Below, piece by piece: positions 1 through 64,000 of a DNA stretch of 64,000 nucleotides. Under the pieces are notes generated by a model. It worked only from the letters and a program-made list of their open reading frames with translations. It made no database searches and was not told the origin of the DNA. Numbering within the stretch: position 1 is the stretch's first letter; every line of letters begins with the position of its first letter. Source of the stretch: Paralichthys olivaceus (lineage: Eukaryota > Chordata > Actinopteri > Pleuronectiformes > Paralichthyidae); the NCBI RefSeq assembly GCF_024713975.1, contig NC_091094.1, forward strand, positions 12,447,001-12,511,000, written 5' to 3'. A program made the translations under genes and the position numbers.

Positions 1-3000
1 AACCGGAGACTTTGACTTCAATGAATTCTTCAACCTTGAAAAGACCATGCCAGGACTGGCTTCTGTAAGTCCTGGTGCACTGTGTGGTTGTGGTTATTTT
101 TCTTTTATTTTTCTCTCTCCTTTATGCTGTTTACTAAATGGTACAGGTTTTAAAGTGTAACTGTGCTCCACTTGTTAAGAACCTCTTGGAGGCCAGATTG
201 TAATTGTACCACAGCCGTCAGTCCTTTTGAGACTTTTTTAACCAAACAGTAATTCTACATGATACTTTTTATATTTAATATTACCTCTGCTGCACTGGCT
301 TGATCTCACTGAACTTGATCTGTGGTGGTGGGTGTTGTAACAGACTGGTGCACTCTAAATAAGTTTCATTGGACTTTTGCATGGGTATCAACATTCAGAA
401 GTTATAGCTTATAGCTACATTAGACTTGTTACTAATTAGAGAACTTTCATAACCAGTTTGCAAATAAAATGGGGTTGTGCTGTTAAATCAACTCAATGCC
501 AAGCAGCAGTGCATTCATTGACACTGCCCTCAATCGTCCAGCACATTTTGTGCTAAATCGATGCACTCTATACGTAAGTGTTATCTTTGTTCTTGCACCC
601 TTCTGTTGCCTGTCTGCAGATTTTGTGTTTTGCACTCTCACAGATGCCTGTTTCTGTCTTCCAGATGATTGAGGACGTTTTGGGGGAGGGCCCTGTGTCA
701 GCCAGCCGCTTCAGTCAGTGGTTCTCTAGTAACCTGAGCCCCTCAGGCAGCCAGTCAAGTAGTCTGAGGTCCACTCCTCACGAGGAGCTGGAAAAACTAG
801 CAGGTAAATGATTTGGTTTCCTTGGCTTGCCCAACGTTTGGCTGAAAATTTTTAATGCAACGATTACTTAAAAGTAGACCAGAGTAAAATAAGCGGACTG
901 TTCTTAAATTCAGGATTAATACATGAACAAAATAAATTCAACAGTAACAACAATAAATTAACAAATTGTCTAGAGAACAGTGTTTTAGGATTTCTCAGAT
1001 TAAGTTATCCCGATGTTCCATGACCAGATTGACCGAAGTGCCTTGATTGTTTTGACATTGTCTTGTAAAGCAGAAATAAAGTACCCCATCGAATGAAACC
1101 GGTTTTGACTGAAAACTTGTTGTGATCACCTTAAATGCTATGTGACTGCTGATCTATTTAGTACTTCCCTTTGTTGTGTTCAAAATCCTAAAACAGACTC
1201 TTTAATTTTATTTTTTTTGTTGAAACCTTGATTTGTTTTACTTGAAGGGCTCGAACCACGCTGCACGTCCCAGAGCCAGGGCCCTGTCTCATACTTCACA
1301 CCTATTCAATCATCAGAGTGCAGAGAGAAGGTGGACATCCTGGAGCTGCTGCACAAAGCCAAAATAGACCTGAAGCCTCTTCTGTCCACCCTGTCGGTCA
1401 ACAAAGCTCGGCTACGGGAAAGCAGTGAGTTTCAGTTCACGAAAAGTTTGTTGAGTCATAGCAAAACACTTAAATAGGAATATACTGTGCACAAGATAAT
1501 CTGCTTATGTATGCTTATGAAATACAGATACAAATTTGAGCATGGTATATTTTAATTGGAACATGTTATAACACAAACACGAAATAAGGAGGGACAGCTT
1601 TTGCCATGCATCTGTTTTGTTTGTTTTGTCCACTTTCGAACAGCTACATAATGCTCGATATTGGTCTGTCCCTAGCTAACTGTGGAGCGGTGCTCTCGCT
1701 GGAGGAGGTGGAGGGGGGGATGAAGGGAATGAAGCTGGGCTCAGAACCACAGGTGCGAAAGGTGCCGCCTCCGCAGAGAGGAAACGGCACGCCCTTCATG
1801 GCTGAGCATTTAGAGGAGGCTTTAACAGGAGGCCCCAGTGCCCGTCCACGCTCGCGTGACACAGACATGTCTGCCTTTAATAAACTAGTGAGCAGTATGA
1901 AGGCAAGTGGAACGTTGCCTACTCACCCCAAAACCAACTCAAACAATGTAAGTATTTCTATAAACATGTTTTTATTTCCACCTCAACTGTTTTTTTAGTT
2001 TTTAATGTTTAAATGAAAGCTGCAGTTGTCCCTTTTTGTGCAAGTCAGTTTCTGATTTGGCAAACTGGTTTTTAACATTTGTGATGACCATTTCAAGTGT
2101 CGTTGGATAGATGTACATTAAGGGAAATGATGGCGCATTCATCTGAAAGCACAACTGACTTGTATAAGGGAGACAAATTGACTTTGCATTTACTGACCAA
2201 CCCTTTCTTTCTTCCTGTGCAATGCAGCAAACTTCAGACCCAGCTGTGGTGACGTTGTCTGAATCTCAGGTGCCTACTCAGCAGCAGAAAAACATATTCC
2301 AGGTGTGCATACCTACTGTCATGCAAATTACACTTGAACTACTACATATCTCTGGTTTGTGATCAGTTGCATCATGATGCAACATCAACCTGTTTTTTGT
2401 GCAGCAGTTTGCGTTTAATCTGAACTGGAGAAAATCTAGCTTGGACCAATAACATTAATGTGAATGTGGCTTTCTTGGGGAAATGTTTGTATTGTAGGAG
2501 CTTTTGGGCGGACCTATTCGTAGTGGCTCCCCTACGCTACTTGGTAATCTCTTGGGCAGTTCTGAGGGCCCAACATCCTCTGCCCGGCTACTGCACAAGG
2601 GCCCTTCCCCCCCTCTCTTTCCACAGAGGGCACCCTCACCTGACTACTTCAACAGTCGGTTACACCCTCCAGGAGGTAAGTTCTTTACAACGGTGACATG
2701 TTGCTGCACTTGTAAACCACACCATGCCATTAGAGTGCTTTGGTACATTGATTTTCTCTTGTAATCTTAACACTTCACCCACAAATCTTAAGAATAGTCA
2801 GAAATGAGCTCAAGCATCCAAAAGTTATTTTGATGCTTGTGGGAAGGGTTTGCCTTAGTCTATCAGTCAGTTTGTCAGAAAGCAGCTTCAATTTTAAACT
2901 CTGAACATGGAGAGCCTTTTAAAATGCTGCCACAACATCTGACATCTTTACTTCTTCTATCACAAGGTTTTGCTGTTGGTCCTCCGCCCATGCTGCCAGA

Positions 3001-5117
3001 ACAGTATGATATACACAGGTCCATCAGCCCAGGAACTGCTGCACAGCAACAGGTTACTTTTAATATCTGGTCTCAGTAAACATGAATCAATAGCTTTTTT
3101 TAGAATTTCTGAAAAATCTCACACACCATGCTTGGTCACCACAATATGGTTTTGCTCTGAAGACCTCATCATTTGGGGATCTCTTCAACTGTGTGTATTT
3201 ATTGTCCAGATGAGGGCGCTCTCAATGCCAGTGAATCAGGCCGACCTGGAAGCACTGGCGTTCCAACAGGACCTTGCTCTACATGCCCACCACTCGTTCC
3301 AGTCCAACTACAACAAGCCACAGGATAAGTCTTTTCGAAATCGGTTGGTTTTCAAGACATTAAGATACTACTCTATCTTGCATTTCATTTTGTGAAGCAA
3401 ATAGCATTTGCTATTTAGAAATGGTTAATGTGCTTGTGTTCAACAGACAGCAGCGTGTAAATTGCTCTCCTGGTCCAGGCCCTCAGTCTGCAGGGAGAAA
3501 CTCTCCTGGCAATGCTGTCACCAGCATGGTGAGTATAAATGTTATTCTCCCAGCTTGTTTTTTATTTTTCACCCCAGAGTTTCTTAAAGACCAACCAGTC
3601 TTTAAACTTTACACTAATTTGTTCATGAACTGGTATTGCTATCAGTGATTTTATTTTTCATTATTTCAGTTGTCTCCTTCATTTACACCCACATCTGTAA
3701 TCCGCAAAATGTACGCGACAAAAGAAAAAAGCAGAGATGACCCAGTGAGTCGTTCAGACACGAAGGAGGATGGAGGAAACTCTCAAGATGGTATAGAACA
3801 TTTATGGATTCTTAACTTCTTGATTTGAGTGCAAGACTAAAATTGAGATTTGGGTTATATGATTACAGAAAGCAGCTTCTCAAATCTATACCTGGAAGCA
3901 ATGGATGGGAACGCAGCCCAGTCTGTGGGAGTAAAGGCCAGCTCACAGCCAAGCAAGGAGCAGGAACGCCTCAGGCCTGGTTCAGCTGGACGCCACACAC
4001 CCACCATGGTACCGCCAGGACCGTCTTCATCTTTCCCTCGTCCCATCTACCCAGTGCCGCTGCTATCCCATGTACCCATGGTGCGTCCTCCTCCCCAGCT
4101 GCACCCTAATGTGGTTCAGCGAATGCTGGCACAGGGAATCCAGCCGCAGCAGCTTGGACCTGCTCTTGTGCAAGCAGGTAAGATTATGATCACTTATTTA
4201 ATTTTCCTGTGTTTTCATCTTTAGTAAAACTTGTTCTTACTTACTTTATTGACTAAATAATTGATTTGATTCTGAGAACTAATAGTCTTGTTCTTACAGG
4301 TATATTTCCACCACACGTTGACCTGGCACAACTTCAAGGCCTCCCTCCTGCCCTGCTGGGACAACCGCTGTACCCTCTAAGTGCAGCAGGGCATCCACTT
4401 CTACCTCCTCGAGCCAGTACTCAGATGCAGTTAGCAGTAATGCAGCAGCAACTTCAGCAACAAAGACCAAGTGAGTTAAAGAGATGTCAAATATTACTGT
4501 TGATTATGTGTGGGTGATTGTGTCTGCATCAAGTTTCCTCAAAGGTTTCATTTTGTCTATAAATTTAAAGCTTAGGTTAAAAAGGAGGCTTTATGAGAGT
4601 GCATATTCACAAGATAATCTTGTATTAAACTGTATCAAGATGTTATTTTATAATCTGCAGAGAATGACACCTCATTATGTGTTGTGAGGTGTCATTCTCT
4701 GCTCAGGACGCCATTATTCCACTAATCTTTACATGTGAATGGTTGTTTGCTGCTACATAGGTGTTTAAAATCATGTATATAGATGATAGATAGATAGATT
4801 ACTTTATTCATCCCCAAAGGGAAATTAGGTTATATTAGGTTATATATCATTTTTATTGGGAGAGAACTTGGATAGGTTTATTCTTAGCTTTTGGATTAAA
4901 CTGTATTTACTTTTCTTCTCGTTTTGCAGTTCATCCAAGTGTCCAAGGCCCAATGTCACAGAGCCATGGCCCCCACCGGACAAACGGTTCCCAGCAACAT
5001 GGAGGCAGCCCCCCTCTAGGCCTCGCCAAATGGTTTGGGACAGACGTGTTGGAACAGCCACTCCCCTCCATGCCGGCCAAGGTCATAAGTGTAGATGAAT
5101 TGGAGTTCCGGCCATAA
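1..5117 (+). CDS. eif4enif1: eIF4E transporter 4E-T, 3' part (13 exons, 5' end outside window)
   Basis: 4E-T binds eIF4E, carries it into the nucleus, and represses and stores mRNA in P-bodies together with DDX6, LSM14 and PATL1. Exons read from splice sites: 1-64, 665-803, 1248-1424, 1676-1947, 2228-2302, 2498-2675, 2967-3052, 3210-3343, 3447-3528, 3670-3790, 3869-4177, 4300-4470, 4930-5117; phases agree throughout and the stop is TAA. About 664 residues are visible (human protein 985), so the eIF4E-binding N-terminus lies to the left. The first exon encodes GDFDFNEFFNLEK, an FDF-type element of the Cup-homology region thought to contact DDX6, followed by MIEDVLGEG...SRFSQWF. Family blocks SPSFTPTSVIRKMY, MVRPPPQLHPN and the terminal GLAKWFG...MPAKVISVDELE match vertebrate 4E-T. 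The protein is Pro/Gln-rich and disordered. No breaks seen. Confidence 0.95.
4657..4702. repeat. Perfect 18-bp inverted repeat, 10-base loop
   Basis: Arms at 4657-4674 and 4685-4702 are perfect reverse complements, in the last intron of eif4enif1. The stem does not continue outward, which is short for a microRNA precursor. Confidence 0.7.
4784..4829 (-). repeat. LINE 3'-tail fragment with GATA run
   Basis: A short GATA run is followed by ACTTTATTCATCCCC and AAAGGGAAATTAGG. The same junction occurs at 28577-28635. Read on the minus strand this is the usual 3' end of a fish non-LTR retrotransposon: an A/T-rich tail, then a short simple repeat. It lies in the last intron of eif4enif1. The family was not determined. 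Confidence 0.5.
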
Positions 5118-5830
5118 GAAAATAAACACTGAGCTGGATAGCAAATATTTTTTGTTTGTTTTGGGGCAGATCACGTTACCATTAAAAATGTGAATTTTTT
5201 ATTTGAAAGACACAGAACTGGATAGTCTAACCATGCCCTGCTTTGGCTTCAACTTTGAAGTCACTGCTATTGAAGAGGAGATTGGTGGAGATGTTGTATT
5301 TCAGCTGAGTGATATTTTGTTTTGTATTAGATTATGCACAGTAAATAATGTATAGGCCTAATTGTACAGACCATGGGAAAGAATGTTATGCTCCCTGTAT
5401 ATAGGTATGGTGGTTTCTTTATGTGGGTGTGGGGAAGGTGAAACTATCCTGAAGTTCTACTGAAAACTGTGAGAACAGTCACCAAGAGTTGGTAGCATTC
5501 CTGTCTTGTCCACCTTTATCTCCCCCCTTTCCATGCACTGAGAGAGGGCCACTGCTAGTGAGGAACATTGAGGGTAACTTAAGTGTACACTCTCACTTTA
5601 CTATGTGGTATGGCTCATGGCCCTTCTTTGTAAGACTGACTAGCAGGAGCATTTCAAGAAATGTAGGGGGATGGTTGTGCCTTTTTTTTCCCCCCCTCCC
5701 TTTCTCTTTAAATGTATCCTCCCATCCATAATGTCACTATCTGGGACAGCATTGCTCACTCTGTCAGTTTTTGGAGGGTGTTTGGGATGCAGTTAATGTG
5801 CTAAAAGCACAAATAGAATTAATAAATAAA
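5118..5830 (+). terminator. eif4enif1: eif4enif1 3'UTR with overlapping AATAAA signals
   Basis: About 0.7 kb follows the stop codon. Two overlapping AATAAA hexamers at 5821-5826 and 5825-5830 are the likely polyadenylation signal. Another AATAAA at 5121-5126 sits four bases after the stop codon and is probably not the main site. Confidence 0.65.
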
Positions 5831-7217
5831 AACTTCAGTGAAACAGTTTAATTGTTATTGAAATGGGTATTGTATGACTTTTGTGCAGCTGACTATCTCC
5901 AGTGGTTGCTTTACTAGGCACACAAAACAATCACAAAAAACACAAGAGCTCTGCTTTACTGCAATGATTTGTATTAGATTGAAGTTTTTTCTTATGTTAT
6001 GTCTGATTTGCATACAAGGGGAGCACAATATTGGACATACCCATTTAACCTAATGCTGTCCGGTTCAATAACAATATGAACAAAATGATAACCTGGCTCA
6101 ATTACAACAGTGGTGTCAAACGGTCCATGTAGAAGTTGCAGATGTTGAATGCTGAGCTGCTCTTGTAGATGCATTAGGTTGTATTTGGTTGTATTGTCCA
6201 GCTTCACCCACTTAAATTGGAATTGAGTTGAAGTCTGAATTGTATTTTTACAGTGTCGGCTGTTTACGCCTAACGTACTGAAGATTGACTTCCAGGTATT
6301 TTTAAATCTCATCAAAACCCTTTGTACATTTATAGTATATAACGTACAGTATGTAAGGATGTAAAGCCCTGTTATATGGTCATTATTTTTAAATGGCTGG
6401 GCCATTATATCTGCACATATTCCATTGCATTGATGAGTATGTGAGCTAAGACCATGGTGCAGTAATGTTGAAGTCATTAAGAAATATTGTCCACTATCCA
6501 TAAATATATTGATATATTGGTTTCAGTTCTTAAATAACCACATAATGGATTCATATAGTTTTCAATTAAAAAAACAGTTAAAAAAAAAAAATTCCTCAAT
6601 ATAATCAACAAACTTCAACTGTTCATTATTTGCTGATATTGTTAAAAAGGTGTTAACTGTTTAAGATTCTCCACTAGGTAGGGGTTGAACTATTAAGGTT
6701 TCTTATAGGGCACAATTTACAATGGTTTAAAACCTTTAATTGCTTTATAAATGTTAAATATTTCCCCACTCTTGCTTTACAGATTAGTTATAAGCCACTT
6801 ATATGAACAACTTTGGGGTTGCCAGGTTGTGGAAAATTCAGTAGGGAGCCACCACTATTGGGCAGTTTCGCTACTGCAGCAGGATGTAGCCAAAAACGCC
6901 TGAAACACAAAACACAACTGCTGACATGCTAGTGACCAACTATTGAAGAAAGACAAATTATAATGCAAAAACCTTGCATCCCAGAAGCTGATTATAAAAA
7001 AACCATTAGAAACAATTGATCAACATTAAGTTAGCCATTAATTTCAGCTTTAATAACCCTTTATAAATGGTGTCTTAACCAAATGTTTCTTAAGGGAAAA
7101 AGACAAAATAAAATATGTAAAAGTTCAGTCCTAAATCAAAACTGAAAACAATGCAAAATGTCTGTGGTACATTGTGTTTGTATTACAGTGAGTGAGAGCT
7201 GACCTGAGGCTGCAGAA
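5831..7217. other. Intergenic, eif4enif1 to patz1
   Basis: AT-rich sequence with no recognised gene. A 169-codon open frame on the minus strand (5992-6501) resembles nothing I know and is left out as probable chance. A poly-A run lies near 6580. Confidence 0.5.
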
Positions 7218-7665
7218 CAGTGTGATGTAGTACATGTATGATGTAGTACATGTGGAATCAGTGGGTTTACAGTGTGATGTAGTACATGTATGATCAGTGG
7301 GTTTACAGACAGTGTGATGTAGTACATGTATGATCAGTGGGTTTACAGTGTGGTGTAGTACATGTATGATCAGTGGGTTTACAGACAGTGTGATGTAGTA
7401 CATGTATGATCAGTGGGTTTACAGACAGTGTGGTGTAGTACATGTATGATCAGTGGGTTTACAGACAGTGTGGTGTAGTACATGTATGATCAGTGGGTTT
7501 ACAGACAGTGTGGTGTAGTACATGTGGAATTAGTGGGTTTACAGTGTATGATGTAGTACATGTATGATCAGTGGGTTTACAGACAGTGTGATGTAGTACA
7601 TGTATGATCAGTGGGTTTACAGACAGTGTGATGTAGTACATGTATGATGTAGTACATGTGTGATG
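7218..7665. repeat. 40-bp minisatellite, about 13 copies, upstream of patz1
   Basis: The unit contains GTAGTACATGTATGATCAG followed by TGGGTTTACAGAC. About 13 copies of the TAGTACATGT core are present. Variants are: with or without a GACA (40 or 36 bp), TGATG versus TGGTG, and a GGAAT form at both ends. Two truncated units occur at each edge. The array ends about 460 bp before the patz1 start codon. Long open frames read from it on the minus strand are by-products of the repeat. Confidence 0.9.
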
Positions 7666-8126
7666 GTTTACAGTCAGCTCTCAGAGAGGAGGGGGTTGGA
7701 TCGTGGTTGGTGGGGGAGGGGTTTTACACACAGACAGGAAGAGACCTGCGTGTTCACATTCTACCATAAACACCAAACACCCCGGCGCTGCTGCTGCTCT
7801 TCTCCTCCGAGCGACTGTTGTGACGAGAGAACCGATATAAACACACATCACAGCATGAAACCCCATCAGACACATTTCTCACAAAACCAGAGCGACCCCC
7901 ACCCCTCAAAAAACCAGGGTCAAAGTTCACAGGAAGCTGGGGGGCTGCCATTTTTCGCTGCTGCTACAGCTAACGTCTAACGCTAGATGCTAAACCGACG
8001 CGGAGGTGCGGTGGATTTTTTGGATTTTGTAGCTCGCTGCAATCAACCGATCCCGGTCGCCACACGCAATCCGCTACTCCTCCGGCCGTTGTCGCGAACA
8101 GACCGCCGCCATTGGATGAATTCGGC
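7666..8126 (+). promoter_or_regulatory. patz1: patz1 5' flank and 5'UTR, CpG-rich
   Basis: CG dinucleotides become frequent from about 7780 and stay frequent through exon 1, as in a CpG-island promoter. No TATA box was identified and the transcription start cannot be placed from sequence alone. Confidence 0.45.
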
Positions 8127-11100
8127 ATGGAGAAAGTAGCGGAGCCGTCTTGGACTTCTTCGTACACCTACCAGGTGAGCAAGCACAGCGCGGAGATGCT
8201 ACACAACCTCAACGTTCAGAGGAAAGATGGAGGCAGGTTCTGCGATGTGGTGCTGCGCGTCGGCGAGGAGAGCTTCCCTGCCCACAAGGCTGTGCTGGCC
8301 GCCTGCAGCGAGTACTTCGAGTCGGTGTTCGACCGCCAGACGGAAGGCGAAGGCGACGCCAAGGAGCTGGAGATGCACACGATCAGCCCGAAAGTTTTCA
8401 AAGACATCCTGGACTTCGCGTACACCTCCAGGATCGTAGTGCGGCTGGAGTGTTTCCCGGAGCTGATGACAGCTGCCAAGTTCCTGCTGATGAGGTCGGT
8501 GATCGAGATCTGTCAGGAGGTCATCAAACAGTCCAACATCCAGATCCTCGTCCCGACCTCTCGGGGGGGAGACGCCAGCCTCTTCCAGGCCACGGCCGCC
8601 GCGGAGCTGGGTTATCCGGCGGCTCAGGAGGGGCTCTTAAACGGAACAGGACTGCTGGTGAACGGTCAGAGCTTTGCTAACAATATGCAAATGTCCATGG
8701 AAGCGAGCGAGGACGCAGCCGCCGCCGTGTTGCTGGAAGGCGGCGGAGAGTCGTCGGTGCCGATGCTGGAGCCTGTCGACGGACTGTCCGTGTCCCCGAG
8801 CGCAGAACTAACGGGGAACACGCTTCACCAGGACGGCGGCGACTCCCCGGGGTCAAAGAGGAGCAGGGGGCGACCAAAGAAAGCTGGTGGTGTCGTGGAG
8901 GCGCTTCACTTCAACCACAGCACCCAGAAAGACAACGGACTGTTTCCGTGCGGGACCTGCGGGAAAGCTTTCACCGAGGCTTCCCGCTTGAAGAACCACG
9001 AAGCCCAACACGGAGCCTCCAGCGCACACAGCGTCGGCCTGTCATCAGCGGGCGGCTTGTCGTTAATGTCCCACCCGGGTCTGGTGGAGAACGGCTTGCA
9101 GTTACCCGGCGGGCTGGCGATGGACAACCCACGCAAGCGGGAGAGGACCAGGCGGCACGTCGGCTGTGACATTTGCGGGAAAGTTTTCCGCGACGTGTAT
9201 CACCTGAACCGACACAAGCTCTCCCACTCCGGGGAGAAGCCGTACGCGTGCCACGTGTGCGGGCTCCGGTTCAAACGCAAGGACAGGATGTCTTACCATG
9301 TGCGATCCCATGACGGATCTGTCGGGAAACCATACGTGTGCCAAAGCTGCGGTAAAGGCTTCTCAAGGTGAGCTGAGCTTTCATCCAGCATGTCTTTGTG
9401 TTTGGTTTGTGGATCTGTGTTGAAAAGATGATGAGTTTTTGAGAAACCATGTATTCTTGTGAGTTGACAACAATCAAACCCTGAGGTATATGGCCTTTTT
9501 CAAAATGTTCAATAATTTTACACCCAAATCTCACTGTGACAGTGGTTGGAGAAGATAACAAGACAGGGATGTCACAGCTTCATAACTGCAGAACACACAT
9601 AGTGACTGTCATCATTGTAATTCAGCCTGACTCCCACATATACACACCAGCTCCCCAGCTCTGTTTCCCAGGCTCAGTGTTTCCCAGGCTCAGTGTTTCT
9701 CAGGCCCAGCTACAAACTCAATGTCACCACCTGCTGCACTGGAGGTTTATGCACAGGAGGATAATGCATTAAATTAAGCAGTCACACAGGTTTGAAAGAC
9801 ACAAGAGAGAGACATCACTGTATTAGTGGTGGAGACGTTCACACCGGTGGTAGCTCATCAGCAGGTGTGATACATTCAAGTATCAGGGTTGCTCCAAAGT
9901 GTATATACTCGATTCTTTATGACTTCATGTGAATGTCTCCTAAGCACAAATGAAGGTTTCTTACTGCAGCAGTAAGACTGTACAATCATCTGTGCTCCCA
10001 GAAGACCACATGCACCTTAAATATAATTCTGCACTTTAACCCGGGTTCACTTTTTTACTGTGCAATATTCATTTCTGTCTATGAAATTCAATGACTAATG
10101 TGCAATCCATTTCAATGTATGTATGTTCACACTGCACATATTCTGTCAACACTGTATATATTAGTTTTTACTCTATTTATATTTTCTTATATCTCCTTAC
10201 ATTATAAGTACTTATACTGGTGTTTATTCCTGACTGCCCTCTGGCTGCTGTGACATTGCAAATGCTTCCCTCTCTCGGACTAATAAAAATGATCTTATCT
10301 TATCTAACATAATTTGCCCTTTTCAAAAACTTTTTGATTTCTATTAATTTGTTCTAGTTTCGGGGTTTATATGTTTGTTTTTTTACAGGAGACATTTTGA
10401 CATGTTATAACAGGGGACACCTCTTTGTATATAATGGAGTTAACCACTGCAAACAGAACAGTCATTGTTGATGTTATCAGGAACATCTGGACCTTTCCTG
10501 CTGTGACAAGTCAAAATGTCTGTTAAGAAGAAGGACCGACTGTCTTTAATAGAGCATTTGAACAGATGGGAAGAGCCAGCCTCAATGTGATTAGTTACAT
10601 CTGTGCTTAAGTTCAAAATATCTGCTCTGGAATAGGCCCATTATATTTATACTTGTTTAGAATGGAGGACCTCGAGACATGGTTTGTCTTTCCTTCACAG
10701 GAAGAGAATGTTCTTTTATTTACAAATGTTATTAAAAACACTTCTGCTAAGTTATTACCTACAGTGATGTAGCTATTTGTGATCTGCATCTTGAGCAGGC
10801 ATCAGTCTGCCGCACTGTCGTGGCATCAATCTAATGAAGGTCTAGCTCTAAAATGTGGCAAATATGTCTCACTTCAAGTGAGACAGTGTGCAGGAGTGTT
10901 TTCATTTGTCACGTAATAGACATGGAAAGGGTTTTTTGGTTTTGAAAAAAGACACCACACACATTAAATATGTTAAGTACAGCTCCTACCACAAATCATT
11001 AGCTGTGTGAAAATGAATATATTAGAAATTCATAGTCTCATCTGGTTCTTATTACCTTTTTCTTCTCCCAGACCCGACCACCTGAACGGACATATCAAAC

Positions 11101-14100
11101 AAGTTCACACAACAGAGAGACCCCACAAGTGCCAGGTAACACATGGAATCCACATAATGGAGTTATTATATATAATAAAACCCTGCAGCTAATGACTGTT
11201 ATTAAACCACCATATGTAAGAAAGACATTAACGTGTCAATATCTGTATTACAGATTTGTAATGCCTCTTTTGCTACGAGAGATCGCCTCCGTTCACATCT
11301 CGCATGTCATGAGGACAAAATCCCCTGCAAAGTTTGTGGCAAGTTCCTGCGCGCTGCCTACATGACGGACCACCTAAAGAAACACAGTGAAGGAACACAT
11401 AACTACTGTGGCATCTGCAACAAAGGTAATCCTGAAAAACGTCCACATACCACACGTCTGCAAAGTTCACCGAGACAACTCTGCCCCATGTCAAATGACG
11501 AATGACATGTATTCAGATGTTGCTGTCTGTGTTCTGCTGAGCAGTGTTTTTATACTAATCGGAAAATGATGAGGGATGACATTACAGTTGGACTACTGTA
11601 GTTATTAGAGTGTTTGGAAAATCTGCTGATTTTTATCAACAATGTGAAATTGCAGGATGTCCTGTAATCTTGTTGTGTTTGTCTGTTTTCTCTCAAGAGA
11701 AAAGCAGTGTGTTCTTAAAAGTCACTATTCAAGTTGACGTTCATGTTGAATGTTGTATGGCTTCCATATGGTAATGCAGGGTGCACGGCTGCACGCCAGC
11801 CAAATATGTATCAGATTCAAATTGTTGTACAATTTGAGAAAGAGGCAGCGATCACTGCTGTCACGATAGAGCTGTAATGTTTAAACCTCAAAGGATGACA
11901 ACCTGGTATCGTGCCTTTTGTGTGTTTGGTAGTCTGACTGAATTCTGGGTCCTATTTCATCTTCTCCACACCAGTCATTTGTTCCCTCCCTTGTACTACA
12001 ATGTTGTAATACTATTGTCTGAGCATTACCTCACAGACAGGATTGGAATTGAACAGCATGTTGTTGAATCAAAGTCAGTTTCATTATTTTACAAGATTCA
12101 TTACTCTGTTGGTTTTGCTGAATGACTAGAGAAAGTTGGGTACCTGTAGGTGCATTGACAGGTAATCAGAAGTATTGTGATTAGCTCAATAAGAACATCT
12201 CTTTTACTGATTGCATCACACTTGTGTGTCTGTAGCTGTAGCTGCTAATGTTCTTCTGGTTGATGAAGTGGCACCCAAGCAAGTTTTTGATATAATTAGG
12301 TTGTTTGCTTGATGGAGGACTTTTGCCTTATGCTGTTTGGTTGTGATTAAGGAAAGGATTCTGGTTTTCGCCCCCTTTGATCATGTTGAGGGTTGACGAG
12401 GAATATCCCTCCTTGTTTACATGACGGCCCTCGTAGCCAAGGCTTTGTGTGTGTCATACGACTGCCTTGTTCTTTGTTCTTCTGGTCCCAGGTTTCTCCA
12501 CTGCGTCCTACCTTAAGGTGCACATAAAGACACACCATGGCTCTCCACTGCCCCCCTCAGCCACAATTCACAACTTCCCTGAGCCAAGGGGGGGACTGCA
12601 GATGCACAACGGCACCCCTTACCACATGGGACACCAGTGCTCAGTGGAAGGCAAGCAGCCGCCCGCCCCATCCCAAATTTTCATGTTTCTGGCTTTCATG
12701 TGCGCTGCTGCTTTTTGGAGAAACATGCTGCCGCATCTGTGTGTATGTTTAAAACACAAGCATACATTCACCGCACTGCCAAGCTTTTCCCTCAAACATT
12801 TACCACTGTGCATTTTCAGCAGTCAGGGTCTTTTGCTTAGAGGGAGCAGTGTATACATAACTTCACTGTGGTAATCAGGTGGAAGGCAAACAATTTTTCC
12901 TTGTCCTCATTCTAAGGCTCAATTAGGACGTTGCCGTTATTATTTTCTAGCTATTACACCATTTTTATGCCCATGATTAGGGAAGTAGACTAGACTGTGG
13001 TGTACTAGCTCTTCATTAATCCTTCAGCAAATCAAAAAAAAAAAAAGTCCTCTCTAAATTTCAAGTAGTTACTATTTAGATTCATACCACTGATTTACTA
13101 ATTTAGGTTGCATCAAAACTTAAGAAATGCCATTGCTGGTACAGATTTTAGTGCCAGTTTGTAGGAAACATCTACAGCCCTGTGTAAACCCTGAAGGCAC
13201 TGCAGCACCACACGGTAATTATCAAAGCTATCTTCCAAAAATTACAGTTTTTGGTGCTTAACAGATATGTTTTAAAATTGTAAAGTTTACTAAAATCTGC
13301 ACACAAGGAGACAGCTGTTTCAGGTTACGTAACATTCATACAGGAATTAAGGCAAGTGGCAGATAGTCCTGACCTTGCTGATTTTTTTACATGTTTAGTC
13401 AGATTTTATTTGCATAGTGTAAAATATCTTCTCCATAGTATCTCCCTTACTCATTATATTAACGCTTACAGTGGGGGGACACTTTACATTAGAACTAAGC
13501 TAAGCTTGACCTCATGGTGCAACCAGCTGCAGGAAGAGTGCTGGAACCATTGGAAGTTCACAGTAGTTTCACTGACTCATGTCAAAGGTGAGGATTGCAG
13601 AAATGGCTAGAGGAAACCCCTGTAGATTACAACTCGTAGTGCAGCTTTTCCTATAGAATTTGAGAGTATAGCAGTATGCTGTATTTGCCATAGAATTTAG
13701 CAATTAAGCACAAAGACATTTCTAGACTTGTATTCTTACTCATTATAACATAAGAATATGTAGCATACTTTGCTTTTGTATGTGCCTGTCTGTCTTGCAT
13801 GGCCCTGGCAGCATATTAACAGTGTCTGTACCTGCTTCTGCAGTTGTTCAGCAATGCACAGTGTTGCATGATCGTCCTAATGTGCGCTCCATTTGCCCTG
13901 GATTCATTGAAACCTTTGTAGTTGTGCAATTTTGTGGGAGAACCAGTAGCATAGAGACAGTGCACACAATCAAAGCGAGCCACAACTGGCAAAAATAACC
14001 AATCTTTTTTTTTTTGATTTGTACTTACTTACTTTTTCCAAAATAAAAATGTGTCCATTAGTCAATTTGCATAGCATAATAGATGGTAGCCATAATAATT

Positions 14101-17003
14101 ATAGATTTCTGTACATTCTGAAGCAGATACATAGATTTTAGTTTGAGAAATGAGGAAATAAAGGTGTGTAAAATAGGCTGTTTCTTTGAAAGGTAACAGA
14201 GATTGTATTTGTAAATTATTGTGCGGGGAACCAGTAGATGGCAGGATTTGTTTCACTATGTGCTGAGTTACAAATCTCTGTTTTGCTGTTATATCTTTTG
14301 TGAGATCAAGTTTTGGCATCAGTCATGAAGTGAAATCAGCATGTCAGGATCACTTTCTCTAACTATAGATGGTATGTCCTGGGGAAAGCATGTACAGAGA
14401 AAATAAAATTGGCCCTAAAGGTGCTCCTTGAGGGACACCATACTGGACAGGACCAAAAGATGTCATGTGGTCATTAGAACCTGTGTTTAATAGGTATGAT
14501 GAATTTTAAAGCTGTACCAGATATATGTTTGGTACTCGTAGCCACCTGTGTAATAAACTGATTTTATTATCACCAACATTCAATTTTCTCGCCATGTTCA
14601 TCCATATTAAAGTCTGTAAAGACATTAAGCGTAGCAAGATCACATATTCTCACAGCTCAAAAAAGTATATATAACAAATATCTAAAAAGCCTAATATGTT
14701 TTTTTCAATTTGGTCAAGTGCACCGTATGCATGAAAACTAAGGGAACCCTGATGGCCAATGTGTTTAGATTTGCCATTTAAACATAAAATGGGATCTTTT
14801 TATTGCATAAAATATTTGCACATATAAGAGTGTTAAATATCAATGATAGGCTGTAAACCATTACGTTAGCTTTCAACCGTTTAAAATGATCACTTAGCGT
14901 GTATGTCCTACGGGCAGATTTGTTTTCAGATTGTTCTATGCTTGATGCACGTCTTTTGTTGGTTTTGATGATTTCTCTCCAATTAATCTCTTCTGCTACA
15001 GTGTGTCAGTAAATTAACAAACCTCTTGTATAAAAGGTACACAAAGGTTTGCTGTCATCCAGCAGATTTCAGCTAAGCCACAAGAAGAAAAAGCAGAAAC
15101 TATCATTTCCCCTTGGAAATAGCCAGATATGTGTACTGTCACTATATTTACTGATTTTTTTCACTGTAGTCTTAATTTAATGTCACAGATAAGTTGTTTG
15201 TGAAAAATACTTTGTTAGTCACAGTATGGGCTTTTTTTTCACTGTGTTATTATGACCTGTTTGAACAGGATGCACAAGTTAATATAACTATACTCACTTA
15301 ATTCAATTTTTATCTTCTGATTAACTTTTTAATTCAACTCCAAAATGATCTTGACTGCACATTTACAAATTTGTCCATTTAGAAACTACACTTGCTGTCA
15401 CCATGGTAACCAAATTTTCTTTATTATTGGTCCATCTGGATGGGATTTGCACTTAACGGCTTTGTGAGTTTGCCAGTGAGTCAACATTGTGCATTTTTTT
15501 ATTACTTGGGATTAGCAAGTCCAATTGTCCACTGTAAAAGCCTGCACTCAAATGGCAGTTCTGTAAATGAATATGACTAAACATAGCTTGTTAGTCGAAT
15601 AGATGGACTCATAGCCACTGTATTTTTCACAAACATCAACAGTTTTTTTTATTAATTATTCCAAAAATCACTTATGAGGATTTAGCAAAAGCTGACAGGG
15701 TAAGGAGGAAAATCATTCATGTGTCCCTGACAGCTTCCGTGATGGGCTTCACTCAGCATGGATTCATTCATGCGAGTAAACCTGTCCTGCACACTGTGTT
15801 TACCGACTGCATTTCAAATAGTGATGAAATGAAGGTAATTCTGTCCATATGGTTTCCGCCGGCCTGTTATGTCTGTCCCTCCCCCTTCCTTTCTCCCTGG
15901 CCGGGTGTCGTGTAGACCTGTGCGCCAGTCGCCAGCTGCTTCTCACCTCGTCTGAGGCAGAGGGTCGCTTTCATGGGCTCTCTGGACACCCAGTTCTTCC
16001 ACAGCCTGGCCCTCCAGCCTTGGGCCTGCAGCCTGAGCTGCTCATGGGGAAGCCAGGTGGGACTCCATATTTCTGGGAGTGTCGCTCTGGCGGGGTGCCT
16101 GGCTTCCCCGTCCATGGGCCTGTTACAGGTCAGTAAAGTCCAGCAGGAGGGTGGGTTGGGGGCATGGTGCTAGCATTGCCCAATGGTTGGAAGAGCAAAG
16201 TACTATTCTCAGTGGACACTGTGCAAATGGACTGAGCTAGATGATAGTACGGTTCAATCCTGTAGCCACGTTTTTGAAGGAAATGTCTTTCTTCAGTTTT
16301 TCTGAATTGTGTAAAATCAATCATTCACCTTGTTTCAATTGTGGTTATTGTCGTCTTGTTTAGGTTTGAGATTTTTGCAGGTGCCAGCCAGCTACTGGAA
16401 TAACGTTGTATATGACAAAACCTGTTAAATAATAGTTTATCCTCATTTATCTTTCTCTTCCTTCCCTTTTTACCTCTCCTCCTTCTTCACTCCCCTCTTC
16501 CTACCCATGTGGCATTTACCTCAGACGGACAGGAGAATGCTGAGAAATGTCCTCATCTGGAATCAGAAGAATCAGATCCTTCATTCGGAGAATTGCCCAA
16601 CAGTGATGAACTGAAATCTCCACACAAACCCGACGGGCCGGAGCTCGAGATGCCATCCTTATCCTGCAACGGAGCTTCTGCAGGGGCGTTGGGTTCCCCA
16701 GAGGGATCCAAAGCCAAGACGGACCCTGAGAAGAAGTTTACCTGCGGGATCTGCGGTCAGGCCTTCCGCACAAAGTCCTACCTCAACAAGCACCAGCACA
16801 GAGTTCACAAAGCCCAGAAGGCCCAGGGAGTTTCAGGGTCTGGCTTAAGTGAGCTGACCCCGTCCCTGTCCTCTCCTTTCTCCCCCCAACAAAACATGTC
16901 CTTGCTCGAGTCCTTTGGCTTTCAGATTGTCCAGTCTGCTTTCGCCTCGTCACTGGTGGATGCTGAGGCAGGTCAAAGTGGACTCGACTTTGGAGGCAAG
17001 TGA
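8127..17003 (+). CDS. patz1: PATZ1: BTB/POZ, AT-hook, zinc-finger transcription regulator
   Basis: Exons 8127-9367, 11072-11135, 11254-11425, 12492-12650 and 16525-17003 give 704 residues (human long form 687); stop TGA. I start at ATG 8127, giving MEKVAEPS, which aligns with human MERVN; no in-frame ATG lies just upstream. The BTB domain covers about residues 10-130 (CYTYQVS-type start, GGRFCDVVLRVG, FPAHKAVLAACSEYFESVF). An AT-hook KRSRGRPKK lies near 250. C2H2 fingers begin near 275 (FPCGTCGKAF) and continue VGCDICGKVF, YACHVCGLRF, YVCQSCGKGF, a fifth spanning exons 2-3, IPCKVCGKFL, NYCGICNKGF and a last finger FTCGICGQAF in the final exon. The C-terminus NMSLLESFGFQIVQSAF is family-specific. 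The intron after exon 4 starts with GC. PATZ1 binds GC-rich DNA in the nucleus and dimerises through the BTB domain. Confidence 0.95.
9955..10308 (+). repeat. LINE 3'-end fragment in patz1 intron 1
   Basis: An A/T-rich stretch leads to CTGCTGTGACATTGCAAATG, then CTCGGACTAATAAAAATG and a CTTATCTTATCT tail. This is the typical plan of a fish L2/Rex-type LINE 3' end. Only the non-coding tail is present. The left border is approximate. Confidence 0.55.
12651..16524 (+). other. patz1: patz1 intron 4, mostly unique sequence
   Basis: A 3.9-kb intron with GC-AG ends. Apart from the candidate cassette exon at 15916-16128 I see no coding segment. AT-rich sequence predominates. Confidence 0.6.
15916..16128 (+). 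CDS. patz1: Candidate patz1 cassette exon, 71 codons
   Basis: A pyrimidine-rich tract ending in GTGTAG precedes 15916, and ACAG|GTCAGT follows 16128. The 213-bp interval is open in exactly the frame needed (phase 1 in, phase 1 out), so including or skipping it keeps the frame into the last exon. The encoded segment is Gly/Pro/Leu-rich (DLCASRQLLL..., FWECRSGGVPGFP) with no zinc finger. I recall no counterpart in mammalian PATZ1. Not counted in the 704-residue model; inclusion would give 775 residues. Confidence 0.6.
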
Positions 17004-20000
17004 CAAGTTTGCTGGAGATATAATAAAGCTTCGCACTTGTTGGACGAAGCCAGGTTGCCCACAGAAGATGCTCCGTATTTGGGAATAACTTTGCCTCAAG
17101 ACTACTTTTTCTGTTTGTCGCGTTGCTTAATGTGTATCCAATATTTTTGTCAGAGACTGCCATACAATTCCTACTTTTTCTACTTTTTCAGAGTATGAAA
17201 AGTGAACGGCGTGTACATTTTCTTTGTAAAGAAACGACATGAAGGTTTATTTCGTTTATCTGACATGAATCTGTTGAAGTAATGTTTGGTATGCTCTCAG
17301 TTGTTTTTGGCTTGTGTGTTAATCTTAGCTGCACATATGTTCCTGACATGGAATTAATTATTTACGGCATTCTGAAAATTATGATTTTCTTTTTTAAATG
17401 TCGGCCTGCTCTGATGTACTTGGTAAATCAACCCTTGGCCATTACAACAGTTTTGAATCTTTCATATAAACAGACGTCTTTACCTCATAGCAACAGGAGG
17501 ACTGAGTTCTGTATTTATGTCAGATTTAGTTTTTATTAAGACCAGGGATTTAAATTGGCCTCAATTTTGATAGCAGGTTTTGCTGCAAATCTGTTAATTT
17601 CAGACAATTTACCATGTTCTAACAGGCACACGGCATATTTCATTACACATTTATTATGAGCAACAACTTTGTACAAAAAGAGTGGGTTTAAAGGTGGCTG
17701 AGTAGCACTGAGAGTTGTCAAGGACCTTTAGGAATCATTATTGACAGGATTGTAGCTGACAACAGACAGTTCAGAAGCACTTTTAAAACAAGTATCATAA
17801 AAACACAAAACACATTTGGCTCCTTTGGCAAATAAATATCACCCATAAAAATAGTAATTAAGCTACCTCAGAAGATATTAACACCACAGTGCTTTGTTGT
17901 TTATGTGTGTTAATCATAGCTTAATCAAGTTTAATTCTGTTTACTTTATTGGATTTCTAGAATAACAAGTCAAAAATGAAAACAGCCATCAAAGCCCCAT
18001 CAGCTCCAAATCTTCCTAATTTAGTCAGTACTTAGAAGGACCGGTTTTGTCATTATTTTAGCAAAAAGCCTCAGAGGTTTGTCATATTTGTGAATCTTGA
18101 GCAGAGTTGGTACACTGAGGAGACGTTTTACGAAATGTGCTACTGGCAGCTCATTTGGGTGTAAAAAGCCCTATATTATTTTTTGATCTGATCATTGGTT
18201 AAAAAAAAAAAGAATAATTCACATGAAAAATTGCAAACCTGAGGAGAGGAAAGCCATTTATTATTGTGATTTATACTGTGTCCAGGAATGTTTTTTTTTT
18301 TTCTAATAATGATAATCATGTCGGGTAAATTTTGATTTAATATCGGTCTTGAAACATGCCTTGAGCTTGTTGGGACCCCCACAACCCCCACAACAATGAC
18401 GAAGGTTTCCGAGTATTGTTTGTTAGTTTTTACATCAGTTATGTACATTAAAACAGGGACCAAGGTCAGGTATATTTTCAGTCTATTTTTTGAGAAATGT
18501 AAATTATATTTTATTAACTTATTCATGCCTGTGCTTTTTTTTGTGTACAGTTTTTTTTAAATTGTCAAACAAAAATCTTGTGATTTGCTCATTTTGATAA
18601 TTTTTCACTGTAGATTATGTTAAATGGAGTGATGTGCGTGTCTTTGTGTGCGTGTTGTGCAGCAGTTTAGAGGAGGGATTGACACCCTGATCCACCAGCT
18701 ACTGCACCGACCAAACTTAATGCAACTTTTACAGAGTCAAGTAACTAAGCTCATGTTCTTTCTCCAGTGTTTATTCATCTTCTGCACGTCTTGTAGTGAT
18801 CAACCCCCCTCTGTCAGTGATCTGTCAGTCGCTTGCTCTGTTGTGTAGATGACACGACTTGTGTTTGCACTAATGTCCGCTCAGTTAAGGCACAAGCGAT
18901 CCACCTTGTTGTCATTAATTCAAACTGTTGAATCCAAGAAATTCCTGTGATGTCTAAAATGAACCATCTTTACTTTTTAAATAACCCAATATGACATTTG
19001 TGATTGAATGCAAAGGTCTTTTCAGTTTAATCTGGCTTAAATGAGGTTTAGGTATGTAACTGATCATTATTTTTATGATCATTTATCCTGCAGACTATTT
19101 TTGAATCATATATGTCCATTGAGACTTTCAATTGACTTTGTTTGTCTGATCAACAGTCCAAACACAGATGCAAACTCACTGCAGAAGCTCTAGAAACTAT
19201 TAACCTCTTAACAAATCACTGTAGTTGTGTATTAGTTTTTCAGTTGATCGACCAATTGATTTAATGGATTAATTTAAAAGAATAATCATTTTCAGACATC
19301 TCTTCACTCTGAAACGTAGAACTACAGTAGGTCGAAGTAACACAGTTGCAAAGTAAACAATATGAGATTTCATTATTGGGTATCATGAGGACCTCACATA
19401 CAAAACACTTTAAAGATGATATTTTGATATCTCATGTTCAATGTTTATTTTTGTTGTGTAAATTCCAACAGTGAATGGGCAAGCTGTGTGTGTGTGTGTG
19501 TGTGTGTGTGATTGTAAGAAGAGCGTGTGTACATGTGCCATCTATGCGTGTTTGTCTGTTTCCTGCTTCTGTTTAATTATTATATGTAGGTCAATTTGTC
19601 TGTTGAATTCAGTACATTCCTATATTATTTATGTTTTTATCATGATTGTAACAAGTGTATATACCATTCATATACACCATCTATAGATATATATAAATAT
19701 ATGAACCAACCAATATGATCGATGTTTGTCAGTGGTGGTCCTGTACATATATATAGTTTTTTTTTCTTGTCTGTTATATGGAGGGGTGTTAAGTTATGGC
19801 CATTTCGACTGAAAAGAAACTGCATGTGCCTGGCATGCGAGCTGAGCTGGGGACTGAATGTCGATCACTGGTTGGTGGCAGTAATGGTTTCACTGGTCAC
19901 TCTGCTGTCACGCTGCTCTGGTAGCGCTCACACTGCCAGCCGCAAGACTCACGTCTTTTGTTTTCCTCTGCTTTTGTTTTGATCCACTCTGCACTAAGGT

Positions 20001-20503
20001 ATTTACAACTTAAACGTTAATAAGGGTTGTGTTGTGATTATTTGTTTGAAATCATGTGGACGATGCCGTCAGGAAGGAATTTCTTCACAGGGATGTATGA
20101 TTTGTTTCACTATAGGTTGGTACTTCAGAGTTAAAAAAGATCTTTTCATTGATTATTTAGACCTAAATGGTTTTTGCTTTCTGCTTTTGGTCTGTTGCAA
20201 AGTGCCTTCCAAATACTGATTGTGCACAGCAGTGGATTAAAAAAGATCCTCTTTTCTAAAGGTTGAAAATTGTACAGAGTGACTTGCATTGACACTTTTG
20301 TATAAAAACGCTCACAAAATGTACAATATGTTACCTTGGTATTTTATCATCATACGCAACAAGATTGCTCTTTAAACATGTGAGCTACATGTGTCTTTGG
20401 ACATGTTTCAATTTAAGCATACTTTTCTATAGATATTTGTTTTTGTACTCTGTTATCGAGTCTCATCTCTCTTGTTGGTACAGAGATGTGGGCATCAAAT
20501 AAA
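17004..20503 (+). terminator. patz1: patz1 long 3'UTR with two AATAAA signals
   Basis: AATAAA occurs early at 17022-17027 and again at 20498-20503, followed by a TG/T-rich stretch. Between them there is no gene, only AT-rich sequence and a TG repeat at 19485-19510. A short early and a 3.5-kb late 3'UTR are both possible. That the interval is transcribed is an inference. Confidence 0.5.
19485..19510. repeat. (TG)13 microsatellite
   Basis: An uninterrupted TG run within the presumed patz1 3'UTR. Confidence 0.9.
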
Positions 20504-21016
20504 TTGCAATTGAAAAAGCTTCTAATATTTGTGTTGTATTTTTTCGGATGGATATTGACACATCCTGTTTATACATTAGACAGTGGTTTATACTTCAAAC
20601 TAACATTCACACCAATGTAAGTTTCCAAAACATAAGATATTGTTGTAAACAGAACAAGCACCAGACTGTTGAACCAGAGTTTTTTTTACTTTGCCAACTG
20701 ACACAAAATAAGTTTTGAATTATATTACTGATGGTTCAAATTAACTCATTTTGAAAATGACAAAATTCTCACATCACGTCACTGAAACACTGGCGTCCCA
20801 GATGATGTATCTGCACATACATTTGTCATGTGATCCATTATTGTTCAAATGGGCTGGTTGTACTTTTCCTTAAATATCTAAAATGAATTGATTAACATAA
20901 TTAAATATAAAAATGGTACATATTTAATTTGACATTGAATGTGAGGAACAAAACATGATGGGGACGAGGCCGCTCAAGTTCACCACACAGATGCCTCCAA
21001 TAATTTCACTAAAACT

Positions 21017-21022
21017 TTATTC
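21017..21022 (-). terminator. Probable slc2a11b polyadenylation signal
   Basis: TTTATT on the plus strand reads AATAAA on the minus strand, about 440 bp past the stop codon. The gap back to the patz1 signal is about 0.5 kb, so the two genes converge tail to tail. Confidence 0.4.
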
Positions 21023-21460
21023 AGCTGGTGTGTCTTTTGTAAACAAACAATATAGACCGTGTCCACACACAAAAAACACGTCGGCAAACTATCATCTGGT
21101 AGTATACTGTGCACGGATCACATCTAATACTGCTTGAATGAGTGAATGAACCAACTACCTTAGAACTGACCTTTTTCTGTATTTGGTGTAGTTTTGTGTC
21201 TATGGGATTAAATAAAATAACCGTGGTTGTGTATGGCATCCAGTAATCAAGAAAACTGAAAACTTCAGTGGAATGTGGGGCTTCTGGAGTTGTTCATGCT
21301 AAAAGTAATACATGTATTTGTTTGTAAAGATTTTTTAACAACTAATGTAAAGGTTGCTCTCTTAAAAACGTGGTTTAATGTTTGATTTAAAATTCAAACT
21401 GAATGGCCTGTGGAAAAAATATAGTTAAAAATATATATAAATAATGTATATTTATAATAT

Positions 21461-24400
21461 TTATAATTTAGTGGATTGAGTGTTATCAGTCCTTTCAATG
21501 TCGATTCCACTGTTCTTGTAATTTATTTTGTTGAACTCTTCCATAATCTCAACCATTGTTTTTCCTTTGGTCTCTGGGACAAAATGAATCATAAATCCTG
21601 CACTGAAAAAGGAGTAAGCCACAAAGATCAGGAAGCAGAATTGTCCGAGTCCATCCTGCATCAAAAAACACATCACATCAGGCTGTTAAATTCACAGTGT
21701 ACAGATATCAGGAGGGAGATAATGACTGGAAATAATGACATGAGGCACATATATCTCACCACTACGTAGCCAAATAACATCCCCACGAGGAACATGCCGA
21801 GCCAGTTGATTGTCCCACTGATCACGTAGGCAGAGGGACGCCAGGCTTGTAGGAAAAGGTCAGCGGGAAGAGCCATGGACACACCGGCTAAAAGGAGATT
21901 ATCGTTTATTTAAAAAAATGCAATCTGAAATAAAATAATACAAATTTAAAATAAATCACTTATGTGGATAAGCACAGGCAACAGAAAACTCACAAGGTCC
22001 AAGTCCATAGATGCAGATGACACAGAAGATCAGGGCGATGTTCACGTATGGGATCCATGAATTCAGATCCTTTGTGAAAAAAGACAAGTATTTATAATTT
22101 TTCTTCCTCAGGACAGAGAGGAGGACGACGACATGTGCAGTGACAGAGCACAGTTACCTTGATGGATAACATGACAGTGAGTAGAGACATGGTGATGCCC
22201 ATCAGTAAATAGCCATAGCCCATCAGCTTCTTCCTGCCAGCACGATCTATCAGGAAAGACTGAGACAGAACAGAGATGTTACACAATTAATGAAATGAAT
22301 TTACCCAACAGTGGTTCACAGGAGGGAATGCACTGACCTACAGCCATGAGCTCACTTTCTTTCTTTCGTTGTACTCAAGTTACAGAGGGCTTGTTTTCAC
22401 CCTGTTCATTGGTTTGTTTGTTCTTTTGATGGGTTATTCAGTTTTTTATTTGATTGTTTGTTCATTCGCTCATTCGGTCAGTCTGTTGATCATTTATTCA
22501 CTCAGTCTGTCAATCGCTCTGTCGTTTGGTGGGTCATTCAGTCGTTCATTCTGACAATCGTACAGTCATTCAGTCAGTCTGTTGATAGATAGTTGTCTAG
22601 TTAGTCTAGTTGTGTCGTTCAGTCGGTTATTTAGTTGTTCAATCTGTATTTGTTTTTGACAAAAAATTATAAATGTGTGTAACCTGAATTCAATGAGACT
22701 GTTTGGTCTTGGTGGAGGTGTGTTTTCTATTGATAACTTTTGTCATTCCTGAGTTGCTTTTGAGCTGTGTTACATTTTCATCGTCTTTCAGTATGAATAC
22801 TTACACACAGGGTTACAGCGATCAACTCTGTTGCTCCGATACCAATGGCCAAGTAATGCATCTGGTCCTTTGGCACTCCTGACTCACGGAAGATGTCAAA
22901 GGCGTAGAAGTATAGCTGAACGAGAGAAGAGAAGATGAGAAACCATTTAACTAGATTAAACGCATGAGGTGAGATCAGAACATTTGTTTCATGACAGCTG
23001 ACATGAACATACAGCGTTGATGCCGCAGAACTGAACACCAGCACAGGGGATGGCCAGAGTCAGCAGCTGCCACCTGACAGAGCGAGAGCTCAACACGTCC
23101 TTCACTGTCTTCGCCTTCTCTCCTTGTGAGCTCTCTCTCTCTTTCTCCATGTCGTCCAGCTCCAGCTTCAAGTCCTCCTCCTGCCACAGCCACTGCAGGG
23201 CTGTTAGATGGAACATTATCCAGTGAACACATTCAAAAAGCTGGAGTTCATCTGTGACACAATCAAAACTCTCCAACAGCTACTCATAGAAGTTGTTGTA
23301 CAATCACAATCAAGCAGGTTTACAAATCCAACCCTTATTGTAAAATGTGTGATCTAGAGTGAAATGCAGATTCTGAGACCGTGCACTCACCTTTTCTGCA
23401 GCCTTCAGTGTCGCCTTTGTCGATGTAAAGGTATCGAGGCGCCTCAGGGAAGAACAGCAGCATCACAAACTGCAGGATGGCAGGAATACCACTCACTGCC
23501 AAGAGATAAGGCCACATGTCCTCTGTGCCCATCATCTCCCTACACAGAGTAAACGATGGGTTAGAAAAAGATAAGGCAGGAAGAGGGGAGATACTATAGA
23601 TCTAAGAGTTGACACCTGAAATACAAAAATTCCTTTCAAATTAAATTAAATTAAATTCTAAGAAAGAAATACAAATATCAAAATATTCTTCCTAAATATA
23701 ATAATGAAGAATAATCCATATGACTTTGTGCCATTTATCTTCATTAATTGTGAGATAAACTGTAATCTGGAACAGCTCGTATTGATGTTTTTTATTGGGG
23801 AGGTAGAATTTGTATTATATGTTTTATTTTTAGAAGAATTCACTCCTTACTTGATGCCAATAATTTGACCCATAACTTTGCCAAAACCGATGAAGATTGA
23901 GCTGGTGAGAGTCAGGAAACCTCTGAATTTCTTTGGCGAACTCTCCCCAAGATACATGAGGTGAACGCTCAGGCCGAGACCTGTGGAGAGAAAAAAATAA
24001 CCTAAGAGCCTGACAAAAATAAAACAGTAGATAAGAAACACAACACACACACCAGGCATCATCAGAACATACCGACGTTATACCCATACAGGAATCTGCC
24101 CAACAAGATCATCTCAAAAGATTTGGCCATGCGACTGAAGAGCATGAGCAGAGCAGCAACGATCGCCACAACATTGTTGAATAGGAGAGCTTTCTTCCTG
24201 ATAGACCAAAAGACAAATACAACATTTTATTAAGTAGGATTCAACTAAACTTACTTTCACAGCTAAGTGAAGTAAAAGAGGTTAAACCTGAATGGTTTGT
24301 CTCTGGCTGTTGTTGGTAAACCCCGGTGGCAACGTCACACAATTCTGTACTTTGAAGTTTATATTTCACCACCTTAAAGTCAACCTGGTACATCTTTTCC

Positions 24401-25775
24401 ACATTATGGGAAGTGCAGGTGTTTCCGGGAATGATTGAATCCAGTGATTGTAAATCACTGCAGCCTGTAGTGTGTGAACTGCAGGACTGACACCAAAGTC
24501 TAAAACCAAGTAGATTCGTTTCTGCTGTCAGAGCCTGAATAAATAAAATAAAAATGTTTGCCTTTGAAACAAGTTGCTTTTATCTTTTTATTAATCATCA
24601 TATTTTCCATCTTTGCAGCTGAAAAAGTCACTTGACGTGACCTTGGCGAGTTAAATCACGTGTTTGAAAACACACCAGATTAGTTAAACACTAAGGGTGA
24701 ACATTAGCGTTTTATTTTCTGGCTTATAAAAACCATTGAAGTGGTGACTTTGGCTCCAAATCAGAGTTTGTCCCGTCAGAGAGTTTTGTAAAGCAGAGAC
24801 GTCAGCAAGTAATTAATGAGTGTTAGCTATTAATTAACAGCCCTGTCTAACATCACAAACAAACAGTATTTTAAATAACACAGGAGGCTAAGGCTAAGGT
24901 TGCTGTGATGGTTAAGGTTAGGGTAAGGGGCTAGGGAATGCATTATGCCTTGAGGGTCCTCTAAAAGATGGAAGTACAAGAATTTGGTGTCTCTGTCATT
25001 AGCTAACTTTGGGGGACAGATTTCAGTGTAAAAATCAGTGTCCCTCACCGGCCGTAAGTGACAGGAAGGCTGCCGCTGTGAATGGCCCCGGCCCAGGCTC
25101 CTAGACTCAGCACAGCCACGATGAAGGACCAGATGAGCTTGTTGGCAGAGTCGTTCACTGGAGCGTCGTACCTCAACAACCACGTGTAGTTCACGAAACT
25201 CTGCACGTGCTGTGAAAAGGTCAAAGTCACAATTTTCATGTCCCTTATCAAGGACAGATAAATAATGTATTATAGTAACTTTAGCTTTTAGCCATTTTGT
25301 TATTGTTTTCTCATCCAGTATGTTGCCATGATGTCTCACCTCTTCTGGTGAAGCAATGACAGACACTTGAATCCCGTACTGAAACGATCCACCGATTCCC
25401 AACACCATCGACAGCAAATACAGCCTCCAATACTGCAGCTGAGACGTAAAATGGAAATCCCATTTGACTGAGTGAGGCAGTTTAGTGAACTGGACATTGT
25501 AGGACAGGACAGGTAGCATGTAATGATTCATCTAATGCTTCACTGACAAACCCAAACAGATGCATAATGATTATAAATGAAGCTGATGATGCTCTGTACG
25601 TCACTGTGCACTCAACCATTCTGCTCTGTGACGAATGTTTAATTCACCTCAACACCTTCACCTTCTTGTTTGAAAGTGTTTTTGAATGAGCAAATTCTCT
25701 AATTGTTTCTCTCAAGGTCAGTTCCAGTGGTTTTCAGTGCATGTCCAGAGTCTATATGGTCTTGGCAATTTATAT

Positions 25776-25809
<34 letters not shown>

Positions 25810-26671
25810 CAGTAATATTTAACCAAGTACAGTTTTAAAGTACTTGTCCTTTATTTCTGTATTTCCATTTAATGATACTTTAAAGCTCTTCTCTGTCAAA
25901 TTTCTGAGCTACATTTTTTTTATTGAACATTTCTCAGGTGATAATTAGAAACTTTCATTCAAATAGAACTAAAACTTGTTAATGAGTGTTTTTATGTTGC
26001 ATTTTTAAGTTTACTTGACTCTAACCCGAACCCTCAGTTCTTCTTCCACCACTGCAGATACTTAAGCCATGCAGATAGTGTTGACATCACATTGAAGTCA
26101 ACACAACTTCATTTTGGATGAAAATCTCATGTCTCATGTCAACAGTTGTTTCAGTAATCAGAGGCAGTTTCAGTGAAAATCGTCCAAACAATTTTCCATC
26201 ACCCACAATTATCTGGTGTGGTGGTCAATGTTTTAGAGGCATTTATCCCATACTCATAATCACTGTAAAATGTGACTCATAATGCATTTTATATATTAAA
26301 ACTGTTCATAGACCAGATGATAAAAAATGTGGTCATCATTTGTTCTATGAAGGTAAAATGTGACAACAAACATTTTTGCTCAAGATTTATTTTTCACTCA
26401 TTATTGAATTTATAATTACCATTACATGACTCAAACTGGATAAAGAAAGAAAACTGAGAAAACCTTCTGTATTTACTTTATAAATATTTCATTATATATT
26501 TTTTTTTCAGTATTTAGATTGTTTCTTCTTTTACTTGCACTGTTGGAGCACCGCAATAAAACTTCCCCCATGCTACTTATATGATAATTGAGTATTTTAA
26601 ACTCTGTATTCAAGTAATCGAAAACATACAGCGTAACAATACCCACTCACCTTCTTTGATGCACGCTCCAT
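21461..26671 (-). CDS. slc2a11b: GLUT11-family sugar transporter, copy 1 (slc2a11b type)
   Basis: Twelve exons in transcript order: 26651-26671, 25340-25438, 25049-25209, 24073-24197, 23851-23980, 23391-23539, 23013-23200, 22805-22915, 22158-22259, 21994-22069, 21760-21887, 21461-21655; 494 residues. It starts MERASKK. GLUT hallmarks: GIGGSFQYG in TM1, an NYT glycosylation site in extracellular loop 1, GRKKALLF loop, PEAPRYL, FCGINALYFY in TM7, DRAGRKKL loop, GLGPSGV in TM10, PETKGKT after TM12. It is a 12-helix plasma-membrane facilitator of hexose or a related solute. TM7 carries NAL where mammalian GLUT11 has DSV, so I assign it to the slc2a11b branch. That branch is needed for medaka leucophores/xanthophores and pigeon iris colour. 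The a/b naming is less certain than the family. Confidence 0.88.
24885..24980. repeat. Dispersed G-rich element in slc2a11b intron 3
   Basis: AAGGTTAGGGTAAGGGGCTA followed by GGGAATGCATTATG resembles a short element I have often met in fish introns. The TTAGGG-like words are not a telomere array because they do not repeat in register. Borders are approximate. Confidence 0.35.
25771..25809. repeat. (TA)n(GA)n microsatellite
   Basis: A TA run passing directly into a GA run in slc2a11b intron 1. Confidence 0.85.
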
Positions 26672-27424
26672 TTTTTGCACTGTCTCTCTCGATGCTGGAT
26701 GCACGAGGAGCAGAGGAGCAGGATTTATGAAGGAGGCCACCAGTTACCCATCAACAGATCTTAGTTGTCCATTCATGTTGTTGGAGAGAAGAACGTCATG
26801 TTTTGACGTATGTGACAGGGATGATCACACGCAGCACTAGATTAAACCTGGTCCATCTGGTTGATTCCTGTGGTTGCTCTGCCGGTACATTCTGTCCACT
26901 GGTTATATATTATTTCAATCTGAAGAGGGAGGTGGCTCAAACCAATAGACAAAATGAAACACAGCTCAAGTAGAGCTTGTGTTATACTGTATGTCTTCAT
27001 ATGCACACATTGAAGAGGCCGTCCACAGATTTTCACCTGATGAGCAGTTCACTCATTGATGCAAATAAAACATGAAAACAGCTGTTTCATTTCTGCTGAC
27101 CGTCTGCAGCAGTTTTCTTAAGAGAAATATGATACTCTTGATGTAGACGGGTGATGTAACTCAGGGTTATTTCAACATGTGCTGAGACTTGATATTTTAA
27201 CTGCACATTTGTGACAAACTGGAGGCGGGAATTTAGAAGAACCCGTAGATAATTTAAATGTTTCAATAAGACCTTCACAGATGAAGGAAACTGCTACGAC
27301 TATTGTTTCAAATGGGAGATGAGCAGTGGTTTTCCTGTTAAAGGTCTGTGTTGTTTCATCCACCACATCCTCTTCGTCATGCAAACTTTGTCACTCTTTA
27401 AAATAAGTCAAATAGATATTTGTA

Positions 27425-27443
27425 TACACACACACACACACAC
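27425..27443. repeat. (CA)n microsatellite
   Basis: Short CA run. Confidence 0.85.
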
Positions 27444-27594
27444 CTTCATACAAAAATATTTTCATTAGCATGAATTTTACCGATTGTACTTAATTGAAAG
27501 CATTGCTTTTATATTGATTTTGCATTTCAATCATTTGTTATCACTATAATATTTGCCATAGTTCTGTCCCTTTCAGTTCTGGATATAAAATGTT

Positions 27595-27830
27595 GTGATC
27601 ACTGGATTGATGGATGGATTGATAGATGGATGAATGGATGGATGGATTGATGAATGGATGAATTGTTGGATGGATGGATTCATGCATAGATGGATGGAAG
27701 GGTGGGTCAATGAAAGATGGAGGGATGGATGTATAGATGGATTGATGAACGGATGAATTGATGTATGGATGTATAGATGGATGATGGAGAGATGGATGGA
27801 TGGAGGGAGGGATGGATGGATTAATGACCC
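27595..27830. repeat. Degenerate GGAT/GATG repeat
   Basis: Imperfect GGAT units with interruptions. The minus strand reads as an open frame rich in SIHPSI, which is an artefact of the repeat. Confidence 0.9.
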
Positions 27831-28576
27831 TAAATCCAATGACAATATATGTAGGTGCAAGATTTACACATTTCTATGGTTACATCTGATAGCAGTACCA
27901 TTCATATCCTGTGTGTCATTCTTATGGGGAAGGTAATATTCACATATTTATATAAAATATTTGAACCTTGCTCTTCCTCCTCCTGTTGCTCTCACCCAAA
28001 TAATATCTGTACTTCTATCATCTGATGTAGGATCTTCAAATTCTTCTCCTAAGAATAAACTGGCTTTTTTTTTTTTAATCTGCCAGATTTTTACAGTAAA
28101 TTTCTCTTCTTACTTTCTTTGAACAGTCCACATCACATTCTCATGTCTTTATTGATGCTCATACAAAGTAGATCTTCTAAAAGTAAGACGCCCATTATGC
28201 ACATTATTTTATAGACATTATTTTATAGACATTTTTTGACAGTGTTTCTATAAAATGCTTGTGGTTCGACTGGTCAGTAGGTCTGGTGCATTTAATGGTG
28301 TCACAATTTTGACTGATTTAAATATGATTTTTTCTGTAAAGTGAATTAAAAGAGAAAACAAACAAATAAAAAAAACAATAATTGCAAGATATAACTGACT
28401 GGTGAAAAAAGTGTTTTGCTCAGTCCCTCTCTCTGACACAATAATAACCTTCCTCTTACTACTCTCCTGTGAAGAAGAAACCTATGAATGAAAAACCTCT
28501 GCCGAGCAGTGAAGGTCATTCCCTCCAGCTGTTGTCATGTCATTTTGCATTGTACTAAACAAAGTTGTCAAATTGA

Positions 28577-28797
28577 ATAGATAGATAGATAGATAGATAG
28601 AGTACTTTATTCATCCCCGGAGGGAAATTAAGTCGTCATAGCAGCTTGTGTATCGGAACACAACAAAACACAATGCAATAGAACAAAACAAAACATTGAG
28701 GTAAAAAGAACAAACAGCAAACGTAATAAAAACACAAAAGACCGACAGTAATACACGGAGCTGCTACGACAGGCTCCCGTTAGTACGGCGCCATCTT
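28577..28797 (-). repeat. LINE 3'-end fragment with GATA tail
   Basis: A GATA run, then AGTACTTTATTCATCCCC, GGAGGGAAATTAAG, an A-rich stretch and GGCGCCATCTTTTTG. Read on the minus strand it is a non-LTR retrotransposon 3'UTR ending in AATAAAGTACT and a simple-repeat tail. It shares its tail with 4784-4829. No reverse transcriptase is present. Confidence 0.6.
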
Positions 28798-29082
28798 TTT
28801 GCCAGGATTCTCTTGTGGTGTTCTTCAAGGAAAATATTCACTAGTTAAAAAAGAGTTTTGTCAAGTCACAGTGACCTTGACCTTTGACCTCAATTTTCTA
28901 ACCAGGTCGTCCTGGACTGGGCTCAATGAGCTGTTTAAACAGTTCAACACAGTTTTGTTTTCCATTATACAATATGACAATATTTAACTGCTGTATTTTT
29001 GTCGTAAAGGGACATTTTGATGATCTGCCAATTAAATATGAAAATCTATGATAACACAAGAAACTTTAATTATTCAGATTCA

Positions 29083-29088
29083 TTTATT
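29083..29088 (-). terminator. Probable slc2a11a polyadenylation signal
   Basis: AATAAA on the minus strand, about 590 bp past the stop codon. Confidence 0.4.
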
Positions 29089-29679
29089 AAAACACAAAAT
29101 AATGACTTTCAAATTCAACATATACAATTAAACATTTTAAATTCACATACACACAGTGAGTCATTTATTTCAGTGTGAACTAAAAGCACTGATGCTCAGC
29201 ATCATCGGACTATTTTCATAAATGAGGTGAGCACAATGCTGAATGTACACTTTGTATTCAATAGGGTCCAGTTTAAACTGTATATGTACTGTATATATGT
29301 ATACAGTTCATAGATAAAGGCAACCATCAGCCACATTGGTCCCATTAATTGGTCAAATATAAAACAATTGATTTAATTGATTTCAGTTTATTTCCTGAAA
29401 TAAACTGAAATGTGCAGTTTGTTTTTTGTACTCTACATAAATATATATCAGATGGTGACATCAAGTGCTCCTGTGCAATGTCCAGTTTTTCAGTGTATTG
29501 AATCACTTCCTATTTACCAAACGATTTTCAGAATGAGCTGAATAGTATCAAAATATAAGTATATTTCCTACAAATGAGCATAGAAAACACACTCCAGACA
29601 AAGGAGTTCTGAGTGACTTTCAGTTAAATGAAAGTCGGACTTAACGTGACGTCCTCTCTACAGGAGAGAAAAAGTCTGT

Positions 29680-32600
29680 CTATAAGGACGTGGAGTGACA
29701 CACTTCACCCAGCTGATACTGGGCTTCAGTCTGTGAGGTAACGTTCTGGTCCAGGCCTTTAAAGTTGAGTTTGTTGAATTCACTGGTGATGGCTGACAGA
29801 GACTTGCCCTTGGTCTCGGGCAGAAACAGGCCGACGTAGATCGTAGATAAGAGGCAGACGGCAGCGAACGGCACAAAACAGTACTGGTTCAGTTCGCTCT
29901 GTGAGGGAGAGGCAGAGGAAAAGCTGTCAGACTCATGTCAGACTTGATTTAAATAAAAACATTATAGTTATATATAGTGACAGCAGATAGAGATGGTCAC
30001 CAGCTGGAAAAGAGAATCCTGCTGAAAGTCCCCATAAATCACTGTGGTTAAAACAATGGTGTCTCTAGACTGTGTGAGTGGACAGATGCTGATAGGTGGA
30101 TGGTGTGTGGGTGGACTGACCACTAGAAAAGGGAAGGCCATTCCAGTGATGAAGAGGTTGAGCCACATCATGGAGCCAGCGATCATGTAGGCTGCAGGAC
30201 GAGCGGCCTGATTGAAGATCTCTGTGGGCAGAACGCCGGTCACTCCAGCTGAGAACAAAACCAATTAAACATATTGATCAGCTTTCGCTCAATCAACACA
30301 TGAAATGATCACAGAGCACATGCCTCTCCATTTCAGCAATGAAATGTCTTTGACTGTATCTTGTTGTAAATCTGTGACACTGACCAGGTCCCATGCCAAA
30401 GCTGAGGATGTAGGTGAAGATGCAGGCCATGCTCACGTACGGCATCCAGGATATATAGTGCTGTTTACACGAGTGAGGAAAATAAAAATATACATGGTGA
30501 GCAATTCACAAAGAAGAAGAAAATAAAGATGATCGCACATTGTGACATTTTTATAAATCACAGCTTGAGCAATGTGATTCTTTGAAATTCCTCAAACTAC
30601 AAACATTATTGTGGAAAAATAATCTACTTTCCTGAAATCAAACTTCTTAGTCGTTGAAGTATTTTCCCCTTCCCCCAATTGTAGAATAATGCTAGACCAC
30701 TGACGCCCCCCAGTGGGCTGACTGACTCATTGAAATGACCACAGACATCACTGGATTGAACTATTCTCATACTGGATGTATTACTGGTTCACTCACATGT
30801 GTATTACCTCCAGAAATATAAATGATTTTCACTGTTACCTTGAACATTGACAATGCGTGTATATGATTGGTGATTGTCATGTGCAGGAAGTGGACAACGA
30901 TACCTCAAATGACAGAGCGATCGTGAAGACAACCGCCCAGACGGTCATGAGGATGAACCCTCCCATCAGCATGAACCTCCGACCTTTACGCTCGACCAGG
31001 AGGTTCTGGAAAATATTAAAATATTAACGTGTGAGCAATTAGACTTTCAGAAATATAAGAAAAAAAGTAGCAGGAAGGAACAAATAAAAACAACAAAAAC
31101 AAAAGAGGAAGTTGTGTTTTTCAGCTATATCAGAGAATTGATATTTTGCTTGTGTTTAATGAAAGCACAAAGTTTCTGTGTACATGGTAACCTATAAGAA
31201 TCTGATCTCAATAGGAAATGGCCAATCAGCCTCGTGGAGGTATGTGCTCTCCAAGTGACCAATCATCATGTGCCTGTATGTTCTCATGTTATTATGTGCA
31301 GAATGTTGTGCTGCTCTAATACAGTAACTACATTTAATCTGCATTGCCACTTCACAAACACTGGTCTGTTACGAAGCATGTGCTGTATTGACTGATACTT
31401 ACACACATTATACAGGCAGTGAACTCACATGTACCAGTGCCAATGGTAATGTACTGGATTTGGTCATCAGCTATTCCAGCTTCTTTAAACACGTACGATG
31501 CGTAGAAGTAAATCTGGAGGGAAAAGAAACATATGACGATTTGAGAGCAGCGCAGAGGGACCTTCACAAGTGTCAAACACAGTGTGTTAAGCTGATTGAA
31601 GCATTTTGTACATGGGGCAATTGTGTTAATACCCAGTCCCCTCTCTAAACCTGCCAAGAATGTGATTAGAAGCCTTAAAACACGAGGACATTTAGTCAGC
31701 GTTTTCTGATCAGAAACTCAGAGGGAAAAAGAAGGTGAAATTAAAATATGGATATAAACATCCAGTCATTTAGTTCATACTGCACATTCAAATCAACACA
31801 TCATTCACTGCAAGGACTGATGCTCCCTCTGCAGTTTGCATTATTGATATGACCTGCAGGAACCTAAAGAAACCCACACAACACAAACTGCTGATGGATG
31901 AGCTCAAATTTCCAATCAGGGGGAAACTGCGGCCAGAGGAACATCTGATACTTTTACTGTAGATGTGTATCAGTAACACGAGTTCTCTTAGGTTACATAA
32001 CATCTTTTTCAACAGAGAGACACAAAACACACTGTAGAAATCCCTCTGATCATTACATCAATATACACACATTTACCTGGGTAGATTAAGAACCCACCTA
32101 TATAGTCTTTATTCTGTGTTGTATCATTTTATGGTTTTAAGATTTAGATTTATACTTACAAGATATCTTACTCTGTTTTGTTTTACTAAAATGTTAGTGT
32201 TGATTATATATATTTCATTTTCTTAGCTTTATTCTATTCATGTCTTTTTCATTTGAAATTGTGTTGGTGTGCAATAGTCCTATTTTAAATTTTCTATGTT
32301 TGATCTATGTTTTGTCATTCACCTGTAAAGCACTTTGAATTGCATCTGATTTGTTTGAAAGGTGTTATATGAAAACATTTTTAATGATTGATTGATAGAT
32401 TCTTACCGAGTCGTTGCCACAGAGCTGCATGGCACTGCTGATGACCATGACGGAGATGAGCTGCCAGCGAACAGAGCGATCAGTGAACAGCTCCCAGGGT
32501 CGTCTGGGCCTCATGCCTTTGGTTTGAGCCTGTTCCTCCAGGATCTCATTGAGCTCACTGCTCTGGACTTCACAGCCACGGAGACGTCTCAGAGCTGACC

Positions 32601-34578
32601 CACACACAAAAATTAAACTCGATGCATGTTTCTTATATATGAAATTATATGCAATTGCTGTTATTTTAAGTAGAAATACAAGGAAGCGAAAATTTAAATC
32701 AAGAGTAAAATTCAAAATCTCCAGGCTCAAGTAACAATATATTAATACATATCAACAATAATGGTAATAATAATATTGATAATAATAATAATAATAATAA
32801 TAATAACTTACTTTGAGTTATTAGATCTGGACCCTAAATTAGACAAAAAAGTAAAGTAGTAGAGGCCTTGCCCTTGTTTTCATTGTGCGTAATCTTTTAT
32901 TATCCTCATTTTTATTATTATAATAATTATTATTAGCAGTAGTAGCATTAAGAATATTGACTTTTCAAACAAAGTTAAGGGGAACATCACTATTCGAAGA
33001 AACTAGTACGAACTCATAGAATCATGAGTGGGGGCTACAATGACACTTTTTGTAAAGGGTTACATCCAAAAAAGTTTCAAAACATTTTGCTAATAATGTA
33101 TCTTTAAATGTAAAAAAAGTAAAAATAAAAACTACTTTATTCCCTTAGAAATGTGTTGTAACTGTATTGGGTTAACACAACTCGGTACCCACCGTTAATA
33201 CACGCCTCCTTGTCGCCCCTGTCGATCAGCAGGTATCTGGGGCTTTCTGGGAACCATGGCAGGGTCAGGAGCTGAATTAGGCCGGGAATGGCATTACTGG
33301 CAAGAAGGTACTGCCAACATGGCTCGCTGCCCAAAATCTCTCTATAAATACATCAGCCAGTGTTAGAGTGTTACTGTTGATATCCTTAAAAAACCTTTGG
33401 CACACGTGTTTGCACATACCTGAGTCCCACCACCTGACCCAACATCACACCAAATGCTGCAAATACAGCTGAAGACAATGAAACAGCCCCACGCAAGTGC
33501 TTTGGTGCACTCTCTCCAAAATACATAGGCTGCACGTTCATGCTGATTCCTACAAAACAAACGTTTCACAATACATAATCTCATTTCAGGAGAGTTTCAT
33601 TATTACAGCACCAGAAGTCAAAATAAAACAGAGTATCTACGGACGTGAAGGACATACCAGAATTGATTCCAACCAGGACCCGTGAGATAATAATCATCTC
33701 GAAAGACTTGGCGGCTCTGCTGGTCACAGCTAAGAGTGCGCCGGTCATGAGGAAGACGTTGTTCATCAGCAGACACTTCTTCCTTTGAAAAAAAAATACA
33801 AAATGAATCGATTTAAAGATAACTTGAGGAATCAATGAGATTTTGAAGATATAGAATGTAAGTGCAGAGTCGTGGAGCACTTGTTAGGCCATGTTAAAAG
33901 AATTTCATATATGTAGATTTATTGTATAAAAGCACAACATAAAGTAATGAACTATACCAAGCAACAAGTACAATCTGTTTATGTTATTTCTGTTTATCTT
34001 ATTTAGATGTTATCCAACTCCTGTTACAAACAGCCATACTGTAGCCATATATAAACCACACTGTTCCTTCATTATGATAACAATGGGCACTATATATGTA
34101 TTATTAATATGTGCATCTAACTGTACCTTATTTAGTTAATGAACACACCACTTATAATGTAGACAGTAGAATTTGCATTATTTATTTAAATTACATCTAA
34201 AGCTTTTTCTTCAGACAGTCAAGTGCTAACATTTTGCTGTGACAGAGGAAAAAATTGATGCTGGCATATGAAACCATACTGAAGATACGCTGACAGATTT
34301 TCACTCTACAACCTCTGCGGTGAGTCACTGCAGAGGTTGTAGACAGAGGCAGAGACAGAGGATGTACAGTTTGAGAATGTACCAGCGTATCTTCAGCATA
34401 TCAACATGTTAGCGCTTTACTGTCTGAAGAAAAAGCTTTAGATGTCATTTAAATAAATAATGCAAATCCTACTGTCTACATTATAAGTGGTATGTTCATT
34501 AGCTAGTAAGGTACAGTTAGATGCACATATTAAAAGCAATATTCTTAAAGAAATGTGTTGATTAAATTACTAGTTGGT

Positions 34579-34633
<55 letters not shown>

Positions 34634-36580
34634 ACACACTGTCCAGCTGCTGCTGAAAATAGTCCTTAAAAAATTCATAGTTTATTCCTGAAACTACATT
34701 CACCAGTTTTTTAAATGACTTTCTTTCTTGTTGGTAAATAAAACTTTGAATTTGTGATTTATTTTAATTAAAGATTCCAGTAGAGAATCATCCTTTAAAA
34801 GCAGTATGGCAGCATTCATTCATCCCTGCAAACTCAGTTCACCAAATATTCATACACATGTATAAACATAGAGGAAAGTCAAACAATAATCTGTGTCATC
34901 AGCAGGCTGATCATTCTCTTTTCTCGTTGTTCAAATGAAAACCTCATAACCTCACTCCCTGCACACGTGCCTTCATATATTTACATACAGCCGTGTGACG
35001 CAGCGTCTTCTTTTACCTTCCAAAACGTATGGTCATAGGTCCGGCTATGAGAGCGCCTGCCAGGCCTCCCAGTGAGAAGATGGAGACAATGATTGTCCAG
35101 ACCAGCGTCACCTCGTAGTCCTCCAGCTGCAGGTCCCAGCGCTGCAGCACCGTCTCATTGATAAAGGTTTGAATATACTTCAGAAGAAACGTGAACAAGT
35201 TACCATTTAAGTCAAACTGAGTTAATCAATGACGTGCACACACATGCATGTGAACAGAGCAGAGTTAAGGCTGACACTTATTACCTCTGAGACCTCTGAT
35301 CCTGTGCTTCAGTCTGTTTTCATTTCACTGATTTCTGCCTTTTGGGGAGTTTTATTTATTGATGTATTTCTTTTGACAGACAGCAGCAAGATGCTAAATC
35401 CCTCAGGGCCAATCTGCAGCCTCAACAAATCAATTCCCATGTTCACATCAGAATAAGATGCTTGTGACTATTGTCTGTGGCTGGTGGAGTTTTGTGTTTT
35501 TGATTTATCAGTGCGGCCGCTGTTGTTATAGTTAAACACTGATGCAAGCTCTGCATCCAGCGACACTAAAACTGGATGTGTCAGAATGCCAATCCTTAAT
35601 CATTGACCCAAGAGGCCTAATTCTTCTTTGTGCCAAATTTCACTGTGAACCAAATGTGAAATAAGACTGAAGCTGGTCCACACAGTTCTTTTTTAATGGG
35701 CCAGCCTTAATGTACGCTCAGTTTATTAGGTACACCAGGTTTTCACTTAGTATAAACAATAAAAATCAACCAATCAATACCTAATAGACTGTCACCTGAG
35801 TTTAAAAACCAGACGCTGTAACACTTGACACCTAGGAGCCTCATCATCTCGTCCAATAAATGCAGTTAATAACAAATGTGCTGCCACACACTAAAACATC
35901 ATTTACAGTATATATATTAGATAACTCTATTGTCCCTGTGGGAAATTTGGACATGCATTAAAAAATGCATTAAAAAAACGAAGACTCACAGTTGTAGGTG
36001 CGTTCATTATGGCGAGGTTGTAGCCATACTGAAGAGTTCCTCCAGTGCCTGCAGCAACGACCATGAGCACCAGTGTCAGAGTACTGCCCTGGAGACACAA
36101 GCACACAGACAGACATGAACTTTTCATTACATTATATTCATTAACATTTCGTCAGGTACTTGTGACTCAGATAAAATGTCTTATGCTGTAAATCTGTAAA
36201 ATCAAAACAGCAGCACAACCTGCAGCTGGAGAGGCAACGTCACAATCGCACATGTAATACAATACAAAACTACTAAAAGTTTTTAAACTCAGAGATGACC
36301 TGGTACTTTGTTGTTGGGCACATGTGTTGTGCAGCATTATAATAGTTTTCTATGATAGTTTTGCTTTTCAGTTTTCTCATGATACCAATGCAGAGTCATG
36401 TATGAAATAAAATGACATCAAAAATATTAAATGAAACTTATTGCAGCTACACAGCACAACATTCATACTGTCTGCAACAGTTCTCTGCTACAAATCAAAC
36501 TCTATTCAAAACAAACATTATTCGCATCACGTTACTGTTAAAAGTCTGATTCTCACGTTTACCTGCTGTGGGTGTGACAT
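29680..36580 (-). CDS. slc2a11a: GLUT11-family sugar transporter, copy 2 (slc2a11a type)
   Basis: Twelve exons in transcript order: 36563-36580, 35990-36088, 35017-35177, 33658-33782, 33420-33549, 33193-33341, 32407-32594, 31403-31513, 30904-31005, 30385-30460, 30121-30248, 29680-29898; 501 residues. It starts MSHPQQ. It is close to human GLUT11: GTGGTLQYGYNLAIMNAPT, NVQPMYFGESAPK, LGQVVGLREILG, PESPRYLLIDRGD, RRPWELF and MQLCGNDSIYFYAS, and ends after PETKGKS. TM7 has DSI, like the DSV of human GLUT11. Loop 1 has an NET glycosylation site. The usual GR before TM4 is SR here (ISRVLVGINSG). It lies upstream of copy 1 on the same strand, so the two form a tandem duplicate. Transport substrate cannot be read from sequence. 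Confidence 0.92.
32090..32398 (+). repeat. Retroposon 3' end next to a splice donor
   Basis: AT-rich sequence leads to CTGTAAAGCACTTTGAATTG, a TTATATGAAA motif and a TGATTGATTGAT tail. This is a common fish LINE/SINE 3' end. Its tail stops about seven bases from the slc2a11a 5' splice site at 32405-32406. The left border is uncertain. Confidence 0.5.
32761..32807. repeat. (AAT)n microsatellite
   Basis: Imperfect AAT run in slc2a11a intron 6. Confidence 0.85.
34104..34533. mobile_element. 430-bp hairpin (MITE-like) element flanked by TTAA
   Basis: TTAA at 34104-34107 and 34530-34533 flank two long inverted arms. Each arm begins TATGTGCATCTAACTGTAC. The arms stay about 90% alike for at least 120 bp, diverge, then pair again at the centre (CTACAACCTCTGC against GCAGAGGTTGTAG). 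No open frame is present. This fits a non-autonomous DNA transposon with TTAA target duplication, as in the piggyBac superfamily, though the terminal bases are not the usual CCC. It lies in slc2a11a intron 3. Confidence 0.75.
34581..34630. repeat. (CA)25 microsatellite
   Basis: Uninterrupted CA run about 50 bp past the hairpin element. Confidence 0.95.
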
Positions 36581-36860
36581 TGTTAATCGAAGGTGGTGAA
36601 TGAGGTGAAACTTGATGAATTCCACCAGCAGCAGACCCTCAGCTCAGCTCAGCTCAGTCCACCTCCTTAAGATCTCCAACAGCACAAGCTCGAGCACTCG
36701 CCTGCAGCGTGCGTATGGCACCGTTAGCTCTCCTCTGATTGGCTGCGTTTGGGCAACCGGTTCGATTACGCACAAAGTGTCGAACGCAGACCTGGAGTCT
36801 AACCAGGACTCTTCTGCAGCCAGCCACCACAATGATTCACCGAGGAGAGTGAGATAAGAT
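36581..36860 (-). promoter_or_regulatory. slc2a11a upstream flank with CCAAT box
   Basis: An inverted CCAAT (ATTGG at 36738-36742, within CTGATTGGCTG) lies about 160 bp upstream of the start codon. A short CAGCT repeat lies near 36640-36658. The transcription start is not placed. Confidence 0.35.
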
Positions 36861-37223
36861 CTAATGCCACATACATGTGAAGTTGTCAGTCAGTCATTAA
36901 GATCAACACATGGGCCTTTACGCAGGCAGGTTGGAGAGGTTGTTCCATCAGACACAGTGACGTACACACAACAGGGTTTTTACTTCATGAATAAATAGAT
37001 GAATGAAGGTAAAGTCACACGCCGAGAGACCGCGTGCACTACATACATTATGCTCCCGTGACAATAGTAGTGTTCCATCTCTGGACAGAGGTGGAGGTTT
37101 AAAGTACAGTCTGGACTTCCATCTACAGTGAGTGGGTCCACAGACACAACAGTGTGTAGTATAAACACATTCAAATGTGATGAGAGATATTCAGGTAACA
37201 CATGTGTCTCTTTCCATACCAAC

Positions 37224-37316
<93 letters not shown>
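37224..37316. repeat. (GATA)23 microsatellite
   Basis: Uninterrupted GATA run. The minus strand reads as IYLS repeats, which is not a gene. Confidence 0.97.
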
Positions 37317-37317
<1 letters not shown>

Positions 37318-38890
37318 GATGTACAGACACCACTGCCATATTAACCTGTTGACCTCTAGTAAGCATCACATACACAATATATGCACCAAGCATGTACCCC
37401 TTTGCTGGAGTATATATATCAGCCCAAGGTTGTTATGCATTATAAAATGACATGTAATTATTATGAATTTTATCATAATTTTAATTTTGCAAAAAGAAAT
37501 GCAATGAACCGGAAGCTGTTATTATTATTAATCCAGCCATGCATCTATTTAAGGTCAACACTGTAATATTATTATTATCATTATAAGATGTATTGGTAGT
37601 AGTAGAAGTAGTAGTTGTAGTAGTAGTGGTAATATATATTAAATAAATATTTTTTTGATTGATTTGCTGTCCAGCAGGTGGTGCTGGATCGACATGTGGC
37701 AGACTGCTTTGTACAATATAGGAAACTATTATCTGATTCCTAGTAACTGAGTGAGAGACAGATCAAATCAGAACATCTGTGGGTAAGAAAATATGTAGTT
37801 AGTAAAGAGGGCAAATTAATATAGTTGGTTTATAGTTAGGTGACATAATCATTAAGGGATCAATTAGTTTAGTCACATTTTCAGATGACTGTGAAATAAC
37901 TACAGTCACATCCCCTCTCATACGTTTTTATTTTTACAGAATATAACACAGTTACTTATGCAACCGTGAAAAGTTTCAATCAAGTAAATTCCTGTGTTTA
38001 ATCTCAGTCTTTCTCAACAGATGATATTTTCCTCTTTAGAAGCAGAGGAGCTGATGAGAGAGACACATGATGTATTATTGGGATGAAAATAATGATTATT
38101 TTATCATAGAGGAAACTACAAGTCAGTTTGGGAACAGTTTGATTTGATCTCACTGCCGTCCCCCTGCTAAGTTTGGCAGCTTCTCTGAATCTGATAGAAA
38201 CAGCAGCACTAAAGACAAACTCAGAAAATCACAAAAAACTTTACAGCTTGTCCGTTGAAGCTCATAAATATCCTCAACGCAATTCATGGGAATTTGGCTA
38301 ATTTGGCTCATGAGATCTTATTGTGGATTAAACAGTTCGACAGATGAATGAACAGATCTATTTTCTCTCCTGTTGATTTAGAACCCAGAGAAAAAAAATC
38401 TGTTAACTTACTTAATGATTCTATTTATATCTTAAAGCTGAAAATCAGATGAGTAAAAAAGCTCAAATGGTTTATGTGTTTAGTTTTGTCATTAATGCAG
38501 CATCTTTCCTTTTAGTACTTCCTTTTTTAAAAAATGATTTTGTTTTATAAGCCTTAATGTGCACTATTCAATGATACAATCAATCAAATCAAGTAATCTG
38601 AATCCCAAGTTTCCACAATTGTAGAGTTTTATGTCCTCCGCAACATAAAATTCAAATTCTAACTTATATAAATGCAAAATGGGGATACAGTCTCCATTAC
38701 AGGGGCTCTAATGTACTGTAGATCACATTAAAGATGTCATTTGAATTTAAATCGTGACTTTACATAATATAAGAGTGTCACATGATGTCCTGTAAAGGAG
38801 ATTACAGAGCAGGAGCAACGCTTTTAAAATCAAACCACTTAATAAAACCTGACACAACAATTAAAACAAATCTGTCACATTGAGGTCGTA
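37317..38890. other. Intergenic, slc2a11a to tgfa
   Basis: AT-rich sequence with short ATT and GTA repeats near 37565-37640. No gene recognised. Confidence 0.5.
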
Positions 38891-38900
38891 ATGAAACGAG

Positions 38901-38950
38901 GCCCCGCCCCCGCCTCTGATTGGCCGGCCTCTGATTGGCCGGCCTCTGAC
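38901..38950 (+). promoter_or_regulatory. tgfa: tgfa promoter: GC box and two inverted CCAAT boxes
   Basis: GCCCCGCCCCC at 38901-38911 is an Sp1-type GC box. CCTCTGATTGGCCGG is then repeated in tandem (15 bp), giving ATTGG at 38919-38923 and 38934-38938, with a third partial copy. It lies about 310-350 bp upstream of the start codon. Confidence 0.5.
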
Positions 38951-39250
38951 AGGATTACACGAGTTTCCTCAATTGAAACACAGTGAAGTCAAACGCTCCT
39001 TCATCCTCCTCCTCCTCCTCCTCCTGCCGCAGAGAAAACGAGCTCAGTCACTTTTCTCCACTTGACTCAGTTGATCACATGTTGATGTGTGACAGCAGTG
39101 CACTGATTTGCTGTGTGATTGATCACATGTGTCTTCCCCTGATGCTGCTGTGTGTCCTGGAGTCTGCATCAACACTAATGACCAGTTTCCTCTCACACAC
39201 CCGCGACTCTCCCGTCAGCTTTCTCTAGTTTCAGGCTGGGAATCGTCAGG

Positions 39251-42200
39251 ATGACGAGGATTTTCTGGGATACAATTTTACTCATAAGCGGTGAGTGGAT
39301 GATTTAAACAAGATTTCACCTGAGTCTGCATCATGATCCTGACTTTTAAGTTGAATACATTTAAAAATGGATGAATAAAGTGATCGGAGTTTTAATAATG
39401 ATAATAATATTAATTCACAACAATGACAATTTAAATATTTTCTTTGTGCTGTTCATTTGCTGGTTGTGTTGAGCTTTTTGTGGTTTAATTATGATGACAC
39501 CTAGTAAATTACTCAATGCAGCCTTTTTAAATGTATTTATTTTTTATTATTTGATGAAGAGATCTTCTATGTGTTTATGGTGAGAAATCAAAAAGTGAAA
39601 TTTTCCATATTTCCTTTGTTTTCAACCTTTTCCCAACAAGCTTCTCCTCCTTTGACCCTTGTCTGTGTTTTTCAGTCCCTGGCTGTGATCACATGTCTTC
39701 ACAGGACCTGCTGTATTTATAGTGCTTGGGTTTCATCCTTTTAGTGGATGCTTGACCCTGTTACTATTGTTGGGCAGCAGTTACTCAATGAAGCATCGAT
39801 ATCACATTGAAGAGTGGGTCACATGATCACAGCACAGGGGCAGATATGTGGGACTCCCCCTCAGGTTGTTCACCACAGACGGATATGTGACACCTGCTGG
39901 GACAGTAACATGTATATTTTTTATATTCTTATAGGTACTTTTAGTATGTCTGTGGTTCTCGATGGTGAGTTTACAGTGAAACCTTGAGTGTTTTCACTAC
40001 ATTCCTGCAGGGATTTGTCCTTATTCCTATCAGCACCTTCTTCCAACAGATGTTTAATTCTTCCACTGCAGGTTCTCTCTTTACATTTGGAGCCGGACCG
40101 AGCAACACAACAATCGAAGCTCGCGTTGCCATCGACACATACTCCATCGCTGCTCCAAACACCTCTACAAGCAGCTCTGCAGCGACCAGCAGCATCAGCA
40201 CCACGACAATCGCAACCACAGCTGACATCCAAACAGTTAATGGTGAATACAGTCATAGTGTAAAGATGGAGACGATGGCTCGGGATCATTGTCCAGTCAA
40301 ATGTCCTCTGTCAATCTGTCCACTGTCTGTGTAGCAGTGCTTCCACAGCAGGAGTTCCGTGGTACCTCCCCCCGACGAGGTTTTGTTTTCACCAGCGTTT
40401 GTTTGTCTGTTAGCAGGATTATGCAAAAACTACTGAACAGATTATCATGAAACCTGGTGGAAGGATGTGGTATGGGTCAGGGAAGAACCCATTACATCTT
40501 GGTTTGGATCAGAGTTTCTAGATTCTCGTTTGATTATCCTATCCTATTGTTATTCCTGTAATCCCACAGTTCAGCCTGTGTGATGTGTTAACAGATGTTT
40601 ATTTTCCTCTGTGCAGATTCCCTCCTTATGTTTGGAGCAGGGCAGAACAATCAGTCAGCAGAAACATTCATCGATGCCGGAATTCCCATTGAAACAAACT
40701 TTTCTTTGGCTCCGAACACATCAACAACCAGCAGCACGAGTACCTCCACCACAACTGCTGCAACGACTACGACGACTAGCGTCCCTCCAGTTAAAAGTAA
40801 GTAAGATGCAGGAAACAGCTCAAGGTCATTGTCAAACCATGTTGAGAATAAAAGTCAGAGTATTTCACTTCCTCCCTGCCGCCTTTTCATCCACTCTCAC
40901 TGCAGCGTTGCTCTCATAGCAGGAGTTCTCCACATTGTAAAGCTCCCTGATGAACACTATACAGACAGTGTGGCGCTCACTGATAATTGATCCTCTTAGC
41001 ATGAGCGAGGGGAGCAGTGGTGGTACATTTCAGATTGCTGCCACTGAAAAGTGCATTCTGCAATATCATCAAAAAAAAGCTGCACCTTCGGTATTAAGTT
41101 ATTATGTATTAAGCACCTTACTCGCCCTGAAGGCTGGTTTCTGTCTCAACGTTCTCGTCATTCCGCTGCCAAAATCACATGGAACGAGAGAGGGCTCGCT
41201 AGGCAGATGCCTCAGGGACAACAGAGGGCTTTCACAGGGTCTGAAAGAAGGAGACAATACACGCAGGCTGCAATCCAAAAGCCCATTTACCGTTGGAATG
41301 GATTGTGTGAGGAAGGCTGTTCTGCAGCTATCTGTCTGGATGTTCATCCTCCTTCTCACCCTGAACGTCACACTGTGGCATCTGTTTCAGCTGCATGTGG
41401 AACACTGACGTTTGTTTGACTCAGTTTCTCAGTTTTCCACTGTACAGCTTGAGTGTACAAAAAAAAGGTGCCCTATTTTGTCTGGGTGGTTCATTTAACC
41501 AGATATTTCTGCCCTGATATTTGATCGTCCAAGTGAAAACTGATACAGTCGCCTGGAAAAGAAAGGTAAACCACAATGAGGCTTTGATTTCTGCTGGAGA
41601 ATGAGGACTCCTGCAGGGATGGTGCTGTCCCCTGAGGCCTGATGGCACGGAGGGTTTTGTCTGTAGTATCCTCTGGGAGTTTCCTTTAACCTGACTCGAC
41701 TGTAACTGTCCCTCCCAGGAACATCGAGGGATGTAAGCCATCACAAATCCACACGCAACGCAGAACAAAAGACTTTAGTCTCCCCGTGGTGGCGTGGGTC
41801 TCAGCTTTAGGATTTAGAACATGTTGTTGTTTCAGGTCTGTGCCTACTTAGGCTATTTTTAGATTTATGATATTCACCTGTGTCGAGGACTAAAGGCACG
41901 GGAATTACATTTGATATTTTAACACAGGTTAGAGTTCAGGGGGGAACTTTTATAGGTAGAATGTCAAAGTGTCCCACACCCAACTACAGTAAAGTTGTTC
42001 CCTCCACATATGTTTGTCAGATGGATAAAAAACTACTAAAACTGATTTTCATGAAACTCAATGAAAAGATGTGACAAAGGTCAAGAAAGAACTTATAACA
42101 GTTTGGTACAGATTTGGACGAAGGTGCAGTTCCAGGAATTGCTTTAATACTTTCTTTATCTTTGTGCGTTAGGGGCGTTTATTTGATGTTTTCTCAGGGA

Positions 42201-43933
42201 ATAATAATGGATGATGATGAAAATAATCTGACATATTCATTTCATATTAAGGGGACTGATATCCATGGGGAGCTGTTGGGCCTAGGCGGAGGTGTGCACC
42301 ATTCTAGTTTACCTTATATTGGTTTTAAGGGGAAATAGTCAAAAAACAGAAAAGATGTCCTAAACTTTCCCAAGTATGTCAACTACGTCTCGTCATCTGT
42401 CTACACAGAGTTTGTGGCGGCCGCTGTTTGGTCTCATTTCGACGACTGTCCAGACTCCCATCGCCATTTCTGCTTCCATGGTACATGTCGCTTCCTGATA
42501 GTGGAGGAGATGCCAGCATGTGTGTAAGTCAGTACTCATTGAAATGTGAATGCTAACGTTATTAAGTGCTTAGTTTTTCTCTGTTTTTTCAGTGTTTATC
42601 TTATTTATGAATCTGTTGTTCACTAGAAATGGAAGCAGTTATAATAAACATTATCTCATGTACAGAGGAACATATGTGCAATTTAAATACAGGTTTGGAC
42701 TTCATGTTGGACTTTTCTGTGTAGCTTGCTCTGCCTGGTAGAGCGTTTAAAGCTCTGGAACTAACGATGGGGCGAAACTCTGTCGTACACAACCTGAAGA
42801 TCTGAGGCTGTTGGGAAACTCGATTGTAGTTTCTGCGGAGAAGCTTCAGGTCAGAGAGGAGAGTCAGTGATGCTGGACTGAAGATGTTTGCTCTAATGTA
42901 AATGAGCAGAAAAAACAAAACTCTCTCTCCAAATGTGAAAACCACCTTTCACAAATCAGCCATATTTTATTTTGGAAATCACCTTAATCAAAGGAAACAT
43001 GAGCTCAGTGATTTCACTTATGTGAATGGACGGATAATCTTTACGCCACAGAGCCGCTTGTCATTTTATGAAAGGTGTTCAGTAATTTCCCTGAATTTAG
43101 TCATCAATAAGATGAGATGTTTCCTTATCATAAAAACCTTTTTCCTCTCGACTGAACATAACTGGGGCTCTTTTATTTTTTAAATCAGCTGGGAAAGTTA
43201 AAGCATTTCTCTAGTACATGACATTAATGTGATTAGATCCAGAATAAAAGCTTGTGTGATCTTAGACAGGCTATGTTTAAAATCCTCCATTTCATAAACC
43301 ACTGTTTCTCTAATGTGTCCATGTTGCAGGTGCCATCAGGGTTTTGTCGGGATGAGGTGTGAACATGCCGACCTGCTCGCTGTCGTGGCAACAAACCACA
43401 GACAGCAGACCGTTGCCACAGTGCTGGTGTTGTGTGTTATCGGATGTGTTCTGATCATGGTGTTGTGTACACTTTTACAGTAAGTAACATATTTTCGTCT
43501 TTTATTTTCACTTGATGACAAAAATGGCCCCCACCTCCATACACACCACGTTCTTGCGTACGTAGCAATATGAGATGATGACGCTGATGCCAGAATGATT
43601 TTGAGAAACTGAAGTCAGTTCTTTGTTTAGTTGCTGGTGGAGACAGGACTGTCGGAGGCGGAGCCACGCACATCACTACGTCTCAGAGAAGCATGGAGCA
43701 TCCTGCTATCCATCGGAGAGTGGTACTGTCATTTATTTTCTTTTTAAAAAAGAAAAGTGCATTTCTAAGGCTGTTGGTGATGTAAACATCCTAAATGACA
43801 TTAACCATATCAGGCTATACTTCCTGGTAGGGTTAATCATATTTTATTTGTTGACAATGAGAATAACCTATAATGTTACCTCAGAATCCTCAGAGGAAAC
43901 GAATCACTTACCTGTTCCCTTTCAGTGGTTTGA
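39251..43933 (+). CDS. tgfa: Transforming growth factor alpha precursor, enlarged ectodomain
   Basis: Exons 39251-39290, 39935-39964, 40072-40242, 40617-40796, 42409-42523, 43330-43479, 43631-43722, 43926-43933 give 261 residues (human 160). It starts [13 protein letters not shown], a signal peptide. Exons 3 and 4 encode two related Ser/Thr-rich segments absent from human TGFA. The EGF module has six cysteines ([14 protein letters not shown]...[12 protein letters not shown]) and the family sequence [10 protein letters not shown] at the membrane-proximal cleavage site. VAAA|VWSHF matches the human N-terminal processing site. One transmembrane helix follows ([20 protein letters not shown]), then a Cys/His-rich tail. 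The last 8-bp exon completes SESVV, keeping the C-terminal Val-Val needed for sorting of proTGF-alpha. The product is an EGF-receptor ligand made as a cell-surface precursor. Confidence 0.9.
40365..40545. repeat. Dispersed repeat, copy 1, between tgfa exons 3 and 4
   Basis: It contains GCAAAAACTACTGAACAGAT, ATCATGAAACCTGGTGGAAG and GGTCAGGGAAGAACC, a widespread animal interspersed repeat whose superfamily I cannot name. Related copies lie at 41985-42340 and 55020-55150. Confidence 0.55.
41985..42340. repeat. Dispersed repeat, copy 2, before the tgfa EGF exon
   Basis: It contains AAAAACTACTAAAACTGATT, TTCATGAAACTC and further on TTAAGGGGACTGATATCC. It is longer than copy 1 and includes the downstream part also seen at 55020-55150. 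Older and more diverged. Confidence 0.5.
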
Positions 43934-46900
43934 GAAGACATCTGAACACGAGCTGTCTGCATCATGGCGTGTTTCATTTACCTCATCAGTTCGACCTGCA
44001 GACCCTCAGGATTTCATCCAAAGTGGAATGTTCTGCTCCAGACGACTTGATGTGGGTGGTTAAATGTTTTTTTTCGCACAGTGACTGGGACTTTTGGACT
44101 GCAGCGGCCCCCAGAACGTGTTTTTCTTCAAACTTTTGATTCTGTGGAAATACACTTAGAACTGCACCGGTCTGTCTGACCCTGTGAGGATGCAGCTGAG
44201 GCCACATTCCTCGTGCAGGAGCTCCGAGTGTGTCTCCATTGCTATTTAAGACTGACCTAAAGGACATCAGAAAAGATTTACAAGGCAATTAACCATCCTG
44301 TGTGGATGTGGAGTAGGAAAGGCTGTGGGATGACAACAATTCATTGACTCGAGTCAGAAAACCCCAATTCCTAATTTTGTCATTTTAACTTCTTTGCACA
44401 AAAGAACTCTACATGCACAGAGGATATTTTTAAGAAATGGAGGTGGGGAAAACCGATGCTCTATAAAAAAAAAAAACGTTTTAGTATCTGTTTTTAAAGA
44501 AGGAACTCACGTCGCCTGACAGGAGTAGGAATTGTAACTGGACTGACTCCAATGGATTAAAAACCCTGGATATACAAAGACTTCTATCAATGAGTAAACA
44601 CAAAGGTTGCAATTGAAAATTGTCCCAGTGTGGTTCTGATATGCATTGGAGAGAAAATATCTTTTTATTCCGGAGCTGCACTTGAACGTGCTCCATGCAC
44701 CAGAGGTTTTTTAATGCAAGCTATAACTGTACTAACACTTGCACATCCTGGGTGTTCACATTGTTCCAAGGAACTTTGGTCAAATTTGCACTTTTCTGTA
44801 AGTTTGATCATCGTTCATTACTCTACACTGAATCACTTATAAAAAGCGTCCACATAGTGAGAGATGCCAAATACACTTGTTTTTAATTTTCCTGAGTGAG
44901 CACTGAGGGGAGGAGATGTACGGTTTGTACACGTACACTCTAAGCATGCACGCACTTAAATCACAACTTGTGTTTTTAAGGAGACACAAAATATTCTTTT
45001 AATTTCAGGTGTGTTATAGCGTTGCATCTGCTTTGAAATACTTTTAAAGTGAGAAAAGCCTCTGAGGGTCAGTTTAAAACAATATATTTAACTTTTTCTT
45101 ACAAAACTGGAATAATTAGTAATAATGATAATAATAATTGGTGAAGGAATGAAAACTGACAGGGATGTACAGTAAAGTGTGTTCATGCTTTGTGTAATAA
45201 TAATTCCACCATAAAAAGAATGGGATGGTATTTTCATGCCGAGAGACTCTGAGGGGATGGTACTTTGCTTTGTTTACAGTATGTGATGATATTTACATCC
45301 AGAATGTGTTGATGTTTGTTATTACAGCATTCATGTGTAAATATCAAAACATCAGACATATTCTATGTGTATGTATGTATGTATGTATAATGTCTGTATA
45401 AAATCATGTGGAAGGGGATGCACCCTTTATTTTGTCAGAAATATGTTGTCACAGTTGGAAAGACTCTGTTATCTGCATTTCTTTTCCAATGAAAAATTTA
45501 AAAAATGGAAGTGTCTTTGCATTTTTTATTTATCAATTATTGTTTCATCTGTTATTTGATTTGTTGTGTGACTCCCTTTTCACTTCCCGAAGCACTTTCC
45601 CTTCTTTTTCTGCAAATCCCCTGATTAGCCGACACTTTTTTTTCTCTTCCACTGAATATTTCAAGACATAGAAATGTCAACATGAAATCCAGAACCCGAG
45701 GCACAATTGAACAAAGAGCTGAACTCCTGAGTGCTTTTATAGCTGAAGGAAACATTTCAGCCTTCTTCTGTATCGCCTTTTGTTTTATTTGATTTACATT
45801 TCTGAGTTCACAGAATTTACATCCTTTCATGTTAAGGCATTAAAAGGTTTGAACTACATACATGCTGTCTGTTTCCATTGTATGTCGACATGGTCCCTCA
45901 TAACGTGCTGCGTCTCCTCTGCTCCTGCCTTTCGCTCTCTGCATGAGGAGCTCTGTCTTTTTGTTTTGCAATCCCATTATGTCTGCAATTGGATTTCTGT
46001 GGAGTCCTTTAGAGCCGTCTGGCTGAGCTACTAAACCAGCTTTGAATTAAGCAGCTCTTGTGAGCGCTTCCCTAAAGTTGCACAATACCCTTTAACATCC
46101 AAACCAGCGCAAACACATGAAATCAAAAGAAAACGAGAGAAAGAGAAAGAAAAAACAAGACTAATTAGTAAAAACATTCCACTTCTTACATTATTGTAAA
46201 TTGAAGGTAGTTTTATGGATGTCTGGATATTTTCCCAAACTCGGATTCTCTTCAAATCTGATTTGGACACATGTCAATCCTGATTCCCCATAAGAGGCTG
46301 GAGCTCAGCTCTGAATTGCCACTCTGGTCTGATTCCCTCTGCTTCCATCCTCCTCTGCTGCTTTTGATCCTCAGCCCAACATTCCCAGTATCTGCTCTGA
46401 GCAGATGGTTTGAAATAAGAGTATTTACAAAGGTATTAAGGTTAAGCAACCCTGCCTTGTTCTCACTGCTGAGCACTGAAACAAATCATTAGGGAGGTTG
46501 ACAGATCTGAGGCTTCACTTAAAAAGGTCACGTTACGAAATTCACCTCCGATCATTGACATGAACGTGAAGTCATGATGTTTCTGTTTATATTTAGGATT
46601 TAGGAACCCACTGTCTCCATGAGGTTATTTTCATTTGTCAGCATTTCCTTTAATCAATAATGATAAATGCCTCTGTTGAGTAAAAAAATATTATTATTTT
46701 GTACTTCACTACTAAATGAAATCATATTACTAAGCCACAAAATATGAATTTGTCTTTTTAAGCATCGTATTCAGGGCCAGAACTGATGAATATTTCCATT
46801 ATCAATCAATCTGTTGACTGAACGTCTCAATGGGATCATTCACACTATAAATACATTAGAGGATAGTGAAAAAATATCATCCCAGATGAAAATGATGATG

Positions 46901-47174
46901 GTGGAAATAGATCTGCGATGACCTAATATCATCAGGGCTAAGGCATCAATTGGGCTCTTATGATTATTTTCATTTACTAGCTTTGAATTTTCTTTAGTTT
47001 CAGTGTCGTAATGATGATCCTTCTTTTATTAATCTGTCTTTGTTAATGTTTTATTTAGTCTCAGCACTAAGGATGTTTTTTTTAAACACACAGTTTTTCT
47101 AAACATCACAAATTTTGTAGTCATATGACAGCACTATAAAAAATGTCCAAAAAAACAATATTAATGGCTCTCAA
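43934..47174 (+). other. tgfa 3' region and intergenic sequence
   Basis: Mammalian TGFA has a multi-kilobase 3'UTR, and part of this interval may be the equivalent. I could not fix a polyadenylation site; ATTAAA occurs near 45838. No other gene recognised. Confidence 0.4.
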
Positions 47175-47180
47175 TTTATT
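47175..47180 (-). terminator. hdhd3: Probable hdhd3 polyadenylation signal
   Basis: AATAAA on the minus strand, about 190 bp past the hdhd3 stop codon. Confidence 0.5.
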
Positions 47181-47371
47181 TACAATAGAAATGTATGATA
47201 ATTACAGAGTTTATATATTATCCAGTATTTGACTCTGAACATTTGTTCGAGTTTCATCAGTTAAAGAGGAGCAGTGAAGTGCTACACACGGCTACAATCC
47301 TTCAATGAGTTCCCTAACTGAACCACAGTTCGTCTGAGTAGCTTTGCACTTGAGCACATGATTGTTTGGCA

Positions 47372-48364
47372 TTAATCCACGTGCTGCTGAAGACATGACA
47401 GCAGCTCCTCCAGGGAGCCGAGCCGATGCTCTCTGGGAACGTCGGGTTGGTTTTGCTTGTTGTGTCTGTCTAATAGGATCCCGTGGATCCCCACAGAGCG
47501 AGAGCAGAGGTAATCATTCACATAATGATCCCCAACATGAGCTACACCTGCAGGCGCTGCGCCACATTTCTGCAGGGCCTGATCAAAGATGACTGGATTG
47601 GGCTTTGCTACACCTGCTTCCTCAGACGTTATCAAGAAGCTGAAGTAAGACCGCAGACCACAAACACGTAGAATCGCTTCTAAGCGGCAGTCAAAGTTGG
47701 ACACCACACCAAGCTTCAGTCCGAGGGAAGAGCAACTCTCCAGAGCCTTCCTCGAGTCTGGAAATACCTAAAAGAAAGCGACATCAGGCAAAACCAGTTG
47801 ATGTTTTCTGTGTTGTCTGTCTGTAAATATGTTTCTGATGCTGCAAGATATTTCCAAGAGTTCATGTCTGAAAAAGACTTGAGAGTCCTGCAGTAAGAAT
47901 GATTAGAAATCAACTTGAAATTATTTAACATTTCAATAATCCTAACATTGTCTTGTTCATCTAACATTTCTAAATGAAACACATTTATACGTTCATACAT
48001 AAACGACATCTGGATCATGTCATCTCTCATTTACCTCCCAGTTCTCTGCGTTGCAAAAATTATGATAAAGGTTTTGAGCCAACGTGTTTAGCAGGGTTGG
48101 GTCTTGCACCCTGCACTGGGAGAAAGTGTCCCGCACTACCCCCATCCACCAAGACTGTCCATCCAGACCCTGTGTGATGCCATAGTTTGGGTATCGGCTG
48201 GAATACCGTCGATATGCCTGACGGAAAGCAGCGTCCACCTCCACAGGACTGAGGCTCAAGCCCATTCGTTCAGCCTCCTTGCAGTACTGCTCTCCTACAG
48301 ACGAGCGCACCTTCAGCAGCGTGTCCTTCACGTCCCACAGCACCCACCTCAGAGGAACCCGCAT
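47372..48364 (-). CDS. hdhd3: Haloacid dehalogenase-like hydrolase domain-containing 3
   Basis: Two coding exons, 48035-48364 and 47372-47767, give 241 residues (human 251). It starts MRVPLRWVLWDVKDTLL. An acceptor lies three bases before this ATG, so a 5'UTR exon is spliced upstream. HAD motifs are visible: DVKD (motif I, nucleophile Asp; the usual DxD is DVKD as in human HDHD3), VVSNFD (motif II Ser), KPNP (motif III Lys) and HVGDHYVND (motif IV acidic). The cap segment has FRQAYRRYSSRYPNYG. The family belongs to the HAD phosphatases, but the physiological substrate is unknown. It is divergent with trub2. Confidence 0.95.
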
Positions 48365-49427
48365 CACACCTACACAGGTAAGACCACACAGATAAGACAG
48401 ATTCATGTTTAAACAAAACCTGTTCAGTTCATGTTTCATCACCAGCTGGTTTCAACATTCACTGTAACTCCACAGGTCACTGCACTGTGCTTTTGTCTTA
48501 TTAGTCTTCCTGATGTCAATGATGAGAATTGAATTAAATGAAATAGAACAGATTTGAATTGTAAAAGGTGTCAGGCCCTGTTTCGACCCGGTGTTCTGGA
48601 AGTGCCAGAGTACAACAGAATAAATAAAGGAAAACCAGAATGGATAATGAAGCATGGATGATTCTACAGAGCTGTTCTGCTGATTTCTTACTAAGATGGT
48701 AATGATTTGTGGTGAACCTGAACACACACACACACACACACACACAGAGAACAATGTGACGTCACTTAACTACAAGCCGTCATCACTGATCCAGGGTCTG
48801 ATTATGATTTTTTAAATTCAATCTACGTAAAAATCTGTTTTACTTTTTTAATTGCTGCTAGCTAACGTTAGCTAACGCTACACTCCTTTACTTTGCTACA
48901 GTTATTATTACAAACATTGTAAACCATGATGTAAACATTACCAAATTAATTATGAAGCTGAATTCAGTTGTAAACAGTTGCTCCTGCTCCTCCTGCTCCT
49001 CCTCTGCTCCACCTCCACCTCCTTCTCTTCTCTTCTTCTTCTACTTCCTCTTCTCGGGAGTTTCAGGACAGCTGTTGCCCTCTTGTGGCGTTCTTGCTCC
49101 ATCGCCGTTAATGTCCTGTGAATTGAAAATAGTATTTCTAAAGTAATAGTAAAGCCACGAGCTCATTCGATTACTAGAAAATAATCAATTGATATTCATT
49201 TAATCATTTCATTGTTTTTTATGTTTAAATATTGTATTTTTTAGCTTAGCCGCATCGTCACATCCTTTCTTCCCACATGCGTCACTACTACCTCCAGTAC
49301 AGCAGGGGGCGGTAAGGACAAGCAGCTGTCAAAACGTACAGTGCCGGTCACAGTGTAGAGGGTAAAACAAATCCTGTTTAGAAAACATGGCGTGTTGACA
49401 TCGTGACGACCTGAGGTTCTCAGCTCA
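48365..49427. promoter_or_regulatory. Shared upstream region of hdhd3 and trub2
   Basis: About 1.06 kb separates the two divergent coding regions and must hold the hdhd3 5'UTR exon and both promoters. Contents: a CA repeat at 48722-48746, a CTCCTG/CTTCTT-rich stretch near 48980-49050, and a four-codon upstream open frame (ATG at 49387, stop at 49396-49398) if trub2 transcription starts before it. Confidence 0.4.
48722..48746. repeat. (CA)12 microsatellite
   Basis: CA run in the hdhd3 5' region. Confidence 0.9.
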
Positions 49428-52160
49428 ATGGCGACTCCAGCTGTTCGCATGCTCCGCAGGTTGGAGGGTTTGTTCTGTGTCTACAAACCTTCCGGTGTTC
49501 ACTGGAAACTCGTCCGGGACAACATCGAGACAAGTCTTCTTAAAGGTGACGAGAATACGTTCTTAACTGTGAGGACACTTCTTAACTGTGAGGACACGTT
49601 CTTAAATGTGAGGACACGTTCTTAAAGGTGAGGACACGCCCCTCCATCATGCTGTCCTCTGTCTCCTCCAGGTTTAAACTCAGTTCCACAGCAGCCTTGT
49701 CCTCAGGAGATTCGCTTCCTGGCTCAGCCGGGCGGTGACAGTGAAACACCCAGAGGACTCATCCTGTCTGCAGCCTCTGTCCCTGCTCTGTCCAAACACC
49801 CTCTGGGTAAGTGTGTCCACTGACTGTTCAGCTCCATCCTCTGTAGAAAAGTCTCTTTCATTTCTTTGTATTTTAAATCAGATCAGAATTAGAATCGGGG
49901 TTTAATAGCGAACAATACAAAATATAAAAATATTACAAGTACTAGAAGAGGATTGTAAAATGAAAGTAAAATATTTACAATTTGAAGTATGTACAGTATA
50001 ACTGTTATTGGCCATGGAAAGTTCAAGTGTCACAGGTGGGGACATGTATGCAGTCTAGTGATTGGGACTCTGGCCTTGTTAAAGAGGCCAGCAGCGGTCA
50101 GGTGGCGTTTGAATGATGGACTGCCGTCAGACCCTGTCCCTGTTAGTAGCAGCAGTGCATCATGGGTTGATGAAGGAGGGGAGGACGGACTCGATGATGC
50201 GCCCCACATGCCTTTTCTACACGTAATTGAATGATGTGACCAATATGGATAATTGTTTGTATCTGTGTGTTGTCAGTTTAAATAGCTTGTGTTTGTTCCT
50301 AATCTTTAACTTGAATGAAGATCTGACCACATGTCAGACAAACTTACTTTTACTTGCCACGAATATGGATTTTATTATTTTTTGTAATCTCATTAGATTC
50401 AGTTGTTAATCTGCACCAAAGATGTCATAGCAGGAAACACAGACAGCACTAAATCTGTGCTCACTCAGGGTTTCTGTCCTGCAGAGCGAATGAGGCCTGA
50501 TGACTCATCACTGACTTCTGAAGTGCTGGAATATCTGAAGAAAACTAAAATGCTGCTGTCATGTGTATGTGCACGATGATGACTGTACATGAGTGAATTC
50601 ATAAAATGAGTTTTCTTCTGTGTTGTAGTAACTGGACCTATATTCCAGCATGTTCGAGTCGGAGTCGGACATCGCCTGGACGCCTCCTCCTCTGGAGTTT
50701 TAGGTGCGAGTTTAGTGCCGATCATGTGAGAAAATGTGATTGTGTGTTCGCCTCTCAGAGTTCACACCCTGTTTTTCATCTACAGTTCTTGCAGTTGGGA
50801 ATGGAAACAAGGTCCTGAACGATCTCTACAAAACACGAATCACAAGGGTAAGTTTCATTTTCCATTGGTTTCATATGAGAAATGAAATGAAGACACAATC
50901 TCGACAGGTTTGATTCTGTGTGCTGCGTTTCAGGATTACACAGTGGAGGGGACGTTTGGGAGTGCGACAGATGATTTCTCTGACACGGGTCGTGTTGTGG
51001 AAAGATCCACTTATGGTGAGATACCTCACTGTTCCCTACTATTTAAGATTATGTTATTGTTATATTTCTTCAGTTTCATCAGTTCATTCTCTGATGTGTT
51101 TCAGATCATTATGATAGTTGAATAATGAAGCTGAAGTAACTTGATACGTTCACTTAATAATTAAAGCAGCTCATTATATTATCATCTCCAAGCACCATCC
51201 ACCCTCAGTTTGATTTCTGTTTTTCTGTGGGTCCTTTTCATCAACTTAATTTTATATGAGCTTTACACTTTCATCAAAAAATCATATTATGCATATTAAT
51301 ATGTTGTTATTATATTACAATGTATATTATGTAACATCTATCCTATTGTACCAGACCCTATAATTATGATATTGTTGTGCTCGACAGATCACATCACACT
51401 GGATAAGCTGAACCGAGTTCTGGCCATGCTGCAGGGAGCCAATCAAAAGGCCATGTTAATGTATGTAAATTGCATTTTACATTCATTCATTTCTCCATGA
51501 ACAGTTTTTGCTCTGAAGCTTCTTATTAGTCTGAATTCCTCTCATAACAAACATGACTGTAATATATACCCACTGACGTGCTTGGCCCTGGAATACGACC
51601 CAACAAATACAAGTGCTTCATAGATGCAGGTAGATTCATATTTTTCTACACAGGTATTCCAACGTAGACATGCGCTCACAGGAGGCCTATGAGATGGCTG
51701 TGCAAGGCCTGCTGGGTCCGGAGGGGAAATCTGTGCCTATTGTGACAGGCCTGCGCTGCGTTCACTTCCAGCCTCCCAACTTCACATTAGGTAAATAATC
51801 TCAAATTGAACACATTCAGCATCTTATTTCACAATTTGAAAAGAATGCTGATATGTTTTCCTCCTCCCACCTACAGAGGTGCAGTGCCTAAATGAAACAC
51901 AGAGATATTTGCGCAAAGTTGTGCACGAGATAGGACTTGAGCTGCGCAGCACGGCAGCGTGTACAGGAGTCAGACGGACCAGAGACGGACCGTTCACACT
52001 GCAGGACGCTCTGACATGTCACCGCTGGACGGCCTCTGGTGTCATGCAGGCCATCCAACAATACCACTCCAGTCAGAAAAACAAAAGACGCTCCCAGTCA
52101 CAGATCAAGAATCCACAATTACAACCACCTGAGGAGAATGTGAAAGAGTCGTCAACATGA
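49428..52160 (+). CDS. trub2: TruB-family pseudouridine synthase 2
   Basis: Exons 49428-49545, 49672-49806, 50629-50703, 50786-50847, 50934-51015, 51388-51460, 51654-51790, 51877-52160 give 321 residues (human 331). The start MATPAVRMLRRLEGLFCVYK aligns with human TRUB2. The catalytic aspartate is in GHRLDASSSGVL, the TruB RLD motif. Other family blocks are TKDYTV-like TRDYTVEGTFGSATDDF, NQKAMLMYSNVD, QEAYEMAV and HEIGLELRSTAACTGVRRTRDG. The C-terminal tail is Lys/Gln-rich and less conserved. TRUB2 is a mitochondrial RNA-granule protein that modifies mitochondrial mRNA and is needed for mitochondrial translation. The 5' splice site of exon 1 is embedded in a 20-bp tandem repeat. Confidence 0.95.
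49534..49637. repeat. trub2: 20-bp tandem repeat over the trub2 exon 1 donor
   Basis: Five imperfect copies of TTCTTAAAGGTGAGGACACG. The first copy is the real exon end and donor (CTTCTTAAAG|GTGACG). The last copy (donor at 49628) again has a good donor, TTAAAG|GTGAGG, 82 bp downstream. The middle copies have lost the AAG|GT junction. Confidence 0.85.
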
Positions 52161-52234
52161 AACCAACGAGGAAGCAGCGGCAGCAGGTAGAAGGAAATGA
52201 CTTGATGTTGATATAAACTATATATATATATAAC

Positions 52235-52240
52235 AATAAA
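52235..52240 (+). terminator. trub2: trub2 polyadenylation signal
   Basis: AATAAA 75 bp after the stop codon, after a TA run. Confidence 0.65.
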
Positions 52241-53500
52241 ACTGCTCTACAGTGACTCAACGAGTCTGGAGGCTGACCTAAATCTTACACACTGGACCTT
52301 TAAGTGTTTTTTTATTTTTTATCTTGAAATAAACTGAAAAAGAATTTGACTAAACATTTGAACTTTTTTTTTTCCTGCCATTTGATGGTTGGAGCTTGTG
52401 TGTGTACAGACCACAGACTGTAAGCACAGACAGGATGTGGAGCAGTGTATTTTGATAAGGTGGTTGGAGCCATAATTCTGATGATTCCCCTGCTTTATTT
52501 GTACAAATACTCCCCCAAGTGGTGAAAAGTCAAACCTACCCCTTATGCAATATTAAACGTGTTCAACCAGTTATTCATGAGATCAGATCTTGTAGTGTGT
52601 TTATCAAAAGAATAAAAAAGAGCCGGAAATGAAATTACATTATCACATGTTCTAATCTTGGTTTTGATCTGGTTCAAACCCTCAGTTTGTCTTTTTCAAA
52701 ACAGCATTAGTAGGATTGGGATGTTTGATCAGAGTTAACGTGTAATATTCATTAGTTATTGGAAACTTAATTGGTCATTAAGTGATCATAAGTGTTTGCT
52801 CTTATAAAGACAGATTAGATCATTCCTGGTTGTTGCAGTTGTTGTTCACACATTGTTGAATTCCTTTAAAGTTTGTTAATTAGATCTTTTTTTAAATCAA
52901 TACCTTGAAGGTTTTTTTGAAAATAAGCCTAAATAGACCCGGTTGGGTCCTGGTCCCTGGTTGGGTCTTTGGAACTGAGGCTTGAAGATAATTTGAAAAA
53001 CTCCTTGTATTAGTTGTAGAATAAATCTTTACCAGGTTTTGATATTTTAACTAAAATAAGATGCGAACATGTTCCGGCCTATGTTGGAAATTCCCAAACA
53101 ACTGAAGAAGAGAGTAATGCCGTGATTCTCTTGATAGTTAGAGGATCACTGGTTTCAGATTTGGTGAAATGTTCTCAGGCCTGATGAGATGTTGTCTCAG
53201 CATCTGTTTCCCACAAAAGCTCCTTTGGGGACATTATGAGGTTATTCCAGCAGTGCCATTGTTGTCATACTCTTCATTCCATTGAAGGACTTGTTCCTGT
53301 GGGAACACTGGTGTCTTTGTCAGACCGGAGACACAAAACTTCTGTGAGGACACAGATCAACTATGTAAGCATGAGTCGTGAGATCTGCAGCTTTATTAAG
53401 TATGACACGCGACATTAGAACATCTTGATGACAGGTGTTCAGTGACATAAGTTTCACAACATGATAAAACGGTTTGACATTTATACTGAGAGTCAATCAT
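52241..53500. other. Intergenic, trub2 to rab44
   Basis: No gene or clear repeat recognised. Confidence 0.5.
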
Positions 53501-53506
53501 TTTATT
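53501..53506 (-). terminator. Possible rab44 polyadenylation signal
   Basis: AATAAA on the minus strand, about 860 bp past the stop codon; a second lies near 53517. If used, the 3'UTR contains the SINE-like copy. Confidence 0.3.
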
Positions 53507-53784
53507 ACCACTGTCTTTTATTATAGAGGCATGAAATTAATTTATGAGTCCAACACCATTCATTTAGAACAGATGGTAGACACTTTAACATCTTAATACT
53601 GTTTAGAAATAACACTGTGTACTAAAGAAAAATGATTTTCAGGCATGGAGTATTTCATATTTTAACATTTCCTCTGACACTGGTTTGTACAATACTCTTT
53701 GTTGTTTCATGAAAATAAAATTAACAATTTACATAAAATACAAACTGTGTAGAATAAACACTTAATAGCTGCATGATGTAGAGA

Positions 53785-54015
53785 ATTTTTTTGGGGTGGC
53801 TGTGGATGAGGAAGTAGAACCACTAACTAACGTCGGTGGTTCAATCCCCAGCTCCTCCAGTCTGCATTCTGTGTCCTCGGGGAAAACCCCCTCTGACTGC
53901 TGCCGACAGTGTGTGAATGATGGGTGAAATGTGAATAGTAGGTCTGTGTGAATGTGTGAGTGAATGTGTCCTGTACTGTGAAGCACTTCGAGAGTGCGAT
54001 ATGACCACAAGACTA
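53785..54015 (+). repeat. tRNA-derived SINE-like copy
   Basis: GGTGGTTCAATCCCCAGCTC resembles a tRNA B box. It is followed by CCTCCAGTCTGCATTCTGTG, TGTGTGAATG words and CTGTGAAGCACTTCGAGAG, the layout of a common fish SINE. Borders are approximate. Confidence 0.55.
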
Positions 54016-54365
54016 TATTTTTCCACATATAAACACAGACTATTTAACATATTGTTACATCCTTGAGTTCAAAATGTTCATTCTGACATTCCTAAAATAT
54101 CAATTTAATGTGATCATCAATATGTAATTGGACCAGGAGAGTAGTGCAAAGTATTTCATGGAAGGTAAAATAATCTAAAATGGTGAAACAGAGAACAACG
54201 ATATAAAGTAGCATTTTGAAAGATTAAAAAATCCAATGTTCATCATGTAAGAATCCTGGTATTAGAGAATACCTGCACTAGGTGTAAAGTACAAACATAA
54301 AGATGTCCAGTAAGTACACAAGCAATTTCAGAACCCCCCACCAGAGTTTCACCACCGTCACAAGT

Positions 54366-57300
54366 TCAGCAACATCCTGATCTTGTTCTCTGCGGGGGCT
54401 TAATGTGTAACTCCACGGTTTGCTCACTTGTGTCATGTTTTTCACTCAACATCCTGCAACAACACAACAAGAGCAACACGATCAGCTGATATTGTGACAT
54501 TACAGCACAAATCATTCAGGTGAGATGAGACATTACAATAAATATGAATACTGTTAAATGTGTTAATTACCTGGCGACAGTTTCCAAAGAGTGAATCACA
54601 TTTTCACCTGTGGCAGCGCTACACTCCATGAATTCAAAGTTGTACTCCTGTGGAGGAACACGGCCACTTTTAGCATTACAACAATTTACAAACACTGTGT
54701 CGTCATCTGAAATTGTGAGAGGATGTAACGCCACAGATCCAAACCTTAGCGAGGATTTCTCCCTCCTCAGTTTTAACCTTCCGCTCTCCACAATCACTCT
54801 TATTCCCAAGAAGTAAAATGGTCACGTCTCCTGTTGCACCTTCCTGCAAAATATGGAATAGTTTGATTATTGTTTGTGATTCTGACATTTAGGGATGTTC
54901 AGTAAATCCTAAAACATTTATTGCAAACAAGTGTTTTTTTTAGCATTGTTAGTAATAAATATATAATAATCACTTTTGTTTTATGTATTTCTAATAATTC
55001 TGAGCAGTTTCACAGGGAATAACTAGTGGATTTCGATGAAAACAAGTGGGCATATTAAGGGAACTAATATCATAGTGTGTGAAATCTGGTGCAACTTAAT
55101 TGATTTGAATGGCACTGCCCTCCACTTAGTGTCATTCTGGTGTTTCACTATAATTATATAATATAATTATAGTTCCTGTGCTCTTGTACATAATATAATT
55201 TATATTATGTACAAGAGCATGAGAATCCCTGAATTGCCTGATTTTATTAACTTCCTCGAAAACCATATAAAGCGTTTGGTACGTATCGTTTGAAAAAATC
55301 TGAATATATTATATATATTATTATTTTCATTATTTAAAAAAGGAGTCAGAGGAAGTAAATCCAATCAGGTGCAGGGAATGTGTTGCTTCCAGTAAAATGC
55401 CTGTGTTCATTCACAATTGTCCATTCCCACTGTCGGTTTCACATTCCAACATTGACGGACCCCTGGTATGCACAGTACCTGGATGCAGTTTGCCCAGTAG
55501 CTGATGGCAGAGAAGCTCTGAGAAGACGTGATGTCGTACATCAAGAGAAACGCCTGCGCTTTATGAAAAACCTGCCTGGTGATGCTGTGAAACCTGTTAA
55601 GACAGAAAACAAAACAATCTGAGACGATCCAAACAGAGATAAGACATCCTGTTTAAACCAGGGGGAGGCCACCAACCTCACTTAAAATGCTTTTCTTCAC
55701 ATTCTCTAGTGAAAGTTATGCTGTGGGAGACAATATTTCGTAACTGAACAGTCCTGTAGTGAAGGGTAAGTTTCCACCAATACACTGGTTAGTGGAGTTT
55801 TCTGAGAATTTGCTAAAGGTTTTTTCAAGAGACTTTATTTTTGATGTTTTTTCCAGGAAAGAGCAACTCTCATGTAAAGACAGTGATTGTCTCTGGTTAA
55901 GTAAATCTTACATAGACATCACCTTCATAATTATATTACAAAGTTGGTGTAAACAGAGTTGGGGGTAAATATGTTAATCTGAATCCCTATCAAATGAGTG
56001 GGTTCATTAAAGGCTGTTAATTCAACTATGCTCATCTAATACGTCCTCCAAACTGTGTCCACACCACATGTCTGTAGCATGTGGAGTGAACATGTGCACA
56101 TGTACAAGCTCTGTGTGCGCACCGCTCCGTGTCTCGAGGGCAAGAAATGTTTTCATTCCAGAATGCAAAACATTGTCGAGATGGGTCAAACCAGTTCTGT
56201 AACAGGTTACAATTTGGCGTCAAAGTGAATCCTGGACATACTAAGGCTGTTTTGGGCACATTGTGTTGGACATTGTGTGGGACATTGTGTGGGACATTGT
56301 GTGGCCTGTGTGAACAGTATCTGCAGCTTGTTACAATAACACGTACATGATGTATTCACATGTGCTCAGCAGAAGTCTTGGCTGACACTTTGCTGAGAGC
56401 CCGGGATGCTCCCGTCACATTTTGTTTCGGGAAAGCCCTTTGGAACAGAGACAACCTGTCCTGAGCCTAAGTCCACTCACCCTTCCTGGATATAAAAGAC
56501 TCATGGTGCTTGTGGCAGAGGATTTAGGACATTATAAAGCATAAAATAACACCCTGTACCCTTCACGGTGATGCCTCCTTCTACTAAATGACCTTCCCTC
56601 CAACCAACAACCAGATCATGAGCCTCTTCACAACAGACATCAGGAGTAAACCCACGTAAAGCTGCAGGACCTGAAAGTACCTGTACGAATGTTCAGACTG
56701 ATTGGTCCTCATGTCCTCATGTCCTCATGTCCTCATAGACACCTTCCAGCTTTCCCTCCGGTCATTAGGATTGTGGGCATTGTACACGCTTTCTTTCACT
56801 ACAAGTAATACTTCTCCTCCATGCACTCAGGTATTAGGTAACATTGTGCCAGAAATCTCCTCTCCGCTTAATGACATTGCGAACAACTATGTGCTTTAAG
56901 ATCACCACCGGAAAAGGGGGAAAAATCCTTTTTGCAGAATGAACTTTTAAAGATCATGTGAATCTAAATCATAAAATCTAAAACCTGTATTCTCAAGGTG
57001 GGGGGCCTTTAATTAACGTGTTTGATCGAAACCCCAATAGTTGGTATGAGACTCTCTGTGTTGTGCTGTAAAATCAAACAGGATACTCACCTCTCCTGAC
57101 CCGCTGTGTCCCATAACTGCAGCACCACAGGCTTTCCATCCACAACCACAGTCCACATGCAGTAATCTAGGCCTATAAAATATGCTTTCTGTTAATTATT
57201 CTTCATATTTACCTTCATTTATGAGAATACAGATCCCAAGAGGGGACTTTGAAAGCCTCTCAATTACAGAACACCTCAAAAACTGAAATTTTTCACACAT

Positions 57301-60300
57301 GTAGTCATTTCAATGTGTTTTACTTGTTGTTGCTCTGATGTGTCTGATGTTGTTCGTGTTGGTATTTGTTGTGGTTTTGTGATTTTGTATTGTTCTGTGT
57401 AGTTTGTGTTTCATCAACACTCACTCATGCTTTCCTTCTATAATTATCTTTTTTTTTTTACCCAATGGGAATCAATAAAGGATATCATCTTATTTTGTCT
57501 GGTCTTGAATTTTATCACCTAACACAATTCAGTAAAAATCAGGGTCTTACCGACAGAGGCGGGTACATCGTAAGAAAACTTCCCACTGCGGGCTCTTTTC
57601 ATGAGGGAGGTCTTGCCTACGCTGCTGTTGCCAACCAGCAGCACATTATAACTTTTCGATCTGATGTCTGCTCCTCTGGAATCACCTGCTGGAGGGAAAA
57701 CAGAAACGCTTACATCATATACACATGTTTGTATTTTCTACTGTGACGGCTGACTTCAGGGTGGAAGTCCTACTGTTCAATTTACCCAAAGAAAACGTAT
57801 TTTGCCCCTCTTGTCTCGGGGGGAATTCAGTATAGTGCTGTTGAACTGGTTTCTCTCTCTCAGGTGCCTTCCCACTGTGGAACAGACAAAGTGTTATATA
57901 ACATAATAAGCACAACAAATGAGAGACATTCTGCTGCAGGGTTTAGATCAGTCATCACTATTTTGAATGCAGAACTGTGCGGTTATAACCAAAAGGTTGT
58001 ATTTGAATTTAAGAGAAAAACAAATTTGAAAAGAAAAATAACAGTGCAATGTAAAACCAACAATGCAACTGACCTGCTGGCAAAACAAACGTGTGTATGT
58101 AATGTTAGCACCAAATCCTGTTTGCACTTTTAACAGGATTAGTGTAGACCAAAGGCTCGCATGAGTCAGAGGCTCGGCTTCTTTGATGAGTCAGACAGAT
58201 GAGTTGCAAAACATCGTTGACAGTTGAATAGATTCACTCAATAGTTTACGTGTGGATGTTTAGTCTTTGTTTTGATTGCTAACGCCAATCAGTCAAAGGG
58301 AGAATGAATGCACAGCACTCGGTGCAGTATTACATTTATCAAGTTAGATTAGTCGGCAGTCTGACAAATGTTGTTGAACTGCCAATAAAGAGGAAGTTGA
58401 GTGTTTGCCTCAGAATGTAATGGCTCGAATTGTTAAGTGAAAGCAGAATATGCAAACAGAATTCACACACTTAATAGTTTAGTGGCTGAAGGTTAATGTA
58501 TAGTCCATATCTGTATGTGTAACAAGGCAGAAAACATGATTCAATAGAGTTGTCATAGATTTATATTTCTTCTGATCTGGTTCATGCTGATACGATCGAT
58601 GGTAACAGGCAGATCAACACAAAGCCACTGAAGGCGTTAAACAGGTCCTGGAGGCTGCAGTGTTTGTTTTGCATCTCTGTTGAACTGTGGTGTTGGTTTT
58701 ACCTCAACGGCCTTGAGAGCTCTGGTGCGTTTGAGACGCTGATGTTGGATGATAATGTTTTGACACTTTCTTCAACCTGCAGACAATAAAAAAAACAGTC
58801 AAGAGATGATTCTGCATATTTCATCTTGAATCAGACATATAAAGTAACGCCACCAAAATATGATGTTTTATGGAAAGTAAAAGCAGCAGGACTTATAAGA
58901 GTGTGCTCTGGAGCAAAAACGATATTTGCATAAGGAGTTTACCCATTTAGTTTCTGCTTTGCATAATATCCTCTCCGATCAGAGCACATACCTTCTTAAC
59001 AGGCTGTCGTTTAAGTTGTTGTGCAACTGTATCTGAACGCTTGAAAGAAAATACCAATGCAGACATCAAGAAAGAACAGATACAAGCTTATGTTCTCGAG
59101 AAAACAGATACATGTTTATGTTCTCGAGAAAACAGATACATGTTTATGTTCTCCTTTTCACTACGTGAAACTTGTAGTGTTGACCACATGTTCCTCATTT
59201 TGGCTCATTGTGTCATTTTGTTATTTTTGTAACAGTTGCAAGGGTTTTTATGCAAATAGGAAGCTGAGCACAACACAGACATTCTGCTGCTACTGTCACT
59301 AATAATAGATACGAGTTCACTGCAGACGGAGCACAGTATTAAACTTTGTACAATTTTGTTGACTTTTCAAATTCCGTTGTGTCATGCCATCAGTTTGTAT
59401 CATTATATTGTGTGAATTAAACTGACAGGTTCATTAAAATGAAGTTTAAAGGCCTGCGCTTAATCTGCAACAATACATGAAATGCAGCAGAGGGGTGATG
59501 CTAACTTTTTAATGTTGTAATAAAGCACTTTCATAACAAAGTAATAATTCAACCACGTTAAGTAAAAACACAACAGTAGAATCACACATATCAAATATTC
59601 CCAATATTTAAGTTTGCTGCTCACCTCTGATTTTTCGTTCAGGCCCAAAGACTCTTCTCTTTCTTCTTGACTTGTCTTGTTGACACTTTCATCAGTCAGA
59701 CTTCTCACGTCTCTCTCTTTTTGTGCACTGATCATTCTGTCTTCATTCTTTTGATGTCCATGTGACTTCCGGTGAGACCCCATCTTTCTTCTTCTGCCTC
59801 CAGCTGCTGATTCTGACATAACATCTTGTTTATGAGGAGGGGACAGTTTTGCAGGGAGGTAATCTGGAGTTAGATGATGCTCTGTTTCTGCTTGCTGGCT
59901 GAGAGAATCAGGATTTTCTTCGACTGTTTGCTGAGCTAGAGGTTTCAACTGAAATTCACCAGTGTGACTCAATTCCACTGTTTCAAACATCTTCTCTTCC
60001 CTTTGCTCAGAGTCACTGTTTTCCTGCTGATCGATAATCGGTGGCTCTTTTTCAACGATTACTGAGACACTTTCAACATTAAAATCCTCTTTATCCTCCT
60101 CCTGCTTTTGATGTGAGTTTTCCAGTTTGTGTCGAGATCCAAGGTTCCTGCGAGTGGAGCCCATTTTTCTTCGCCTGTTGGGCGAACTGACGTGTGGACT
60201 TGAATCCTTCATCTCAAAGTTTGTTTTGTGAGCCTCTTCAGGAGCGTTGTTTGGTTCTTGTATGACAGATTCTTCCATCTCCTGATCTGCCACAAGAACA

Positions 60301-63300
60301 CTTGGTGCCTCTACTGATTCTAAGGGTTGGTCCTGTATTAGGCCTACTTTAATCCCTTCTGGACTTTGCTTTTCATTTTGTGTAGCCTCTATAACACCAG
60401 AGTCTCCTACAGCTGATTTAATTTTCTTAATGAGTTTTAAATCTGGGCTGGTTTGCTCTTTCAATTCTTCCTGACTTATTGTTCCTGTTGCTATTGGCAT
60501 TTTTTCTTTTTCAGAAACCTCATCACTCTGAGTATTTTCTACAACTTCCTCTTCTGGTTCAGTGATCTCTGGGCCGTGCCGTCTTCCTTTAAGTCTTCGG
60601 CTTGACCCAAGTTTTCTTCTGTTCCCTGTGAGTTTGAAGTCCGAGTGAGTTTCCTCGTTGATGCTCACAGAATTATCCACAGGTTGTGAATCCAAATGCA
60701 ACTTGGTTTCTGATTCCAGAGTTTGCAAACAGGGTTTTGTTTCCTCAACTGGGGAGTTATCGATGTGATGCATTGTTTGCATGTGTATCAGCTTTACCTC
60801 CTCTTCATGCACGTCTCTTGCACTTCTGTCCTCAAATGAGCTGAAATATTCACTTTGACCCTCCGTTGTAGACACCTCCTCTTTTGGTGATGAAACTGCT
60901 GCTTGCTCGTCTCCATATTTAGGCTCTGTATGTCCTCTGTATTCACTTTTCTCTGTGGTTATCTCTGGTTTGTCAGAGGACTCTACACTGTCTGGTTTTA
61001 CATGTGTCTGCTTTTGATGTGAGTTTTCCAGTTTGTGTCGTGATCCAAGGTTTCTGCGAGTGGAGCCCATTTTTCTTCGCCTGTTGGGCGAACTGACGTG
61101 TGGACTTGAATCCCTCATCTCAAAGTTTGTTTTGTGAGCCTCTTCAGGAGCGTTGTTTGGCTCTTGTATGACAGATTCTTCCATCTCCTGATCTGCCACA
61201 AGAACACTTGGTGCCTCTATTGATTCTAAGGGTTGGTCCTGTATTAGGCCTACTTTAATCCCTTCTGGACTTTGCTTTTCATTTTGTGTAGCCTCTATAA
61301 CACCAGAGTCAGTGTTGATAGCGTCCTCATCCATGTGTCTTGTTTCTGTTTTATTGTTGTTGTCCTTTTGTCCTCGGCTGTTAGATGTACCTGCTGATGT
61401 AGAAATCCCACTTTTCTCATCTGGCTTGGCTCTGCTGTTTTCCTCATGACCCATTTCCAACGCTTCCATTTTATTTTGTGCAACAGAAAAAGGTTCATCG
61501 TGTGTGACTTCAATTAAAGTGTTTGTTTCTTCAGCTGAAAGGTCTTTATTGGCAGGATCTTTGAGTTCATCTTCCACGTCAACCTCTCCAGACCCGTGTG
61601 CACCCATTAAACTTTCTGCTTCTATTACCACAGCATCTACCTCAGATTCATTCACGTTAGTTGTCTGTTGGACACAGATTTCTTGTCCCACTGAGTCTTT
61701 GTCACAAGGTAAAGATTCTGTTTTGTGGATCTGAGAAGTTTCTTCTTGGTCGAGTCCGTCAGATGGGACGGATTGGGTGCTGACATTGCCCTCATGATTT
61801 GAGATATTTTGTGAGTCTGGATTATCTTTCCAAACTGAGGCTTCAACAGATTGTATCAATTCCATTTTAACTACATCATAAACTGGAAGTGGAGTTAAAT
61901 ACTCTGGCTCTTTCATGAATTTCTTTTCGGCCTCATTGACTTCGTCGGTAGATTCAAGAATGTCTGTTGTCACTGTTGTTCTGTTGTCTGTCAAATTCTG
62001 TAACAGCTTTGTACCTTCATCTGGCATTTGTTCTGTGTTTTCCTGCTCCTCTACAGCTGATTTAATTTTCTTAATGAGTTTTAAATCTGGGCTGGTTTGC
62101 TCTTTCAATTCTTCCTGACTTATTGTTCCTGTTGCTATTGGCATTTTTTCTTTTTCAGAAACCTCATCACTCTGAGTATTTTCTACAACTTCCTCTTCTG
62201 GTTCAGTGATCTCTGGGCCGTGCCGTCTTCCTTTAAGTCTTCGGCTTGACCCAAGTTTTCTTCTGTTCCCTGTGAGTTTGAAGTCCGAGTGAGTTTCCTC
62301 GTTGATGCTCACAGAATTATCCACAGGTTGTGAATCCAAATGCAACTTGGTTTCTGATTCCAGAGTTTGCAAACAGGGTTTTGTTTCCTCAACTGGGGAG
62401 TTATCGATGTGATGCATTGTTTGCATGTGTATCAGCTTTACCTCCTCTTCATGCACGTCTCTTGCACTTCTGTCCTCAAATGAGCTGAAATATTCACTTT
62501 GACCCTCCGTTGTAGACACCTCCTCTTTTGGTGATGAAACTGCTGCTTGCTCGTCTCCATATTTAGGCTCTGTATGTCCTCTGTATTCACTTTTCTCTGT
62601 GGTTATCTCTGGTTTGTCAGAGGACTCTACACTGTCTGGTTTTACATGTGTCTGCTTTTGATGTGAGTTTTCCAGTTTGTGTCGTGATCCAAGGTTTCTG
62701 CGAGTGGAGCCCATTTTTCTTCGCCTGTTGGGCGAACTGACGTGTGGACTTGAATCCCTCATCTCAAAGTTTGTTTTGTGAGCCTCTTCAGGAGCGTTGT
62801 TTGGTTCTTGTATGACAGATTCTTCCATCTCCTGATCTGCCACAAGAACACTTGGTGCCTCTATTGATTCTAAGGGTTGGTCCTGTATTAGGCCTACTTT
62901 AATCCCTTCTGGACTTTGCTTTTCATTTTGTGTAGCCTCTATAACACCAGAGTCAGTGTTGATAGCGTCCTCATCCATGTGTCTTGTTTCTGTTTTATTG
63001 TTGTTGTCCTTTTGTCCTCGGCTGTTAGATGTACCTGCTGATGTAGAAATCCCACTTTTCTCATCTGGCTTGGCTCTGCTGTTTTCCTCATGACCCATTT
63101 CCAACGCTTCCATTTTATTTTGTGCAACAGAAAAAGGTTCATCGTGTGTGACTTCAATTAAAGTGTTTGTTTCTTCAGCTGAAAGGTCTTTATTGGCAGG
63201 ATCTTTGAGTTCATCTTCCACGTCAACCTCTCCAGACCCGTGTGCACCCATTAAACTTTCTGCTTCTATTACCACAACATCTACCTCAGATTCATTCACG

Positions 63301-64000
63301 TTAGTTGTCTGTTGGACACAGATTTCTTGTCCCACTGAGTCTTTGTCACAAGGTAAAGATTCTGTTTTGTGGATCTGAGAAGTTTCTTCTTGGTCGAGTC
63401 CGTCAGATGGGACGGATTGGGTGCTGACATTGCCCTCATGATTTGAGATATTTTGTGAGTCTGGATTATCTTTCCAAACTGAGGCTTCAACAGATTGTAT
63501 CAATTCCATTTTAACTACATCATAAACTGGAAGTGGAGTTAAATACTCTGGCTCTTTCATGAATTTCTTTTCGGCCTCATTGACTTCGTCGGTAGATTCA
63601 AGAATGTCTGTTGTCACTGTTGTTCTGTTGTCTGTCAAATTCTGTAACAGCTTTGTACCTTCATCTGGCATTTGTTCTGTGTTTTCCTGCTCCTCTACAG
63701 CTGATTTAATTTTCTTAATGAGTTTTAAATCTGGGCTGGTTTGCTCTTTCAATTCTTCCTGACTTATTGTTCCTGTTGCTATTGGCATTTTTTCTTTTTC
63801 AGAAACCTCATCACTCTGAGTATTTTCTACAACTTCCTCTTCTGGTTCAGTGATCTCTGGGCCGTGCCGTCTTCCTTTAAGTCTTCGGCTTGACCCAAGT
63901 TTTCTTCTGTTCCCTGTGAGTTTGAAGTCCGAGTGAGTTTCCTCGTTGATGCTCACAGAATTATCCACAGGTTGTGAATCCAAATGCAACTTGGTTTCTG
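54366..64000 (-). CDS. rab44: Large Rab GTPase resembling RAB44, with repetitive N-terminal region (5' end outside window)
   Basis: Exons in transcript order: >64000-59625, 58776-58703, 57874-57786, 57688-57551, 57172-57091, 55593-55479, 54843-54745, 54647-54571, 54453-54366; all phases agree. The long exon is an acidic, probably disordered region with a 548-residue tandem repeat. The C-terminal Rab domain has GNSSVGKTS (P-loop), PASVGLDY (switch I; Ser where Rabs usually have Thr), WDTAGQE (G3), GNKSD (G4), ECSAATGEN (G5). It ends RTRSGCC, a di-cysteine geranylgeranylation signal. The Rab domain is closest to human RAB44 (RHSMTRQ-like [31 protein letters not shown]). RAB44 and CRACR2A are large Rabs in vesicle traffic of immune and secretory cells. 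EF-hands would lie beyond the right edge. After residue KSE the open frame runs into intron; GAG|GTGAGC at 59625 is the donor. Confidence 0.85.
55020..55150. repeat. Dispersed repeat, copy 3, rab44 intron
   Basis: It contains CACAGGGAATAACTAGTGG, TATTAAGGGAACTAATATC and GTGTCATTCTGGTG, matching the downstream part of the copy at 41985-42340. Confidence 0.45.
55179..55219. repeat. 41-bp perfect palindrome
   Basis: Two 20-bp arms (TGCTCTTGTACATAATATAA and its reverse complement) separated by one base, in a rab44 intron. Confidence 0.9.
56268..56303. repeat. 12-bp tandem repeat, 3 copies
   Basis: GGACATTGTGTG in tandem in a rab44 intron. A nine-base CATGTCCTC triplet lies nearby at about 56708-56738. 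Confidence 0.8.
57300..57488 (+). repeat. Retroposon 3'-tail fragment in rab44 intron
   Basis: A T-rich stretch, then ACCCAATGGGAATCAATAAA and GGATATCATCTTATTTT, is the usual fish LINE 3' end. The left border is uncertain. Confidence 0.4.
59075..59155. repeat. 28-bp tandem repeat, 3 copies
   Basis: Unit AACAGATACATGTTTATGTT followed by CTCGAGAA, repeated at 59075, 59103 and 59131 in a rab44 intron. Confidence 0.9.
60106..61011 (-). repeat. rab44: rab44 coding repeat, copy C (906 bp, lacks 738 bp)
   Basis: The same unit is shorter by 738 bp (246 codons, frame kept). The junction is at 60404-60411, where KIKSAV passes directly to [10 protein letters not shown]. The 300 bp nearest the C-terminal edge differ from copy B at several bases, making C the most diverged copy. 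Confidence 0.9.
61012..62655 (-). repeat. rab44: rab44 coding repeat, full copy B (1644 bp, 548 codons)
   Basis: The minus-strand unit runs from THVKPDS to ENSHQKQ. Every position recurs 1644 bp to the right in copy A with almost no change: I noticed one Val/Ala difference (EVDV versus EVDA) and one silent C/T near 61160. Each unit carries the basic motifs RRKMGSTRR and RRKLGSSRR. Confidence 0.93.
62656..64000 (-). repeat. rab44: rab44 coding repeat, copy A (cut by window edge)
   Basis: 1345 bp of the 1644-bp unit are visible, in frame with copy B. The sequence is still repeat at base 64000, so more copies may follow. Confidence 0.93.

Follow-up and report, generated by a model that had tools for sequence, protein, structure and literature searches.

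Rab GTPases are normally compact switches, to which the known large members of the family add a calcium sensor and a coiled coil. A preliminary description of a 64,000-nucleotide stretch of the Paralichthys olivaceus genome (NC_091094.1, positions 12,447,001 to 12,511,000; hereafter the window) placed a near-identical 548-residue tandem repeat inside a Rab GTPase gene, which raises the questions of whether such an array is real, how it arose and what kind of Rab carries it. We consider it likely that this gene is of the rab44 type and that in-frame internal duplications expanded the first of its recognised coding exons, the youngest layer having been homogenised recently.

The repeat lies in a minus-strand exon of 8,775 bp (68399-59625; sequence past window position 64000 is from the same chromosome), whose 2,925 codons form an open frame throughout. 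Six minus-strand exons downstream of it encode a Rab domain and tail, with two linker exons, identified manually through their acceptors and open reading and then checked in the spliced model, lying in between (Table 1). The resulting nine-exon model has GT-AG boundaries in 8 of 8 introns and consistent splice phases, and joins the giant exon to a complete Rab domain in a protein of 3,178 aa, 92% of which is the arm. An automated exon finder returned zero exon pairs above its threshold. The Rab region matches Pfam Ras with an E-value of 1.9e-46, the P-loop, WDTAGQE, NKxD and SA motifs of a Rab G-domain are all present, and the protein ends in -RSGCC, with the C-terminal cysteine pair expected for prenylation.

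Table 1. Coordinates of the exons, repeat copies and basic motifs of the gene, numbered from the first letter of the window.
Feature	Position	Strand	Basis or remark
Giant exon, in-window part	59625..64000	-	open frame and splice donor; ends GAG, then GTGAGC; runs on to 68399
Exon 2, 74 bp, linker	58703..58776	-	splice sites and phase only
Exon 3, 89 bp, linker	57786..57874	-	splice sites and phase only
Exon 4, P-loop GNSSVGKTS	57551..57688	-	
Exon 5, WDTAGQER	57091..57172	-	
Exon 6, Rab domain	55479..55593	-	
Exon 7, GNKSD	54745..54843	-	
Exon 8, ECSAATG	54571..54647	-	
Exon 9, C-terminal tail, ends -RSGCC and stop	54366..54453	-	
Complete unit A, 1644 bp	60407..62050	-	self-alignment
Complete unit B, 1644 bp	62051..63694	-	2 differences from A
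Complete unit C	63695..65338 (in-window 63695..64000)	-	differs from A and from B at one position each
Partial copy b1 (older)	65339-65960, beyond window	-	
Terminal partial copy c4, segment c only	60102..60404	-	4-5 differences in 303 bp from complete units
Basic motif RRKMGSHR(K), the exon's twelfth and final one	59769..59792	-	
Basic motif RRKMGSTR(R)	60150..60173	-	
Basic motif RRKLGSSR(R)	60597..60620	-	
Basic motif RRKMGSTR(R)	61056..61079	-	
Basic motif RRKLGSSR(R)	62241..62264	-	
Basic motif RRKMGSTR(R)	62700..62723	-	
Basic motif RRKLGSSR(R)	63885..63908	-	
Five further basic motifs	64344-68201, beyond window	-	

Self-comparison confirms that the 548-residue tandem repeat is real in the assembly, with a period of 1644 bp (548 codons); over 1950 bp, positions 62051-64000 align without gaps to 60407-62356 and mismatch at 2 of them (E 0.0). 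The preliminary description had counted about two bases between copies A and B, which is the exact number (2 in 1644 bp), and had seen the array leave the window; beyond it the array continues to 65960, and in the assembly it comprises three complete units in all. Its array start of 60106 has to be moved to about 60102, and the greater divergence it ascribed to copy C belongs to the partial end copies and not to the complete unit C. Two sites in all vary among units A, B and C, one synonymous (GAG/GAA, Glu) and one Ala/Val, leaving every pair distinct. The complete units are in frame and tandemly arranged inside a single exon, a filaggrin-like arrangement. At the array edges, the terminal copy c4 is without segment a and so lacks some 740 bp of the unit; in b1 the last 382 bp are identical to b2, while a further 240 bp are diverged, with 21 bp of gaps. 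Older repeat layers, a 12-fold basic motif and an apparently missing EF-hand/coiled-coil part are features that go beyond the preliminary description.

Segments of the arm inter-align at 18-43% identity over at least 50 residues (best E 9.8e-20), a range that excludes the pair b1 and b2, which belongs to the young array, and these older, diverged copies are evidence that the arm grew repeatedly. Where b1 and b2 are aligned over 200 codons, the 15 that differ are all among the first 73. The changes are near neutral (13.8 at 476 nonsynonymous and 4.2 at 124 synonymous sites), from which the spacers may be little constrained.

The arm is acidic, with a net charge of -296, and is punctuated by strongly basic clusters (at least 6 K/R in 15 residues), 12 of 12 of which carry the motif R[RK][KR]xGSx[RK], two in each 548-residue unit. 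With the extra units removed, a test that still counts segment b twice, the motif is found in 7 of 7 strongly basic clusters, and 2,000 composition shuffles gave a mean of 1.36 clusters and a maximum of 5; at a looser cluster threshold, 3 of 10 basic clusters are without the motif. The six old motif lineages are strongly diverged at synonymous sites (pS 0.66 versus pN 0.21), the low pN being partly built in because the windows were picked by the motif pattern. Searching 90 kb on both strands with the motif patterns gave 12 matches, all inside the giant exon. In a genome-wide search with one motif instance, every match at E<=10 (7 of 7) likewise lay in this exon; the search could miss diverged copies elsewhere, since it recovered only 7 of the 12 instances in the exon itself. 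A literature search with the motif strings returned a sole match, on plant antimicrobial peptides and unrelated by title. The lone Pfam row for the arm, PF12312, scored 19 bits against a cut-off of 25 and was taken as chance.

These observations bear on whether the arm has a function of its own. Neutral unequal exchange in a repeat-prone exon under weak constraint, with the motifs as passengers, is a possibility that we take seriously without favouring it. It fits the near-neutral changes between b1 and b2, as well as the outcome of scanning 2,799 arm residues, in which no Pfam match exceeded the cut-off and no solved structure matched at E<=0.1. Yet the 2,925-codon frame has stayed open across repeats of several ages, the basic motif has been kept in copies that differ widely at synonymous sites (in windows chosen by motif), and every strongly basic cluster of the arm is an instance of that motif.

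With regard to the youngest array, we regard it as probably homogenised, by unequal crossing-over or gene conversion; recent homogenisation of this layer would leave units at 99.9% identity and diverged remnants at the edges only. A simple fresh triplication, a very recent double copying of one unit without exchange or homogenisation, would also fit two variable sites among three units, but appears unlikely: both end pieces indicate that more diverged copies pre-existed, and b1 switches abruptly from diverged to identical sequence, as expected if an older copy had been partly replaced by a recombination tract. It is because of these array edges that homogenisation of an older array is favoured over a single fresh duplication.

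Less probable again is an assembly artefact: the real number of complete units in the allele would then lie below or above three, a true unit having been repeated or collapsed by the assembler or through an unpurged second haplotype. The near identity of the units would invite such an error, and tandem repeats are described as a known cause of assembly error (PMC6868369). Nevertheless, segments b and c would be present twice even with a single a-c-b unit, no two of the units A, B and C are the same, and the end pieces b1 and c4 have differences of their own, to which c4 adds the 740-bp deletion; given these distinct units and diverged end pieces, the assembler cannot simply have repeated a single unit to make this sequence. 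The array, at about 5.9 kb, is moreover shorter than ordinary long reads. Recent duplication, gene conversion and assembly error had all been put forward at the outset, and the reading favoured here is homogenisation of an older array; the very long, recently homogenised arm on a Rab gene is supported by the self-alignment, the two variant sites, the nine-exon model and the Pfam Ras match.

The Rab domain itself is 45% identical to human RAB44, a narrow margin over human CRACR2A at 44%, and 40% identical to human RASEF, and in an exon-by-exon search with human RAB44, 43 of 76 places outrank the best exon of this locus. Human RAB44, a gene of granule trafficking, lies near SRSF3, in the order SRSF3-CDKN1A-RAB44. 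Here, an RRM exon and the tail of a gene that we take to be SRSF3-like adjoin upstream on the same strand, and two CRACR2A-like loci, matching CRACR2A at 52-71% in pieces, lie elsewhere (C7:6.54 Mb and C23:6.285 Mb), for which reasons we read the gene as rab44-type. A search for the CDI (p21) family gave 6 matches, none adjoining this gene and the sole C2 match lying at 17.85 Mb, so the human order is only partly kept. That the gene is instead a third CRACR2A (RAB46) copy is very improbable: its Rab domain is almost equally close to human CRACR2A and the Rab-domain exon limits of the two are alike by eye, but the C7 and C23 loci already match CRACR2A and carry both its EF-hand exons and its coiled-coil exons, and the SRSF3-like neighbour corresponds to the setting of human RAB44.

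Searching positions 1-90000 (the window and its extension) by tblastn with the N-termini of human RAB44 and CRACR2A detected no EF-hand exon and, by similarity only, no coiled-coil exon at E<=1, while the same queries found both kinds of exon in the two CRACR2A-like control loci. The 90 kb gave nine weak matches at E 1-10. Three of these fall on the same stretch of units A, B and C, aligned to part of a coiled coil (34% of 35 aa, E 4.5), and another is an EF-like stretch of 17 residues at 49130-49080. In selected minus-strand frames upstream of the giant exon, Pfam found RRM and nothing else. A genome-wide EF-hand family search (89 matches; 150 of 317 candidates scored) gave none at C2:12.50-12.54 Mb and was not used, being uninformative because it also missed the CRACR2A-like EF-hand exons. 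Within the 90 kb examined, the gene thus appears to depart from the usual architecture of the large Rabs (RAB44/45/46).

On the rab44-type reading, successive in-frame internal duplications would have produced a 2,925-residue acidic, probably disordered arm before an intact, prenylatable Rab domain. The basic motif, now in 12 copies, would have outlasted the diverging acidic spacers, and the three 548-residue units would form the youngest layer, homogenised as proposed above. As to function, we suggest tentatively that the Rab end could anchor the protein on lysosome-related granules while the basic motifs of the arm give multivalent, weak and switchable contacts. Spaced and putatively phosphorylatable, these motifs would contact the cytoskeleton, motors or acidic membrane, and the arm would stand in for the calcium-sensor/coiled-coil module of mammalian Rab44. 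A comparably speculative scenario is that the lineage lost the EF-hand/coiled-coil half of Rab44 and replaced it with a repeat-amplified acidic chain bearing 12 phosphorylatable basic beads of one type; the valency of such a multivalent Rab would be set by the unit copy number and may vary among individuals, so that in the immune cells of fish the length of the array could tune how granules are transported or released. If true, a Rab made up for more than nine-tenths of an acidic arm that duplicates itself and carries a recurring basic motif would represent a third design, and would amount to a natural experiment in which copy number varies the multivalency acting in granule traffic.

Among the matches listed, literature searches yielded no report of a repeat arm in fish Rab44 and, on intragenic tandem repeats or gene conversion in fish, none on this gene by title. 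Mammalian Rab44 resembles the gene in its C-terminal Rab domain, its cysteine prenylation site, its long non-GTPase N-terminal part and, from the human position, its neighbour SRSF3. Mouse Rab44 has 924 or 725 aa, the long form with EF-hand, coiled-coil and proline-rich regions (PMC8303950), whereas the protein modelled here has 3,178 aa, of which 92% is repeat arm, and the 90 kb examined yielded neither an EF-hand nor a coiled-coil exon for it at E<=1. CRACR2A (RAB46), with two loci in this genome, likewise belongs to the large-Rab family and has similar Rab-domain exon limits by eye; in contrast to the present gene, EF-hand and coiled-coil exons are retained at both loci, and the basic motif is absent from the 40 kb examined there. 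Filaggrin (FLG) shares the tandem repeats in a single exon, in another host gene and, judged by its description, a different protein. Primate filaggrin repeats are highly diverse and fit birth-and-death, whereas the three units here are nearly identical, and the array offers a clear example of old and freshly homogenised coding layers within one exon.

Self-comparison of the region (contig 2, bases 12447001-12511000, in an assembly of 25 contigs, 588 Mb) bore out the 1644-bp near-identical tandem repeat reported in the preliminary description, with two mismatches and no gaps over 1950 bp. As assembled, the array consists of three complete 548-codon units, A, B and C, with a partial copy at each end, and gives way to unique sequence on the C-terminal side of c4 (positions above 64000 continue the window numbering into the adjoining 26 kb). 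Only two sites vary among the complete units, every pair showing at least one difference. Copy C had been regarded as more diverged, a reading that we revise: the diverged piece is a partial end copy, and the complete third unit, which lies mostly beyond the window, equals the other two in similarity.

Layout of the repeat array, from its N-terminal to its C-terminal end
Feature	Position	Strand
Partial copy b1, N-terminal end of array	65960-65339	minus
Complete units C, B, A (N- to C-terminal order), each 1644 bp, segment order a-c-b	65338-60407	minus
Partial copy c4, after unit A	60404-60102	minus

The array is embedded in a minus-strand open frame of 2,985 codons starting at 68417. Its first ATG lies at 68399, and the exon ends at 59625 at the donor GAG/GTGAGC; an in-frame stop occurs 18 bases before the ATG, so coding may begin with this giant exon, or the exon may start at an acceptor there. 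The gene model comprises nine minus-strand exons (the giant exon, two small linker exons placed by splice sites and phase alone, and six further exons), all introns being GT-AG with phases that agree throughout, and predicts a 3,178-residue product (9,537 bp coding) ending in -RSGCC. Its C-terminal part matches Pfam Ras (E 1.9e-46) and 906 Rab structure sequences at E<=0.001, the top match being Rab26 (1.5e-39). Within Rab exons 4-5 (57091-57688), switch I carries a serine (ASVGLDY) at the position where Rabs usually have threonine (T-x-G), with the P-loop and WDTAGQE intact. The first intron contains 2.8 copies of a 28-bp unit with 96% matches (59075-59153).

By sequence alone, the RAB44 call is weak: the Rab domain shows 45% identity to RAB44, 44% to CRACR2A and 40% to RASEF (human domains), and 43 of 76 places outranked the best exon of this locus when RAB44 was the query. 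We assign the gene to the rab44 type by neighbourhood and elimination. An RRM gene (RRM confirmed by Pfam), which we take to be SRSF3, is found upstream, about 1.2 kb away and in the same orientation; the human RAB44 gene has SRSF3 in its vicinity. Human CRACR2A is matched in pieces, at 52-71%, by two other loci, on contigs 7 and 23. The interval from the SRSF3-like coding end to the rab44-type first ATG is only ~1.2 kb (68399-69631), both genes being on the minus strand. The CRACR2A-like genes (C23:6285001-6305000 and C7:6540001-6560000) both have exons for the EF-hand and the coiled coil, as would fit two teleost duplicates of one gene. The presence of two such loci also accords with a fish host, though it is no proof of one. 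By eye, open frames in window positions 1-52000 include segments tentatively likened to EIF4ENIF1 and a BTB/C2H2 zinc-finger protein on the plus strand, and to a sugar transporter of the SLC2A family and an HDHD3-like hydrolase on the minus strand.

The N-termini of human RAB44 and CRACR2A served as two search queries. In the two CRACR2A-like loci, the positive control, they produced 27 matches at E<=1, with EF-hand and coiled-coil exons hit in both; in the 90 kb around the rab44-type gene, a scope ending upstream at position 90000, there was no such match at E<=1. Nine weak matches there (E 1-10) were taken as chance. Three of them arise where one and the same stretch, present in each of the units A, B and C, aligns with a coiled-coil stretch (E 4.5); another, probably also chance, is the EF-hand-like 17-residue stretch IFNSQDINGDGARTPQE (49130-49080, minus strand, E 4.8 against CRACR2A), which falls outside the gene model. 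A protein of this kind can exist, since a naturally occurring short form of mouse Rab44 is reported to lack the EF-hand (PMC8303950).

The arm encoded by the giant exon (2,925 residues; 614 acidic, 318 K/R, net -296) is placed among disordered sequences by a charge-hydropathy plot. The motif R[RK][KR]xGSx[RK] is present in 12 of 12 basic clusters (15-residue windows with at least six K/R), in 7 of 7 when the extra units are removed and segment b is still counted twice, and in 7 of 10 at a looser threshold; 2,000 composition shuffles yielded 1.36 clusters on average and never more than 5, against the 7 observed. Across six frames of the 90 kb, all 12 motif matches lie within the giant exon, and none occurs in the 40 kb of CRACR2A-like loci. 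A whole-genome search with one instance returned seven matches at E<=10, all within the giant exon; as it recovered just 7 of the exon's 12 instances, it could miss diverged copies elsewhere. All 12 copies fit [RK]xxSx[RK], a protein-kinase-C-like pattern, which makes phosphorylation possible. A string resembling the motif, RKLGSNRRR, occurs close to the N-terminus of human RAB44, which serves as a lead rather than as a test.

Arm segments, among them the first 813 residues at the N-terminal end and the tail, align with one another at 18-43% identity over at least 50 residues (best E 9.8e-20, b1-b2 left out). Between six old lineages of the motif, 66% of synonymous sites differ; the windows compared were picked by motif pattern, which accounts for part of their low divergence at the protein level but does not affect the synonymous figure. 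Together these observations show that the exon grew repeatedly. In the youngest layer, 382 bp of b1 are the same as b2, the segment b compared with it, with differences thereafter; of 200 aligned codons, all 15 that differ fall within the first 73 (probability ~3e-7 by chance under an even spread). Partial copy c4 lacks segment a and shows four or five differences from the complete units over 303 bp. The differences in b1 and c4 show that the diverged copies predate the uniformity of the central units. A single fresh triplication accounts for this less well than gene conversion or unequal crossing-over. The inter-unit difference (0.06-0.12%) lies within ordinary within-species variation, and individuals may therefore well differ in how many units they carry.

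Functionally, the lipidated Rab end would place the protein on lysosome-related granules, and the arm would provide spaced, weak basic contacts that phosphorylation might switch. The chief alternative sees the arm as neutral bulk; b1-b2 changes are near neutral, as expected of relaxed spacers under either reading. Zebrafish rab44 is reported among the new marker genes in the neutrophil section of a kidney single-cell meta-analysis (PMC11505477), and mammalian Rab44 promotes mast-cell granule release (PMC7784977), binds p150Glued via its coiled-coil middle region and derives calcium sensitivity from its EF-hand part (PMC9586991).
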